Part shown: positions 1 through 64,000 of the stretch, piece by piece
How the letters are laid out: every line of letters begins with the position of its first letter
Position numbering within the stretch: position 1 is the stretch's first letter
Origin: Lucinisca nassula
Lineage: Eukaryota; Mollusca; Bivalvia; Lucinida; Lucinidae
NCBI GenBank assembly: GCA_963580285.1
Contig: OY757023.1
Location: 127,070,027 to 127,134,026, forward strand
DNA length: 64,000 bases
Direction: 5' to 3'
Position numbers and translations under genes: made by a program
The notes under the pieces: model-generated
Told to the model about the DNA's origin: nothing
Seen by the model: only the letters and a program-made list of their open reading frames with translations
Databases searched by the model: none

Positions 1-108
1 AGGTGGTGTATCCCTGGGGTGGACCAACAGGAGACACTGTCATGTTTATGAATGTATCATATCCGCAGGATCCTGCAGTGTTTCTGACAGATCCAATTGA
101 GATAACAG
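1..108 (+). CDS. Host gene, visible exon 1 (extracellular beta-sandwich-like region)
   Basis: Coding from base 3 (reading GTG GTG TAT CCC TGG). It gives 35 residues including PWGGPTGDTVMF and YPQDPAVFLTDPIEIT, then a donor (ACAG|GTAAAG) at 109-110. It ends in phase 1 and joins the exon at 4798 without disturbing the frame. Bases 1-2 are AG, so either the exon starts at 3 or it continues upstream of the window. The hydrophobic/polar alternation and prolines suit an Ig- or filamin-like extracellular domain, but I recognise no specific family. It belongs to the same gene as the exons at 4798, 39976, 43223, 55668 and 61923, whose last part is a type I periplasmic-binding-like receptor domain. Confidence 0.7.
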
Positions 109-606
109 GTAAAGTTAGAGGGCTTTTTAATGTCTTTTCCAAGCATTCTTACCAAACTCTCTGTCATTGTCAAACGAGTTGCTAATGCAAACAAAAATTT
201 TCTTGTTCTGGAAGTCCTATCTCAGTCTTATAAATGTTTAAGATCCTAGATTTTTGCTAACCTATATGGCAAGCCATTTTACTATTTATACTGAAGACAA
301 GATATCTTATATATAAATCTTATTTGCTATTGCACTACCCCGGCATCAGCATTGGTGTTGGCATTGGCTTGGCGTTGGAGTCGGCATTGACACCAATGTT
401 TATGTTAAAGTTTAAGAGCTCATAATTTCTAAACCATATAATATCAGGGTTTTCTTTAAGAGGCCACAGGAGGCCAAAATGACTGCCTCAGTTTATTTTC
501 TGGTCGTCTCAAATGTTATTTTGTGAATTAAAGTCTCATGAAATTTTAGAATTTGGCCACCTCAAAAGTGGTAACTTACTGGCCTCTAATAAGAAAACTC
601 TCATTA
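109..606. other. Intron sequence without recognised element
   Basis: Begins with the exon 1 donor. About 345-430 resembles a diffuse repeat ('GGCGTTGGAGTCGGCATTG', 'AGAGCTCATAATTTCTAAACC') whose relatives appear near 59460-59650 and 56000-56150. No gene seen. Confidence 0.4.
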
Positions 607-757
607 AAAGTAGAAGTAAAACAAAGATCAGGAATTGATACAATTAACTTACTCCACCCATAAAAGACACCAAAGGGAAAGAAATACAAACATTAAGCGA
701 CCAGACCATAATGGAAACCTAAACAAAGGAAGGCCATAAGGACAGTTACTTTCCCAC
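607..757 (-). mobile_element. PLE 3'-terminal fragment (subfamily A)
   Basis: Read on the minus strand it ends in the shared terminus GTTTTACTTCTACTTT. It matches the last 150 bases of the complete 3' region at 34660-34823 and stops abruptly at TTCCCAC. No coding part remains. It is one of many copies carrying only the 3' tip of the Penelope-like element. Confidence 0.8.
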
Positions 758-1715
758 CCTCTGATATGATGGACTTTGTTCGTGTTTGGTATGATGATAG
801 ACATCTATAGGTCCGAAGTTTTATTCAGCAATATCCCCGCACATACTCATGGCCACAAACTGAACGTAAGAAAATTTTATGCTTTTAAGTTTTTTTAAGA
901 GCTCATATTATCCAAACCAAAGGATGGAATTGAATCATATTTGTTATGATGTTAGATATCTCCTCGAACAAAAGATTGGATTTAGCTGAAACATGATTGG
1001 AGCAGAGTACTAACTTGATAAGCTTCATATCTTCGTAAATATGACTCTAAAATTGAGTAAAATTGCCGAGAAATAAAATAAAGAAAGTATCAAATGTGAC
1101 CATAAAATTGTCGATGCACAAAGGTAGTTCCATTATGGACGTATGTGTATTGCACTTCCGGCTTATTTCAGTCATTGTGGGTAATATTTTTTCAAGGGCG
1201 GTGATCAAGCAGACGGGTTTTATTATGTATCAGAAAATTACAGGTAAAAACAAGCAAACCAGATACAATATCATGGCGTCAAAATGTTGTGGTTCACGAC
1301 AAGTTGACTCGACTTTGTCATTCTTCAGGCCCTCAGTGCCTGTAAACGAGGCAGATGTACTTGTTCAGTGTTATCCATAAGCTTTTTCCCAAGGAGTACT
1401 GTTACTCCTTCACCACAGACTATAGGTATATCCTGTGATTCTTTGAGAGTATCGGTACTCCCAAAATCAAAACTAGTGTCATATCTTCATCTGTAATCAC
1501 AGGATGGCTGCTAAGACTTTAAAGTGCACTTATATTAATGTCAAACGTAGAAATGGCCATATGTAAAAGACGTTAAACACATTCTATCATGATAACATAC
1601 CGGCATACAGTTACATGTGAATGAGCTGGGGAACAGCAAAATGAAAAATACCTTTTCCTTCTTAAAGGAAGTGTTGGATCAGTCTGTAAATCTAGCAAAT
1701 GTGGTCATATTCTTC
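758..1715. other. Intron sequence, no recognised gene
   Basis: Bases 775-860 resemble 59570-59650 (dispersed repeat). A 105-codon open frame at 1063-1380 has no family signature, no splice support and AT-rich chance-like composition, so I do not call it a gene. Confidence 0.35.
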
Positions 1716-1960
1716 GCATGTGTTCTTGGAATATCCCAGATGCCATTGAAGACCAGACTGCGCAGGCTGGTTGGAGTCTGCAGCCGTCACACAGGTCATC
1801 AAAACATTTTCAAACCAATGTTCTGTGTTCCCAATTTTCTATCTTTAGTATTCAAGTGATATGCAGCGGCCTTATGTGCTACGTGTTAAAAGGCGGGAAA
1901 TTTCCACTGATTGTAGCAACTGCATGGGATTGGTAAAAGGCGGGAAATTCAGTGCTCGGC
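1716..1960 (+). repeat. Dispersed repeat with 'GACTGCGCAGGCTG' core
   Basis: Shares with 10625-10960 (same strand) and 48945-49165 (opposite strand) the order 'GAATATCCCAGA...', 'AGACTGCGCAGGCTG', 'TCACACAGGTCAT' and a terminal 'GGGAAAATTT'-like segment. Probably a non-autonomous element of this genome; class unknown. Confidence 0.5.
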
Positions 1961-2621
1961 AAAAATACAATAAAACATGCGTCCAGTGAAGGCTCAGATC
2001 AGCCAGCACATCTGTGAAAGCTAAACAGTCTCAGGGATTTTCCTACCCTTCAGAATTAGGGTCCAGGGGCCGCTGGGTTTGGGGAAAAACAGCTCGCTAA
2101 TATTTATAGTTTGGAATTTAAGTCAGCTGTAACTTTGTCAATCTTGGTTCAATGTTCATGAAGTTTTTATCAAAATGTAGCACAACATCAGAAATTGGGA
2201 AATTTGTTATAAAATTTGGGAATATCTGTCTCTAAATTGGGAAAAATAGGGGCCGATTACCGGCCCCAAAATTGCACAAAGAAAATCCCTGAGTCTGTCC
2301 TGGTCGGATATATATCCGCTGTTACATTAATCATAACTTTCCTGTCAGCCCAGTTGTTGTTAGGCCAAAAAAAAAATGTCTTGTTTCCGGAAACCCGACC
2401 GACTCGAATGACAACCTCCCGACCCAAATTTTTCCCGCATTTTGTCATCGATAAAAATCGGCAGTTTCCGTAAAAGACGCGATTTCACTAGCGTCGGTCA
2501 CAAAAAATATCTTCTTCGCCCACTGGGCCGCAAAGTTTCTTTTATGATGCGCCACCAGTCTGTCTGTCAGTTCGTTATAAAGAATACTACTTGAGATGGA
2601 TAGAGTCAATTATGCATGCGC

Positions 2622-3013
2622 TTAAGGCTGGCTAATCGATGCTGAAATGATAATCGATTATCAGGCTTGCCATATCGATAAATAATCGATTAGTAATCAC
2701 TGGAGATTTGGTCATAATTTTACCTGTCTGGCTTTCTGTCTGAATAGGGCTCTTACCATATGCTGTACTTCACTCTAGGGTTTTGCACAGACAGGCCGGA
2801 GCAAACAGTGCAGACCCAGATGAGACGCCGCAGAACGCGGCGTCTCATCAGGGTCTGCACTATTTGCCACTCATCCGGCTATTTAAGAAATATCTTTGGC
2901 TAGTAAATTCTACTAAGAAAATAATCGATTACGAAAAAAATCAGTATCGATAATCATATTTCTGGAATTTATCGATCAATTAATCGATTATCCGATTAAT
3001 CGTGGCAGCCTTA
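2622..3013. mobile_element. hAT-like MITE with ATCGAT-rich ends
   Basis: Terminal inverted repeats TTAAGGCTGGC and, inverted at the right end, TAAGGCTGCC are followed on both sides by related stretches rich in AATCGATTA. CATGCGC flanks the element at 2615-2621 and 3014-3020 (8 bp with one mismatch if extended), the target-duplication length of hAT transposons. No transposase. A separate long hairpin (2795-2879) is nested inside. Confidence 0.6.
2795..2879. repeat. Long perfect-type hairpin (miniature element)
   Basis: The arms contain GTGCAGACCC, GATGAGACGCCGC and the inverse GCGGCGTCTCATC, GGGTCTGCAC around a 5-base loop, with outer GCCGGA / CCGGC. A related hairpin lies at 27601-27670. Typical of foldback miniature elements that I associate with dreissenid genomes (recall, unverified). 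Confidence 0.6.
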
Positions 3014-3249
3014 CATGCGCTGCACACAGATTTAAGTAATAAGCGTAACAGTTCAATTCGGCTAATTGTACTGAAAAGAACAGATAAAAAATAAATTTAA
3101 TCTCTCTTAAAAATTCTTGGTTACATGTGCATGCATTGCTAGTCGGATTACCATTCTGTGCGTTGATCAGTCTCTGCAGCGAACAGAATATGATATCATG
3201 CATGGTTCTATCGTTAGCTGTGTATTTTTAACAATGTCAGGAATAAAAA

Positions 3250-3546
3250 ATATGTCCTTTGAGATCAGCGTGAATATTCTGAGAAATCAGAAATAAATTA
3301 TTGGTTTAGACTCATATTCTAGACAGGTTTTTAATTATTTGGACCCCATTTTGATTTATATCAGTCTGTGAATCGACTGCCTATTCGAAATTCGCAAAAG
3401 TGCAGTATGTTTCCTCTGGCTTTCGTTGTCGGATCATTACAGGGTCACTGATGAGGCTTTATTAGCCGAACCTACGTAGTATGGCCCATCTTTCTTATGA
3501 ATGTTTTCATTGCTCTTAAAGGAACTCATTTTGATTTTTATTTGTC
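3250..3546 (+). mobile_element. Retrozyme-like element, single partial unit
   Basis: Reverse-complement relative of the 383-bp tandem unit at 19866-20947: shares 'GAGATCAGCGTGAATATTC', 'AGAAATAAATTATTGGTTTA', the 'CATTTTGATTTATAT' block and the ribozyme core. It lacks about 80 bp of the unit (the part with GGGGAGACGTTTTACGGC). Carries one degenerate hammerhead at 3442-3487. Confidence 0.7.
3442..3487 (+). ncRNA. Hammerhead ribozyme motif, type I, degenerate
   Basis: Stem I GGGTCA ... TGGCCC, core CTGATGA, stem II GGCTTTATTAGCC, then GAA, stem III region CCTACGTAGT and A before stem I. The conserved A of stem III (normally GAAAC) is C here, so cleavage is probably lost. Intact relatives are at 19924, 20307 and 20690 on the minus strand. 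Confidence 0.65.
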
Positions 3547-3837
3547 CCAAAAATCTGAGTCTTCACGCATGCCCCCGACATTCGAATCATTAGTCCCTGG
3601 TCAGTGAAGCGATAGTTGCACATGTTTAAAGATGGGGATTGGAGGCATGTGTATGTCGCATTCTTTACTTGATAGACCAATTAATCATCGCTGAGTGAGG
3701 TGTGAATAACACATAGGGATCATAACTTTTGTTTTTATGATAGTAACGACGGTGCAAAAACATCTGTCCGACATTTGACTTCAGTAAATCACTCAAACAT
3801 ACCTATATAATTTTGACCCACTTGAACCCCACTTTTA

Positions 3838-4148
3838 TTAGCTCACCTGTCACGTAGTGATGAGGTGAGCTTTTGGGTTCCTTTTTCGTCCATGTGCATC
3901 CGTCCGTCCGTCCGTCCATCCGTGCGTGCGTGCGTAAACAATTTCTACAAATGAAATGACATCTCCTCCTAAACAACTGATCGGATTTTGATCAAACTTC
4001 ATAGGAATGATCCTTAGGTGGTCCCCTTTCAGAGTTGTTGAAATTGTTCCAGTCTGTTGCACATCTAGGTCACAGGAGCTAAAAATAGATTTTTCAAATG
4101 AAAACTTTAAAAATCTTCTTCTCTGAAACCGCAAGGCCCAGGTCTTTG
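3838..4148 (+). mobile_element. Pearl/HINE-like element, 5' part
   Basis: Starts with the hairpin AGCTCACCTGTCACGTAGTG...AGGTGAGCTTTT, followed by a CCGTCCGTCCGT / GTGCGTGC microsatellite and the conserved 'CATCTCCTCCTAAACA' region, then one partial core repeat ending at CCCAGGTCTTTGAG. The 3' end is missing. Same family as 12105-13657. Confidence 0.65.
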
Positions 4149-4797
4149 AGCATAACCGGCGGTTACCCCTTACGAGTTTACCAGCCGTGACTGTAGTCTG
4201 CTCAAAGATGGTAATTACCTACAATTGGTCATTTATTCAACTCCAAATTCTTCACAGATCTTCCATACCCATGCAATACCAACCATACATTCATATAAAG
4301 ATGTGCCTTCTAATTACATTGATACCTCACAAACTTGACAATTTTCGCATGTTCTTGAAGCACAGCGGCTCTGTCTTTGCGCAAGTTGTAGTTTACACAA
4401 CATGTTGGAAACAAGTTTATCAATAAAATTGTGGAATTTTAGGTAAGAATTCCATAAGATTTAATTCCGTACCTCTTCATTACCGAAGCTGAATTATTTT
4501 GAATTACAGTTGTATACTGAATAAAATTTTAAAAAATATTCTAATTTCGGACTTCTGGTCACACACGAGTGTTCGCATCCGTTGTTTACACATCAGATAC
4601 ATCCAATGGAGGGTACAGTGGGTCCGGATACTGTGATTATATATGCATTTCAACCTTTCAGAGAGATACGATTGTGGTGGCCTAGACTTATTTTCAAGGT
4701 CAAATCATGCATGTTTACATGATATTTATTATTGGGAAGTAAGTTTTTCTAGTTGGTTTTGCACTAACTCATATTTGTTTGCTCCTTGTTTAAACAG
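4149..4797. other. Intron sequence upstream of exon 2
   Basis: AT-rich, no element recognised. The polypyrimidine tract 'TTTGCTCCTTGTTTAAACAG' ending at 4797 is the exon 2 acceptor. Confidence 0.5.
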
Positions 4798-4943
4798 CCC
4801 AAACTGCAACAGCATTAGTTGTGACAACAAAGGAAAATGTTAAGCCAACACACAACGCTAACTTCCCCATAGAAGGACAAGTAGAGATAGAAATCCAGGA
4901 CAGCAATGGCAAAAGAATTTACTCTGGACCAGATTCTACTTTG
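4798..4943 (+). CDS. Host gene, visible exon 2 (extracellular region)
   Basis: The acceptor TTTAAACAG ends at 4797 and the donor TTG|GTAGGA begins at 4944. The exon has 146 bases: 2 completing the split codon from exon 1, then 48 codons. The translation includes TALVVTTKENVKPTHNANFP and EGQVEIEIQDSNGKRIYSGP. The pattern 'V.I.I.DSNGKRIYSGPDSTL' looks like strands of an Ig/filamin/invasin-like beta sandwich; this is inference from residue pattern only. The other frames have early stops, and splice phases match on both sides, which supports a real exon. The following intron, about 35 kb, is almost entirely transposable elements. Confidence 0.75.
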
Positions 4944-5147
4944 GTAGGATAACAATTTTGACATGCACCCTTGATACCTATTTACATGCTTCCTAGGAAA
5001 ACCTATGAAACCTACCATCTATAATTTTGAATCAAACCTATGAAACCTTCACTTAGTTCATAAAATGTATAAAATTAAAAGGCCTGTATTTTCGTTAAAA
5101 AACCTATATTTTTCACTTGAACCTTTTCACAACTTGACCCTAACCTT

Positions 5148-5288
5148 TTAGCTCACCTGACTAAGGTAATGGTGAGCTTTTGTGACCGCGAGATGTTCGT
5201 CCGTTGTGCATTGTCCGTGCGTAAACTATTCTTGTGAATATACTAGAGGTCACAGTTTGGGCTTGCTCAGAATGATCATCTTGACAAT
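5148..5288 (+). mobile_element. Pearl-like element, interrupted (continues 6389-6534)
   Basis: Opens with TTTTAGCTCACCTGACTAAGGTAATGGTGAGCTTTTGTG in pieces: a hairpin AGCTCACC...GGTGAGCT, then GTCCGTTGTGC. A TA-duplicating element (5290-6386) is inserted; the sequence resumes with 'TTTCGGTCAAGTTTGAAT'. The phrase 'AATGATCATCTTGACAATA' occurs at 5270 and again at 6516, so the core is repeated. Confidence 0.5.
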
Positions 5289-5289
5289 A

Positions 5290-6386
5290 CACCTCAACCT
5301 CGTTATAACACGGAACTCCGGGTCCAACCAACGGACCGTGTTAGTTAACCGAATCGTGTTATAAACGCCGACCGTATTTGTCACAGATCAACCATTGACA
5401 CAATGGTGATCAATAGTTTCCCGAACATGATGATGTGCGGTCCGGTTAATGACCGTATTTCCCGACTAAAATGTGTTTAGAACTAATCAATGGCAGTAAA
5501 TACCATGGCCCATCAAGTCAAACAAGTCACTTTAATTGAAACCAGCTGATAAACCATGTTTTATATCCAGAAATATTCCGATCTGACAGCGAGTATGACG
5601 CCATTTTGATAGCTGGTTCCCGGCTAACTTTGTTGTAACTGAGCGTCCAGAACCGTACCGAACTACAGTACCGTTAATACATTGCAATGGTGAAATTACC
5701 GGGTTAGGGTTCGGAACAGGACAATGATCAACGCTTACAAGAAATTTGAATTACTTCCCTTGAAATGTCTTACCCTTAATATTTTAGCCATTTAAAACGA
5801 TTTTTAATGGCGTACGTGGGCTTTGAATGATTTTTTACCGGGAAAATCGATCTTGAATATGTTTTATCATTTGCTTTTAAGCTGGAATAAATTTGACTTT
5901 CTTTTACATGCGGCTCTAGAAAATGAGTTTTATTGCAGTTGACCGATCACATCGTCTGCATCGATGTTTAAAATTTCTGCTGAGCAGTGATCCTTAACAG
6001 AGCGTGATAAATATTTTTTTCCGGTTGCGTAACTGAATTCTTTAATCTCTTTATCTCACTTTGCCAACACTTTTGATTGTGCCGATGGCAGTTCATGTTT
6101 ATCATGCGTGTCAAGCTAAACAAGTTTATATACTGTATATTCAACTCTGCAGGAGGCCTGCAATAAATATCAAAAAGTACCGTTATAAACCTGTAAGCTA
6201 CCGTGTTAGCTACCGTATTACCGCAGTTAAAAGTGAGAGGAAAATAAAGTTGTTGTGCTTAAAACCTGATACAATCCATGGATAACATTTATAAATGTTG
6301 GTTGGGGAAAATTTGGGGTCCAAACCAAAACCGTGTTATATCCGAATTCGTGCTGTAACGAATCGTGCTATAACGAGGTCTGGGTG
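5290..6386. mobile_element. 1.1-kb TIR element with TA target duplication
   Basis: Left end CACCTCAACCTCGTTATAAC, right end reading inward CACCCAGACCTCGTTATAGC, each flanked by TA (5288-5289, 6387-6388). 'GTGTTATA' style motifs recur internally. Flanking sequence on both sides belongs to one pearl-like element. No transposase frame; a Tc1/mariner-pogo type non-autonomous derivative is likely from the TA duplication (inference). A fragment of the same family lies at 11535-11800. Confidence 0.7.
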
Positions 6387-6688
6387 TATTTCGGTCAAGT
6401 TTGAATATGGGTCATGTCAGTTCAAAAAGTAGGTCAGTAGGTTAAATCATAGAAAAACCTTGTGAACACACTCTAGAGGCCACAGTTTTGGTCTAATCAT
6501 CATCAAACTTATCCGGAATGATCATCTTGACAATAGCCCCCATCCATCAGGGCTTGAAGAAATACATAGGCTGCATGATGCCTCCACGCAAAGCTGAAAC
6601 CGACCCACACATGAGTAATGGTAAACTGCTTAGTGGATCTAAGCCTGCTCAGGCAGTGTGGTGCGAGTCAGCCCGTCCATGCTTATAA

Positions 6689-8149
6689 AGTAGAAGTAAA
6701 ACAAAGATCAAGAATTGATACAATTAACTTACTCCATCCATAAAAGACACCAAAGGGAAAGAAATACAAACATTAAGCGACCAGACCATAATGGAAACCT
6801 AAACAAAGGAAGGCCATATGGACAGTTACTTTCCCACAAAATGGCCATCCAAAATTAAAAGACACAAGCGACACACACAGCAAGCAACAAACAACAACAC
6901 AAATAAATCGCCACAGAAGAGCCGCCTTGGAACGGTCAGTGGAAGATTTCCACTGGGGGGCTTAAATCGATTTTACGTGGCCACAATCCTCGCCCTTACT
7001 TCCGTCGCGATTTAGACAAAAAATTTGCCCAGCCCGCACGAAGGCCCCCCCAACCCACCAGCGCAACATCTCCGTGAACACAGAAATCAAAGAACCACAG
7101 AGGTGAGACAACGGCGAGGACTCGACAGCAAGAAACCACTGAAATGCTCGAGCAAAAGAAAACCAACAGTTAGACTCCGATGAGCCCGACCAGAGACAGA
7201 GCATCAGGCACCAACCAACATTATCTCTTTAATTTTCAATAAGCCTCCACGTTGGAGCCGTCATAGAATCCGAGGCCCGACCCACCGGCGCGCAACCAAA
7301 GAGGGAAGCAAAGCCGCCAACCGTGACCGGGCCAACCACCACGCACGCAGTCTGTCGCACAATATCCATGCTGTACCCAATCTTCCCACACCGAAGAACG
7401 ACCCCACGAAACCGGGCGCCGAAGCCACTGCGGCTATACATCCCTCCGAATTTATACACCAAGCCACCACAAAACTCGGGTTCCGATAGACCTTGTTGCA
7501 GAAGAGACCCAAGCCCAACACCGAACCCTGAAATTAAATCAGAATGGCGTCTACAAAATCCCGAAAAGGCCCTGCGTAGTTTATGGTACCGATAACCCCG
7601 ATCAAGGAGTTTAGCCGCAAACAATTTATTACGAGTGTTGAAGTCAGCCACACGACCACACACCCCAGCAAACCGAATTAATTGCGAAATATAAACGCCA
7701 CAGGATGGCGCACGAGGAACATCACCAAAAAAGGAAAATTTACAATCCCAAAATCAAAGTCATCGCGTTTATCATAAATTTTGCACGAAACAAACCCATC
7801 TACAATAGATAGATGTAAATCCAAAAACGGGGCCTCGGTATCAGAAGAATTTGCTTTATTTAACTGAAGTTCTAGGGGGTAAATCTGACTGATCAAACCA
7901 TCAAAACAGGTATTATCAATATCCAACAAACCATCCAAACATCTAGAAGTAGAGCTAAAAAAAGTAGAAGTAAAACAAAGATCAGGAATTGATACAATTA
8001 ACTTACTCCACCCATAAAAGACACCAAAAAAACACTGAAAGCCTCAATAACTTCATATTGGTTATCAATGGAAAGCGACAAAATGAAGTGTCTTTCATAA
8101 CAACACAAGAACAGATCAGCCACAAGAGGTGTGCAATTAGTACCCATCG
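6689..8149 (-). pseudogene. Penelope-like element copy, massively A-to-G changed (hyperedited)
   Basis: Minus-strand 3' region plus C-terminal reverse transcriptase, the same arrangement as 57028-58392. Compared with that copy, the + strand shows about 100 T-to-C changes (A-to-G on the sense strand) and only a handful of other substitutions; no C-to-T was seen. In 7251-7690 I count about 72 T-to-C and one T-to-A. The protein changes follow: K to R/G, N to S/G/D, I to V/M, Y to C, T to A, Q to R. The frames 7229-7663 and 7678-7938 remain open only because A-to-G cannot create stops easily. Changes are clustered; 7750-7880 is nearly untouched. A 4-base deletion lies near 7727. A 68-bp PLE tip is nested at 7961-8028. 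Confidence 0.85.
7961..8028 (-). mobile_element. 68-bp PLE 3' tip nested inside the edited copy
   Basis: AAAGTAGAAGTAAAACAAAG through to ACACCAAA interrupts the reverse transcriptase sequence, which resumes at about 8037 (AAAGCCTCAATAACTTC). It is itself unedited, so it arrived after, or separately from, the edited copy. Confidence 0.7.
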
Positions 8150-8275
8150 GAAACCCTATTGGTTTCATTGGGCCGCAGGGCTTGAGCTGTCATTTCATCT
8201 CAGTGTGGGGTAAAAGTCCCGCAAAATTGGAAGCAACGTCTCCAAAATGACCTTTACAGTGTTGACGGGGACGTC

Positions 8276-8966
8276 AAACTTCAAATCAAACAAACAAAAT
8301 CAAAACTTTTGAACCATTTGAGGTAGTGCCTTCATATTTGGCATGTATGTTCCTTGTAAAAAAGGTCTCCCCACCAATACAAAAATTTTGTCTTATGACC
8401 TTGACCTTTTACCTACTTTGTCTTGATTTTGACGCATTTGAGATAGAGCCTTCATATTTGGCACGTAGTTTCCTTGTGACAAGGACTTCCTATTCATACA
8501 AAAATGACTTTTGACCTTGACCTTGACCTTGACCTGACCTACTTTATCATAACTTTTGAATCATTTGAGGTAGACCCTTCATATTTGGCATGTATATTCC
8601 TTGTGGCAAGGACTTTCCACCCATACAAAAATTTTGACCTTGACCCTTGACCTTCTTTCTCATATCTTTTGACAATTTGCCATGTAGGTTTATTGTGACA
8701 AGGGCTTCCCACCCATGCAAAATTTGTGACCGTGACCTTTGATCGTTTTTGTCATGAGTGAGTGAGTGTTTGAGTTTTCCATCCCACCAACAGCTAAGGT
8801 CATACGGATGCTTTTGAACCGTTTAAGATAGAGCCTTCATATTTGGCATGTATGTTCCTTGTGACAAGGTCTTCCCACTCATACAAAAAAAATTTTGACC
8901 TGTGATATTGACCTCGATCTGTAACTGTTACCTACTTAATTGTAACTTTGGAACCATTTGAGATAG
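8276..8966. repeat. Tandem satellite, about 120-bp unit
   Basis: Units repeat 'CCTTCATATTTGGCATGTAT', 'TTCCTTGTGACAAGG', 'CCCACCCATACAAAA' and 'TTTTGACCTTGACC'. Starts of 'TTCATATTTGGCA' at about 8331, 8451, 8578 and 8836. The array resumes after the PLE at 9829-9845 and after the MITE at 10173-10310. Resembles the tandem core of a pearl-like element. Confidence 0.75.
8752..8810 (-). mobile_element. tRNA-SINE 3' tail fragment
   Basis: 'GAGTGAGTGAGTGTTTGAGTT' style end, then CCCACCAACAGCTAAGGTCATACGG. This is the reverse complement of the 3' part of the SINE at 24638-24795, including the (CACT)n tail. Confidence 0.65.
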
Positions 8967-9828
8967 AAAGTAGAAGTAAAACATTAGAAGTAAAGGAAAA
9001 TTTACAATCTCAAAATCAAAGTCATCGCGTTTATCATAAATTTTGCACGAAACAAATCCATCTACAATAGATAGATGTAAATCCAAAAACGGGGCCTCGG
9101 TATCAGAAGAATTTGCTTTATTTAACTGAAGTTCTAGGGGGTAAATCTGACTGATCAAACCATCAAAATAGGTATTATCAATATTTAATAAATCATCTAA
9201 ATATCTAGAAGTAGAGTTAAAAGCTTCAATAATTTCAGATTGGTTATCAATGGAAAGCGGCAAAATGAAGTCTCTTTCATAACAATACAAGAACAGATCA
9301 GCCACAAGAGGTGCGCAATTAGTACCCATCGGAATACCCACAATTTGTCTAAATAACTTAGTACCGAATCTAATATAAATATTGTCAAGTAGAAAGGTGA
9401 GGGCATCACACACTTTCTGACATGACCAAAGTGTATAATTCTTATGCTCTTTAGAAGTGAAAAATGCATTTCTAACATTACATGCAAGATAGAGAGAATC
9501 GTCTCTGTGAAAAGCCCATTCAATTAAATCATTAAGCTTTACTTTTATAAGATTATGAGGAAGTGTAGTGTAAAGAGTGGAAAAATCGTAGGTAGACAGA
9601 CTAGAAGCACGAAACTGTCTAGATTTCAATTTATTTAAAACCTCATTCGAATTTTTTATAGACCAAAACAGATTTCTTCCTGATCTTTCAAAGACTTTAT
9701 CACAATATTTAATTACATGCGTTTTAATAGCAGTAAGACAGGAAGTTAATAGTTTAGAAAGTTCAGTGGTAGTGCAAGAACTAGAATTTGCAATAAACCG
9801 TGCTTTGTAAGGTTTTTTATGAAGAGCC
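8967..9828 (-). mobile_element. PLE copy with reverse transcriptase N-terminal half and internal deletion
   Basis: Frame 8928-9842 encodes, in order, KPYKARFIANSSSCTTTEL, the RT motif DFSTLYTTLPHNLI, GIPMGTNCAPLVADLF and SRYLDDLLNID (YLDD), then FLDLHLSI. It reaches further into the N-terminal side than other copies here. The 3' tip (AGTAGAAGTAAAAC, 8968-8982) is joined directly to 'TTAGAAGTAAAGGAAAATTT' inside the RT, so the C-terminal RT and most of the 3' region are deleted. It sits inside the 120-bp satellite. Confidence 0.8.
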
Positions 9829-9845
9829 TTCATATTTGGCATGTA

Positions 9846-10170
9846 CCGTATTTGCCCTAATTACCACACATGCTCCTATAAGCGCACACCAAAGCTATTT
9901 TTGAAAAGGAAATGCATAAGCTCAAACTTTACAGTAACCTCCCCCTGGAAGCTCTCACAATAAATCGCTTAAAAACTAACTGTTATTTCTTCAACAGTGA
10001 AGGCAATGCTTTAGTATCATTTTCCGTCCCATTAAATATCAGTATGCATAACCTCGGGGGCTATTGTTTTCGCATCATGTGTGCGCTAATTAGGTAGATT
10101 TGTCACTGCGATTTTTTTACATGATTTTGAAAAAAGTAAGCGCACGGTGCGGTAATTAGGGCGAATACGG
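9846..10170. mobile_element. 325-bp MITE with TA duplication
   Basis: TIRs CCGTATTTGCCCTAATTACC and the inverse GGTAATTAGGGCGAATACGG; TA at 9844-9845 and 10171-10172. Removing element and one TA restores the satellite word 'CATGTATATTCC'. A second copy at 38577-38900 has the same ends. No coding capacity. Confidence 0.85.
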
Positions 10171-10211
10171 TATATTCCTTGTGGCATGACTTCACATCCA
10201 TACAAAAAATG

Positions 10212-10278
10212 AAACCTGAAGGTGTATCCATTCCCCTTATTTGGCCTCAATCATGGGAATGGATACACTTTCAGGTTT
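10212..10278. repeat. Imperfect palindrome
   Basis: AAACCTGAAGGTGTATCC at the left pairs with GGATACACTTTCAGGTTT at the right, separated by about 17 bases. Foldback sequence of unknown origin. Confidence 0.6.
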
Positions 10279-10310
10279 TATTTACCCCTTCTCAGCTGTG
10301 CTAGATTTGG

Positions 10311-10593
10311 AACCATTTCGGTAGAAACTTCCTTTCATACTGTGTGTTTTGACGCGTCCCATCATTTTCGACGAGATCGTCTGTCTTGCTAGACGAGTCG
10401 TCGATGGATTCGGTAGATTTATTTGTCCGAAAATCGCACTGAAATAGAGTTTTTTGTCCCGTTTCGGGAGCTACTTTTTTTTTCCTGGAGGTCGCCATAC
10501 TAGTGTGACGTGTGCAAATTTAATGGCTTCCAGGGAAAGAAACCATTTCGGTTGAAACTTCCTTTCATACTGTGTGTTTTGACGCGTCCCATC
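10311..10593. repeat. Direct repeat pair, 230-bp spacing, with a short minus-strand frame
   Basis: A 53-bp segment 'AACCATTTCGGT..GAAACTTCC' to 'TTGACGCGTCCCATCA' occurs at 10311 and 10541. The 65-codon minus frame 10301-10498 (MATSRKKKVAPETGQKTLFQ...) looks like a start of a transposase-type protein with lysine-rich N terminus, but no domain is recognisable. Confidence 0.4.
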
Positions 10594-10624
10594 AGATGCA
10601 GAAAGGGCCGGATATATTACAACC

Positions 10625-10960
10625 GTCGTTTCTGATACATTTTAAATGAGCCAGCACTCAGCAACTTTTCTTTTAATGAAAGATCACCCTGTTCATCTTG
10701 CTCTCCATTTGCTGCTCTCTGAATATCCCAGAGACCATACTTCGAAAGGCTCGTACAAACAGCAAAAGACTGATAAGACTGCGCAGGCTGATCTGTGCCT
10801 TCACCTATCGCACATGTTTTACTGTCATGTTTACCAAAAGTTGCATGCAAAAACCCTGCTTGCACACCATGTTGTTATTGAAAAACGAGGGAAAATTTCG
10901 GAAAATTCAGCGCGGAAGGACAAAACTAAACACGACCAGCGAAGACTCTGATCATCCTGT
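10625..10960 (+). repeat. Dispersed repeat with 'GACTGCGCAGGCTG' core
   Basis: Same family as 1716-1960 and, inverted, 48945-49165. Order: 'GAATATCCCAGAGACC', 'AGACTGATAAGACTGCGC', 'CTGTCATGTTTACC', 'GGGAAAATTTCGGAAAATTC'. Confidence 0.55.
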
Positions 10961-11109
10961 GCATCTGTCTGTTCATGGATATCCTTAGCGAAAATACTTG
11001 CAAGATTACAGAATAGTAATATTAAAAACTGCCTGTTTTATTTATGATTATTGAAGCGTGGATACTTGGCTGATGAGCCTATCCCTGCTGGTGGTAAAAC
11101 ATGTTTTGT

Positions 11110-11300
11110 ATAATTTTATTGTCAAAATAGACTTCAATGAAAAGTAATCTGATTATAGAGTGGGGTCATATTGCGAGTAATATTGTGCACCATTGTCCTT
11201 TTTAATGCATCCGAGACATGGTTTTATAAGATGCGTTGCATCTTGCGCTTCCGAAAACCCAGACATAAATTTCAATCAAAGTTTTCGAGTTGCCTGACGG
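11110..11300 (+). repeat. Fragment related to interior of the 47.9-51.4 kb element
   Basis: 'AAAAGTAATCTGATTATAGAG', 'CACCATTGTCCTTTTTAATG' and 'CATCCGAGACATGG' in pieces match the reverse complement of 48590-48700. No coding sequence. Confidence 0.5.
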
Positions 11301-11534
11301 GCACCCGACCGCGAAATTGAACTTGTCGGACGCGATTTTAACTTGTGTCAGGCAATCAGCCAATTGCTTTCCAACACAAAAATAATACGCATGAAAACCA
11401 GGATTTTTTTACAGGGTTGATCGCCGATTTTTTTTTTCTTGTCAATTTTGCGAAAATATAAATTACAGTCGGAGGAATTTTGATGGGTCAGTCGGGAAAT
11501 TGGAAACATAAAAAATGTTTTATGCCTTAGAGCA

Positions 11535-11800
11535 TGATTGGTTATAACACAAATTCGGATATAACACGGATGTTGTTTGGACACCATATTTTCTCCAAAC
11601 TTCTATTTTTTGTCTATGAATTAAAAATCACTCTTTTTCAAATTTTTTGCTTCGGTAAAATCTTAGCCAGTTAACACGGTACTAAGAAGACAATACAGGT
11701 GTGTTAACACGGTAATTAGTGGTAAATCCTAATGTCGCATTAATCACTTATCCAAACAATCAATGCAGCTTAACACCCTTATTGTATAACAATAAACATG
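11535..11800 (-). mobile_element. Fragment of the 5290-6386 TA element
   Basis: 'ACACAAATTCGGATATAACACG' in pieces matches the reverse complement of the right end of 5290-6386; 'TTAACACGGTA' motifs follow. No intact termini were found. Confidence 0.5.
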
Positions 11801-12104
11801 AGCTGCAATCAACTTAAAAGTGTCAGCTTAGCGAAGATGACAAACTGCTTTCAAATTTCACACTCGCCAGGTCAGGCAAGCATGCCGCGAATTCTACTTG
11901 CCAGCAGATTTTCATACTCGCATTGGCGAGCGTCTGTTTCGTTCCCTGGGCTTCCGAAAGTGGCGTTCATAAACAGGCGATACGGGTACCAACTCGCGTA
12001 GTAGATGTTATCAATTTTTTATTGGCTAAGCGCTTGAGCGACTATTGACGAATATAAGCCGGGACCGACGTGCCGAACTTAATCGGCCAGCGCGGCCGCT
12101 TTTA

Positions 12105-13657
12105 TTAGCTCACCTGTCACGTAGTGACAAGGTGAGCTTTTGTGATCACTTTTTGTCCGTCGTGCGTGCGTGCGTGCGTGCGTCCGTAAACTTTTTCTTC
12201 AAACGACATCTCCTCCTAAACCACTGATCGGATTTTCACAAAACTTCACAGGAATGATCCTTAGGTGGTCCCCTTTCAAAGTTGTTCAAATGGTTTCGGT
12301 CCGTTGCACATCAAGGTCACAGGAGCCAAAAATAGATTTTTTTTTAATGAAAACTTAAAAAATCTTCTCCTGAAACGGCAAGGCCCAGGTCTTCGATATT
12401 TGGTGTGAAGCTTCATCTAGTGAACCTCTACCAAGATTGTTCAAATTATAGCCCTGGGGCCAAAAATGCCCCCACGTAGGGGCCCACCAGTTTTACATAG
12501 ACTTATATGGGGAGAATCTTTAAAAATCTTCTTGTCTGAAACCAGAAGGCCCAGGTCTTTGATATTTGGTATGAAACTTCATCTAGTGGATCTCTACCAA
12601 GATTGTTCAAAATATGGTCCTGGGGCCAAAAATGCCCCTGCGCCAGGGCCCACTGGTTTCAAATAGGCATTTATAGAGCAAACCTTTAAAAATCTTCTTG
12701 TCTGAAACGAGAAGCCCCAGGTCTTTGATATTTGGCATGAAGCTTCATCTTGTGGACCTCTACCAAGATTGTTCAAAATATAGTCTTGGGTCCAAAAATG
12801 CCCCCGCGTCGGGGCCCACTGGTTTCACATAGGCGTATATAGGGAAAACCTTTAAAAATCTTCTTGTCTGGAACCAGAAGGCCCAGGTCTTTGATATTTG
12901 GCATGAAGCTTCATCTAGTGGACCTCTACCAAGATTGTTTAAAATATAGTCCTGGGGCCAAAAATGCCCCCGCGCCGGGGCCCACTGGTTTCACATAGGC
13001 ATATATAGGGAAAACCTTAAAAAATCTGCTTGTCTGGAACCAGAAGCCCAAGGTCTTTGATATTTGGCATGAAGCTTCATCTAGTGGACCTCTACCAAGA
13101 TTGTTCAAAATATAGTCCTGAGGCCAAAAATGCCCCCGCGCCGGGGCCAACTGGTTTCACATAGGTGTATACAGGGATAACCTTTAAAAATCTTCTTGTC
13201 TGAAACCAGAAGGCCCAGGTCTTTGATATTTGGTATGAAGCTTCATCTAATGGACCTCTACCAACCTTGGGGCCAAAAAGTCCCTGCTCCAGGATCCACT
13301 AGTTTTACATAGTCTTATATAGGAAAAACCTTTAAAAATCTTCTTGTTTGAGACCAGAACGCCCAGGTCTTTGATATTTGGTATGAAGCTTCATCTAATA
13401 GACCTCTACTGAGATTGTTTAAATTATAGCCCTGGTGACAAGAATCTCCCCGATCCAGGGCCCACTGGTTTTTCATAGGCTTATATAAGGAAGACCTTTA
13501 AAAATCTTCTTTTCTGAAACCAGAAGACCCAGGTCTTTGATATTTTGGTATGAAGCTTCTTCAGTGGACCGCTACCAAGTTAGTTCAAATTATAGACCTT
13601 GGGCCAAGAATGTACTAGAGACACTGATTCTCAGGTGAGCGATTCTGGGCCCTCTTG
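12105..13657 (+). mobile_element. Pearl/HINE-like element, complete
   Basis: Opens with hairpin AGCTCACCTGTCACGTAGTG / AAGGTGAGCT, then GTGCGTGCGTGCGTGC microsatellite. About seven tandem core units of roughly 160-165 bp follow, each with 'CCCAGGTCTTTGATATTTGG', 'GAAGCTTCATCTAGTGGACC', 'TACCAAGATTGTTCAAA' and 'GGGCCCACTGGTTT'. It closes with CAGGTGAGCGATTCTGGGCC CTCTTG. Terminal AGCTCACCTG and CAGGTGAGC are inverted. A microsatellite plus about 160-bp tandem core plus subterminal inverted repeats matches the architecture of bivalve pearl elements and Helentron-associated HINEs (family knowledge; assignment inferred). No protein. Confidence 0.75.
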
Positions 13658-14364
13658 TTAGCTCACCTGAGCCGAAGGCTCATGTGAGGTATTAGTATAC
13701 CACGAGCTGGCGTCCGTCGTCCACACTTTCAACGAAGTATATCTCTGGAACCAGTGGGCCGGCCTTGATCAAATTTCATATGAACCATCATCAGGTAGGG
13801 GGAAAGGCTGTATTAGGTTTTCGTGCAGATCGGATGAGAACTCTGGTTGCCACAGCAACAAAGAGCTCCCATAGGCTTAACATAGGAAAAAGCTTGTCAT
13901 CACTCTAGCTCCGTCAATTCTTTTCTGATCGACTTCATTCTTGCAGATAACGAGGACAGGCATGAAATCTCGATCAAGTTCGATTTTGGGCTGAATCGGA
14001 TTATTCACTCAGGAGTTACGTGCCCTTGAGCGTTGAAAAAATTGCCTATTGACTTAACATGGGGAGAATGTTGTCATCACCGTAGCTGCTTCAATTATTT
14101 TCAGATTGGCTTTATTCTTGCAGATAACCAGCACAGCCATGAAATCTCGGTCAAGTTCGATAACTGGCAGAATCGGATCATTCACTTAGGAGTTACCTGC
14201 CCTTGTGTGTTTTTGCATTAGGGTTAATGGGAATTTCAAAAATGTATATCTTAAAGACTACTTGGCCAACTTTGATCAAATTTCATGTGTCGCATTATTG
14301 GGCAAGTGGAAAGGCTTCATTAGGTTTTCAGGCAGATCTGAGTGGAACTAGCTCCCATAGACTT

Positions 14365-14527
14365 CATGGCCATTTTGTGGGAAAGTAACTGTCCTTATGG
14401 CCTTCCTTTGTTTAGGTTTCCATTATGGTCTGGTCGCTTAATGTTTGTATTTCTTTCCCTTTGGTGTCTTTTATGGGTGGAGTAAGTTAATTGTATCAAT
14501 TCCTGATCTTTGTTTTACTTCTACTTT
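14365..14527 (+). mobile_element. PLE 3'-terminal fragment (subfamily A)
   Basis: TGGCCATTTTGTGGGAAAGT to the terminus TTTTACTTCTACTTT, inserted within a tandem core unit (host word 'CATAGACTT | CACATAGG'). Confidence 0.85.
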
Positions 14528-15179
14528 TCACATAGGAAAAAGCTTGTCATCACTCTAGCTCCGTCAATTTTTTTCTGATCGACTTCATTCTTGCAGATAA
14601 CCAGAACAGGCATAAAATCTCGGTCAAGTTCGATTTTGGGCCGAATCAGATAATTCACTCAAGAGTTACGTCCCCTTGAGCGCCCGAAAAATTGCCTATC
14701 GACTTAACATGGGGAAAATGTTGTCATCACTGTAGCTGCTTCAATTTTGTTCGGATTGGCTTCATTCTTACAGATAACCAGCACAGCCATGAAATCTCGG
14801 TCAAGTTCGATAATTGGCAGAATCTGATCATACACTTAGGAGTTACCTGCCCTTGTGCATTTTTGCATAAGGGTTAATGTGAATTTCAAAAATGTATATC
14901 TTGAAGACTACTTGGCCGACTTTGATCAAATTTCATGTGTAACATTATTGGGCAAGTGGAAAGACTGCATAAGGTTTTCATGCAGATCTGAGTGGAACTC
15001 TGGTTACCATGGCAACATATAGCTCCCATAGACTTAACATAGGAAAAAGCTTGTCCTCAGTCTAGCTCCGTCAATTTTTTTCTGATCGACTTCATTCTTG
15101 CAGATAATAAGGACAGGCATAAAATCTCGGTTAAGTTTGATTTTGGGCCGAATCGGAATATTGACCTCGGAGTTACGTG

Positions 15180-16188
15180 ACCTTGAGCGACAAAAAATTT
15201 GCCCATAGACTTAACATAGGGAAAATGTTGTGACTACGATAGCGACTTGAATTTTTTTCAGATCAGCTTCAAACTTGCAGGTAACGAGGACAGACATAAA
15301 ATCACGGTTAAGTTCGATTTTGGGCCGAATCGTATTATTTGCCTTGGAGTTACCTGCCCTTGAGCATGAAAAAATACATTGTGACCACGATAGCAACTTT
15401 ATTTTTATTCAGATCAGCTTCAAACTTGCAGGTAACGAGGACAGGCATAAAATCCCGGTTAAGTTCGATTTTGGGCCGAATCGGAATATTGACCTCGGAG
15501 TTACTTGACCTTGAGCGACAAAAAATTTGCCCATAGACTTCACATAGGGAAAATGTTGTGACTACGATAGCGACTTGAATTTTTTTCAGATCAGCTTCAA
15601 ACTTGCAGGTAACGAGGACAGACATAAAATCTCGGTTAAGTTAGATTTTGGGCCAAATCGGATTATTTGCCTTGGAGTTACCTGCCCTTGAGCATAAAAA
15701 AATACGTTGTGACCACGATAGCAACTTTATTTTTATTCAGATCAGCTTCAAACTTGCAGGTAACGTGGACAGGCATAAAATCTCAGTTAAGTTCGAATCG
15801 GAATATTGACCTCGGAGTTACATGACCTTGAGCAACAAAAAATTTGCCCATAGACTTTACATAGGGAAAATGTTGTGACTACGATAGCGACTTGAATTTT
15901 TTTCAGATCAGCTTCAAACTTGCAGGTAATGATGACAGACATAAAATCTCGGTTAAGTTCGATTTTGGGCCGAATCGGATTATTTGCCTTGGAGTTACCT
16001 GCCCTTGAGCATAAAAAAATACGTTGTGACCACGATAGCAACTTTATTTTTATTCATATCAGCTTCAAACTTGCAGGTAACGAGGACAGGCATAAAATCT
16101 CGGTTAAGTTCAATTTTGGGCCGAATCGGAATATTGACCTCAGAGTTACGTGACCTTGAGCGACAAAAAATTTGCCCATAGACTTAAT
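15180..16188. repeat. Tandem array, about 320-328 bp unit
   Basis: Word 'TGACTACGATAGCGACTTG' recurs at 15231, 15559 and 15876 and again at about 29087. Each unit is itself two diverged halves ('AGATCAGCTTCAAACTTGCAGG' in pieces occurs twice per unit). The short open frames here are reading-frame artefacts of the repeat. Confidence 0.85.
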
Positions 16189-16729
16189 TAGGGCCAAATG
16201 CCAAAAATAGCGTGACATTTTGTCAAAATATAAAGTTATTCTGTTCTAATCCGATTTGTGTTCATTGATTTCACTGGGCCTTGAAGTTTAAAAAAATGTG
16301 TAGGTTTTATAGCGTTGTTCTTCTATTTTCCGGAAAAATTATCATGAAGAGAGATAAAATTGTAAAAAACTAAAATGTATGTGTTATTTCGACATCAACC
16401 CAGTAGGAAAATTAAGCAAAGCTTCAAGTCTTTTTTGAAGTTCTATTATAAAATCGGTTCTTACCCTAACTTCTGGTACAATTTTTAGTCATATCTTATC
16501 TAAGATTTTGAAAAAAAAAAATGCTAAAATCATGCAAAAAAAAATAGATGAAAATTATATTTACAGGCAGATTTTTTTTTGTTTTGATGATTTGGGTACT
16601 CAGGAGTGCATATGATAATGCAAACCAACCTATGGTACATGTAGGACAAGCGTGAAAAAATTTTTACTTGTACACGGACTAATTTTTTCAAAACTCTGTT
16701 TTAAACACCAGCACTAAATTTTCATTTTA

Positions 16730-17456
16730 GCGTTAGTGTTGGGACAAACTAGTTCATTATTACAACACAGTAAGACAGTCACATATTTTGAGAAACTGCA
16801 TTTAAGTAAGTTGCCAAAGTCAGATAATATGTCAAACTTTATCAAGAAACCTAAAATGTATAAATATGGTTGTCATGTATATAAAAATAGATATGTTTAT
16901 TTATTTTTAATAAAATGCATTTTTTCATAACATTGATGTTTGGTTTTGTTTTGAAATCAAACATGTGTTGTCCTTTTTATTATAATGAAAAAGCACTACA
17001 AAGCATGGAATTAACATTAGCATAAGTATTTTTTTCTTCATGTAGAAGTTTATAAGTTAAAAATACAATATGAAATAACCGTAAGTGTTGGGACAATTTA
17101 CTTGTGCATTTAAATTAAGCTAAACCAATCACTTTTATTTGATGACTATAATGTTTTTAATCCTAAAACTTGTCTAACACTCAGGAATGTCTATACAGTA
17201 TTTTTACAGGTCAGTTGTTTTGTAAATTTATAAGCTGATAGAGTATTTTTATCAAACAAATGTACTTTTCGAGACTATTTTAAAATATTTCCATTGGGAA
17301 ATATTAAAACAATTGGTAATATAAATGAAAACAATTACAAACACCAGCTTCAATCATTGAACAGTATTTTATTCTTTAAACAGAACACAAACAATTAATA
17401 CATCATCAAAAATGAAGAGTACAGCTTAGTGAGTTTACCGTTAGTGTTGGGACAAA
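16730..17456 (+). repeat. Subterminal motif cluster, left end of the 12.9-kb element
   Basis: The motif CCGTTAGTGTTGGGACAAA, or a close variant, at about 16730-16748, 17078-17098 and 17437-17456, all on the + strand and about 350 bp apart. Confidence 0.7.
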
Positions 17457-17790
17457 TAATTGCACTGACTTTGTTATTCTAATTTTTAAGAGATGTTGTT
17501 ATAAATATATTTCATTCTGTGATTTTAACAATGAATATGATGGAATAATAACTTAATGAGTAATAATGAGTATTATAATGCATCATATGTAAAAAGATAT
17601 GACAAATTTGAATTCACTATCTAATATTCAGTCCATTATATATTTTTAAAAGGATAAAATTCAAATTGACTACTTTTATCACTTTTGAAAACCAGCATTG
17701 AATAAGCTTTGACATTACAAACAATAATAATCTGTATGGGTACATATTTCATTTAAAGTGCAATATTTGATAAAATTTGATTTATAAAAA

Positions 17791-17922
17791 TATCATTGTG
17801 GAATTTTGAAAATATCTGAGGGTCACTGATGAGGCCTTATTGACCAAAACTAGCCAGTCTGGCCCAGAAAACATGTACACTCCATATTTTTCACTTCCTT
17901 GCTTCCAAAGGATAACCGTTTT
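17791..17922 (+). mobile_element. Retrozyme fragment with degenerate hammerhead
   Basis: 'CATTGTGGAATTTTGAAAAT' to 'CAAAGGATAACCGTT', matching the end of the about 265-bp unit at 36615-36903. The ribozyme (17820-17865) has stem I GGGTCA/TGGCCC and CTGATGA, but GAAAC is AAAAC, so it is likely inactive. It directly abuts the duplicated block 17924-18315. Confidence 0.7.
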
Positions 17923-17923
17923 A

Positions 17924-18315
17924 ATGGCAATTTATTTAATTGTGGTTTATACACAACATATTGTTTCTAGTATCACATTAGTATTATTATTGCCACTTCT
18001 GATTGGTAGAATATATTTTTGAGGTCCAAAAAATTAGTTGTGCAGACCATGATCAGAAGATTTCTGTTGCAACACTGGAACAGCTGTTAACTGTCTGCTG
18101 GGCTTATCAGTAATATTTACAGACTTAAGTTATGTTAAATTATGTAACTCCAGCTGCCAAGATACTTTCTGACCAGATCAAAGATAACTGGGAGTAAGAG
18201 TTATGTAATAAGAGATTATGAGAGTGCAATCAAATAGTACCAAGATGATCATAGAAGAGATTTGTCATTTGTGGCCTGGATAGGAATATGAACAGTGGTC
18301 TTCAGACTAGCTCAA
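17924..18315 (+). repeat. Duplicated block D1 (copy 1)
   Basis: Appears identical over 392 bp to 24971-25362 ('ATGGCAATTTATTTAATTGT' to 'GTCTTCAGACTAGCTCAA'). No coding signal. Confidence 0.85.
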
Positions 18316-19197
18316 TATTTTCTTCTTTTCTGTTTTGTGATTTAACATTATTCATGGATTGGATACATTACTCTGAAAAGGATTATCTTACATGCTTTAG
18401 TATCTCAGTGTACTTATACACAGAAATTGTTTATCTAACATTTTCATTGTCATCTCATTTTAAACAGTATCAGTGTGCTGACTCAATTTCTTATTTGGCA
18501 TCACAGCATAAAATGTGTTATCCAGGTCACTATCTAAATCAGACATCTTTCAGTGAGATTTTAGCTAACCTTTGGTAAAAAAAAAAAAAAAAAAATGGTA
18601 GAAGCTGACAATACTTTATGAACATTGCTGGTGCTGTATGCGGCAGAAGAAGTGTGTTGTCTCAACTTACTCATATAAGTACACCCCTATACAAGACTTA
18701 GTTCAATTCTGTGTCAGTGTCAGGAAAGAAGTTGCCTTGAACCACATCAAATAAGTTACCTCAGCCTCATCAGTGTGTCAGGGAAGAAGGCCTTGATCTG
18801 TTACAGACATCAAAGATAAGTATTGTCATTGCTTTCCATTAGTTTTCAAATCAGCTGATTCTAAGAAAATCTTGCCTTAATTCTCAATGTACTGATGCAC
18901 CAGTTTAGGCTGCAACAGAACTTATCTTCGTCAACAGCATAAGGAAATCATTTGTCATTATATGTTAGAAAAGATACACTTTACTCACCATTGTCTGCCC
19001 ACAGAAGAGTACTAGCTCAATAGGACCTAAACTTAGTGAGGACTGGGCTGCTAAGCTCCAAATCACCCTTGACAGTATAGCAAGATCATAGGTAGAATAT
19101 TCAGAGGATAGCTTTGTTACATGCACATGAACAGACTTATTGTGACTCTTTAATTTCAGTATATTCTAAATGCATTGGTAAATGCTTGTCTTACAAA
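18316..19197. other. AT-rich sequence inside the 12.9-kb element
   Basis: Contains an A-rich run at 18580-18595. The 96-codon frame 18288-18578 has no family signature and starts in the D1 duplication, so I do not call it a gene. Confidence 0.35.
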
Positions 19198-19923
19198 TCA
19201 TGGACACCAAGTTCTGCAATGGAAGTCAGGTAGTTTTGCTCCCAGTACTCCAGTTTTCACCAGCCTCTGAGTTATAATTGTCTTGCATCCCAGTCCATGT
19301 GTAGAATGTGTAAGTCGACATGCAACTCTAATGCTCTCATACCAGGGTGAAATAAAGTGTGGGACATCCAAGTTCTGCAATGGAAGTCAGGTAGTTTTGC
19401 TCCGAGTACTCCAGTTTTCACAAGCCTCTGAGTTATAATTGCCTTGCATCCCAGTTCATATGTAGAATTACGTAAATCGATATGTAACTAATGCTCGCAT
19501 ACCAGGGTGAAATAAAGTGTGGGACACCAAGTTCTGCAATGGAAGTCAGGTAGTTTTACTTCGAGTACTCCAGTTTTCTCCAGTCTCTGAGTTACAATTG
19601 CCTTGTATCCCAGTTCATGTGTAGAATTCCATACAATCGATATGCAAATATGATGTTCTCATACCAGGGTGAAATAAAGCATGGACACCAAGTTCTGCAT
19701 GAAAGTCAGGTAGTTTTGCTCCGAGTACTCCAGTTTTCACCAGCCTCTGAGCTATAATTGCCTTGCATCCCAGTTCATGTGTAGAATTACGTAAGTTGAC
19801 ATGTAACTTTAATGCTCTCATACCAGGGTGAAATAAAGTGTGGGACACCAAGTTCTGCAATGGAAATAAAAATCAAAAATGAGTTCCTTTAAGAGCAATG
19901 ACAACATTCATAAGAAAGAAGAT

Positions 19924-19969
19924 GGGTCATACTACGTAGTTTCGGCTAATAAAGCCTCATCAGTGACCC
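19924..19969 (-). ncRNA. Hammerhead ribozyme, type I (array unit 1)
   Basis: On the minus strand: stem I GGGTCA, core CTGATGA, stem II GGC TTTATTA GCC, GAA, stem III ACTA CG TAGT, cleavage nucleotide A, stem I TGACCC. Stem I pairs perfectly over 6 bp and all core nucleotides are present. Predicted cleavage between + positions 19930 and 19929 (after GUA). Confidence 0.9.
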
Positions 19970-20306
19970 TGTAATGATCCGGCAAAGAACACCAGAGGAA
20001 ACATACTGCAATTTTGCGAATTTCGAATAGGCAGTCGATTCAAAGACTTATATAAATCAAAATGGGGTCCAAATAATTAAAAACCTGTCTAGAATACGAG
20101 TCTAAACCAATAATTTATTTCCGATTTCTCAGAATATTCACGCTGATCTCGAAGGACCAAAAGTAAAATATAAACTGCACTATGGTTGATGTACGGGGAG
20201 ACGTTTTACGGCCGCCACACGGCACAACACCAGCTGCAGTGAAGGCAAATAAAAATCAAAAATGAGTTCCTTTAAGAGCAATGACAACATTCATAAGAAA
20301 GAAGAT

Positions 20307-20352
20307 GGGTCATACTACGTAGTTTCGGCTAATAAAGCCTCATCAGTGACCC
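20307..20352 (-). ncRNA. Hammerhead ribozyme, type I (array unit 2)
   Basis: Same 46-base structure as at 19924-19969, exactly 383 bp further on. Cleavage here and at the neighbouring ribozyme would release a 383-nt monomer. Confidence 0.9.
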
Positions 20353-20689
20353 TGTAATGATCCGGCAAAGAACACCAGAGGAAACATACTGCAATTTTGC
20401 GAATTTCGAATAGGCAGTCGATTCAAAGACTTATATAAATCAAAATGGGGTCCAAATAATTAAAAACCTGTCTAGAATACGAGTCTAAACCAATAATTTA
20501 TTTCCGATTTCTCAGAATATTCACGCTGATCTCGAAGGACCAAAAGTAAAATATAAACTGCACTATGGTTGATGTACGGGGAGACGTTTTACGGCCGCCA
20601 CACGGCACAACACCAGCTGCAGTGAAGGCAAATAAAAATCAAAAATGAGTTCCTTTAAGAGCAATGACAACATTCATAAGAAAGAAGAT

Positions 20690-20735
20690 GGGTCATACTA
20701 CGTAGTTTCGGCTAATAAAGCCTCATCAGTGACCC
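20690..20735 (-). ncRNA. Hammerhead ribozyme, type I (array unit 3)
   Basis: Same 46-base structure, in the third, truncated unit that is cut off at 20947. Confidence 0.9.
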
Positions 20736-21231
20736 TGTAATGATCCGGCAAAGAACACCAGAGGAAACATACTGCAATTTTGCGAATTTCGAATAGGCAG
20801 TCGATTCAAAGACTTATATAAATCAAAATGGGGTCCAAATAATTAAAAACCTGTCTAGAATACGAGTCTAAACCAATAATTTATTTCCGATTTCTCAGAA
20901 TATTCACGCTGATCTCGAAGGACCAAAAGTAAAATATAAACTGCACTATGGAAGTCAGGTAGTTTTGCTCTGGGTACTCCAGTTTTCACCAGCCTCTGGA
21001 TGACAATTGTCTTGTATCCCATGTCATGTTGTTAGCTGCAACAAGCATCATGCTAATCAAATTCTTTCCTTCATTGGGACTTGAGCCTGCTATAACATGC
21101 CTTTCTTCAGGGCTAGGTTGTGCCTTTATTCATATATGGATACATTCATGGATATTGTCTGAAATTCATCATCTGGGGGTTAGCTTGATTAAGTCTGTGT
21201 CTCGTACAGGCCTCGTTTTGCTTCCGTTTTC

Positions 21232-21650
21232 ATGCCTCACTTCAGGGGTCTTCCCGTAAGATGCATAGCATTCACGCCTGATTCAGGCCTCATAGAGTGC
21301 ACCGATCACGCCTCCACTCTGGCCTTCACTCGGTATCGGCCGTAAGATGCATAGCATTCACACCTGAATCAGGTCTCATAAGGTGCCCCGGCACTGGCCT
21401 TTTCACTCGGGATCGTCTATCTATCATCAGTCAAGTCATAATCAGGGGTCTTCCCGTAAGATGCATAGCATTCACGCCTGATTCAGGCCTCATAGAGAGC
21501 ACCGTTCACGCCTCCACTCTGGCCTTCACTCGGTATACTACCGTAAGATGTATAGCATTCACGCCTCCTCAGCCTAGAGACTGCTGCGTCACGCCTCCCC
21601 TCTGGCTTTTTCACTCGGGATCATCCCATCATTCATCATCAGTCAAGTTA
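21232..21650. repeat. Minisatellite-like tandem repeat
   Basis: Units with 'CCGTAAGATGCATAGCATTC', 'ACGCCTGATTCAGGCCTCAT' and 'GCCTCCACTCTGGCC' recur four times with variable length (about 75-200 bp). The open frame here is a repeat artefact. Confidence 0.75.
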
Positions 21651-23190
21651 CCTCATATCAAGCATTCAAGACTGATCAAGCTCTCCCAGATTGTGACTTT
21701 GTGCATATGGTAATAAAAAAAAAAAAAAGGAGAAGAAAGGAAGATATCGAAAATATACTTTGATCATTCTGATTCACATCAGCGGGATGTTAAGCTGCTT
21801 CATTCAGAATATTATCAGACTTTGGTCTCCAAAGTGCAGTAATAACCAGCATAAGCCTTGACCAAGGTTTGTAAGAGGACAATTGTATCGATTTCTGATC
21901 ATTGCCTTCACTTCTATTTTGTAAGAGCACACTAGTTTATAGTTATTCTGACAATGTTGAGAGAATCGATAAGCAGCACAATCAGTCCAATTCTAACAGT
22001 GTAAGACAATCAGTTGCATGGCTATGTCTCTTATTCAAACAGTCCAGAAGATTCAACTGCCTGGTTCAGTCTCAATTACCATATCAAGCAACCAGATTGC
22101 ATAATTTAACTGTTTCTTCATATTCAACAATGACATACAATCATGGCTATAATTCTAATGTTTCCTACTATAACAGTGGAATAATATCAGCTGACAAGAC
22201 TGTCTCAAATTCTAACAGTGCAACATGATCAGAATGTAAGGCTTATATAGTCATCAATTCTAACAGTATATGATACATGTACATGCTTGGCATTGTGGAG
22301 TGATTAACCCCTTTATGTACCGGATGGAATCTTCCTCCTCATATGTATCAGGAGTCCATTTCAACATTTAGGGGTGTCGGGATGCGTTATCAACAAAAAA
22401 AAAATTATTTGGAAAATGACTGAACTTTTGGCAAGCGGTGAAGGCCCTGATCAGACGTCCTGGGCCTACACTGTTTGCCAAGTACCCCTTTTGGGGTTTG
22501 CAATACTAAATAGGTTGAATTCCAGTCCAGTAATTGTACTAATTCAACAACTATGTACATGTATGTGTGGACAATCTCAGAAAACAGTCATAGAGCCAAA
22601 AATTGGTAGTTGTCCTAGTACCATATTTATGATTATTTGTGTCAGTTTCAGAATGGAGCAATCCTGGGTGTTCTAGCCTGGTCAGCTATGGCTTATGTGT
22701 TGCTTTGGATGTCAAACATGATGAACTAGAGTAAAACTTGAACAGAATCAAAGTCCACTTGACAAGAAGCAGATTTTTCCTTTAATGTGACATGAATGTT
22801 ATTTCCCATTAAAGGTGATGCCAACATTTACAAGTAAACTAGAAATTGTGGTTTTAGAATAACAACTTCCAGAACAAGTAAAGATTAATATACATTGAAC
22901 TGGCTCTATGCCAAGACAGAATTTAGGGTTATGCAGATATTTGACTCAATAAACATCCATATTTTGTAGTAGACGGAGTATGCCCCCTTGGAGTATGCTT
23001 GCATTACCTGGCACCTGGCAGGCACGCAGCGCTGGATTAGAGTTGAAACAGTTTAGTTAAGGAAAGAATATTCAGCATTGTGGTCCTGCTGGGAATCCAA
23101 AGAGGAGTATTGGTCTGAAATCATAGCTATAATTGCCGTAATGTTCCTGAATATGATACAGAAAGGCCTAAGCATGCAGCGCAGTCCTAA
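21651..23190. other. Low-information sequence inside the 12.9-kb element
   Basis: Includes a PLE subfamily B tip (21878-21923) and scattered 'TCTAACAGT' words near 21990-22270. No gene recognised; the frames of about 100 codons have no signature. Confidence 0.35.
21878..21923 (+). mobile_element. PLE subfamily B 3' tip
   Basis: 'AATTGTATCGATTTCTGATC' then 'ATTGCCTTCACTTCTATTTT', the last 45 bases of subfamily B (compare 60873-61049). Confidence 0.6.
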
Positions 23191-23250
23191 TCAGACTGCT
23201 CCTGAAGGAGAGTCTGGTCGGGTTTGCACTGTTTGTCATTCCGTCTGAAA
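23180..23250. repeat. Foldback miniature repeat with 'GCACTGTTTGCC'-type end
   Basis: 'AATCAGACTGCTCCTGAAGG' with the inverse 'AGAGTCTGGTCGGG' and the trailing 'TTTGCACTGTTTG'. Related ends near 22445-22490 and 24200-24260. Confidence 0.45.
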
Positions 23251-23565
23251 TTTTTGGACTCCTTGCTGGATCATGAAACTGATTTGCTTAATTGCAGCAA
23301 GTACTAACTGTAGAAATTTTAAGTTTTTACGGTAATAGTTTTCCTACAGCACATGCTGTTGTGGACAATGTTATCCTTGCCGATTGGTGATTTACAAAGA
23401 GTAAGACAAGTTTTGTATACACGTGTGATCTGTGTTCAGGTGAGAAGCCTATAGGAGTTGTTCAGTTTTAGCAATCAGTCCAACAAACATCATAGTTTTT
23501 TTTTTTGTTTTTTTTTTCTTTCAAAAAATCAATATTCAGAGTACATGTATATTGACAGACTTTCG

Positions 23566-23650
23566 GATGAGTCTTTAAACCGAGGTCCCGTCTCCATATG
23601 ACCTTAGCTGTTGGTGGGACGTAAAACTCAAACACTCACTCACTCACATG
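23566..23650 (+). mobile_element. tRNA-SINE, 3' part only
   Basis: 'GACTTTCGGATGAGTCTTTA' through 'GGTTGGTGGGACGT'-like sequence to (CACT)n, matching the 3' half of 24638-24795; the tRNA-like head is missing. Confidence 0.7.
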
Positions 23651-24370
23651 TATATTGAGTAAACACTGCTGTATCAGAAAAATTTTGAATATATATTTAT
23701 ATTTGTAAACAGTAGATCGATCATATGACAATGACATCACATTAAAACATTGTGTCAAGTTTTTGTCAGCTTGCAATGAGGCTCAGTTCATTCATATTGA
23801 ATGTTCAATTGTAAAAATGCGGCCCGACATTCTGTGGTAAGACATTGACAAACGGGCACAGGTTTCAGAGTTTTTTATAGAATTTTTTATCTCTGTTTTT
23901 TCCTGGGCGAGTCGACCACACATTGAATATAGAGCCTTTTAAAGAATACTTTATGATATATATATATTAGCTGTATAAACATGTTTTTCAAGTATTGTCA
24001 CATTCCGTCTGGAAACACCCACTGTCAGGCCTATAGATTAACCTCGCAATATGTACAAAATTGTTTATTTTTAGTTGTTGTTGTTTTGTATGGAAATGTC
24101 CATAACACACAGTTACCTTATGTATTCCGTCATTTTCAGAGATCATGGCATGTTGAGTACTTTACAATAAAAGGTGATTATCTGAAATGTTCAGGCAGCA
24201 AGGACCTGACCAGACATCATGTTCCGTGAAATTTTGTCTGGAACTGCACTGTTTGCCAATGTCTGGTTTGAGATGGGCTAGAATGTGCCCTTTCAGCAGT
24301 ATCAGTGTCAGTACTAGTGTTGGTTGGCTCATATTTTGGGGGCCTCATTTGATTTTCAATCAAATTCGTT

Positions 24371-24970
24371 TGGCCTTTTAAACCCCAAAATAATGTTGCT
24401 TTTTTATTTGAGATGACACAGAAAGTTCATGTTTATCATTTTATGGCTTGACACTGAACCACCTGAGATCAGCATGTTCAATGATGCAGATCATGCACAA
24501 CTGTATTGCTAATATCACCGTATCTGTATCAGTCTCACAGTATCACTGTCAGTTTCCATATCATCACAGTATCAGTTTATGTCCGGGTCATGTTTTATGA
24601 CCACAACTGCTGATCAGGTTGTTCTCAGAGTGGTTCAGAAGCCTCCGTGGTGTAGTGGTTACGCTACTCGCCTTGTAAACCAGGGGTCGCAGGATCGATC
24701 CCGGGCTTCTCCAGACTTTCGGATGAGTCTTTAAACCGAGGTCCCGTCTCCGTATGACCTTAGCGGTTGGTGGGACGTAAAACTCAAACACTCACTCAGA
24801 GTGGTTCAAGTACCTTCGAGTGAGCAGCCCCCAAAAGAGAGCCAAATGTATTGTATATGTAAGTTGTAAAGTAGGGTATTTGTTAATTATTGTAGTTGAA
24901 GGAACAGCCATGTTTATTATGTATTTTATTAAAATAGTTTCAATATATTATCTTGTTGGTTGTGTATAAA
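24371..24970 (+). repeat. Duplicated block D2 (copy with SINE insertion)
   Basis: 600 bp that equal the 429 bp of 25510-25938 plus 171 bp (158-bp SINE and a 13-bp target duplication). Runs from 'TGGCCTTTTAAACCCC' to 'GTTGGTTGTGTATAAA'. Confidence 0.9.
24638..24795 (+). mobile_element. tRNA-derived SINE, complete, 158 bp
   Basis: The head 'GTGGTGTAGTGGTTACGC' (box A-like) and 'GGTCGCAGGATCGATCCC' (box B-like) fold as a tRNA-like sequence with CTTGTAA in anticodon-loop position. A conserved middle 'GACTTTCGGATGAGTC' and the tail 'GGGACGTAAAACTCAAACAC' + (CACT)n follow. Flanked by TCAGAGTGGTTCA (24625-24637, 24796-24808); the second D2 copy has the unoccupied site at 25764-25776. Confidence 0.9.
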
Positions 24971-25362
24971 ATGGCAATTTATTTAATTGTGGTTTATACA
25001 CAACATATTGTTTCTAGTATCACATTAGTATTATTATTGCCACTTCTGATTGGTAGAATATATTTTTGAGGTCCAAAAAATTAGTTGTGCAGACCATGAT
25101 CAGAAGATTTCTGTTGCAACACTGGAACAGCTGTTAACTGTCTGCTGGGCTTATCAGTAATATTTACAGACTTAAGTTATGTTAAATTATGTAACTCCAG
25201 CTGCCAAGATACTTTCTGACCAGATCAAAGATAACTGGGAGTAAGAGTTATGTAATAAGAGATTATGAGAGTGCAATCAAATAGTACCAAGATGATCATA
25301 GAAGAGATTTGTCATTTGTGGCCTGGATAGGAATATGAACAGTGGTCTTCAGACTAGCTCAA
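24971..25362 (+). repeat. Duplicated block D1 (copy 2)
   Basis: Same 392 bp as 17924-18315, here directly joined to D2 at 24970/24971. Confidence 0.85.
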
Positions 25363-25509
25363 CCCAGCCATCCACCCCCAGCACCTCCTTTCTGTTCACA
25401 CACACAAAACAAAAATATATCTAGAAATGTAATAATTTTGCAGCCAATTAATTTTGTATATGACTATAGTTTGCCCACATGTCACTCATGGGGTTGTTCA
25501 CTCTTGATA

Positions 25510-25938
25510 TGGCCTTTTAAACCCCAAAATAATGTTGCTTTTTTATTTGAGATGACACAGAAAGTTCATGTTTATCATTTTATGGCTTGACACTGAACCA
25601 CCTGAGATCAGCATGTTCAATGATGCAGATCATGCACAACTGTATTGCTAATATCACCGTATCTATATCAGTCTCACAGTATCACTGTCAGTTTCCATAT
25701 CATCACAGTATCAGTTTATGTCCGGGTCATGTTTTATGACCACAACTGCTGATCAGGTTGTTCTCAGAGTGGTTCAAGTACCTTCGAGTGAGCAGCCCCC
25801 AAAAGAGAGCCAAATGTATTGTATATGTAAGTTGTAAAGTAGGGTATTTGTTAATTATTGTAGTTGAAGGAACAGCCATGTTTATTATGTATTTTATTAA
25901 AATAGTTTCAATATATTATCTTGTTGGTTGTGTATAAA
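25510..25938 (+). repeat. Duplicated block D2 (empty-site copy)
   Basis: 429 bp matching 24371-24970 without the SINE; one visible difference (GTATCTG versus GTATCTA). A retrozyme unit follows at the point where the other copy continues into D1. Confidence 0.9.
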
Positions 25939-26210
25939 TAGAACATATTTAACGTCACTACAGCTGGTGTGTAGGAATGTGTGGCGGCGGTAAAACGTCT
26001 CCCTGCCCTACATCATAGTGTAGATTATATTTTCTTGTCCTTTGGGATCATTGATTCCATTGTGGAATTTGGAAAATATCTGAGGGTCACTGATGAGGCA
26101 TTATTGGCCGAAACTAGCTAGTCTGGCCCAGAAAACATGTACACTCCATATTTTTCACTTCTGTGGTGCATTCCTTGCTTCCAAAGGATATCCCTTTAAT
26201 AGAACATATA
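25939..26210 (+). mobile_element. Retrozyme-like element, about 265-bp unit
   Basis: 'TAGAACATATTTAACGTCAC' to 'TAGAACATATATA': one unit plus a repeated end. Contains 'GGCGGCGGTAAAACGTCTCC' and a hammerhead at 26084-26129. Close to 36615-36903 and 50276-50660. Confidence 0.8.
26084..26129 (+). ncRNA. Hammerhead ribozyme, type I
   Basis: Stem I GGGTCA/TGGCCC (one G-U), CTGATGA, stem II GGCATTATTGGCC (one mismatch), GAA, stem III ACTA GC TAGT, cleavage C. All catalytic core bases are present. Confidence 0.85.
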
Positions 26211-26235
26211 TATTCTACATAACGGCATTATCAAA

Positions 26236-27500
26236 CAAGAGCTCCGCAAGCGGGGCATAATACGCCCGTGACAATTAGTAAGATGGAGCATGCATATACT
26301 GACTGTTGTACAAGTTTGGGTTTGTGGAATGTAGCCAAGGAACAAAAAGGTTCCATATATTCTTACCTGGCACTATTAATAACCCTCAATGGCTCAAAAT
26401 ACCTGTCTCCAACAACTTTTTATGGTCGGTAATATTTGGTGGACCATAACCTCAAAATTCTAAAATCATAACTCTGGCAATAAATGGTGGACTGTAACCT
26501 TGAAAAAATATGCGCTGCTCCACATCATAGTCTGACTGTTCATAAAGTTTCAGCTTCATCAGATCTAAAATGTGGGAAGCATTATCCAGAAACAAAATAT
26601 TTTTTAAAAATTCGGTGAAAGGGGAATAACTTTCAATTTGGTAATACCGGTATCTAGAAAGGGGAATAACTCTGGAAATATTTGGCGGACTTTAACCTAA
26701 AAATATGCACTGTTCCACATCATTGTCTTACAAAATGTAAAGTTTCAACTTCATCAGATGTAAAATGTAAGATGAGTTATTCGGAAACGTAATGTTTAGA
26801 AAAATCTGTTCAAGGGGTATAACGCTGGTAATTTTGGCAGACTGTACATAACCTCAAAATGATATGCACTGTTCCATATCATGGTCTTACTATATGTAAA
26901 GTAGAAGTAAAACAAAGATCAAGAATCGATACAATTAACTTACTCCACCCATCAAAGACACCAAAGGGAAAGAAACACAAACATTAAGCAACCAGACCAT
27001 AATGGAAACCTAAACAAAGGAAGGCCATAAGGACAGTTTCTTTCCCACAAAATGGCCATATGGCCATCCAAAATAAAAAGACACAAGTGATACACACAGT
27101 AAGTAACAAAACACACCATAAATAAACCGCCACAGAAGAACCGCCTTGGAACGGTCAGTGGAATGATTTCCACTGGGGGGGCTTAAATCGATTTTACGTG
27201 GCCACAGTCCTCGCCCTTAATTCCGTCGCGATTTAGACAAATAGTTTGTTCAGTCCGCATGAAGGCCTCCTAACTCATCAGTGCAACATCTCCGTGAACA
27301 CAAAAATCAAAGAACCACAGAGGTGAGACAACGGTGAGGACTCGACAGCAAGAAACCACTGAAATGCTGGAGCAAAAGTAAAGTTTCAACATAATCAGAT
27401 CTTAAATGTCGGAGGAGTTATCCGGAAAACAAAATGTTTACAGAATTTTTCAAAGGGGCTTAACTCTATTATTAGTTGGTGGACCATAACCTTGATTAAC
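26236..27500 (+). repeat. Tandem-core element starting 'AACAAGAGCTCCGCAAGC'
   Basis: After 'GGGGCATAATACGCCCGTGA', repeated units of roughly 180-190 bp share 'GGTGGACCATAACCT', 'AAAGTTTCAACTTCATCAGA' and 'CGGAAAC..AATGTTT'. A PLE fragment (26899-27378) is inserted. Related sequence reappears near 30440-30560. Confidence 0.6.
26899..27378 (-). mobile_element. PLE 3' region fragment (subfamily A)
   Basis: Minus-strand copy of the 3' region from 'TTTTGCTCCAGCATTTCAGT' to the terminus. It is inserted in 'GTAAAG | TTTCAAC' of the tandem core, and AGTAAAG-like sequence is present on both sides. Confidence 0.85.
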
Positions 27501-27600
27501 CCTTTCAGTAGCAAATGCAATCATGCTCCTTATATAGCAGGACTCCATTTCAAAATTAAGTGTATTCTTCAAAATCTATTTTGATACTGGCTGAAAGTTT

Positions 27601-27670
27601 TGCAAATAGTGCACGCCCAGATCAGACGCCGCATTCTGCGGCATTTGATCTGGGCATACACTGTTTGCCA
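27601..27670. repeat. Foldback miniature repeat
   Basis: GCCCAGATCAGACGCCGCA pairs with TGCGGCATTTGATCTGGGC; followed by 'CACTGTTTGCC'. Same type as 2795-2879. Confidence 0.6.
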
Positions 27671-27927
27671 ACTGCTCATTTTGGGGGTTCTGGTACAAAA
27701 ATAGTCATCGGAAGAGACGGCAAATCCCCCAGCCAGAAGCCAATATAGTGTCTTATAGTGCCTGTTGGATCTTTATTTGTGCTCTGCTTTGTTTCTCTTG
27801 TACCATCCTTTGCTTTTTCTCTCTCACTCTGTCGAGTTCTTGGTATTGCAAAGGGAAATTTGACTTTCAATTTCTCCATTCTAGCACTAAAAATATACAT
27901 TTGAATACATGTGCGCCTTTGCAGAAA

Positions 27928-28495
27928 TTTGTCCCAACACTAACGGTTATTATTGTAGCTTTATATCAGTAGACATATAGAAAAGATAACATAAATGTTA
28001 TAAAAAATAGGATCATACTGGTTCCAAAAAGCTAATAATTTGAAATTTGGAGAATATAAACTAATAGCCAGTAGGAATTTATTTGTTGATTTCACAAAAC
28101 TATGCTTTTGTATCAAATTACATAATATTACTGTATTTCTTGGCTTAAATGTTTGGCAACATATAATAAGAAGCAGTATTTTATGAATAGAAATTATATT
28201 TTGATCATATAACAGTATCTGTCTTGTTAAAAATGAGATATCAATAAAAGAATTTAGGAAAATAAACAGTTCATATTGCCGTTAGGGTTGGGACAAAAAA
28301 ACCGTTAGTGTTGGGACATAGGTTGGTGGTATCTAGCAGCCATCCCTAAGCTCACAGTGATGCTTTCCTGAAAATTTCATGATTACTGATGTGTAAGGAA
28401 AATAATAGTGTGATATATGAAGGTGTTAAGCATTTTCACCAAGAATAAATCAACTACAAGCACATGCAGGGTGATACCGTTAGTGTTGGGACAAA
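27928..28495. repeat. Subterminal motif cluster, right end of the 12.9-kb element
   Basis: CCGTTAGTGTTGGGACAAA or a close variant on the minus strand at 27928-27948 and on the + strand at 28278, 28301 and 28476. Confidence 0.7.
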
Positions 28496-29074
28496 TATTT
28501 AGAGCGGTAAAAGGATACACATGGCCATGTGACAGCCATTAACATGCAAAGTGTTATTATTTTTATTGATAAGCAGGATCAGCACTATCTAAAACATTTA
28601 TAATCAGTCTTAATTACCTTAGTTTTATATTTTATTTCCCAACAAATGAAAACAGGCCGTTTTTCTTGAAAAATGGCTTCAAAGCACCCTTTGCGGAAAA
28701 AAGCCGAGTCTGGCAAAACCGTAATGAACAGAAAGATAAAACTGTTAATTTCTTAATCAAAAATGATTGTTTCCATAAATAGCTGCTTAAATAATAGGAA
28801 AATTGGCTGTTTAGATTTAAATATTTGATGTTTATGAAAAAAATAAAAAAGCATGTCACGCTAAAATGGCCAATTTTTAGGCATTTTCAAATCTTAAAAT
28901 CGCCATATCTTTTGAACCGGTTCATTGATTGACCTGAAATTTGAAACACAAAAAATTTTGTATTATCTGATTGAAATTATGCAGCTAACTGATGCTGTTA
29001 TCTAATGGTTATTCTTTAATTAAATGATGGGTTTGGCTTCAAAAATACACCCCCATTTTTGGCACTTGGCCCTA

Positions 29075-29820
29075 GGGAAAATGTTGCGACTACGATAGCG
29101 ACTTGAATTTTTTTCAGATCAGCTTCAAACTTGCAGGTAACGAGGACAGACATAAAATCTCGGTTAAGTTCAATTTTGGGCCGAATCGGAATATTTGCCT
29201 TGGAGTTACCTGCCCTTGAGCATAAAAAAATACGTTGTGACCACGATAGCAACTTTATTTTTATTCATATCAGCTTCAGCTTATTAGGAGGCCTTCATGC
29301 GGACTGAACAAAATTTTTTTGTCTAAATCGCGACGGAAGTAAGGGCGAGGATTGTGGCCACGTAAAATCGATTTAAGCCCCCCAGTGGGAATCTTCCACT
29401 GACCGTTCCAATGCGGCTCTTCTGTGGCGATTTATTTATGTTGTTGTTTGTTACTTACTGTGTGTATCACTTGTGTCTTTTGGTTTTGGATGGCCATATG
29501 GCCATTTTGTGGGAAAGTAACTGTCCATATGGCCCTCCTTTGTTTAGGTTTCCATTATGGTCTGGTCGCTTAATGTTTGTATTTCTTTCCCTTTGGTGTC
29601 TTTTATGGATGGAGTAAGTTAATTGTATCAATTCCTGATCTTTGTTTTACTTCTACTTTTCAAACTTGCAGGTAACGAGGACAGGCATAAAATCTCGGTT
29701 AAGTTCGATTTTGGGCCGAATCGGAATATTGACCTCGGAGTTACGTGACCTTGAGAGACAAAAAAATTTGCCCATAGACTTAACGTAGGGAAAATGTTGT
29801 GACAGAAATAGCTTGAATTT
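29075..29820. repeat. Continuation of the 328-bp tandem array
   Basis: 'GGGAAAATGTTGCGACTACG' resumes the array cut at 16188, interrupted again by a PLE fragment at 29283-29659. Confidence 0.85.
29283..29659 (+). mobile_element. PLE 3' region fragment (subfamily A)
   Basis: 'TTAGGAGGCCTTCATGCGG' to TTACTTCTACTTT, within 'CAGCTTC | AAACTTGCAGG' of the array unit. Confidence 0.9.
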
Positions 29821-30440
29821 TTAGCTCACCTGAGCCAAAGGCTCCAGTGAGCTGATAGTATACAAAGGCTCCGGAGTCCGTCGTCTGTCGTCCGTCCATC
29901 CGTCGTCCACACTTTCAATGAAGCATAACTCAGAAGGCAGTCGACCAATCTTGTTTAAATTTTATGTGTAGCACCATTGGGCAAGGGGAAAGGCTGCATT
30001 AGGTTTTGGAGCTAGCTAGTCTGGTTCATTTGTTCCTTCATTCTTCTTTCTCTCCATATAGAGATAATAGACCAATGTTAAATTTTTAATCAAAGATTTC
30101 TCAGGAACTATAAAAGCTAGAAGCATCAAATTTGGTATTCAATAGAATAATGATGACTTATTTTGTGTAAGAGACATTGGGCTTTCTCAGCTTATTTGTT
30201 CATCTGTTCCTTCATTCTTCTTTCTCTCCATTTTGACCAATGTTAAATTTTCGTCAAATATTTCTCAGGAACTATAGAAGCTAGAAGTCTCAAACTTGGA
30301 ATGCAATGCAATAATGATGACTTATATCCTGTAAGGGTCAATGGGCTGGATTCTATCAGCAGATTTAGTAGTCAAGTCTGTGAATTGTTAAAACTTAAGT
30401 TCCTCAGGTGAGCGGTTTAGGCTCATTGAGCCTCTTGTTT
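29821..30440 (+). mobile_element. Pearl-like element, short complete form
   Basis: Starts TTAGCTCACCTGAGCCAAAGG with an early inverse CAGTGAGCT, has GTCCGTCCATCCGTCG, two related core units ('TTCCTTCATTCTTCTTTCTC', 'CTCAGGAACTATA') and ends CAGGTGAGCGGTTTAGGCTC ATTGAGCCTCTTG, where GGCTCATTGAGCC is a terminal hairpin. Confidence 0.75.
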
Positions 30441-31079
30441 TAATTGTCAATCTGAAACACTGTTACGGTCCACCAAATGTTTACATAGTTATGCCCCTTT
30501 GAAAAAAATTTTTTTAAACTTTTTTGTTTCCGGAAAAATCATACAGTTTTCATCCGATCAGGCTGAAACTTGGTACATAGTAAGAACATGACCTGATGTA
30601 GCGCATATCATATCAGGGGTTTATCCAGGTACATTGGGATATTGTGATGCCCCTGGGCATAATTGGGAAAAAACCGACAAAATACCAAAATTGGGAATGC
30701 AATTTCATCGAAGAAATGTCAGGATGATCATTGCCTTCACTTCTATTTTGCTCATGATAGTCTTTTGAATTTGATAGCTAAGAAGTGAGATAACTTCACT
30801 GTGGTGAATTTTCATCTTAACCTCTGATGTTAAGTATTGTTTTCTGTTTCCTTTTGTTGTGGCTTTTATTTCTTCATTTTTGGGGAAAAAATATGGTGAA
30901 ATCGGGAAAATTTTTGGCTGTTTGGCATTGGGAATGGGGCTGAATTTCGGCCCTGCTAAACAGACAGAAAATGCGCTGCATATGGACATGGATCTCGTGT
31001 CCAGTACTTTTTGGTTACATCATAAATCATTCGGTGTCCAACAATTGGTAAAAAAATAAGATGTTTTTTCACAACATAA
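30441..31079. other. Intron sequence with repeat fragments
   Basis: 30440-30560 resembles the tandem core of 26236-27500. 30722-30752 is a PLE subfamily B tip ('ATCATTGCCTTCACTTCTAT'). The short frames at 30705-31059 have no signature. Confidence 0.4.
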
Positions 31080-32890
31080 CTTTTTTGCCATCATCAAGCT
31101 TGTAATGTTACAACTGTTACATGTGGGTTTACGGCGTCCCGCAAACCCCCATGCTGACAAGACAACCGAGCGTGATCTCTGACAGGTGTACGGGCAGCTG
31201 TGGGGTAAGGCACAAGAAAGATGTTAGATGAATGACATGAATTATTTACAGTATCTACATACAACACTTACTAACACAAAACATCACAATTTGTTGCTTC
31301 TGTAGCCAACTCACGACGTCCGCTCCGAAGGCAAAACACTGTTCTGTGCTCGGAACGGGTGACGTGAATACCTACAGAAGCAAACAACAAAAACAACAAG
31401 AAAAACAAAAAAAGAAACAACACAAGACGCGACTGGCCAGTTTATAACTTAGGGTGAATCCCCCACTCGCGTGACACTTCCTCTCGCGAACTAGTAAAAC
31501 TAGTCTATCAACATAGTTGATAATCCTAGGATTAGCGATCACGTTTGCTGATCAGACGTTTAGTGATCGTTCAAACAACCTGCAGGTAAGTTGACCTCTT
31601 CCATGGTCTCACATTTGTTTACAACGAACAATGATTTAGAAGATTCTGCTTCTATCCTGGTAGGCGCTGATTACGGCGGTCTGTCCGCCCTTGCTGGACC
31701 CTAACGCCTAGCGTCGTACCAGTACCTGCTGCTATGAAGCAGGGAGCAGCAGGTCACACATTGTTGTGCCTGCAAATTACGATAACGGGACTAGAAACGA
31801 GTCACAAAACATACATGCTATATCATGATCCCCCTCCCGGAGAAGTAAGAATATGTTCATGCATATACCGTTATTGCGCATGCGCCGACCAGACTAGTGC
31901 ATGCGACAAATAACCGTACAGCAGAACTCAACTTGACTGTGCATCAAATTATCAGCACCCAGCGCTTGACACAATAATACTCAAAGTTCATGTTTCCTTA
32001 CTGAGCACTACAGAAATCAATTAATGCTCACTACTACTGAGCATAATACTCATCAAATTTGTGCTCACTACATTATCACAAGTAAGAGGCAATTGAACAG
32101 ACCAGGCCTTTGCGCTACCTGGTCAGCCGCCAATTACAGGAAACATAACAATCTCTATTTCATATCCTTCTCCGCGACACGGCTCACAAATATAGCTATT
32201 CACAAATTCAATACATTAATAACAGATAGAAACTACAACAGAAGATTTTCATCTATAATCCACCACATTTGTTAGTGTCTCATAAGGGCCAACACTGTTT
32301 GCCGTAAATTCACTCTGTATTTGGTAGGCACCCCGTCACAACCGTCCTCGCGACGCCGATGACACAGCTGACGTCATCCCCGCCGCTCAGGCCGTTATGA
32401 CGTGTGGCGACCAAACACTCCCACTTATCATCACGTTCTTTATATGTACATACATGCACAAACTGAGTTATCAGACAAAAACGGCATCATTACAAAATGA
32501 ACTCGTAATTCTTCTTGAACAAAATTATTTCTAATCAACGTGAACATGCTTGTGAACATGCTTGTAAAATAAAATTCATTACGGTTCATCATCACGGATA
32601 ACCCAACAGGCTCTTGTAAGAGTTTGCCCTGATGATGAAGATGTGGTTAAACCCGTCTTAAGTTTACGTCCCCTCTACACCTAATATCATATTGGGACGG
32701 AACCACGGTTTTCTAACCACAGCTAGTCAAAAGTCATGGATCAAACAAGTGACCCGGCGTTTATTAATTACATTCTACAAAAGGGGTCTAAAAGCCTAAA
32801 TGAATCCAGCATGAGCGGGTGTCCAAACTTTACGTCTCACCAACATCTAGGGTCAGCATGAGACAGGACCTCACTTAGAAAGACTCATTC
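31080..32890. other. Unassigned, higher-complexity stretch
   Basis: Less repetitive and locally more GC-rich than its surroundings (for example 'GGCGTCCCGCAAACCCCC', 'GACGCCGATGACACAGCTGA'). No long open frame, no matching repeat elsewhere in the window, and no splice-supported exon could be fitted. Could be a fragment of an LTR element or host DNA. Confidence 0.3.
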
Positions 32891-32894
32891 TACT

Positions 32895-32965
32895 ACTGGA
32901 GAAGCCTGGGATCAATTCTGCGACGTCTAGCTGGCAAAGCTAGTAGCCTAATCACTACAGGCCAC
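32895..32965 (-). mobile_element. Diverged tRNA-SINE head
   Basis: On the minus strand 'GCCTGTAGTGATTAGGCTAC' and 'CGTCGCAGAATTGATCCC' parallel the A- and B-box regions of the SINE at 24638, followed by GGCTTCTCCA. Confidence 0.55.
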
Positions 32966-33169
32966 AACAGTGAATTCAGAATAGGCTTCAGAAAGTTGGG
33001 GTATACTAGAAGTAAACCCCTCCAAAACCTACAAGCATGTTCATACAAAAATAATACTAAACATAGATTTAACATACCTTTCAATATACTTTCTTTTTCC
33101 CCGTCACAATGTTGCGTTCACTCTTACAACTTGACCTGCTGCTAAAGTGTCCGCTTTTTTCAGGGTTCA

Positions 33170-34823
33170 GGACTTTACACTACACTTCCTCATAATCTTA
33201 TAAAAGAAAAGCTTAATGATTTAATTGAATGGACTTTTCACAGAGAAGATTCTCTCTATCTTGCATGTAATGTCAGAAATGCATTTTTCACTTCTAAAGA
33301 GCATAAGAATTATACACTTTGGTCATGTCAGAAAGTGTGTGATGCCCTCACCTTTCTACTTGACAATATTTATATTAGATTCGGTACTAAGTTATTTAGA
33401 CAAATTGTGGGTATTCCGATGGGTACTAATTGCGCACCTCTTGTGGCTGATCTGTTCTTGTATTGTTATGAAAGAGACTTCATTTTGTCGCTTTCCATTG
33501 ATAACCAATCTGAAATTATTGAAGCTTTTAGCTCTACTTCTAGATATTTAGATGATTTATTAAATATTGATAATACCTATTTTGATGGTTTGATCAGTCA
33601 GATTTACCCCCTTGAACTTCAGTTAAATAAAGCAAATTCTTCTGATACCGAGGCCCCGTTTTTGGATTTACATCTGTCTATTGTAGATGGATTTGTTTCG
33701 TGCAAAATTTATGATAAACGCGATGACTTTGATTTTGAGATTGTAAATTTTCCTTTTTTGGATGGTGATGTTCCTCGTGCGCCATCCTATGGCGTTTATA
33801 TTTCGCAATTAATTCGATTTGCTAGAGTGTGTAGTCATGTAACTGACTTCAACACTCGTAATAAATTATTAACGGCTAAACTCCTTAATCAGGGTTATCG
33901 GTACCATAAACTACGCAAAGCCTTTTCAAAATTTTATAGACGCCATTCTGATTTAATTTCAAAATTCAATATTGGACTTAAATCTCTTCTGCAACAAGGT
34001 CTATCGGAACCCGAATTTTATGGTGACTTAGCATATAAATTCAGAAAAATATATAACCGCAATGACTTCAGCACCCAATTTCGTAAAATCATTCTTCGAT
34101 ATAAAAAGATTGGGTACAACATGGATATTATACGACAGACTGCATGCATGGTAGTTAACCCAATCACGGTTGGCAACTTTGCTTCCCTCTTTAATTGCAC
34201 GCCGGTGGGTCAGGCCTCAGATTCTATGACGGCTCCAACGTAAAGGCTTATTGAGAATTAGAGAGATCTAATTCAAGGTAATGTTGGTTGGTGCCTGATG
34301 CTCTGTCTCTGGTCGGGCTCATCGGAGTCTAACTGTTGGTTTTCTTTTGCTCCAGCATTTCAGTGGTTTCTTGCTGTCGAGTCCTCACCGTTGTCTCACC
34401 TCTGTGGTTCTTTGATTTTTGTGTTCACGGAGATGTTGCACTGATGAGTTAGGAGGCCTTCATGCGGACTGAACAAATTATTTGTCTAAATCGCGACGGA
34501 AGTAAGGGCGAGGATTGTGGCCACGTAAAATCGATTTAAGCCCCCCAGTGGAAATCTTCCACTGACCGTTCCAAGGCGGCTCTTCTGTGGCGATTTATTT
34601 ATGTTGTTGTTTGTTACTTACTGTGTGTATCACTTGTGTCTTTTGGTTTTGGATGACCATATGGCCATTTTGTGGGAAAGTAACTGTCCTTATGGCCTTC
34701 CTTTGTTTGGGTTTCCATTATGGTCTGGTCGCTTAATGTTTGTATTTCTTTCCCTTTGGTGTCTTTTATGGGTGGAGTAAGTTAATTGTATCAATTCCTG
34801 ATCTTTGTTTTACTTCTACTTTT
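33170..34823 (+). mobile_element. PLE copy, 5'-truncated, best-preserved 3' half
   Basis: Reverse transcriptase from the LYTTLPHNLI motif to its stop (34243), then a 580-bp 3' region: 'GGTTGGTGCCTGATGCTCTG', 'CATCGGAGTCTAACTGTTGG', 'CGCGACGGAAGTAAGGGCGA', 'GGTTTCCATTATGGTCTGG', ending TTTTACTTCTACTTT. Used here as the reference for all other fragments. No GIY-YIG endonuclease frame is present in any copy, consistent with 5' truncation or with an endonuclease-less type. Confidence 0.85.
33173..34243 (+). CDS. Penelope-like reverse transcriptase, C-terminal part (truncated, uninterrupted)
   Basis: About 356 codons without a stop in frame with an ATG at 33335. Visible motifs: LYTTLPHNLI (palm motif A side), GIPMGTNCAPLVADLFLYCY (motif B type), SRYLDDLLNIDN with the YLDD metal-binding pair, FLDLHLSI, then FPFLDGDVPRAPSYGVYISQ and a basic thumb-like region ending NCTPVGQASDSMTAPT. 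The arrangement 'DFS-LYT..IP', 'MGT-CAP' and 'YLDD' is typical of Penelope-like or related RTs (family knowledge). It lacks the upstream fingers, including the DFS aspartate kept in 8967-9828, so it is not functional. Near-identical protein is encoded at 57595-58380. Confidence 0.8.
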   Translation, partial: LYTTLPHNLIKEKLNDLIEWTFHREDSLYLACNVRNAFFTSKEHKNYTLWSCQKVCDALTFLLDNIYIRFGTKLFRQIVGIPMGTNCAPLVADLFLYCYERDFILSLSIDNQSEIIEAFSSTSRYLDDLLNIDNTYFDGLISQIYPLELQLNKANSSDTEAPFLDLHLSIVDGFVSCKIYDKRDDFDFEIVNFPFLDGDVPRAPSYGVYISQLIRFARVCSHVTDFNTRNKLLTAKLLNQGYRYHKLRKAFSKFYRRHSDLISKFNIGLKSLLQQGLSEPEFYGDLAYKFRKIYNRNDFSTQFRKIILRYKKIGYNMDIIRQTACMVVNPITVGNFASLFNCTPVGQASDSMTAPT

Positions 34824-35463
34824 TATATATCTATGAATACTACCGGAAAATCATGCCTATTAATATTACCTTGCTCAATTCGTGGCGAGGTGGAGATACC
34901 GGCCACAAACAAAGCCAGATAGCAAAAATCGAGTAGATAATGGATTTGCGTTCAAATAGTATATTTCCCATAGGAAAAATTGATGAAACGACCCTATAAT
35001 CAATGACATGACTCCTGTCAAAACGAACACCCACACAACACGTGACGGGAATAAAAATCATATATGGCACAATTTGGCGGTTGGCGATTTTTAGGCAAAT
35101 TCTATAGGACTCGGCCTTTTAGCGGCCCCCTGTATTGTAAAAACAGCTCTCTATAAACCACTCATGCATACATCGTATGATATGTGCATGACTTGTTCAT
35201 GGAGCCGCACAGTTTGCGTACCATATTTCACCTAAAATATTTCACTCGCACCGCCCTACCATATATCTACTAAAATAATTTAGATGTGCATAAGCACCAG
35301 AGAGGTTTCCTATTCCATCTCGTAACAACAACTGTTAAAATTCTTTGAAAGGAGAAATAATAATCTTCATTCGTTCAAAATTTATTAACGATTTACTGTT
35401 TTTGCAATATTGTGATGTAACACTGGATACTCTGCATGAAACTTGTGGAAGAAACTAACAGAA
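34824..35463. other. Intron sequence, nothing recognised
   Basis: AT-rich with short open frames only; no shared repeat seen elsewhere in the window. Confidence 0.35.
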
Positions 35464-35982
35464 AAGTAGAAGTAAAACAAAGATCAGGAATCGATACAAT
35501 TAACTTACTCCACCCATCAAAGACACCAAAGGGAAAGAAACACAAACATTAAGCGAGAAGACCATAATGGAAACCCAAACAAAGGAAGGCCATAAGGACA
35601 GTTACTTTCCCACAAAATGGCCATATGGCCATCCAAAATAAAAAGACACAAGTGATAGACACAGTAAGTAACAAACAACACCATAAATAAACCGCCACAG
35701 AAGAACCGCCTTGGAACGGTCAGTGGAATGATTTCCACTGGGGGGCTTAAATCGATTTTACGTGGCCACAATCCTCGCCCTTACTTCCGTCGGGATTTAG
35801 ACAAATAATTTGTTCAGTCTTCATGAAGGCCTCCTAACTCATCAGTGCAACATCTCCGTGAACACAAAAAATCAAAGAACCACAGAGGTGAGACAACGGT
35901 GAGGACTCGACAGCAAGAAACCACTGAAATGCTGGAGCAAAAGAAAACCAACAGTTAGACTCCGATGGGCCCGACCAGAGAC
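35464..35982 (-). mobile_element. PLE 3' region fragment (subfamily A)
   Basis: From 'GTCTCTGGTCGGGCCCATCG' to the terminus, on the minus strand; no RT part. Confidence 0.85.
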
Positions 35983-36049
35983 TCATTGTGGAGAAAATAA
36001 CTGAAATTCATTGACATGTTTAACCAATTGATTTAAATTTACCTTGTTG

Positions 36050-36210
36050 TGGCCATTTTGTGGGAAAGTAACTGTCCTTATGGCCTTCCTTTGTTTAGGT
36101 TTCCATTATGGTCTGGTCGCTTAATGTTTGTATTTCTTTCCCTTTGGTGTCTTTTATGGGTGGAGTAAGTTAATTGTATCAATTCCTGATCTTTGTTTTA
36201 CTTCTACTTT
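36050..36210 (+). mobile_element. PLE 3'-terminal fragment (subfamily A)
   Basis: GGCCATTTTGTGGGAAAGTA to TTACTTCTACTTT, about 160 bp. Confidence 0.85.
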
Positions 36211-36614
36211 AAAAGAAAACAATGTAAAATTGTGTACTTGAAATCATTATGATGTAACTGGACACTTAAATAAATGGCATTTCTATGTTGCAGAATTTAG
36301 TTATTTGAACCAATTGATTAGATTTCCAGGCAGAATCCTTCAGCTTTTATCTCATACCATTTTTTTTAAAATAAATCAGACTAAGTTTAAAGGTATGAAT
36401 GCTGTTTCATAAAGTCTGATGATGTAACGCGAGACCTAAAGGAAAAAAAAAATATTTACCAGAGCATTGGCAACCACACAGCTTCATAAGATGTGATTAG
36501 AATCAAAGGAGACTTACTGCTATTAAAACGCATGTAATTAAATATTGTGATAAAGTCTTTGAAAGATCAGGAAGAAATCTGTTTTGGTCTATAAAAAATT
36601 CGAAAGAGGTTTTA

Positions 36615-36903
36615 GATGATAACCCTTTTATAGAACATATTTAACTTCACTACAGCTGGTGTGTGGGAATGTGTGGCGGCGGTAAAACGTCTCCCTGCCC
36701 GACATCATAGTGTAGATTATATTTTCTTGTCCTTTGGGATCATTGATTCCATTGTGGAATTTTGAAAATATCTGAGGGTCACTGATGAGGCCTAATTGGC
36801 CGAAACTAGCTAGTCTGGCCCAGAAAACATGTACACTCCATATTTTTCACTTCTGTGGTGTATTCCTTGCTTCCAAAGGATAACCCTTTTATAGAACATA
36901 TTT
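36615..36903 (+). mobile_element. Retrozyme-like element inserted in the PLE
   Basis: One unit of about 265 bp with 'GATAACCCTTTTATAGAACA' at both ends (terminal repetition), 'GGCGGCGGTAAAACGTCTCC' and an intact hammerhead. The PLE sequence on both sides rejoins when it is removed. This is direct sequence evidence that the unit is mobile. Confidence 0.85.
36776..36821 (+). ncRNA. Hammerhead ribozyme, type I, intact core
   Basis: GGGTCA - CTGATGA - GGCCTAATTGGCC - GAA - ACTA GC TAGT - C - TGGCCC. Stem I 6 bp with one G-U, stem II 4 bp, stem III 4 bp with a 2-base loop, cleavage after GUC. Confidence 0.9.
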
Positions 36904-38576
36904 AAATAAATTGAAATCCAGACATTTTCGTGCTTCAAGTCTGTCTACTTACGATTTTTCCACTCTTTACACTACACTTCCTCATAATCTTATAAAAGAA
37001 AAGCTTAATGATTTAATTGAATGGGCTTTTCACAGAGAAGATTCTCTCTATCTTGCATGTAATGTCAGAAATGCATTTTTCACTTCTAAAGAGCATAAGA
37101 ATTATACACTTTGGTCATGTCAGAAAGTGTGTGATGCCCTCACCTTTTTTACTTGACAATATTTATATTAGATTCGGTACTAAGTTATTTAGACAAATTG
37201 TGGGTATTCCGATGGGTACGAATTGCGCACCTCTTGTGGCTGATCTGTTCTTGTATTGTTATGAAAGAGACTTCATGTTGTCGCTTTCCATTGATAACCA
37301 ATCTGAAATTGTTGAAGCTTTTAGCTCCACTTCTTGATATTTAGATGATTTATTAAATATTGATAATACCTATTTCGATGGTTTGATCAGTCAGATTTAC
37401 CCCCCAGAACTTCAGTTAAATAAAGCAAATTCTTCTGATACCGAGGCCCCGTTTTTGGATTTACATCTATCTATTGTAGATGGATTTGTTTCGTGCAAAA
37501 TTTATGATAAACGCGATGACTTTAATTTTGAGATGGTAAATTTTCCTTTTTTGGATGGTGATGTTCCTCGCGTGCCATCCTATGGCGTTTATATTTCGCA
37601 ATTAATTCGATTTGCTAGAGTGTGTAGTCATGTAATTGACTTCAACACTCGTGATAAATTATTAACGGCTAAACTCCTTAATCAGGGTTATCGGTACCAT
37701 AAACTACGCAAAGCCTTTTCAAAATTTTATAGACGCCATTCTGATTTAATTTCAAAATTCAATATTGGACTTAAATCTCTTCGGCAACAAGGTCTATCGG
37801 AACCCGAATTTTATGGTGACTTAGTATATAAATTCAGAAAAATATATATTAAACCGCAACAACTTCACCCAGTTTTCGTAAAATCATTCTTCAATATAAA
37901 AAGATTGGGTACAACATGGATGTTATACTACAGACTGCATGCATGGTAGTTAACCCAATCAAGGTTAGCAACTTTGCTTCCCTCTTTAATTGCACGCGGG
38001 TGGGTCAGATCTCAGATTCTATGACGGCTCCAACGTAACGGCTTATTGAGAATTAGAGAGATCTAATTCAAGGTAATGTTGGTTGGTGCCTGATGCTCTG
38101 TCTCTGGTCGGGCCCATCGGAGTCTAACTGTTGGTTTTCTTTTGCTCCAGCATTTCAGTGGTTTCTTGCTGTCGAGTCCTCACCGTTGTCTCACCTCTGT
38201 GGTTCTTTGATTTTTGTGTTCACGGAGATGTTGCACTGAGTTAGGAGGCCTTCATGTGGACTGAACAAATTATTTGTCTAAATCGCGACGGAAGTAAGGG
38301 AGAGGATTGTGGCCACGTAAAATCAATTTAAGCCCCCCAGTGGAAATCATTCCACTGACCGTTCCAAGGCAGTTCTTCTGTGGCGGTTTATTTATGGTGT
38401 TGTTTGTTACTTACTGTGTGTATCACTTGTGTCTTTTTGTTTTGGATGGCCATATGGCCATTTTGTGGGAAAGTAACTGTCCTTATGGCCTTCCTTTGTT
38501 TAGGTTTCCATTATGGTCTGGTCGCTTAATGTTTGAGTTTATTCCCTTTGGTGTCTTTGATGGGTGGAGTAAGTTA

Positions 38577-38900
38577 CCGTATTCGCCCTAATTACCGCAC
38601 ATGCTCCTATAAGCGCACACCAAAGCTATTTTTGAAAAAGAAATGCATAAGCGCACACTTTACAGTAATCTCCCTTTGAAGCTCTCATAGTAAATCTATA
38701 AAAACTTACCATTATTTCTTGCAACAGTGAAGGCAATGCTTAAGTATCTTTTTCCGTCCCATTAAATATCAGTATGCATCATCTTGGAAGCTGTTGTTTT
38801 CGTATCAAGTGTGCGCTAATAAGGTAGATTTTTCACCATGATTTTATGACACGATTTTGAAAAAACTAAGCGCACGGTGCGGTAATTAGGGCGAATACGG
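38577..38900. mobile_element. 324-bp MITE with TA duplication (second copy)
   Basis: Ends CCGTATTCGCCCTAATTACC / inverse; TA at 38575-38576 and 38901-38902. The PLE word 'AAGTTAATTG' is restored on removal. Sister of 9846-10170. Confidence 0.9.
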
Positions 38901-38940
38901 TAATTGTATCGATTCCTGATCTTTGTTTTACTTTTACTTT

Positions 38941-39975
38941 TCATTTAACTTTAATACTTAGAACTTCTTGGTGCCATTGGTAGGCTGTAATCTTTGACTG
39001 TGGCTTTTCCTTTTTTTCTGGTAAGCTTTGTGGCTGATAAACGGTTGTGCAATACTGTAGATTGGAAAATTTTTGCTTGGCTATAATATTTTTGCTATTT
39101 ACAGTGTAGGGGCCTACTTGCAATATGTTTAGAATACAAGACCAGACAGCGGTTTAATAATAGATAACATGTCAAAAGTAGCGAGGTTTTGAAAATATGA
39201 ATGAGATTTTTAATGTATTGCCGAAAATAAAAGGCTTGCGAAATTTTCCCAATTTACTGTATAAATTTCTTCTGCATGCAGTGTGATATTATCCCTCTAT
39301 TTGTAGTTATATATTTTTTCCTTTCTTCTATAACTAGAGCAAGTGACCAGGAGGTTACGTATACCCCCCCCTCCCGCCACCGTCCAATATAATACAAGCA
39401 TCAGTTTTCACATAAGTAGGTGTGTGTGGGAATTTGGGTTTAACATCGCTTTCAACAATTTTTCAGTCATATCACGACGGTGTCTGGTTGCGACAGGGAG
39501 CTCAATGCTCACTTTTGTAGTGCTGCCTCACTGAAATATCATGTCCCAGACACATTACATGATTACACCCAGTCACATTATCCTGACTGAAATACTATAT
39601 GTTCCAGGGGCAAACTGAGAATGAGATTTATCCAAATGTACACACTTGTACGAATTGCTCAATCATTCAGTATTTATTTTAGGGTACGAACACATTCGTA
39701 ATACAGGCAATATAAATACATTCAGTTAGAAATATAATAAATTCAGGTTTTGAGCAATTTGTATGAGCGCATGAATTACGTCTTATAATTTGACATGTTA
39801 GATAAAATTGTCCTGGGTAGCTGAAAATGCCTTAAGGATTTTGAGTGCATAATTGCAGGGTGTGAGTGCTTAATTGTAAGGTACCCCTTACGAGTCTCCT
39901 AGGCTTGACATGGCTCCATTGAGCTTATTCTTCAATAGCTGAGTGATGGTTCAGCAATGTTTTTTTTTTCTATAG
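38941..39975. other. Intron sequence before exon 3
   Basis: No element recognised. The T-rich tract 39955-39975 is the exon 3 acceptor region. Confidence 0.4.
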
Positions 39976-40171
39976 GATATTATCCCCTCCATTAGTCCTG
40001 GAGGACACTGCCTTTCTGTGGATTCAACAATTGTAGCTGCGGATGGTATAGGAATATTTACAGGCTCAGTGTGTAGTCCATGTGCTGGTGTCAATTTGAC
40101 ATTTGATGCAGACAGTGCCATCAGTGGATCTCCTCTTACATCGGATCAGATAGGACCTTTGACATTTAACA
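39976..40171 (+). CDS. Host gene, visible exon 3 (extracellular region before the ligand-binding domain)
   Basis: A polypyrimidine tract and TATAG acceptor precede 39976; the donor AACA|GTAAGT starts at 40172. The exon enters in phase 0 and leaves in phase 1 (65 codons plus one base). It encodes DIIPSISPGGHCLSVDSTIV and later GSVCSPCAGVNLTFDADSA. Three cysteines (HCLS, VCSPC) suggest disulfides and hence an extracellular location. It directly precedes the periplasmic-binding-like domain begun in the next exon, so it probably forms the membrane-distal or linker module. I do not recognise a named domain. The preceding TTTTTTTTTCTATAG is a good splice acceptor. Confidence 0.8.
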
Positions 40172-40231
40172 GTAAGTCCTACTTATCAGTATTTCCCCAG
40201 TTTGAAAAATTTGTTGTACCAATTTTATATT

Positions 40232-41108
40232 AATATACCCCCCAGTCTGTCTGTCCATTTGTCCAGGTATCCTTCCATCTGTCTGTCCATTCATCCATTA
40301 GCTAGTCTGAGTTCAGCAAAGCTCCAGGTAAGCTTATGCCGTGGCCTGTTGTCAGTTGTCTGTCCTTAACTTTTCATATTTCCGACCTCTCCCCAACTGG
40401 AAGTCAGATAAAGCCGATACCTGGTGGGAGGCATCCTGGTGACATGGAAATTCAGTTTTGCTAAAATGGTTCCCTTTGAATTTCGGCTCGAAATTCTTCA
40501 AACGACATCTCCCAAACCAAAGATAGAATTGAGCTGAAACTTGAGGGGGTGCATCGGGGTGACAATGAGATTCAAGTTTGCTAAAATGGTTTCGTTCCGA
40601 TAGCCAAGATGGCCACCCGAACCAAAGTCAAATTGAGCTTAAACTTAATGGGAGGCATCAGGGTGACATGGAGATTCACGTCCCCCGCCCATTTGGGGCT
40701 TAAAGAAATATATGGGCTGCATGATGCTTCCACGCAGAGCTGAAAGTGACCTGCACACGAGTACTGGTAAACCGCTTAGAGGATCTAAGCCTGCCCAGGC
40801 AATGCTGTGCGGGTCAGCCCGTCCATGCTTATAAACCCTATTGGTTTCATTGGGCGGCAGGGCTTGAAAAGTCCCACAAAATTGGAAGCACCGTCTCCAA
40901 AATGACCTTTACAGTGTTGACTGGGACGTTAAACCTCAAATCAAACAAACAAAGACATGGAGATTCAGATTTGCAAAATCATTCCATTCCAGTATCCAAG
41001 AGGGCCGCAATGGTAGCCATCTTGAAATTCTTCAAAGGACATCTCCCAAAGCAAAGGTTGAATTGACCTGAAACTTCATGGGAGGCATTGGGATGACAGG
41101 AGATTCAG
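40232..41108 (+). repeat. Tandem-core element with GTCTGTCC microsatellite
   Basis: Starts 'TATACCCCCCAGTCTGTCTG', then units sharing 'CATCTCCCAAACCAAAG', 'TAGAATTGAGCTGAAACTTG' and 'GGTGACATGGAGATTCA'. Continues at 41428-41560 after a PLE fragment. Confidence 0.6.
40687..40955 (+). mobile_element. SINE-like element, nearly complete
   Basis: 'GGGGCTTAAAGAAATATATG', 'AAACCGCTTAGAGGATCTAA', 'ACCCTATTGGTTTCATTGGG', tail 'GGGACGTTAAACCTCAAATC' + AAACAAACAAA. A short internal deletion lies after 'GGGCTTGA'. The unoccupied PLE site (ATAAACCCTATT) is intact. Confidence 0.75.
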
Positions 41109-41427
41109 GGGGCGAGGATTGTGGCCGCGTGGGATCGATTTAAGCCCCCCAGTGGAAATCTTCCACTGACCGTTCCAAGGCGGCTCTTCTGTGGCGATTT
41201 ATTTTATGTTGTTGTTTGTTACTTACTGTGTGTATCACTTGTGTCTTTTAGTTTCGGATGACCATATGGCCATTTTGTGGGAAAGTAACTGTCCTTATGG
41301 CCTTCCTTTGTTTAGGTTTCCATTATGGTCTGGTCGCTTAATGTTTGTATTTCTTTCCCTTTGGTGTCTTTTATGGGTGGAGTAAGTTAATTGTATCAAT
41401 TCCTGATCTTTGTTTTACTTCTACTTT
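41109..41427 (+). mobile_element. PLE 3' region fragment with a small A-to-G cluster
   Basis: From 'GGGCGAGGATTGTGG' to TTACTTCTACTTT. At 41121-41140 it reads GCCGCGTGGGATCG where other copies read GCCACGTAAAATCG: four A-to-G in 7 bases on the sense strand. Confidence 0.85.
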
Positions 41428-41649
41428 GCTGAAACGTTCCGTTCGGGTATCCAAGATTGCTGACATGGTGTCTGTCTTGAAATTCTTCAAATTACATCTC
41501 CTGAACCAAAGGTAGAATTGAGCTGAAACTTGATCGAAAGCATCAGGTCGAAAATGGCCCAAGATAATTAGATAATTGGGGATAATTTGAGATCTGATTG
41601 TATCAGTTCCGGAGTTTCTTTTTTCAATTTTCAAGAAACGCCTGATAAT

Positions 41650-43165
41650 TAGGGCCCCGCACTGAAAGTGTGGGTGCCCTATAGTAATCACTCTGTCCGT
41701 CCGTCTGTCTGTCCGTCTGTCCGTCCACAAATTGTTTTATCCTCCATAACTTTCTTATTCCACTGAAATTGTGGGTGCCCTATAGTAACCACTCTGTCTG
41801 TCTGTCTGTCTGTCTGTCCATCTGTCCGTCCACAAATTTTTTTATCCTCCATAACTTTCTTATTCCTGGATGGATTTAAATATTACTTGGCAGAAATGTT
41901 AACCATAATGTGATGGAGTGTTGCGCGCAAGATTCAGGTCCGTACCTCAAAGGTCAAGGTCATACTTAGAGGTTAAAGGTCAAAAAAGGGTCTTTCTGTC
42001 TGTCCGTCTGTCTGTCCACAAATTTTTTTATCCTCCATAACTTTCTTATTCCACTGAAAGTGTGGGTGCCCTATAGTAATCACTCTGTCCATCCGTCTGT
42101 CTGTCTGTCTGTCTGTCTGTCCATCCACAAATTTTTTTATCCTCCATAACTTTCTTATTCCTGGATGGATTTAAATATTACTTGGCAGAAATGTTAACCA
42201 TAATGTGATGGAGTGTTGCGCGCAAGATTCAGGTCCGTACCTCAAAGGTCAAGGTCATACTTAGAGGTTAAAGGTCAAAAAAGGGTCTTTCCTGTGTCCA
42301 ATTAATAACTTTGTTATTATTCCTGGATGGATTTAAATATTACTTGGCAGAAATGTTAACCATAATGTGACGAAGTGTCACACGCAAGACCCACAGCCGT
42401 ACCTCAAAGGTCAAGGTCATACTTAGAGATAAAAGGTCAAAAAAGCGTCTTTTTTATTGTGTCCAATCTATAACTTTCTTATATCTGGATGGATTTAAAT
42501 ATTACTTAGCAGAAATATTAACCATAATGTGACAGTGTGCCGTATAGTAATGCCCTGTCTGTCCGTCCGTCCGTCCGTCTGTCCATCTGCCCGTCTATCC
42601 ATCAACATTTTTCATGTTTACAAACTGAAGCTGAAGTTATTGACAGTTGCCATATAGTAATACCCTTTTGTTTTTATGCCCCCGGAATCTAAGAGATTCG
42701 GGGGCATATAGTTTTTGGTCTGTCCGTCTGTTTGTCCGTTTGTCCGTCTGCAAAAACTTTAACATTGGGCACAACTTTTGAATGGTAATAGATACAGCTT
42801 TCATATTTCACATGTGTATACCTTATCACAAGACCTTTCCAGTGGTACCATAATTTTTGATTTCGTGACCTTGACCTTGACCTTTGACCTATTTTTTTCA
42901 AAATTTTTAAAAACATTAACATTGGCGCTGTCCGGGGGCATCAGTGTTTCACAAACACATCTTGTTAATTCATAACTTACAAACAGTCAAATGCATCAAC
43001 TTCAAACTTAAGATATATGGTCACAATATCATTACACAATTACATGGCAACCGACGTATCTCTAGCTACAATACTCTAAGAGTAATAGCCCTTTGAAAAA
43101 AAATCCAAGTCCTCTGATGGCACTGCCGGGGCCCTAGTCAGTTTCACTGACAGTTCTAGTTTGCA
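41650..43165 (+). mobile_element. Pearl-type element with GTCTGTCC arrays
   Basis: Opens GGGCCCCGCACTGAAAGTG TGGGTGCCC (hairpin), has (GTCTGTCC)n, two long near-identical units (41740-42000 and 42040-42290) with 'CTCCATAACTTTCTTATTC' and 'CTCAAAGGTCAAGGTCATAC', and closes with CCGGGGCCCTAGTCAGTTTC ACTGACAGTTCTAG. A different hairpin element is nested at 42673-42968. It ends about 60 bp upstream of exon 4. Confidence 0.65.
42673..42968 (+). mobile_element. Short element 'TATGCCCCCGGAATCTAAG'
   Basis: Start hairpin GCCCCCGGAATCTAAGAG ATTCGGGGGC, GTCCGTCTGTTTGTCC array, core 'ATTTCACATGTGTATACC', end 'GGGGGCATCAGTGTTTCACA AACACATCTTG'. A second copy is at 58927-59270. Confidence 0.7.
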
Positions 43166-43222
43166 TGTTATTGGCCTGCAGTGGTGGATTATCATGCAGT
43201 GTAAATTATAATTTTATTTCAG

Positions 43223-43351
43223 ATGAAATTCACATGGCTGGTTTCCATGCTACACATTACAGTGGAACTGGTCAAAACATTGGTGGTCACTTAGATGCGA
43301 TGGCCCGCTTTGCCATGAATGACATAAATGCTGTAGATACCACTTTGCCAG
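43223..43351 (+). CDS. Host gene, visible exon 4: start of type I periplasmic-binding-like / ANF-receptor domain
   Basis: Acceptor TTATTTCAG ends at 43222; donor CCAG|GTATGT begins at 43352. Phase 1 in and phase 1 out. The translation contains MAGFHATHYSGTGQNIGGHL, then DAMARFAMNDINAVDTTLPG. This matches the opening of type I periplasmic-binding-like ligand domains (ANF-receptor and Peripla_BP families; class C GPCRs, receptor guanylate cyclases, amino-acid binding proteins): strand 1, a small/glycine loop, helix A with 'A..FA..DIN', then 'LPG' before strand 2. The exon after it supplies strand 2. The nearest repeat ends only about 60 bp upstream of the acceptor. Confidence 0.85.
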
Positions 43352-44627
43352 GTATGTAACCATTTTATTCTGCTCCATTTTTAGCTCACCTGTCACGTAG
43401 TGATGAGGTGAGCTTTTGGTATCGCTTTTTCCTGTGCATTTTATTCTGCTCCATTTTTAGCTCACCTGTCACGTAGTGATGAGGGGAGCTTTTGGTATCA
43501 CTTTTCGTGCGTCTGTCCGTGCTTGCGTAACTTTTTCTTCAAATGACATCTCCTCCTAAACCACTGATCGGATTTTGACCAAACTTCACAGGATTGATCC
43601 TTTCAAATTTGTTCAAATGGTTCTGGTCTGTTGCACAACTAGGTCACAGGAGCCAAAAATAAACTTTTTTCACACAAAACTTAAAAAATCTTCTTACTGA
43701 AACCACAAGGGCCAGGTCTTTGACATTTGGTATGAAGCTTCATCTAGTGGACCCCTACCAAGATTGTTCAAATTATAGTGCTGGGGCCAAAAATGCCCCC
43801 ACCCCGGGTCCCTTTGGTTTTACATAGGATTATATAGAGAAAATTTTTAAAAATCTTCAATTCTGAAACTGCAAGGCCCAGGTCTTTGATATTTGGTATG
43901 AAGCTTCATCTAGTTGACCCCTACCAAGATTGTTCAAATTATGGTGCTGAAGCCAAAAATGCCCCCGCCCCATGGCTCTTTGGTTTTACATGGGCTTATA
44001 TTGGAAAAATCTTTAAAACTCTTCTTGTATGAAACCGCAAGGCCCAGGTCTTTGATATTTGGTATGAAGCTTCATCTAGTGGACCCAAGATTATTCAAAT
44101 TATAGTGCTGGGGCCAAAAATGCCCCCGCCCCGGGGCCCTTTGGTTTTACGTAGGGAAAATCTTTAAAAATCTTCTTTTCTGAAACTGCAAGGCCCAGGT
44201 CTTTGATATTTGGTATGAAGCTGCATCTTGTGGACCTCTACCAAGATTGTTCAATCAAATTATAGCCCTGGAGCCAAAATGCCTCCGCTCTGGGGCCCTT
44301 TAGTTTTACTTATTTAGGGAAAATCTTGAAAAATCTTCTCTGAAACCACAAGGCCGAGGTCTTTGATATTTGGTATGAAGCTTCATCTAGTGGACCTCTA
44401 CCAAGATTGTTAAAATTATAGCACTGAGACCAAAAATGCACCCACCTCGGGGCCCTTTGGTTTTACATAGACTTATATAGGGAAAATCTTTAAAATTCTT
44501 CTTCTGTGAAACCACAAGGCCTAGGTCTTTGATATTTGGTGTGAAATTTCAACTAGTGGACCTCTATCAAGATTGTTCAAATTATAGCCCTGGGGCCAAA
44601 AATGCCCCGCCCGAGACCCTTTGGTTG

Positions 44628-45440
44628 GTTGATTTGAGGTTTAACATCCCCGTCAACACTGTAAAGGTCATTTTGGAGACGTTGCTTCCAATTTTGTGGG
44701 ACTTTTACCCGACATTGAGATTAATTGACATCTCAAACCCTGTCGCCCAATGAAACCAGTAGGGTTTCGGAGTAGTCCATCGGAGTCTAACTGTTGGTTT
44801 TCTTATGCTCCAGCATTTCAGTGGTTTCTTGCTGTCAAGTCCTCACCGTTGTCTCACCTCTGTGGTTCTTTGATTATTTGTGTTCACCGAGATGTTGAAC
44901 TGATGGGTTAGGAGGCCTTCATGCGGACTGAACAAATTATTTGTCTAAATCGCGACGGAAGTAAGGGCGAGGATTGTGGCCACGTAAAATCGATTTAAGC
45001 CCCCCAGTGGAAATCTTTCCACTGACCGTTCCAAGGCGGTTCTTCTGTGGCGATTTATTTATGTTGTTGTTTGTTACTTACTGTGTGTATCACTTGTATC
45101 TTTTTATTTTGGATGGCCATATGGCCATTTTTGTGGGAAAGTAACTGTCCTTATGGCCTTCCTTTGTTTAGGTTTCCATTATGGTCTGGTCGCTTAATGT
45201 TTGTGTTTCTTTCCCTTTGGTGTCTTTGATGGGTGGAGTAAGTTAATTGTATCAATTCCTGTTCTTTGTTTTACTTCTACTTTATTAGCATGGACGGTCT
45301 GCCTCGCATAGCGGTTCCTGGACAGGCTTAGATCCTCTAAGCGGTTTACCAGTACTAGTGTGCGGGCCTGATTCAGCTCTGTGTGGAAGCATCATGCAGC
45401 CCATATATTTCTTCAAGCTTCTATGGGCGGCGGCCTCCGA
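44628..45440 (-). mobile_element. SINE-like element split by a PLE insertion (second case)
   Basis: Minus-strand SINE: 'TTTGAGGTTTAACATCCCCG' to 'ACCAGTAGGGTTT' (44628-44770), PLE fragment, then 'AGCATGGACGG' to 'GCCCATATATTTCTTC' (45284-45440). The break point is the same TTTAT(A/T)AGCATGG junction, and the PLE has the same relative orientation, as in 6535-8305. Confidence 0.8.
44778..45283 (+). mobile_element. PLE 3' region fragment (subfamily A)
   Basis: 'CATCGGAGTCTAACTGTTGG' to TTACTTCTACTTT; its 5' break point differs from the copy at 6689-8149 although the 3' junction is the same. Confidence 0.85.
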
Positions 45441-46000
45441 TACCCTTTGGTTTTACATAGACTTAAATAGGGAAATTTTAAAAAAAATTCTCTGAAACTG
45501 CAAGGCCCTTGTCTTTGATATTTGGTATGGAGCTTCATCTAGTGGACCTATACCAAGATTGTTAAAATTATAGCCCTTGGGCAACAAATCCCCCCGCCCA
45601 GGGGCCCTTTGGTTTTACATAGTCTTATATAGAGATAATCTTAGAAAATCTTCTTCTCTGAAACAGCAAGGCCCAGGTCTTTGATATTTGAAAATGCCCC
45701 CGCTCCGGGGCCGTTTGGTTTTACATAGGCTTATGTAGGGAATATCTTTATAAAAATCTGCTTTCCTCAAACCACATGGCCTAGGTCTTTGATATTTGGT
45801 GTGGTGCTTCATCTAGTGGACCTGTGCCAAGATTGTTCAAATTATAGCCTTTGTTGATATTTGGTATGAAGCTTCACCTTTTTAGACCTCCCTCAACATT
45901 ATGCACATTATAACCTTGGGGTCAATAATGGCCCTCCCCGGGGCCCACTTGTTACTCTATGGATCAGGTGAGCGATCCAGGGCCATCATGGCCCTCTTGT

Positions 46001-46600
46001 TTAGCTCACCAGAGCTGAACGCCCAAGGGTAGCTTATATGATAGGCAGTTGTCCGTTGTCTGTTGTCTGTCATCGTCGTCCGTTGTCGTCCGCCAACACT
46101 TTCAAATGACATCTCTTCTGAAACCACTGGGCCGGTTGAGTCCAAATTTTACCTGAAGCATCCTTGGTCTAGGGGTTAAACGATTCATTGGAATTGTATC
46201 AAATTGCAATACTTTTGCTGAAGATACGCATATCTTATCATGGGGCTAATATCGCAATACCTCACAATATGCCCAGATGTACAATATCCAAAGATAATGA
46301 CAGCTTTAACATGTTTCAGTGCCATTTTCATAACAAATTACAAAGATCTTAATTGTACTGAGATACATTGATCACCTCTATGGCAAATATGGGCATCCTA
46401 CAGAGGCTTTGTTACACAAGATTGAACTATGAGATGGTTTAGAGTCAGTTTTCCAAGAGTTCTAAAATTTTTGAGCTGAGATTTAAGCATGAAAGGAGTA
46501 TCGTGATGTTTATCATATCATGAGGCTAGTATCGGAATATGTATCATATTGTGGAGTGACTGTATTGTCACAGCCCTAGCTAGGGGATTGTAGGTTTGTG
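46001..46600 (+). mobile_element. Pearl-like element 5' part and following unassigned DNA
   Basis: TTAGCTCACCAGAGCTGAACG with a GTCCGTTGTCTGTTGTCTG microsatellite up to about 46160; related to 62264-62440. The remainder to 46600 is AT-rich with no recognised feature apart from a segment ('CTCTATGGCAAATATGGGCA') repeated at 47098-47130. Confidence 0.5.
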
Positions 46601-46730
46601 TTATTAGCTCACCTGTCACATAGTGAGGAGGTGAGCTTTTGGGATCACTTGTCCGTCGTGTGTCATCCCGTGTGTAAACAATTTCTTCAAACAACATCTG
46701 CTCCTAAACCACTGATCGGATTTTAATCAA

Positions 46731-47100
46731 AATAGAAGTGGAGGCAATGATCAGTAATCAATACAATCAACCCACAGCTCCCATCAGAGACACCAAAGGG
46801 AAAGAAACACAAACATGAAACAACAGACTCTAATGGAAACATCAATAGCGGAAAGCCAAAAGGACACTTACTTTCCCACAAAATTGCCAATAGGCTATCC
46901 AAAACAAAATAATATAAGTGACACAAACACCCAAAGACAAACCATAACAAAAATAAACCGCGACAGAAGAATCGCCTCGGAACGGTCAGTGAATACGAAC
47001 TCCACCGGGCGGCTTAAATCTATTTTACATGGCCACAATCCTCGCCCTTACCTCCGTCACGATTTAGGCAAATAATTTGTTCAGTCCGCATGAAGGCCTC
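46731..47100 (-). mobile_element. PLE 3' region, subfamily B
   Basis: Same order of blocks as subfamily A, with systematic differences: terminus 'ATTGCCTCCACTTCTATTTT' type, 'GGGAGCTGTGGGTTGATTGT' for GGGTGGAGTAAGTTAATTGT, and 'GGCTTTCCGCTATTGATGTT'. Confidence 0.8.
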
Positions 47101-48299
47101 TATGGCAGATATGGGCATCCTACAGAGGTATTGATATTAGCCCCACAAACTTCACAGGAATAATCCGTAGGTGGTCCCCTTTCAAAGGTGTTCAAATGGC
47201 TCTGGTCTGTTGCACATCTTACAATAGGAAAACAATGTCTCCAGCTTTTCTCGACCATTTCAAATCAGATCTTCATCAAACTTGCAGATAACCAGAAGGG
47301 GCTTACAGTTTATGATGAGTTTGAAATTAGGCCACCCAGGTCAAATGACTTCTGAGTTACCTGCCCTTGAGCATAAATATTAGCAAAAAATGGTGTATCC
47401 AGCTTTCCGCAACCGTTTTTGATCTCATCTTTTTGTCACTTTTGGTAAACTAGGATAAGCATAAAATCTCTAATGAGTTTGATTTTGGCTTGAATCTGAC
47501 CACTGGATTTCCAGTTACATCCCCTTGAGGGTGAAAAATTTTCCCATTAACTTTGCTTGGCTATTTCTAACCTGACCTTCATCAAACTTTCAGATAACCA
47601 GGAGGAGCTTACAGTCTATGTTAAGTTCGAAAATTGGGCCGCATGAGACAAAAGGCTTTCGAATTACCTGCCCTTGAGCATAATTACCTGCCCTTAAGCA
47701 TAAATATTAGTGAAAAATAGTGTCTCCACCTTTTCTCGGCCGTTTCTGATCTGATCTTTTCGAGTAAACGAGAACAAGCATAAAACCTCAGATCAGTTTG
47801 AATTTGTCTTGAATCTGACATTTGGTTTTGCAGTTACAGCCCTTAGAGCGTGAACGATTTTCCCATAGACTTGCAATGGAAAAACGACATTAGGCCAATA
47901 TAAAATATATGTGTGGTTCCGGTTACCCGACCGTGCCTAGCTTTTTCCCGCCGACCCTAATTATTTTTTCTATCATGAACATTCCAAACATTTTATGTGC
48001 AAAAACGGTCTTTCAATTTTTCATGGTTAAAGTATTTAAGTACATATTCATTAAAAAGCGCTTTCATTAAAGGACAATCTGGTCGTATTTACGCATGAAA
48101 ATGGTATGCGTCTGCAAAAAAAAAACAAAAAAAACATCAAACACATGCGTGTTTGTCTCTAAATAACTGTGAGCCTAGAATAAAAATGCATATCGTAAGC
48201 ATCGCTATTTAAAAGCTGTTTTTTTATCAATTACCGCGAGATGTCAGTTAACGGTAAGTGGCCTGTGAAAATCAATAACAATTAGCCAGTTACAATTGA

Positions 48300-48730
48300 A
48301 ATGGGTCAGGGATATGGCACGTGGCTACTTCTGAAGAAGCCGACGCTTTGAAGTAACCCATAATTATAATCCAAAATCTCCAGTACTTAGCACATTCAAG
48401 ATCGTTCATGCAAGCCAACAGAACCACCACCGGAAACAAAATAAATAAAAAAAAACTACTACCAGAGGGAAAACGTCTGTTGTCTCCTTTGATCAACAGG
48501 TATTTTCCATGTACCGGTAAGAGAGGCAAAATTAGGAAGCGGTCGGAACCCACAAATTTTGAATGCAATTTGTTTTCGGAAGAGCAAGCTGCATAAAATC
48601 CATGTCTCGGACGCATAAAAAAGGACAATGGCGCACATTTCTTGCCGTATGCAGACCGTGACGGTATGACCCCTCTCAATAATCAGATTACTTTTGTGAC
48701 AATAAAAATTATCCAAATCATGTTTTACCA
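48300..48730 (-). repeat. Interior repeat shared with 11110-11300
   Basis: The reverse complement of 48590-48700 matches 11120-11250. Two overlapping minus frames (129 and 90 codons) have no recognisable domain and are not called genes. Confidence 0.45.
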
Positions 48731-48944
48731 CCTGTAGCGATAATCAGACAAGTGTGCACGCTTCAACAAACATCAATAATGCAGACAGCTTGTGTAAATC
48801 TCTCGAGTATTTTCACTATCTCCATGAACAGAAAGCTAAGCCTCCACAGATGTGCAGGATGATCGTAGTCTTCGCTGGTCACACATATATAGTTTTTGTC
48901 ATGCCGCGCTTGATTTCCCGCCGTCATTTTGAACGTGCATTTGT

Positions 48945-49165
48945 TGCAGTCTGAAATTTTCCCACGTTTTTCAATAACACGCCATCGATAGTTTGCACAC
49001 ACGGTCTTCGCATCCAATTTTTGGAAAACATGACAGTAAAACTGTGCGACAGGTGAAGTCACAGATCAGCCTGCGCAGTCTTATCAGTCTTTGCTCTTTG
49101 TTGAAACCTGTTGTAGTATGGCTTCTGGGATATGCAGTGAGCAGCAAACGAAGAGCTCGATGTAC
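48945..49165 (-). repeat. Dispersed repeat with 'GACTGCGCAGGCTG' core (inverted copy)
   Basis: Contains 'CAGCCTGCGCAGTCTTATCA' and 'AAAACATGACAGTAAAAC', the reverse complement of the blocks at 10730-10850. Confidence 0.55.
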
Positions 49166-49660
49166 AGGCTGATCTTAATTTAAAAGAAAATTTTTTTCGT
49201 GAGTGCAGGAAGCAGTTTAACCTGTTGTAATATATGTCCAACAAAGACGGTAGTTAATGAGCTAGGATGTCATATGGTGGTTACATCAGAAATGCTTTCC
49301 GAGAAATGCACTGAATGCGTATGCGCGCACAGAAAAGACTCAGATCAGCTTGAAGTTCTGCACAGTCTGATCTGAGTTTATTGTTCACAAGGTTTCATTT
49401 CTCGGAAAGTTTAGACACTCGCCGATCAGACTGGCCGCATATCCACATGATAACACTGATCAGGTAAACTTTCACACCTAATGGTTTAATTGGTATCACT
49501 TACATGTACACTGGTCATCAAATCTTAAAAGTGAGATAATTTGGAACAATAAAGAGCGGGATTAGCGGTAAACCATCAAACAGGCAACAATCTATTGCTA
49601 AAAAAAGTGTATAAAATATCCATTCTTTAAACAGGTATGACGTTGTTATATTTTGGTCAA

Positions 49661-49752
49661 CGTTGAGGTTTAACGTTCCCGTCAACACTGTAAAGGTCAT
49701 TTTGGAGACGTTGCTTCCAATGCTGTAGGACTTTTACCCGACATTGAGATGA
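49661..49752 (-). mobile_element. SINE-like 3' fragment
   Basis: 'TTGAGGTTTAACGTTCCCGT' to 'TTTTACCCGACATTGAGATG', the tail half of the 300-bp SINE-like family. Confidence 0.75.
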
Positions 49753-50275
49753 ACAGACTCAAGAAAACCGAGTCTGCTATTTTCATTTATTTGGTGTATT
49801 CTTTGCTTCCAGAGGATCTAACTATTCAGAACTTATTTATCCCTGCTCACCCTTGCATGCCCCTTGTTAAAAGGGGAAGCAGACTTAACTGGGGATATAT
49901 TTTTTCCCAATCTCTGCTCCAGAACATACATGTACATTGTGGTTTCTTATTACAACCACCTCAATGGCATGGTTCTATTGAGTTTCCACACTGTGCAAGT
50001 TTGGATTGAAGTCATGAAAGAGGCAGTTAGGGAAACATGCAACTATGATGTAGTGCACACGTGTGTAGAAATGTTGTTTATGTTTTTTTTTGTGCAATCA
50101 AGATCAGGAACTTAACTTTTCAAAATGAAGGATTTTGGACTCCTGTTTTCAGAATCATCTGTCTATCTACAAATGGCACAAGGACTACGATTTGAAAAGA
50201 CTATATAAAATAGTTTCTGCTGGTGCTAATTGCTGGATGTTTAATTTGCAGCATTAAGCCGTTAAAAGAAACTTT

Positions 50276-50315
50276 CTGATGAGGCCTAATTGGCCGAAAC
50301 TAGCTAGTCTGGCCC
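50276..50315 (+). ncRNA. Hammerhead ribozyme, 5' strand of stem I missing
   Basis: CTGATGA, GGCCTAATTGGCC, GAAAC, TAGCTAGTC, TGGCCC present; the preceding AAACTTT cannot pair with TGGCCC, so it should not cleave unless in trans. Confidence 0.75.
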
Positions 50316-50534
50316 AGAAAACATGTACACTCCATATTTTTCAGTTCTGTGGTGTATTCCTTGCTTCCAAAGGATAACCCTTTTATAGAACATATATATT
50401 TAACTTCACTACAGCTGGTGTGTGGGACTGTGTGGCGGCGGTAAAACGTCTCCCTGCCCTACATCATAGTGTAGATTATAATTTCTTGTCCTTTGGGATC
50501 ATTGATTCCATTGTGGAATTTTGAAAATATCTGA

Positions 50535-50579
50535 GGGTCACTGATGAGGCTAATTGGCCGAAACTAGCTAGTCTGGCCC
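50535..50579 (+). ncRNA. Hammerhead ribozyme, type I
   Basis: GGGTCA, CTGATGA, shortened stem II GGCTAATTGGCC, GAA, ACTA GC TAGT, C, TGGCCC. Core complete; stem II has one base fewer. Confidence 0.85.
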
Positions 50580-50702
50580 AAAAAACATATACACTCCATA
50601 TTTTTCAGTTCTGTGGTGTATTCCTTGCTTCCAAAGGACAACCGTTTTATAGAACATATTTCTGATATCCGTTTACTCTGTCATTTCATCTTGATCTTTT
50701 AC

Positions 50703-51022
50703 ATTTATCTTCAATGTCCCCGCCCATAGGGGCTTGAAGAAATATATGGGCTGCACGATGCTTCCACGCAGAGCTGAATCCAGCCCGCACACTAGTACTG
50801 GTAAACCGCTTAGAGGATCTAAGCCTGTCCAGGAACCGCGGTGCGAGGCGGACCGTCCATGCTAATAAACCCTATTGGTTTCATTGGGCGACAGGGCTTG
50901 AGATGTCATTTCATCTCAGTGTCGGGTAAAAGTCCCACAAAATTGGAAGCAACGTCTCCAAAATGACCTTTACAGTGTTGACGGGGACGTTAAACCTCAA
51001 ATCAAACAAAAACAAACAAATT
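50703..51022 (+). mobile_element. SINE-like element, complete
   Basis: 'GGGGCTTGAAGAAATATATG' to 'GACGTTAAACCTCAAATC' + AAACAAAAACAAAC. The most complete reference for this roughly 300-bp family: no protein, conserved 3' half, A-rich tail. Confidence 0.8.
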
Positions 51023-51434
51023 ATCTTCAATGTATATATGGTACAATAACAGTTACAACATTATTCAAGATAAAGCAAACTTCACTAGAACAGCAAGTCC
51101 CAAAGGCTGACCTTTTGTAAAAGGCAAACACATACACAGGATGTCCAATCCAAATACTTTGTTCTGACTGAAGAACACTCTTACTTTTGTAACAATGAGG
51201 ACAATATGGATGAAAACTAAGCATTATTAATTATACTTTTATTTGTTTACAATGTTTTCAAGTACAATTATACAACAAAAGCAAAACAATATAACAAAAA
51301 TAAGTGCAGTGTGTAGCATAGTATAGAAGGTGAGAAAAAAAAAAAAAAAAAATAAAATAATTTTCCTACCTACCTACCCTATTTTTGAAAACCATGTAAT
51401 AGGAACCACACATATACTTTGTTTTGGCCTTACC

Positions 51435-52654
51435 AAAGTAGAAGTAAAACAAAGATCTGGAATTGATACAATTAACTTACTCCACCCATAAAAGACACCA
51501 AAGGGAAAGAAATACAAACATTAAGCAACCAGACCATAATGGAAACCTAAACAAAGGAAGGCCATAAGGACAGTTACTTTCCCACAAAATGGCCATATGG
51601 CCATCCAAAATTAAAATACACAAGTGATACACACAGTAAGTAACAAACAACAACATAAATAAATCGCCACAGAAGAGCCGCCTTGGAACGGTCAGTGGAA
51701 TGATTTCCACTGGGGGGCTTAAATCGATTTTACGTGGCCACAATCCTCGCCCTTACTTCCATCGCAATTTAGACAAATAATTTGTTCAGTCCGCATGAAG
51801 GCCTCCTAACTCATCAGTGCAACATCTCCGTGAACACAAAAATCAAAGTACCACAGAGGTGAGACAACGGTGAGGACTCAACAGCAAGAAACCACTGAAA
51901 TGCTGGAGCAAAAGAAAACCAACAGTTAGACTCCGATGAGCCCGACCAGAGACAGAGCATCAGGCACCAACCAACATTATCTCTCTAATTCTCAATAAGC
52001 CTTTACGTTGGAGCCGTCATAGCATCCGAGGCCTGACCCACCGGCGTGCAATTAAAGAGGGAAGCAAAGTTGCCAACCGTGATTGGGTTAACTACCATGC
52101 ATGCAGTCACTGTCTGTCGTATAATATCCATGTTGTACCCAATCTTTTTATATCGAAGAATGATTTTACGAAATTGGGTGCTGAAATCATTGCGGTTATA
52201 TATTTTTCTGAATTTATATACTAAGTCACCATAAAATTCGGGTTCCGATAGACCTTGTTGCAGAAGAGATTTAAGTCCAATATTGAATTTTGAAATTAAA
52301 TCAGAATGGCGTCTATAAAATTTTGAAAAGGCTTTGCGTAGTTTATGGTACCGATAACACTGATTAAGGAGTTTAGCCGTTAATGATTTATTACGAGTGT
52401 TGAAGTCCGTTACATGACTACACACTCTAGCAAATCAAATGAATTGCGAAATATAAACGCCATAGGATGGCGCAGGAGGAACATCATCATCCAAAAAAGG
52501 AAAATTTACAATCTCAAAATCAAAGTCATCGCGTTTATCATAAATTTTGCACGAAACAAATCCATCTACAATAGATAGATGTAAATCCAAAAACGGGCCT
52601 CGGTATCAGAAAAATTGGCTTTATTTAACTGAAGTTCTAGGGGGTAAATCTGAC
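51435..52654 (-). mobile_element. PLE copy, 3' region plus C-terminal RT
   Basis: Frame 52003-52425 encodes MCSHVTDFNTRN to ASDAMTAPT; upstream the frame is broken near 52435 ('CAAATCAAATGAATTG') and near 52485. Truncated at 'GGTAAATCTGAC'. Contains a 3-base insertion (TGT/CAC) near 52110 giving RQTVTAC. Confidence 0.85.
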
Positions 52655-52782
52655 TCTTCTCCGCCATTTCTGATCTGATCTTTATCAAACTTGCAGATAA
52701 CCAGGAGGGACATACAGTCTACATAGAGTTCGAATTTCGGCTGCATGAGACAAACAAGTTTGGCGTTACCTGCCCTTGTTTA

Positions 52783-52875
52783 TTGACTTGAGGTTTAAAA
52801 TCCCTGTCAGCACAGTGTAGGTCATTTTGGAGACATTGCTTCTAGTTTTGTGGGACTTTTGCCCGACATCGAGTT
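52783..52875 (-). mobile_element. SINE-like 3' fragment
   Basis: 'GACTTGAGGTTTAAAATCCC' to 'TTTTGCCCGACATCGAG', within the closing part of the pearl-like element. Confidence 0.7.
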
Positions 52876-52918
52876 TCTGGTACACAGGTGAGCGATATAG
52901 GGCCATTTGGCCCTCTTG

Positions 52919-53320
52919 TGTGTTCACAGAGATGTTGCATGGTGGGTTAGGAGGCCTTCATGCGGACTGAAAAAATTATTTGTCTAAATCGCGACAGAAG
53001 TAAGGGCGAAGATTGTGGCCACGTTTAATCGATTTAAGCTCCCCAGTGGAATTTGTTTCTATTGACTGTTCCAAGGAGGTTCTTCTGTCGCGGCTTATTT
53101 TTGTTATGGTTTGTCTCTGGGTGTTTGTGTCGCTTATATTATTTTATTTTGGATAGCCTATCGGCCATTTTGTGGGAAAGTAACTGTCCTTTTGGCTTTC
53201 CCCTGTTGATATTTCCATTAGGGTCTGTTGTTTCATGTTTGTGTTTCTTTCCCTTTGGTGTCTCTGATGGGAGCTGTGGGTTAATTGTATCGATTCCTGA
53301 TCGTTGCCTCCACTTCTATA
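52919..53320 (+). mobile_element. PLE 3' region, subfamily B
   Basis: 'TGTGTTCACAGAGATGTTGC' to 'TTGCCTCCACTTCTAT', directly abutting the pearl-like 3' end. Confidence 0.8.
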
Positions 53321-53564
53321 TTAAAATGGGGAAAATTAAAAAAAAAATGTTATTTACTGCCAAACCTTTGTAAATATTTTGACAAAACTGTCATAGATTT
53401 TTTTTCTAAAGCATTGTTCAATGATTTATCACCTATTGCTCATTTTAATTAGTGCCATGGAAACCAAAATGAAAAAAAAAATAAAAATAGACTTAAAACC
53501 ATCTTAGAAATTTTATGCTCTTTGAGATTGAGACTTTGTGGAAATATTCACATTGTCAGTCAGG
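53321..53564. other. Short AT-rich spacer
   Basis: Between two PLE fragments; several A- and T-runs; nothing recognised. Confidence 0.4.
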
Positions 53565-54063
53565 CCCCTCAGAGTCTAACTGTTGGTTTTCTTTTGCTCC
53601 AGCAATTCTGTTGTTGTATGCTGTCGAGCCCTCACCGTTGTCTCACATCTGTGGTTCTTTGATTATTCTCGGAGATGTTACACTGATGAGTTAGGGAGCC
53701 TTCATGCGGACTAAACAAAATTAATGTATACCCTGACAGAGGTTAGGGCAAGAATGATGGCCATGTAAAATCAATTTAAGCCCCCAGTGGAATTCTTTCC
53801 ACTGACTGTTCCAAGGCGGTTCTTCTGTGGCGGTTTATTTATGTTGTTGTTTGTTACTTACTGTGTGTATCACTTGTGTCTTTTTATTTTGGATGGCCAT
53901 TTGGCCAATTTGAGGGAAAGTAACTGTCCTTATGGCCTTCCTTTGTTTAGGTTTCCATTATGGTCTGGTCGCTTCATGTTTGTGTTTCTTTCCCTTTGGT
54001 GTCTTTGATGGGTGGAATAAGTTAATTGTATCGATTCCTGATCTTTGTTTTACTTCTACTTTG
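53565..54063 (+). mobile_element. PLE 3' region fragment (subfamily A), with appended B tip to 54128
   Basis: 'AGAGTCTAACTGTTGGTTTT' to TTTTACTTCTACTTTGCAGG. It is followed at 54066-54128 by 'GATGGGAGCTGTGGGTTGAT' ... 'TTCACTTCTATTTTGCAGG', a subfamily B tip; both tips are followed by the same GCAGG, so one was probably inserted at a GCAGG that became duplicated. Confidence 0.75.
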
Positions 54064-54149
54064 CAGGATGATGGGAGCTGTGGGTTGATTGTATCGATTC
54101 CTGATCATTGCTTTCACTTCTATTTTGCAGGTTTTTGTGTGTTTTTGTT

Positions 54150-54400
54150 TTAGCTCACCTGTCACATAGTCTGAGACACTAGGTGAGCTTTTGGAATCAC
54201 CTTTTGTCTGTTGTGTGTCCTTGCATGTGTGCCTGCATCAGTACACAATTTCAAATAAGTATATCTCCAATACCCCAGGGCCAATCTTGATCATATTTCA
54301 TGAGAAGCATAATTAAGTAGGGGGAAAGGCTGCCTAAGTTTTTTTGGCTGACCTTATTGGAATTCTGGTGCCATGGCAACATATAGGTATGGACCTGGGT
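54150..54400 (+). mobile_element. Pearl-like element, 5' part
   Basis: TTAGCTCACCTGTCACATAG with inverse TAGGTGAGCTTTTGG, a short TGTGTGTCC region and one partial core ('AGTAGGGGGAAAGGCTGC'). Confidence 0.65.
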
Positions 54401-55040
54401 TTTGCACAAGACAGATCGTTTCATGATAGTTAACAATTCTGCCAATGGCGGGGGGCATAAAAAGGTACAAACACTTCTGTCAGAATCGGGTGCTTATGTA
54501 TCAAAATGCACACGTATAGCAATGGAGTCAGCCAGCATCATGATGGGACATAAAACTAGTGTTGGTGTACAGATGAAAAGCAAATATGCACTGTTTATAA
54601 TCCTGATATAGACGGAATTTAGGGTTGACAGATGAAATCAAAGTTCCAAGCTCATCATGACGTGTTTTTTCTCTAAGAGAAAAATGACCAAAAATTCATG
54701 TTCAACTGATAATTTAACCAGATGCTTGTTTTTGGCCACTTGCATCATCGATCTCCACTAATGACTCTGCTCACAACAGGTGGCATTACAAGCTTTACCT
54801 GGGGGACTACTTTTATGCAATATATATCGAAACAATTAATCTTAAAATACCTATTTTTTCCAGCTAGGAAACTGTTCATTTTTTCATTAAAATAGTGTTA
54901 CATTTCCACAAGCAATACATTAAACTATTGTTTTTAAAGCGAATTAATACAAGTTTGTTTAAATAAGGGATATCGGTAGCAATGAAACTGTATCTTGCAA
55001 AAAAAATTTAAGGCAGCCACGCTCAGCAACAACAGCATTT
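54401..55040. other. Intron sequence, nothing recognised
   Basis: AT-rich; a small 'CAAATATGCACTGTTTATAA' segment resembles ends of the foldback repeats. No gene. Confidence 0.35.
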
Positions 55041-55183
55041 AGTAACTGCCCTTTTGGCTTTCCGCTATTGATGTTTCCATTAGGTCTGTTATTTCATGTT
55101 TGTGTTTCTTTCCCTTTGGTGTCTCTGATGGGAGCTGTGGGTTGATTGTATCGATTCCAGAGCATTGCCTCCACTTCTATTTT
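55041..55183 (+). mobile_element. PLE 3' tip, subfamily B
   Basis: 'TAACTGCCCTTTTGGCTTTC' to 'TTGCCTCCACTTCTATTTT'. Confidence 0.75.
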
Positions 55184-55186
55184 AGG

Positions 55187-55335
55187 GCCTCGGGGTGTGG
55201 CCAATTTGGACCCCAGGGGCATGATTGGCATGATTTATGATGTTGCTACAAGCTAAACATCTAAGCTCTGGGTCCTGTGGTTTCAGAGAAGATTTTTTAA
55301 ATTTTTCCCATTGTAAGTCTATGGAAAAATTGCAA
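55187..55335 (-). repeat. Pearl-like core unit, single, inverted
   Basis: 'GGCCTCGGGGTGTGGCCAAT' and 'GACCCCAGGGGCATGATTGG' are the reverse complement of the core of 62690-64000. Confidence 0.7.
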
Positions 55336-55667
55336 CAGGTCCTTTTCATTCCACTACTAGCTCACAAATGTTAGTTGACAGTTTGGCTCCGCTCACATTG
55401 AAGTCTCCTAGCTCATTAATGTGTCATCACGGGCAACTGCTAAAATCAATGAGAAGGCTGTGATGAAGCAATGATGGGGACTCAACAGTTTCAATTTAGT
55501 AATAACCAATTGTAGTCTTATTGAGCAGTATATGTCTGAATGAAATACTTTGAGAAAAGGGAAAAGAATCAAAGTTCCAGCAAAAATATGTTAATTTCAG
55601 CATTTGTTTTAACTAGACTCCATTATCTGCCAGTTTCTTGTCTCATTTTGTTCTTATTTATCTACAG

Positions 55668-55756
55668 GCAGACAGCTGGTAATGCATACCTATGATACTG
55701 CCTACCATATACCAACAACAATTAGACAGTACAAAATTATGAAAGCCATGGGTGAG
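55668..55756 (+). CDS. Host gene, visible exon 5: ligand-binding domain, strand 2 and helix B
   Basis: Acceptor TCTACAG ends at 55667; donor GGTGAG|GTATGT begins at 55757. The exon completes a glycine codon split with exon 4 and then reads RQLVMHTYDTAYHIPTTIRQ followed by YKIMKAMGE. Joined to exon 4 this gives '..DINAVDTTLPG-RQLVMHTYDT..', the canonical 'LpGr.L.l...Dt' signature of type I periplasmic-binding-like domains. The following helix precedes the strand 3 region encoded in exon 6. Only this frame is open. The exon is 89 bases long, too short to stand out as an open reading frame by itself. Confidence 0.85.
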
Positions 55757-56150
55757 GTATGTTGTTCACTGTTCAGACTTAAAATTAATACCATTATATA
55801 AAAATAAAGAAGTTCATACATATTTGGTTTATTTAATTTTTAGATTGTTTTTTTGGCCCATTCAAGATTATTGCACTCATATCGAGCTGATTTTTAATCC
55901 GAGGTGGGCAAAAACTGACCCAGAGAAAAATCACCTGACATTCCATTGCAGAATTTGGCATCTCACATGTAACCCAAACCAGACTGGAACCACAAAGGTT
56001 GATGCGTTGATAGATACAGATCTAAAATTATATTTCGTCAAACCCCAGTCCATGCCAATGGCCTCAAGGTCAAGATGACAGACTCGGACATTTTTAAAGT
56101 TAAAGTTTTTTTTTTATAAGAGATCATATTTTCCAACCCATTCAATTGAT
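55757..56150. other. Intron sequence after exon 5
   Basis: 56000-56150 resembles the dispersed repeat near 59570-59650 and 780-950. The 108-codon frame 55752-56078 overlaps exon 5 in another frame and is not a gene. Confidence 0.4.
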
Positions 56151-56450
56151 TATACCCCCCACAAATGAAATTGGGGGGGGGGGGGGTATATAGGAGTGAG
56201 CTTGTCGGTCGGTCGGTCTGTTGACTTGGTTTCCAGACGATAACTCAAAAAACGCTTCACCGATTTTTATAATTTTTGGTACACTGATGTAACATCATAA
56301 AATACAGGTCAAGTTCGATTTCCACTACAATTCGTCAATTTTCGACATAGTTATGGCCCCTTTCAAGTGAAAAAATTGCAAAATGGCGCTGTTGTACTAT
56401 CAAGGCAGTTTTTGTGGGGGTATTCATCACCTTTAGTGATAGCTCTAGTT
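56151..56450 (+). mobile_element. Short element with GGTC microsatellite
   Basis: Starts TATACCCCCCACAAATGAAA with a long G-run as inverse arm, has GTCGGTCGGTCGGTCTG, and ends 'TTAGTGATAGCTCTAG'. Architecture like the other hairpin-microsatellite elements, without a tandem core. Confidence 0.6.
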
Positions 56451-56547
56451 TAGTTTGTATTTGGTTTGTTGATGGATACAGGTGTTTTCTCCGGATACAC
56501 CCACTAGTTTTCGCCCATATTTGAATAAAGATCTGCTTGAAATTAGG

Positions 56548-56590
56548 GCTGCACCGATTAATCATAATAACAGTTAATCGGTTGATGAAA
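56548..56590. mobile_element. hAT-like end fragment
   Basis: AGGGCTGCACCGATTAATCA followed by AACAGTTAATCGGTTGATG, like the ATCGAT-rich ends of 2622-3013. Confidence 0.4.
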
Positions 56591-56636
56591 GCCAGCAAAA
56601 TGGTTATCAATGAAGATAAAATGCTAATTTGTTATT

Positions 56637-56735
56637 AAAGGCCAAAACTAGCTTATCTGGCCCAGAAAACTTATTTTCCAGTTCTGTGGTGTATACCTTG
56701 CTTCCAAAGAATAACCCTTTTATAGAACATATTTC
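56637..56735 (+). mobile_element. Retrozyme remnant
   Basis: 'GGCCAAAACTAGCTTATCTG' to 'ATAACCCTTTTATAGAACAT': the 3' half of the ribozyme onward; the CTGATGA core is absent. Confidence 0.7.
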
Positions 56736-57027
56736 CTGTCAGTTCTTTTCAACAAAATCACGTATGTGTTCTTGTTTTCAAGATGATTTTTTTACATGTG
56801 TTTTTCATTCCAGAAGTTTTAATTAATGGAAGTTGCAAAGGTACACTAATTTGTGTATAGAATGAGCGTTAGAAAATGTTACTTTTCGGAGCGTGCAAAG
56901 TCGGTGAGGTGAATTGTTATATAACAACTTCTTTAATGGAAATCTGTTTTTGCTTTGACTTTCTTTTCTAAGACAGATATATTTCTAAAAAGTGCACTGC
57001 TTATTCTTGCTCAGCATTCCATATTTC

Positions 57028-58392
57028 AAAGTAGAAGTAAAACAAAGATCAGGAATTGATACAATTAACTTACTCCATCCATAAAAGACACCAAAGGGAA
57101 AGAAATACAAACATTAAGCGACCAGACCATAATGGAAACCTAAACAAAGGAAGGCCATATGGACAGTTACTTTCCCACAAAATGGCCATATGGCCATCCA
57201 AAATTAAAAGACACAAGTGATACACACAGTAAGTAACAAACAACAACATAAATAAATCGCCACAGAAGAGCCGCCTTGGAACGGTCAGTGGAAGATTTCC
57301 ACTGAGGGGCTTAAATCGATTTTACGTGGCCACAATCCTCGCCCTTACTTCCGTCGCGATTTAGACAAATAATTTGTTCAGTCCGCATGAAGGCCTCCTA
57401 ACTCATCAGTGCAACATCTCCGTGAACACAGAAATCAAAGAACCACAGAGGTGAGACAACGGTGAGGACTCGACAGCAAGAAACCACTGAAATGCTGGAG
57501 CAAAAGAAAACCAACAGTTAGACTCCGATGAGCCCGACCAGAGACAGAGCATCAGGCACCAACCAACATTATCTCTTTAATTTTCAATAAGCCTTTACGT
57601 TGGAGCCGTCATAGAATCTGAGGCCTGACCCACCGGCGTGCAATTAAAGAGGGAAGCAAAGTTGCCAACCGTGATTGGGTTAACTACCATGCATGCAGTC
57701 TGTCGTATAATATCCATGTTGTACCCAATCTTTTTATATCGAAGAATGATTTTACGAAATTGGGTGCTGAAGTCATTGTGGTTATATATTTTTCTGAATT
57801 TATATACTAAGTCACCATAAAATTCGGGTTCCGATAGACCTTGTTGCAGAAGAGATTTAAGTCCAATATTGAATTTTGAAATTAAATCAGAATGGCGTCT
57901 ATAAAATTTTGAAAAGGCTTTGCGTAGTTTATGGTACCGATAACCCTGATTAAGGAGTTTAGCCGTTAATAATTTATTACGAGTGTTGAAGTCAGTTACA
58001 TGACTACACACTCTAGCAAATCGAATTAATTGCGAAATATAAACGCCATAGGATGGCGCACGAGGAACATCACCATCCAAAAAAGGAAAATTTACAATCT
58101 CAAAATCAAAGTCATCGCGTTTATCATAAATTTTGCACGAAACAAATCCATCTACAATAGATAGATGTAAATCCAAAAACGGGGCCTCGGTATCAGAAGA
58201 ATTTGCTTTATTTAACTGAAGTTCTAGGGGGTAAATCTGACTGATCAAACCATCAAAATAGGTATTATCAATATTTAATAAATCATCTAAATATCTAGAA
58301 GTAGAGCTAAAAGCTTCAATAATTTCAGATTGGTTATCAATGGAAAGCGACAAAATGAAGTCTCTTTCATAACAATACAAGAACAGATCAGC
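57028..58392 (-). mobile_element. PLE copy, 3' region plus C-terminal RT, well preserved
   Basis: Full 3' region (57028-57590) and RT back to 'GAACAGATCAGC' (58392). Nearly identical to 33170-34823; best direct comparison for the A-to-G changed copy 6689-8149, with which it shares the GACTCCGATGAGCCC and CTTTAATTTTCAATAAG variants. Confidence 0.9.
57595..58380 (-). CDS. Penelope-like reverse transcriptase, C-terminal 261 codons (truncated)
   Basis: Open from the YERDFILSLSIDNQSE segment through SRYLDDLLNIDN, FLDLHLSI, FPFLDGDVPRAPSYGVYISQ and the basic C-terminal region to QASDSMTAPT and stop. The catalytic YLDD is present but motif A and the fingers are absent, so it cannot act alone. Sequence is almost the same as at 33173-34243, indicating recent activity of the source element. 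Confidence 0.85.
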   Translation of the reverse strand: MYCYERDFILSLSIDNQSEIIEAFSSTSRYLDDLLNIDNTYFDGLISQIYPLELQLNKANSSDTEAPFLDLHLSIVDGFVSCKIYDKRDDFDFEIVNFPFLDGDVPRAPSYGVYISQLIRFARVCSHVTDFNTRNKLLTAKLLNQGYRYHKLRKAFSKFYRRHSDLISKFNIGLKSLLQQGLSEPEFYGDLVYKFRKIYNHNDFSTQFRKIILRYKKIGYNMDIIRQTACMVVNPITVGNFASLFNCTPVGQASDSMTAPT

Positions 58393-58926
58393 CCAACTTT
58401 CCTTTATGGCGTGGGGTGTTCCACTATTGGCAATAGACTATCAAAAATTGCAACTCAGCAAACACTGATTTTGATTTTTAGTTTGTGTCTGGTTTCACAG
58501 TTCCTTAATAAAAAGTGGTTGTGTTACGTATATTTTCTCTTACAATTAATTTTCGAACCAATATTAGCACAACCCCAGCGGAGCTGAACCACATGTAAAA
58601 TTTAATGTTTGGAAATGGCGGATTTGTTTAGCTAGTAGTGGAATGAAAAGGACCTGTTGCAATCTATAATGGCAGCTGGCCTACTGAAGTGGTGATTTCC
58701 CAAAGTTATCGAATGGACGCAAAACCATGTTTTATCAGTGCCTAAATGCATCAACTTTAACCCTTGCTATTATATTTTCTCATTCTCATATCCTTTCTGT
58801 GAAAATTTTATGGTTGAAAACATATACTGTCTTCGACATTTAACATTGAGTCTATGGGAATAATTTTACCATGTCCTACCCTCTTAACCAAATTCTTTCT
58901 TGTAAATAATTAATTGGCATATATAT
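58393..58926. other. Intron sequence, nothing recognised
   Basis: No repeat identified; short frames only. Confidence 0.35.
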
Positions 58927-59270
58927 TTATGCCCCCGGAATCTAAGAGATTGGTGGGCATATAGTTTTTGGTCTGTTTGTCTGTTTGTCCATTTGCCCGT
59001 TTGTCTGTCTACAAAAACCTTAACATTGGACATAACTTTTGAATGGTAATAGATAGAGCTTTCATATTTCACATGTGTATACCTTATCACAACACCTTTC
59101 CAGTGGTACCATGATTTTTTATCTCGTGACCTTGATCTTTGACCTATTTTTTTAACATTTTTGAAAAACATTTACATTGGCCATAACTTTCGATTGATAA
59201 GTGACACAGCTTTCATATTTCACATGCGCTGTCCAGGGGCATCGGTGTTTCACAAACACATCTTGTTTCA
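58927..59270 (+). mobile_element. Short element 'TATGCCCCCGGAATCTAAG' (second copy)
   Basis: Matches 42673-42968: start hairpin (one arm mutated, GGTGGGCATA), GTCTGTTTGTCC array, 'TTTCACATGTGTATACC', end 'GGGGCATCGGTGTTTCACAA'. Confidence 0.7.
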
Positions 59271-59696
59271 TCATAAAATCACAGTTTTATCGTGGTTAAG
59301 AGGGTAGGACTAAACGAAAAAAAAAAACTTTTTCAGGAGTTTTTTCCTATTCAGTTAAGAAACTATAAGAGATATTGATTCTAATACGTACAGCTGAAAG
59401 GTTGTTTTAGAGATATGATCAAACATAGTTGTTACAAATGTTTTTAACTCGCCTCGATTAAGTCCAGGAAGAGCTATTGCAATACCCCTGGCGTTGGAGT
59501 AGGCATCCACATTTATTACGTAAAGTTTTTAAGCACTCATGATATCAAAACAATTCAATGGATTATGTTCATGTTTAGTATGATGATAGACTTCTAGGTC
59601 CAAACTTCTATTCAGCACTACTCCCATCCATGCCGATGGCCCCAAGGTCAAGGTCATGGGCTCAGAATTTTTATATTTATATAGTAAAGTAGAAGT

Positions 59697-60025
59697 ATTA
59701 CAAAGATCAGGAATCGATACAATTAACTTACTCCACCCATCAAAGACACCAAAGGGATAGAAACACAAACATGAAGCGACCAGACCATAATGGAAACCTA
59801 AACAAAGGAAGGCCATAAGGACAGTTACTTTCCCACAAAACGGCCATCCAAAATAAAAAGACACAAGTGATACACACAGTAAGTAACAAACAACAACATA
59901 AATAATTTGCCACAGAAGAACCGCCTTGGAACGGTCAGTGGAAAGATTTCCACTGTGGGGCTTAAATCGATTTTACATGGCCACAATCCTCGCCCTTACT
60001 TCTGTCGCGATTTAGACAAATAATA
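59697..60025 (-). mobile_element. PLE 3' region fragment (subfamily A)
   Basis: From 'TCTAAATCGCGACAGAAGT' to the terminus AATACTTCTACTTT, minus strand. Preceded by a dispersed repeat (59570-59690) like 780-950. Confidence 0.85.
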
Positions 60026-60070
60026 GTTTTTTTTTTTTTTCCAAATTTTTAGGTTAAAGGTTTTTAACCG

Positions 60071-61049
60071 CTGATCGTTCCAAGGCAGTTCTTTTGTCGT
60101 GGTTTATTTATGTTATGGTTTGTTGTCTTTGTGTGTTTGTGTCGCTTATTATGTCCCCCCACCCGAAAGGGAGGGGGACATATTGGTTTTGGTGCGGATC
60201 CTGTCGGCGTCGGCCTTGGCGTTGGCGTTGCCTCTTGTCTGCACTCTATCTCCTGAATGGATGGATGGATTTTGATTAAACTTACACAGATACACCATTG
60301 GGAGGGGGAAAAGTACTGATTAGATTTTGGTGACCTTGACCTAATTTTCAAGGTCACAGGGCTGAAACCATTGTCAAATTTTAGACCAAAAAAGCTTGTC
60401 TGCACTCTAACTCCTGAGCCAATGGGAGGATTTGGTTCATACTTAATACATTATATCAGTGGGATGGTCTTAAGAACTGATTAGCTTTTGGTGACCTTGA
60501 CCTAATTTTCAAGGTCACAACGGGACTTTTAAAAATTGGCTTGTCTGCACTCTTTCTCCGGAACCAGTGGATGAATTTTGATCAAACTTGGTACATTATA
60601 TCAGTGGGCTGGTCTTAAGAACTGATTAGATGTTGGTGACCTTGACCTAATTTTCAAGGTCACCACGGGACTTAGACTGTTGAAAATTGCCTTGTCTGCA
60701 CTCTGTCTCCTGAACCAGTGGATGGATTTGGTTCAAACTAGGTACATTATATCAGTGGGCTGATCTTAAGAACTGATTAGATTTTGGTGACCTTGACCTA
60801 ATTTTCAAGGTCACAGGGCTGAAATAATGAGTGTGGTGGGGGGACATCTGTTTTCTTAGAAAACTATTCTAGTATTATTTTATTTTGGATAGCCTATTGG
60901 CCATTTTGTGGGAAAGTAACTGTCCGTTTGGCTTTCCGCTATTGATGTTTCCATTAGGGTCTGTTGTTTCATGTTTGTGTTTCTTTCCCTTTGGTGTCTC
61001 TGATTGGAGCTGTGGGTTGATTGTATCGATTCCTGATCATTGCCTTCAC
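60071..61049 (+). mobile_element. PLE 3' region, subfamily B, split by another element
   Basis: 'CTGATCGTTCCAAGGCAGTT' to 'GTGTCGCTTATT' (60150), then the element 60149-60872, then 'TATTATTTTATTTTGGATAG' to 'GATCATTGCCTTCAC' (61049). Confidence 0.8.
60149..60872 (+). mobile_element. Hairpin-ended tandem-core element
   Basis: Start TGTCCCCCCACCCGAAAGG GAGGGGGACA; five units of about 120 bp with 'TTGTCTGCACTCT', 'TCAGTGGGCTGGTCTTAAGA' and 'GGTGACCTTGACCTAATTTT'; end GGTGGGGGGACATCTG. It inserted cleanly into the PLE-B copy. A GGCGTCGGC / TTGGCGTTGGCGTTG stretch lies near its start. Confidence 0.75.
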
Positions 61050-61514
61050 AACAAACTCACTGGACTTCAATGGGTGTGACCTGGGAAGGTAATTGAGATG
61101 AAATTTTACATGTACATACCATATTTTCAAAATCTTACTCAATAGAAAAGCGTTGGTTCTTTATCATTGCCTCTACTTCTATTTTTTATCGTCTTCAGCT
61201 TCTAAAATTAATTGAAAAGTAGCAGCCGTGATCATTACATTTCTGCAGTTTAAGATGAAAATTTATTTTACGATGCCCAAATATTTATCTCAGAAATACA
61301 ACCAAAAATGCAAACATCACAAATCTCGAGCATTTGTTGAACGAATGTTGTACAACCTTTTCTATGATCAAAATACATCCCAAATGCTTTGATAAAACTG
61401 GCCACTGATAATTGACATTTAGGGGTGGCATCTCTGTGCCATAGCTCTCTAAAGATCATGGTCTTTAGTCCTCCAGTCTTCCGGCCCTCCAATTAAAGTG
61501 TTTATATTATACAT
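61050..61514. other. Intron sequence with a short PLE-B tip
   Basis: 61152-61185 ('TTATCATTGCCTCTACTTCT') looks like a subfamily B tip. Nothing else recognised. Confidence 0.4.
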
Positions 61515-61825
61515 CCATGGCCCCCGCCCATCGGGGCTTGAAGAAATATATGGGCTGCAAGATTTTTCCACGCACAGCTGAATCCAACCCGCTGACGGGC
61601 ACTGGTAAACAGCTTAGAGGATCTAAGCCTGCCTAGGCAAAGCAGTGCACACGAGTCGGACTGTCCATGCTTATAAACCCTATTGGTTTCATTGGGTGAC
61701 AGGGCTTTAGATGCCATTTCATCTCAATGTCGGGTAAAAGTCCTACAAAATTGGAAGCAATGTCTCCAGAATGACCTTTAAAGTGTTGACGGGGACCTCA
61801 AATCAAACAAAACAAACAAGCAAAT
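61515..61825 (+). mobile_element. SINE-like element, complete
   Basis: 'GGGGCTTGAAGAAATATATG' to 'GACGGGGACCTCAAATCAAA' + CAAAACAAACAAGC, about 100 bp before the exon 6 acceptor. The ATAAACCCTATT site is unoccupied. Confidence 0.8.
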
Positions 61826-61922
61826 CATGTGATATGGTTTGATTGTAATCTCAGCTATTAAATTTATAAAGGCCTTATGTATGCTGTCAGAGCAATTATA
61901 TGAATTTTACTTTAATACACAG

Positions 61923-62060
61923 GCAGACCCATCTCAGAAACAGCGTGTTATTTTAGGCTTTGGGATGAATACCATAACACAGGCCATGCAACCATTCCTT
62001 ACAGAGGATCAAGTGCCACAGCTTGCAACAAGAGAAGACATGAATGACTTTGGTGATAAG
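61923..62060 (+). CDS. Host gene, visible exon 6: ligand-binding domain, strand 3 and following helix
   Basis: Acceptor ATACACAG ends at 61922; donor GATAAG|GTAGGC begins at 62061. The exon has 46 codons in phase 0, including QKQRVILGFGMNTITQAMQP and FLTEDQVPQLATREDMNDFG. In this family the segment 'a.iG...s....a..pfl....VPqi' forms strand 3, the ligand-contact loop and the start of strand 4, and it matches well. The C-terminal lobe and any transmembrane or effector part (7TM, guanylate cyclase or none) lie beyond 64000, so whether the product is a class C GPCR, a receptor cyclase or a soluble protein cannot be decided here. Confidence 0.85.
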
Positions 62061-62263
62061 GTAGGCGTGAATCAACAATTGGCTAACTGGATAACTTAAA
62101 AACAAATGAAAATCACTTTCCATAAACTGGTTAGGAACTTCATTGCAGTCAAAACAGAAGCAAATCATGCCATTAAGCTTTTCACCAAGACTAGACATTT
62201 AGTGCTTAGCATACAAAATTCAACAAAATAATGGTCTCCACTTTAATACTGCATTTAAGGCTT

Positions 62264-62440
62264 TTTAGCTCACCAGAGCCGAAGACACCGGGGGAGCTTA
62301 TAGGATAGGCAGTTGTCCGTCGTCTGTATCTGCGTCTTGTGACGTTAACACTTTCAAACGACATCTCCTCTGAAACCACTGGGCCGATTGAGCCCAAATT
62401 TCATCTGTAGTATCCTTGGGCTGGGGGATTGAAAGTTTGT
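62264..62440 (+). mobile_element. Pearl-like element, 5' part
   Basis: TTAGCTCACCAGAGCCGAAG, 'AGGATAGGCAGTTGTCCGTC', then 'CGACATCTCCTCTGAAACCA'. Same subfamily as 46001-46160. Cut by the next element. Confidence 0.65.
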
Positions 62441-62449
62441 GGTTTTAGC

Positions 62450-64000
62450 TCACCTGTCACGTAGTGACAAGGTGAGCTTTTGTGATCACTTTTTGTCCGT
62501 CGTGCATGCATCCGTCCGTCTGTGTGTCCGTAAACAATTTCAAATAAGTATATCTCTAATACCCCATGGTCAGTCTTGATTTCATGAGAAGCATCATCAG
62601 GTAGGGGGAAAGGCTGTATAAGGTTTTTGGGCAGATAAGATTGGAATTCTGGTTGCCATGGCAACATATAGCTCCCAGAGACTTACAATGGGAAAAAATT
62701 AAAATATCTTCTTCTCTGAAACTACTGGGCCCAGAGCTTAGATATTTAGCTTGTAACAATGTCAAGAGGTCACCTACATAAATCCGGCCAATCATGCCCC
62801 TGGGGTCCAAATTGGCCACACCCCGGGGCCCCTTAACTCCTATAGACTCATAATGGAAAAAAAAAGCTTAAAAAATCTTCTTCTCTGAAACCACAGGGCC
62901 CAGAGCTTATATATTTTGCATGTAGCAACAGCAAGTGGTCACCTACATAATTCCTGCCAATCATGCCCCTGGGTTCCAAATGGGCCACACCGAGGGGCCC
63001 CTTCGCTCCCATAGACTCATAATGGAAAAAAGCTTCAAAAATCTTCTTCTCTGAAACCACAGGATCCAGGGCTTAGGTATTAAGCATGTAGCAACGGCAA
63101 GTGGTCACCTACATAATTCCTGCCAATCATGCCCCTGGGGTCCAAATTGGTCACACCCTGGGGCCCCTCTAGAAGCTCCCATAGACTCATAATGGAAAAA
63201 AAGCTTAAAAAATCTTCTTCTCTGAAACCACACGGCCCAGAGCTTAGATATTTAGCATGTAGCAACGGCCAGTGGTCACCTACATAATTCCTGCCAATCA
63301 TGCCCCTGGGTTTCAAATGGGCAACACCCCGGGGCCCCTTTGTTCCCATAGACTCATAATGAAAAAAAAAAGCTTCAAAAATCTTCTCCAAAAACCACAG
63401 GGCCCAGAGCTTAGATATTTAGCATGTAGCAACGGCAAGTGGTCACCTACAAAATTCCTGCCAATCATGCCCCTGGGGTCCAAACGGGCCACGCCCTAGT
63501 GCCCCTTAGCTCCTATAGACTCATAATAGAAAAAAGCTCCAAAAAGCTTCTTCTCTGAAACCACACAGCCCAGAGCTGAGATATTTAGCATGTTAGCAAC
63601 GGAAAATGGTCACCTACTTAAATCCTGCCAATCATGCCCCTGGGTCCAAATGGGCCACGCCCTCGGGCCCCTTTGCTCCCATAGACTCATAATGGAAAAA
63701 AGCTTCAAAAATTTTCTTCTCTGAAATCACAGGGCCCAGAGCTTAGATATTTAGCATGTAGTAATGGCAAGTGGTCGCCTACATAATTCCTGCCAATCAT
63801 GCCCCTGGGTCCAAATTGGCCACACCCCGGGGCCCCTTAGCTCCTATAGACTCATAATGGAAAAAAAACTACAAAAATCTTCTCTGAAACCACAGGGCCC
63901 AGAGCTTAGATATTTAGCATGTAGCAATGGCAAGTGGTCGCCTACATAAATCCTGCCAATCATGCCCGTTGGGTCCAAATGGGCAATGCCCCGGGGCCCC
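62450..64000 (+). mobile_element. Pearl/HINE-like element, running off the window
   Basis: Start hairpin TTAGCTCACCTGTCACGTAG / ACAAGGTGAGCT, CCGTCCGTCTGTGTGTCC, then at least eight core units of about 160-165 bp, each with 'CCACAGGGCCCAGAGCTTAG', 'ATATTTAGCATGTAGCAA', 'CCTGCCAATCATGCCCCTGG' and 'CCCATAGACTCATAATGG'. The 3' end is beyond 64000. All frames here are repeat artefacts. Confidence 0.8.

What the first reader, a model, noticed from the sequence alone, without database searches (positions are those of the whole stretch)
6689..8149. A retroelement copy with about 100 A-to-G changes: apparent genomic fossil of ADAR-edited RNA
Seen: against the near-identical copies at 57028-58392 and 33170-34823, this copy differs by about 100 T-to-C on the + strand (A-to-G on the element's sense strand) and only about five other substitutions; in 7251-7690 I counted about 72 T-to-C, one T-to-A and no C-to-T. 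Changes are clustered, with untouched stretches such as 7750-7880. Ts followed by C (sense A with a 5' G) mostly escape (about 4 changed versus at least 13 unchanged), as expected for ADAR, which disfavours a 5' G. Every other PLE copy shares the unchanged state. Inference: the transcript was double-stranded (inverted copies abound in these introns), was hyperedited A-to-I, then reverse transcribed and integrated.
Basis: partly seen in the sequence, partly recalled or inferred. Interest (0 to 1): 0.88.

Follow-up and report, generated by a model that had tools for sequence, protein, structure and literature searches.

The report
RNA editing written into genome DNA
A jumping-gene copy carries about 100 A-to-G changes on one strand and almost nothing else, and so do many sister copies, so its RNA was very probably edited by the host before being copied back into DNA; this would be an A-to-G counterpart of the known APOBEC mutational defence.

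Summary
Confirmed and extended. Against its nearest relative in the window, the copy at 6687-7960 (sense = minus strand) has 99 A>G and five other substitutions. It is not unique: of 40 genome places examined (a sample biased towards it), 14 carry A>G-hypermutated copies, pooled 752 A>G against 21 C>T, 21 T>C, 14 G>A. The changes are sense-strand only, copy-bounded, clustered, largely copy-specific and unselected (396 nonsynonymous, 390.5 expected). The 5' neighbour follows ADAR's order: T and A favoured, C and G disfavoured. Other repeats there show no bias (674 mostly short pairs). Twelve proteins, apparently from other genomes, carry 22-39 A>G-consistent changes among 25-50, also outside the query region (73 of 92). 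Best explanation: sense transcripts of an active Penelope-like element pair with antisense or inverted copies, are hyperedited A-to-I by ADAR, then reverse transcribed and inserted. Not shown: the ADAR gene (search did not complete), RNA data, an unbiased frequency, the species, the duplex partner.

The parts
6687..7960 (-). A>G-hypermutated, 5'-truncated copy of the retroelement (3' end at 6687, sense = minus strand)
   Evidence: 99 A>G and 5 other substitutions against 57028-58312; exact 3' end ...TTTTACTTCTACTTT and a 5' junction on another copy's 3' end
7229..7753 (-). edited remnant of the reverse-transcriptase ORF (174 aa open), usual stop TAA changed to TGG
7961..8035 (-). ~68-base fragment of an element 3' end lying between two pieces of element
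   Evidence: matches the 3'-terminal repeat at 6687-6754 and many other copies; no A>G in it (3 transversions)
8035..8157 (-). further upstream element piece, not clearly edited
   Evidence: 7 differences to 33409-33531, 3 of them A>G
8992..9824 (-). neighbouring unedited copy in the same orientation (local control)
   Evidence: 0 A>G, 6 other differences; in the 231 bases shared with the focus copy the only substitutions are 10 A>G
57028..58393 (-). closest unedited copy in the window, used as reference
   Evidence: 0 A>G against the column majority
33173..34822 (+). long copy, not hypermutated (7 A>G of 13 differences, lightly skewed)
36901..38576 (+). older copy, no skew
   Evidence: A>G 8, G>A 7, C>T 9, T>C 7, transversions 19
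51435..52655 (-). copy without skew
   Evidence: A>G 4 of 24 differences

Best explanation
The window holds a genomic copy of an RNA that was hyperedited A-to-I. Sense transcripts of a young, high-copy Penelope-like element form double-stranded RNA with antisense transcripts or inverted, often 5'-truncated copies. A host adenosine deaminase (ADAR) converts tracts of adenosine to inosine. The element's reverse transcriptase reads inosine as G and the cDNA is inserted, fixing the editing as A>G in DNA. It has happened many times independently and in heavily edited copies breaks the reverse-transcriptase gene. Shown here: the one-strand A>G spectrum, tract clustering, copy-bounded changes, largely independent events, neighbour preference, absence of selection, and the same signature in proteins apparently from other genomes. 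Inferred: ADAR as the enzyme, the duplex partner, and the order editing -> reverse transcription -> insertion.
For: Spectrum 752 A>G against 21 C>T, 21 T>C, 14 G>A, 14 A>T, 2 A>C in 14 edited copies. No counterpart on the other strand: among 67 aligned pieces none has 13 or more T>C making up half its changes; the largest T>C counts, 21 of 173 and 14 of 119, are in old pieces. This fits modification of the template RNA, not DNA damage, which would fall on either strand. Neighbouring copies of edited ones are clean: window 8992-9824 0 A>G, L001 251-1305 0, L037 4422-5097 0, L031 2583-1781 1. 5' neighbour observed/expected in block permutation: T 1.17 (z 4.0), A 1.13 (z 3.5), C 0.83 (z -3.6), G 0.76 (z -4.9); no 3' preference. 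PMC6651903 reports for mollusc ADAR1 T, A or C upstream, GA weak, no strong downstream preference (passages). Tracts can be saturated, for example 9 of 9 and 5 of 5 A sites in the focus copy; the A following an edited A is edited in 47-72% of cases, following an unedited A in 2-15% (7 copies). Edits are shared between copies only moderately above local expectation (996 against 786). No selection: 396 nonsynonymous, 390.5 expected. Even 28 copies with at most 20 differences hold clustered A>G (35 of 71 within 40 nt), against 0 of 25 T>C, 0 of 26 G>A and 6 of 33 C>T. 10 of 39 loci hold an inverted element piece; 11 of 17 such pieces lie in about the last 800 bases, near the most edited part. PMC5625713 reports massive RNA hyperediting of Penelope in lizard and explains CR1 editing by pairing of 3' fragments (passage). 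Proteins: 12 of 239 tested have the signature; outside the query region 73 of 92 changes are A>G-consistent.
Against: The 5'-G deficit is mild: 115 of 752 edits (15%) against 1,359 of 6,827 sites (20%), whereas PMC2873906 gives 5.8% for its filtered Xenopus RNA set; saturated tracts may explain this. PMC5625713 finds A favoured downstream in invertebrates; here A is 1.02. 5' C is below expectation here, though called a good target in PMC6651903. No ADAR gene could be looked for, no RNA data are at hand, the species is unknown, the duplex partner is inferred. Editing does not follow the RNA's own predicted fold, so a partner strand is required and none was identified for any copy. The 3' concentration of edits is partly ascertained, since places were ranked by likeness to a copy of the 3' part. 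Among copies not chosen by similarity none but the focus copy was edited (8 pieces of at least 800 bases).
Confidence: 0.88

Rival explanations
1. The element's own reverse transcriptase is error-prone at template A (as in diversity-generating retroelements, or through a starved dTTP pool) and puts dC opposite A.
For: Sense-strand limitation and copy-bounded changes are equally expected; tract clustering could reflect bouts of low fidelity.
Against: A>T 14 and A>C 2 beside 752 A>G; adenine mutagenesis in diversity-generating retroelements gives all three products (recalled). A dCTP-rich, dTTP-poor pool should favour A with a 5' G, since the next base is then easily added (recalled reasoning); 5' G is the least edited context. 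53 of 67 pieces are not hypermutated.
Confidence: 0.06
2. Adenine deamination in DNA: cDNA, the RNA-DNA hybrid, or the inserted copy.
For: ADARs can deaminate dA in DNA-RNA hybrids (recalled).
Against: Deaminating the first-strand cDNA would give T>C on the sense strand; no T>C-hypermutated piece among 67. Damage after insertion would not stop at copy borders or choose one strand; four neighbouring copies are clean and other repeats show no skew (674 pairs, mostly short, so of limited power).
Confidence: 0.04
3. A separate GC-rich subfamily, or all other copies descend from a G>A-mutated master.
For: Edited copies share more sites than local rates predict (996 against 786).
Against: Each edited copy has its own set of sites; YLDD, invariant or nearly so in 32 aligned sequences, reads CLDG in the focus copy; nonsynonymous changes are at the unselected level.
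Confidence: 0.005
4. Sequencing or assembly artefact.
For: PMC2873906 shows that strand-specific mismatch clusters can be sequencing errors (G-to-A there).
Against: 14 separate places; no skew in other repeats of the same loci; the same signature in proteins apparently from other genomes.
Confidence: 0.01

Closest known systems
APOBEC DNA editing of retrotransposons and retroviruses (G-to-A clusters)
   Same: a host deaminase hypermutates a retroelement intermediate and the result is fixed in the genome as strand-specific clusters (described in PMC2873906, passages read)
   Different: base change is A>G on the sense strand, not G>A; the target is inferred to be double-stranded RNA before reverse transcription, not minus-strand DNA
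ADAR hyperediting of repeat and viral RNAs, including Penelope RNA in lizard and herpesvirus RNAs in molluscs
   Same: clustered A-to-G, 5' G avoided, repeats able to form dsRNA (PMC5625713, passages and section 6; PMC6651903, passages)
   Different: those are RNA reads against unchanged DNA; here the change is in genomic DNA of new element copies
A-to-G hypermutated proviruses attributed to ADAR (recalled, no call)
   Same: edited RNA reverse transcribed and integrated
   Different: viruses in culture or infection; here an endogenous element and many genomic copies
Diversity-generating retroelements (adenine mutagenesis; recalled)
   Same: adenine-specific change tied to reverse transcription
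   Different: all three products there, essentially only G here; a template/variable repeat pair was not looked for

Membership tests
genomic copy of ADAR-hyperedited RNA | A>G only, on the transcript strand | tested here: met
   752 A>G against 21, 21 and 14 of the other transitions in 14 copies; no T>C-hypermutated piece among 67
genomic copy of ADAR-hyperedited RNA | 5' neighbour preference U,A over C over G | tested here: met
   1.17, 1.13, 0.83, 0.76 of expectation, z 4.0, 3.5, -3.6, -4.9; the G deficit is milder than in published RNA sets
genomic copy of ADAR-hyperedited RNA | clustered tracts confined to the retrocopied unit | tested here: met
genomic copy of ADAR-hyperedited RNA | double-stranded substrate | tested here: inconclusive
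   10 of 39 loci hold an inverted piece; editing does not follow the single-strand fold; no partner identified for any one copy
genomic copy of ADAR-hyperedited RNA | an ADAR gene in the genome | not tested
   search for PF02137 did not complete (31 requests)
genomic copy of ADAR-hyperedited RNA | edited transcripts in the organism | not testable with these tools
   no RNA data; species unnamed
APOBEC DNA editing | G>A (sense) clusters | tested here: not met
   G>A 14 of 861 changes in the edited copies
diversity-generating retroelement | A to any base | tested here: not met
   A>T 14, A>C 2 beside A>G 752
Penelope-like element | reverse transcriptase with Y-x-D-D | tested here: inconclusive
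   YLDD invariant or nearly so in 32 aligned sequences, but Pfam RVT_1 only E 0.1; the RVT_1 match in relative P0061 lies outside the part that aligns to this family; AlphaFold model poor
Penelope-like element | GIY-YIG endonuclease | tested here: inconclusive
   an ORF at L033 926-1375, upstream of the RT ORF, looks like GIY-YIG by eye; Pfam and PDB sequence searches find nothing
Penelope-like element | head-to-tail tandem, overlapping ends, 5' truncation | tested here: met
   L035 tandem with an overlap of about 135 bases; near-constant 3' ends and variable 5' ends
Penelope-like element | hammerhead ribozyme in the terminal repeat (recalled) | tested here: not met
   no Rfam family at gathering score in the window; the longer copies were not scanned

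The most novel reading that the evidence does not exclude
ADAR is a standing germline mutator of Penelope-like elements in several animal genomes: RNA editing is routinely written into DNA, inactivates a real share of new insertions, and so acts as an A-to-G counterpart of APOBEC restriction whose history can be read from assemblies alone.
Probability: 0.6. Interest if true: 0.92.

Novelty: new variant of a known kind. Interest (0 to 1): 0.86.

Why it matters
Deaminase hypermutation of retroelements is known for cytidine deaminases, and ADAR editing of repeat RNA is known. Whether ADAR editing shapes element evolution or suppresses retrotransposition by mutation was called undetermined, for Alu, in a 2016 review (PMC4982230, passages read). 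Genomic copies with A>G tracts speak to that question: they point to editing before insertion, keep a record of RNA stretches that were double-stranded, and can be counted in any assembly. My paper searches (listings, with passages of four of the listed papers) showed no report of such copies for an endogenous retroelement; they cover open-licence papers only, so one may exist elsewhere.

Tried and rejected
GC-rich subfamily, G>A master, APOBEC, DNA-level damage, RT infidelity and artefact were considered; see rivals. Editing in the RNA's own fold was tested and not supported (Spearman -0.03, p 0.56). Target-site duplications: none of 9 or more bases found by a simple search. Rfam: no match in the window. 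Bacterial assemblies as a source of host-contaminant DNA: no locus. Structure prediction of the RT ORF was poor (mean pLDDT 42.7) and was not used. Four 10-kb stretches at places picked by hand and four beside the window: 2 pieces of at least 800 bases, neither hypermutated. On checking, I dropped RVT_1 in P0061 as support for the RT label.

Ascertainment: the 39 other genome places are all the non-self places that one search scored (40 scored of 15,202 candidates), ranked by words shared with the edited 3' part, so 14 of 40 is not a frequency and the 3' concentration is partly ascertained. The second protein search used an edited query and enriches for edited relatives; therefore the region outside the query was tested apart. 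P0049 (18 of 18 changes A>G-consistent) and P0098 (7 of 9) came from the unedited query. That these proteins come from other genomes is inferred: among the 120 listed of 7,998 hits the best identity to the query is 90%, and the edited query's best listed identity is 72%. The protein p-values use an assumed A>G-consistent share of 0.15 (observed 242 of 1,895).

Full report
OBSERVATION. The copy at 6687-7960 (sense = minus strand) differs from the copy at 57028-58312 by 99 A>G, 2 A>T, 1 C>G, 1 T>C and 1 C>T. From three further long copies it differs by 98, 101 and 91 A>G with 15, 40 and 26 other substitutions; those copies differ from each other and from 57028-58312 by 14-55 mixed changes. Where at least two others agree and this copy differs, 94 of 98 columns are A>G. 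Among 422 similar pairs in the window the five most skewed all involve this copy. Its neighbour at 8992-9222, same orientation, differs from it in the shared 231 bases by 10 A>G and no other substitution.

POLARITY. A is the older state: the other window copies carry A, the YLDD motif (invariant or nearly so in 32 aligned sequences) reads CLDG in this copy, and the ORF stop TAA reads TGG.

THE GENOME. The window lies in a 2.93-Gb assembly; the focus copy has 39 other scored places, main alignments 88-91% identical, from 15,202 candidates of which 40 were scored. All 39 were fetched. Counted against the majority letter, 67 aligned pieces of at least 400 bases (window included; coordinates on loci turned to the sense strand) contain 14 with at least 13 A>G making up half or more of their changes: L040 99, focus 98, L003 96, L034 94, L020 83, L038 58, L016 55, L031 53, L001 27, L037 25, L023 21, L008 17, L039 13, L036 13. 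Two old pieces with 23 and 17 A>G fail the half rule (173 and 119 changes in all). Pooled: 752 A>G, 21 C>T, 21 T>C, 14 A>T, 14 G>A, 12 T>A, 11 G>T, 16 of four further types. No piece meets the same rule for T>C. The sample is ranked by likeness to the edited copy, so 14 of 40 places is not a frequency; among copies not chosen that way, none but the focus copy was edited (8 pieces of at least 800 bases).

SIGNATURE. With edit states permuted inside blocks of ten A sites per copy, the 5' neighbour gives T 1.17, A 1.13, C 0.83 and G 0.76 of expectation (z 4.0, 3.5, -3.6, -4.9); the 3' neighbour gives 0.98-1.02. Two bases upstream, T is also in excess (1.14, z 4.2) and A in deficit (0.83, z -4.1), which I cannot explain. 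Mollusc ADAR1 is described with T, A or C upstream, GA weak and no strong downstream preference (PMC6651903, passages). A cross-animal survey agrees on upstream G depletion but reports A favoured downstream in invertebrates (PMC5625713, section 6), which is not seen here. The G deficit (15% of edits, 20% of sites) is milder than in RNA sets (PMC2873906: 5.8% in filtered Xenopus RNA). Tracts can be saturated: 9 of 9, 5 of 5, 6 of 6 A sites; others are half edited or less.

INDEPENDENCE AND SELECTION. The copies have different flanks, variable 5' ends and a near-constant 3' end. Shared edited sites exceed the local-rate expectation moderately, 996 against 786 over all pairs: mainly separate events with common preferred sites. 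In the ORF 396 of 533 edits are nonsynonymous, 390.5 expected. Little-changed copies also show it: 71 A>G in 28 copies (at least 1,200 bases, at most 20 differences), 35 of them within 40 nt of another, against 0 of 25 T>C, 0 of 26 G>A and 6 of 33 C>T; their A>G show no clear 5' context (20, 17, 16, 18 for A, C, G, T).

WHERE IT ACTS. Adjoining copies have 0-1 A>G (window 8992-9824, L001 251-1305, L037 4422-5097, L031 2583-1781). In other repeats of the same 276 kb, after masking, 674 pairs show no one-class excess (best log10 p -1.3); most listed are short, so power is limited. Edits concentrate between about 1260 and 2300 of the 2,384-base reference; L020 is also edited at 61-840. This is partly ascertained, because places were ranked on the 3' part. 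The unit is longer, at least 4.29 kb; L038 has 58 A>G in the reference part, all from position 1501 on, and none among the four commonest change types of its 1,532 further upstream bases. 10 of 39 loci hold an inverted element piece; 11 of 17 such pieces lie in about the last 800 bases. The RNA's own fold does not predict editing. So the likeliest duplex is with antisense or inverted, 5'-truncated copies (inference); the survey reports Penelope RNA in lizard as massively hyperedited and explains CR1 editing by pairing of 3' fragments. Penelope elements are described with a tendency to tandem and inverted structures and possible bidirectional transcription (PMC3846280, passages).

OTHER GENOMES. 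In the 120 listed relatives of an unedited copy, P0049 departs from its neighbours' consensus only by A>G-consistent changes (18 of 18) and P0098 by 7 of 9; with the wider neighbour set P0049 counts 7 of 8. A second search with the focus copy's own edited piece gave, among 239 tested proteins, 12 with 22-39 A>G-consistent changes among 25-50; the most extreme log10 p for G>A, C>T or T>C is -3.1, against -15 to -28.6 for these. Outside the query region, 73 of 92 of their changes are A>G-consistent, 2 G>A, 2 C>T, 1 T>C, and 4 of 12 read W past the usual stop.

WHAT IT IS. The element has a 499-aa ORF with YLDD, only weakly matched by Pfam RVT_1 (E 0.1); a GIY-YIG-like ORF upstream was recognised by eye only. 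The order endonuclease then RT recalls permuted Penelope-like elements (recalled; paper not held). The label Penelope-like is likely but not proven.

MECHANISM. Sense RNA -> duplex with antisense copy -> A-to-I editing in tracts -> inosine read as G by the element's RT -> insertion. Shown: one strand, one change, tracts, copy limits, neighbour order, recurrence. Inferred: enzyme, partner, order. First-strand cDNA deamination predicts the opposite strand; RT infidelity would be expected to give other products too; neither is seen.

LITERATURE. [quoted passage not shown] PMC2873906 (passages) found RNA-type clusters in cDNA traces but no such over-representation in DNA traces of human and Xenopus. 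My searches showed no report of genomic ADAR footprints in an endogenous retroelement; they cover open-licence papers only.

Noticed in passing
window 7961-8035: A ~68-base piece of an element 3' end lies between two element pieces that are otherwise continuous; junctions of a 3' end with a downstream truncated copy recur (L001, L002, L015, L017), suggesting template jumping or insertion into like sequence.
   Followed up: partly
L033 926-1375 and 2219-3718: A GIY-YIG-like ORF (by eye) lies upstream of the reverse-transcriptase ORF, a permuted order; Pfam and PDB give no match.
   Followed up: partly
L039 about 4266-4287: The last bases of the element read TTTTGCTTCTGCTTT instead of TTTTACTTCTACTTT: A>G reaches the very 3' end, yet the copy was inserted.
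   Followed up: no
L032 1882-4285 and 6201-4283 (locus turned to sense): Two element copies abut tail to tail as an inverted pair, a locus whose read-through transcript could form a long hairpin.
   Followed up: no
edited copies, position -2: T excess (1.14) and A deficit (0.83) two bases upstream of edited A.
   Followed up: no
P0018, P0095: Close relatives of this retroelement protein are recorded under bacterial MAGs (Candidatus Thiodiazotropha), probably host contamination.
   Followed up: partly
window 33173-34822, 41110-41427: Lightly A>G-skewed copies (7 of 13 and 6 of 9 differences), suggesting weak editing is more common than the extreme copies.
   Followed up: partly
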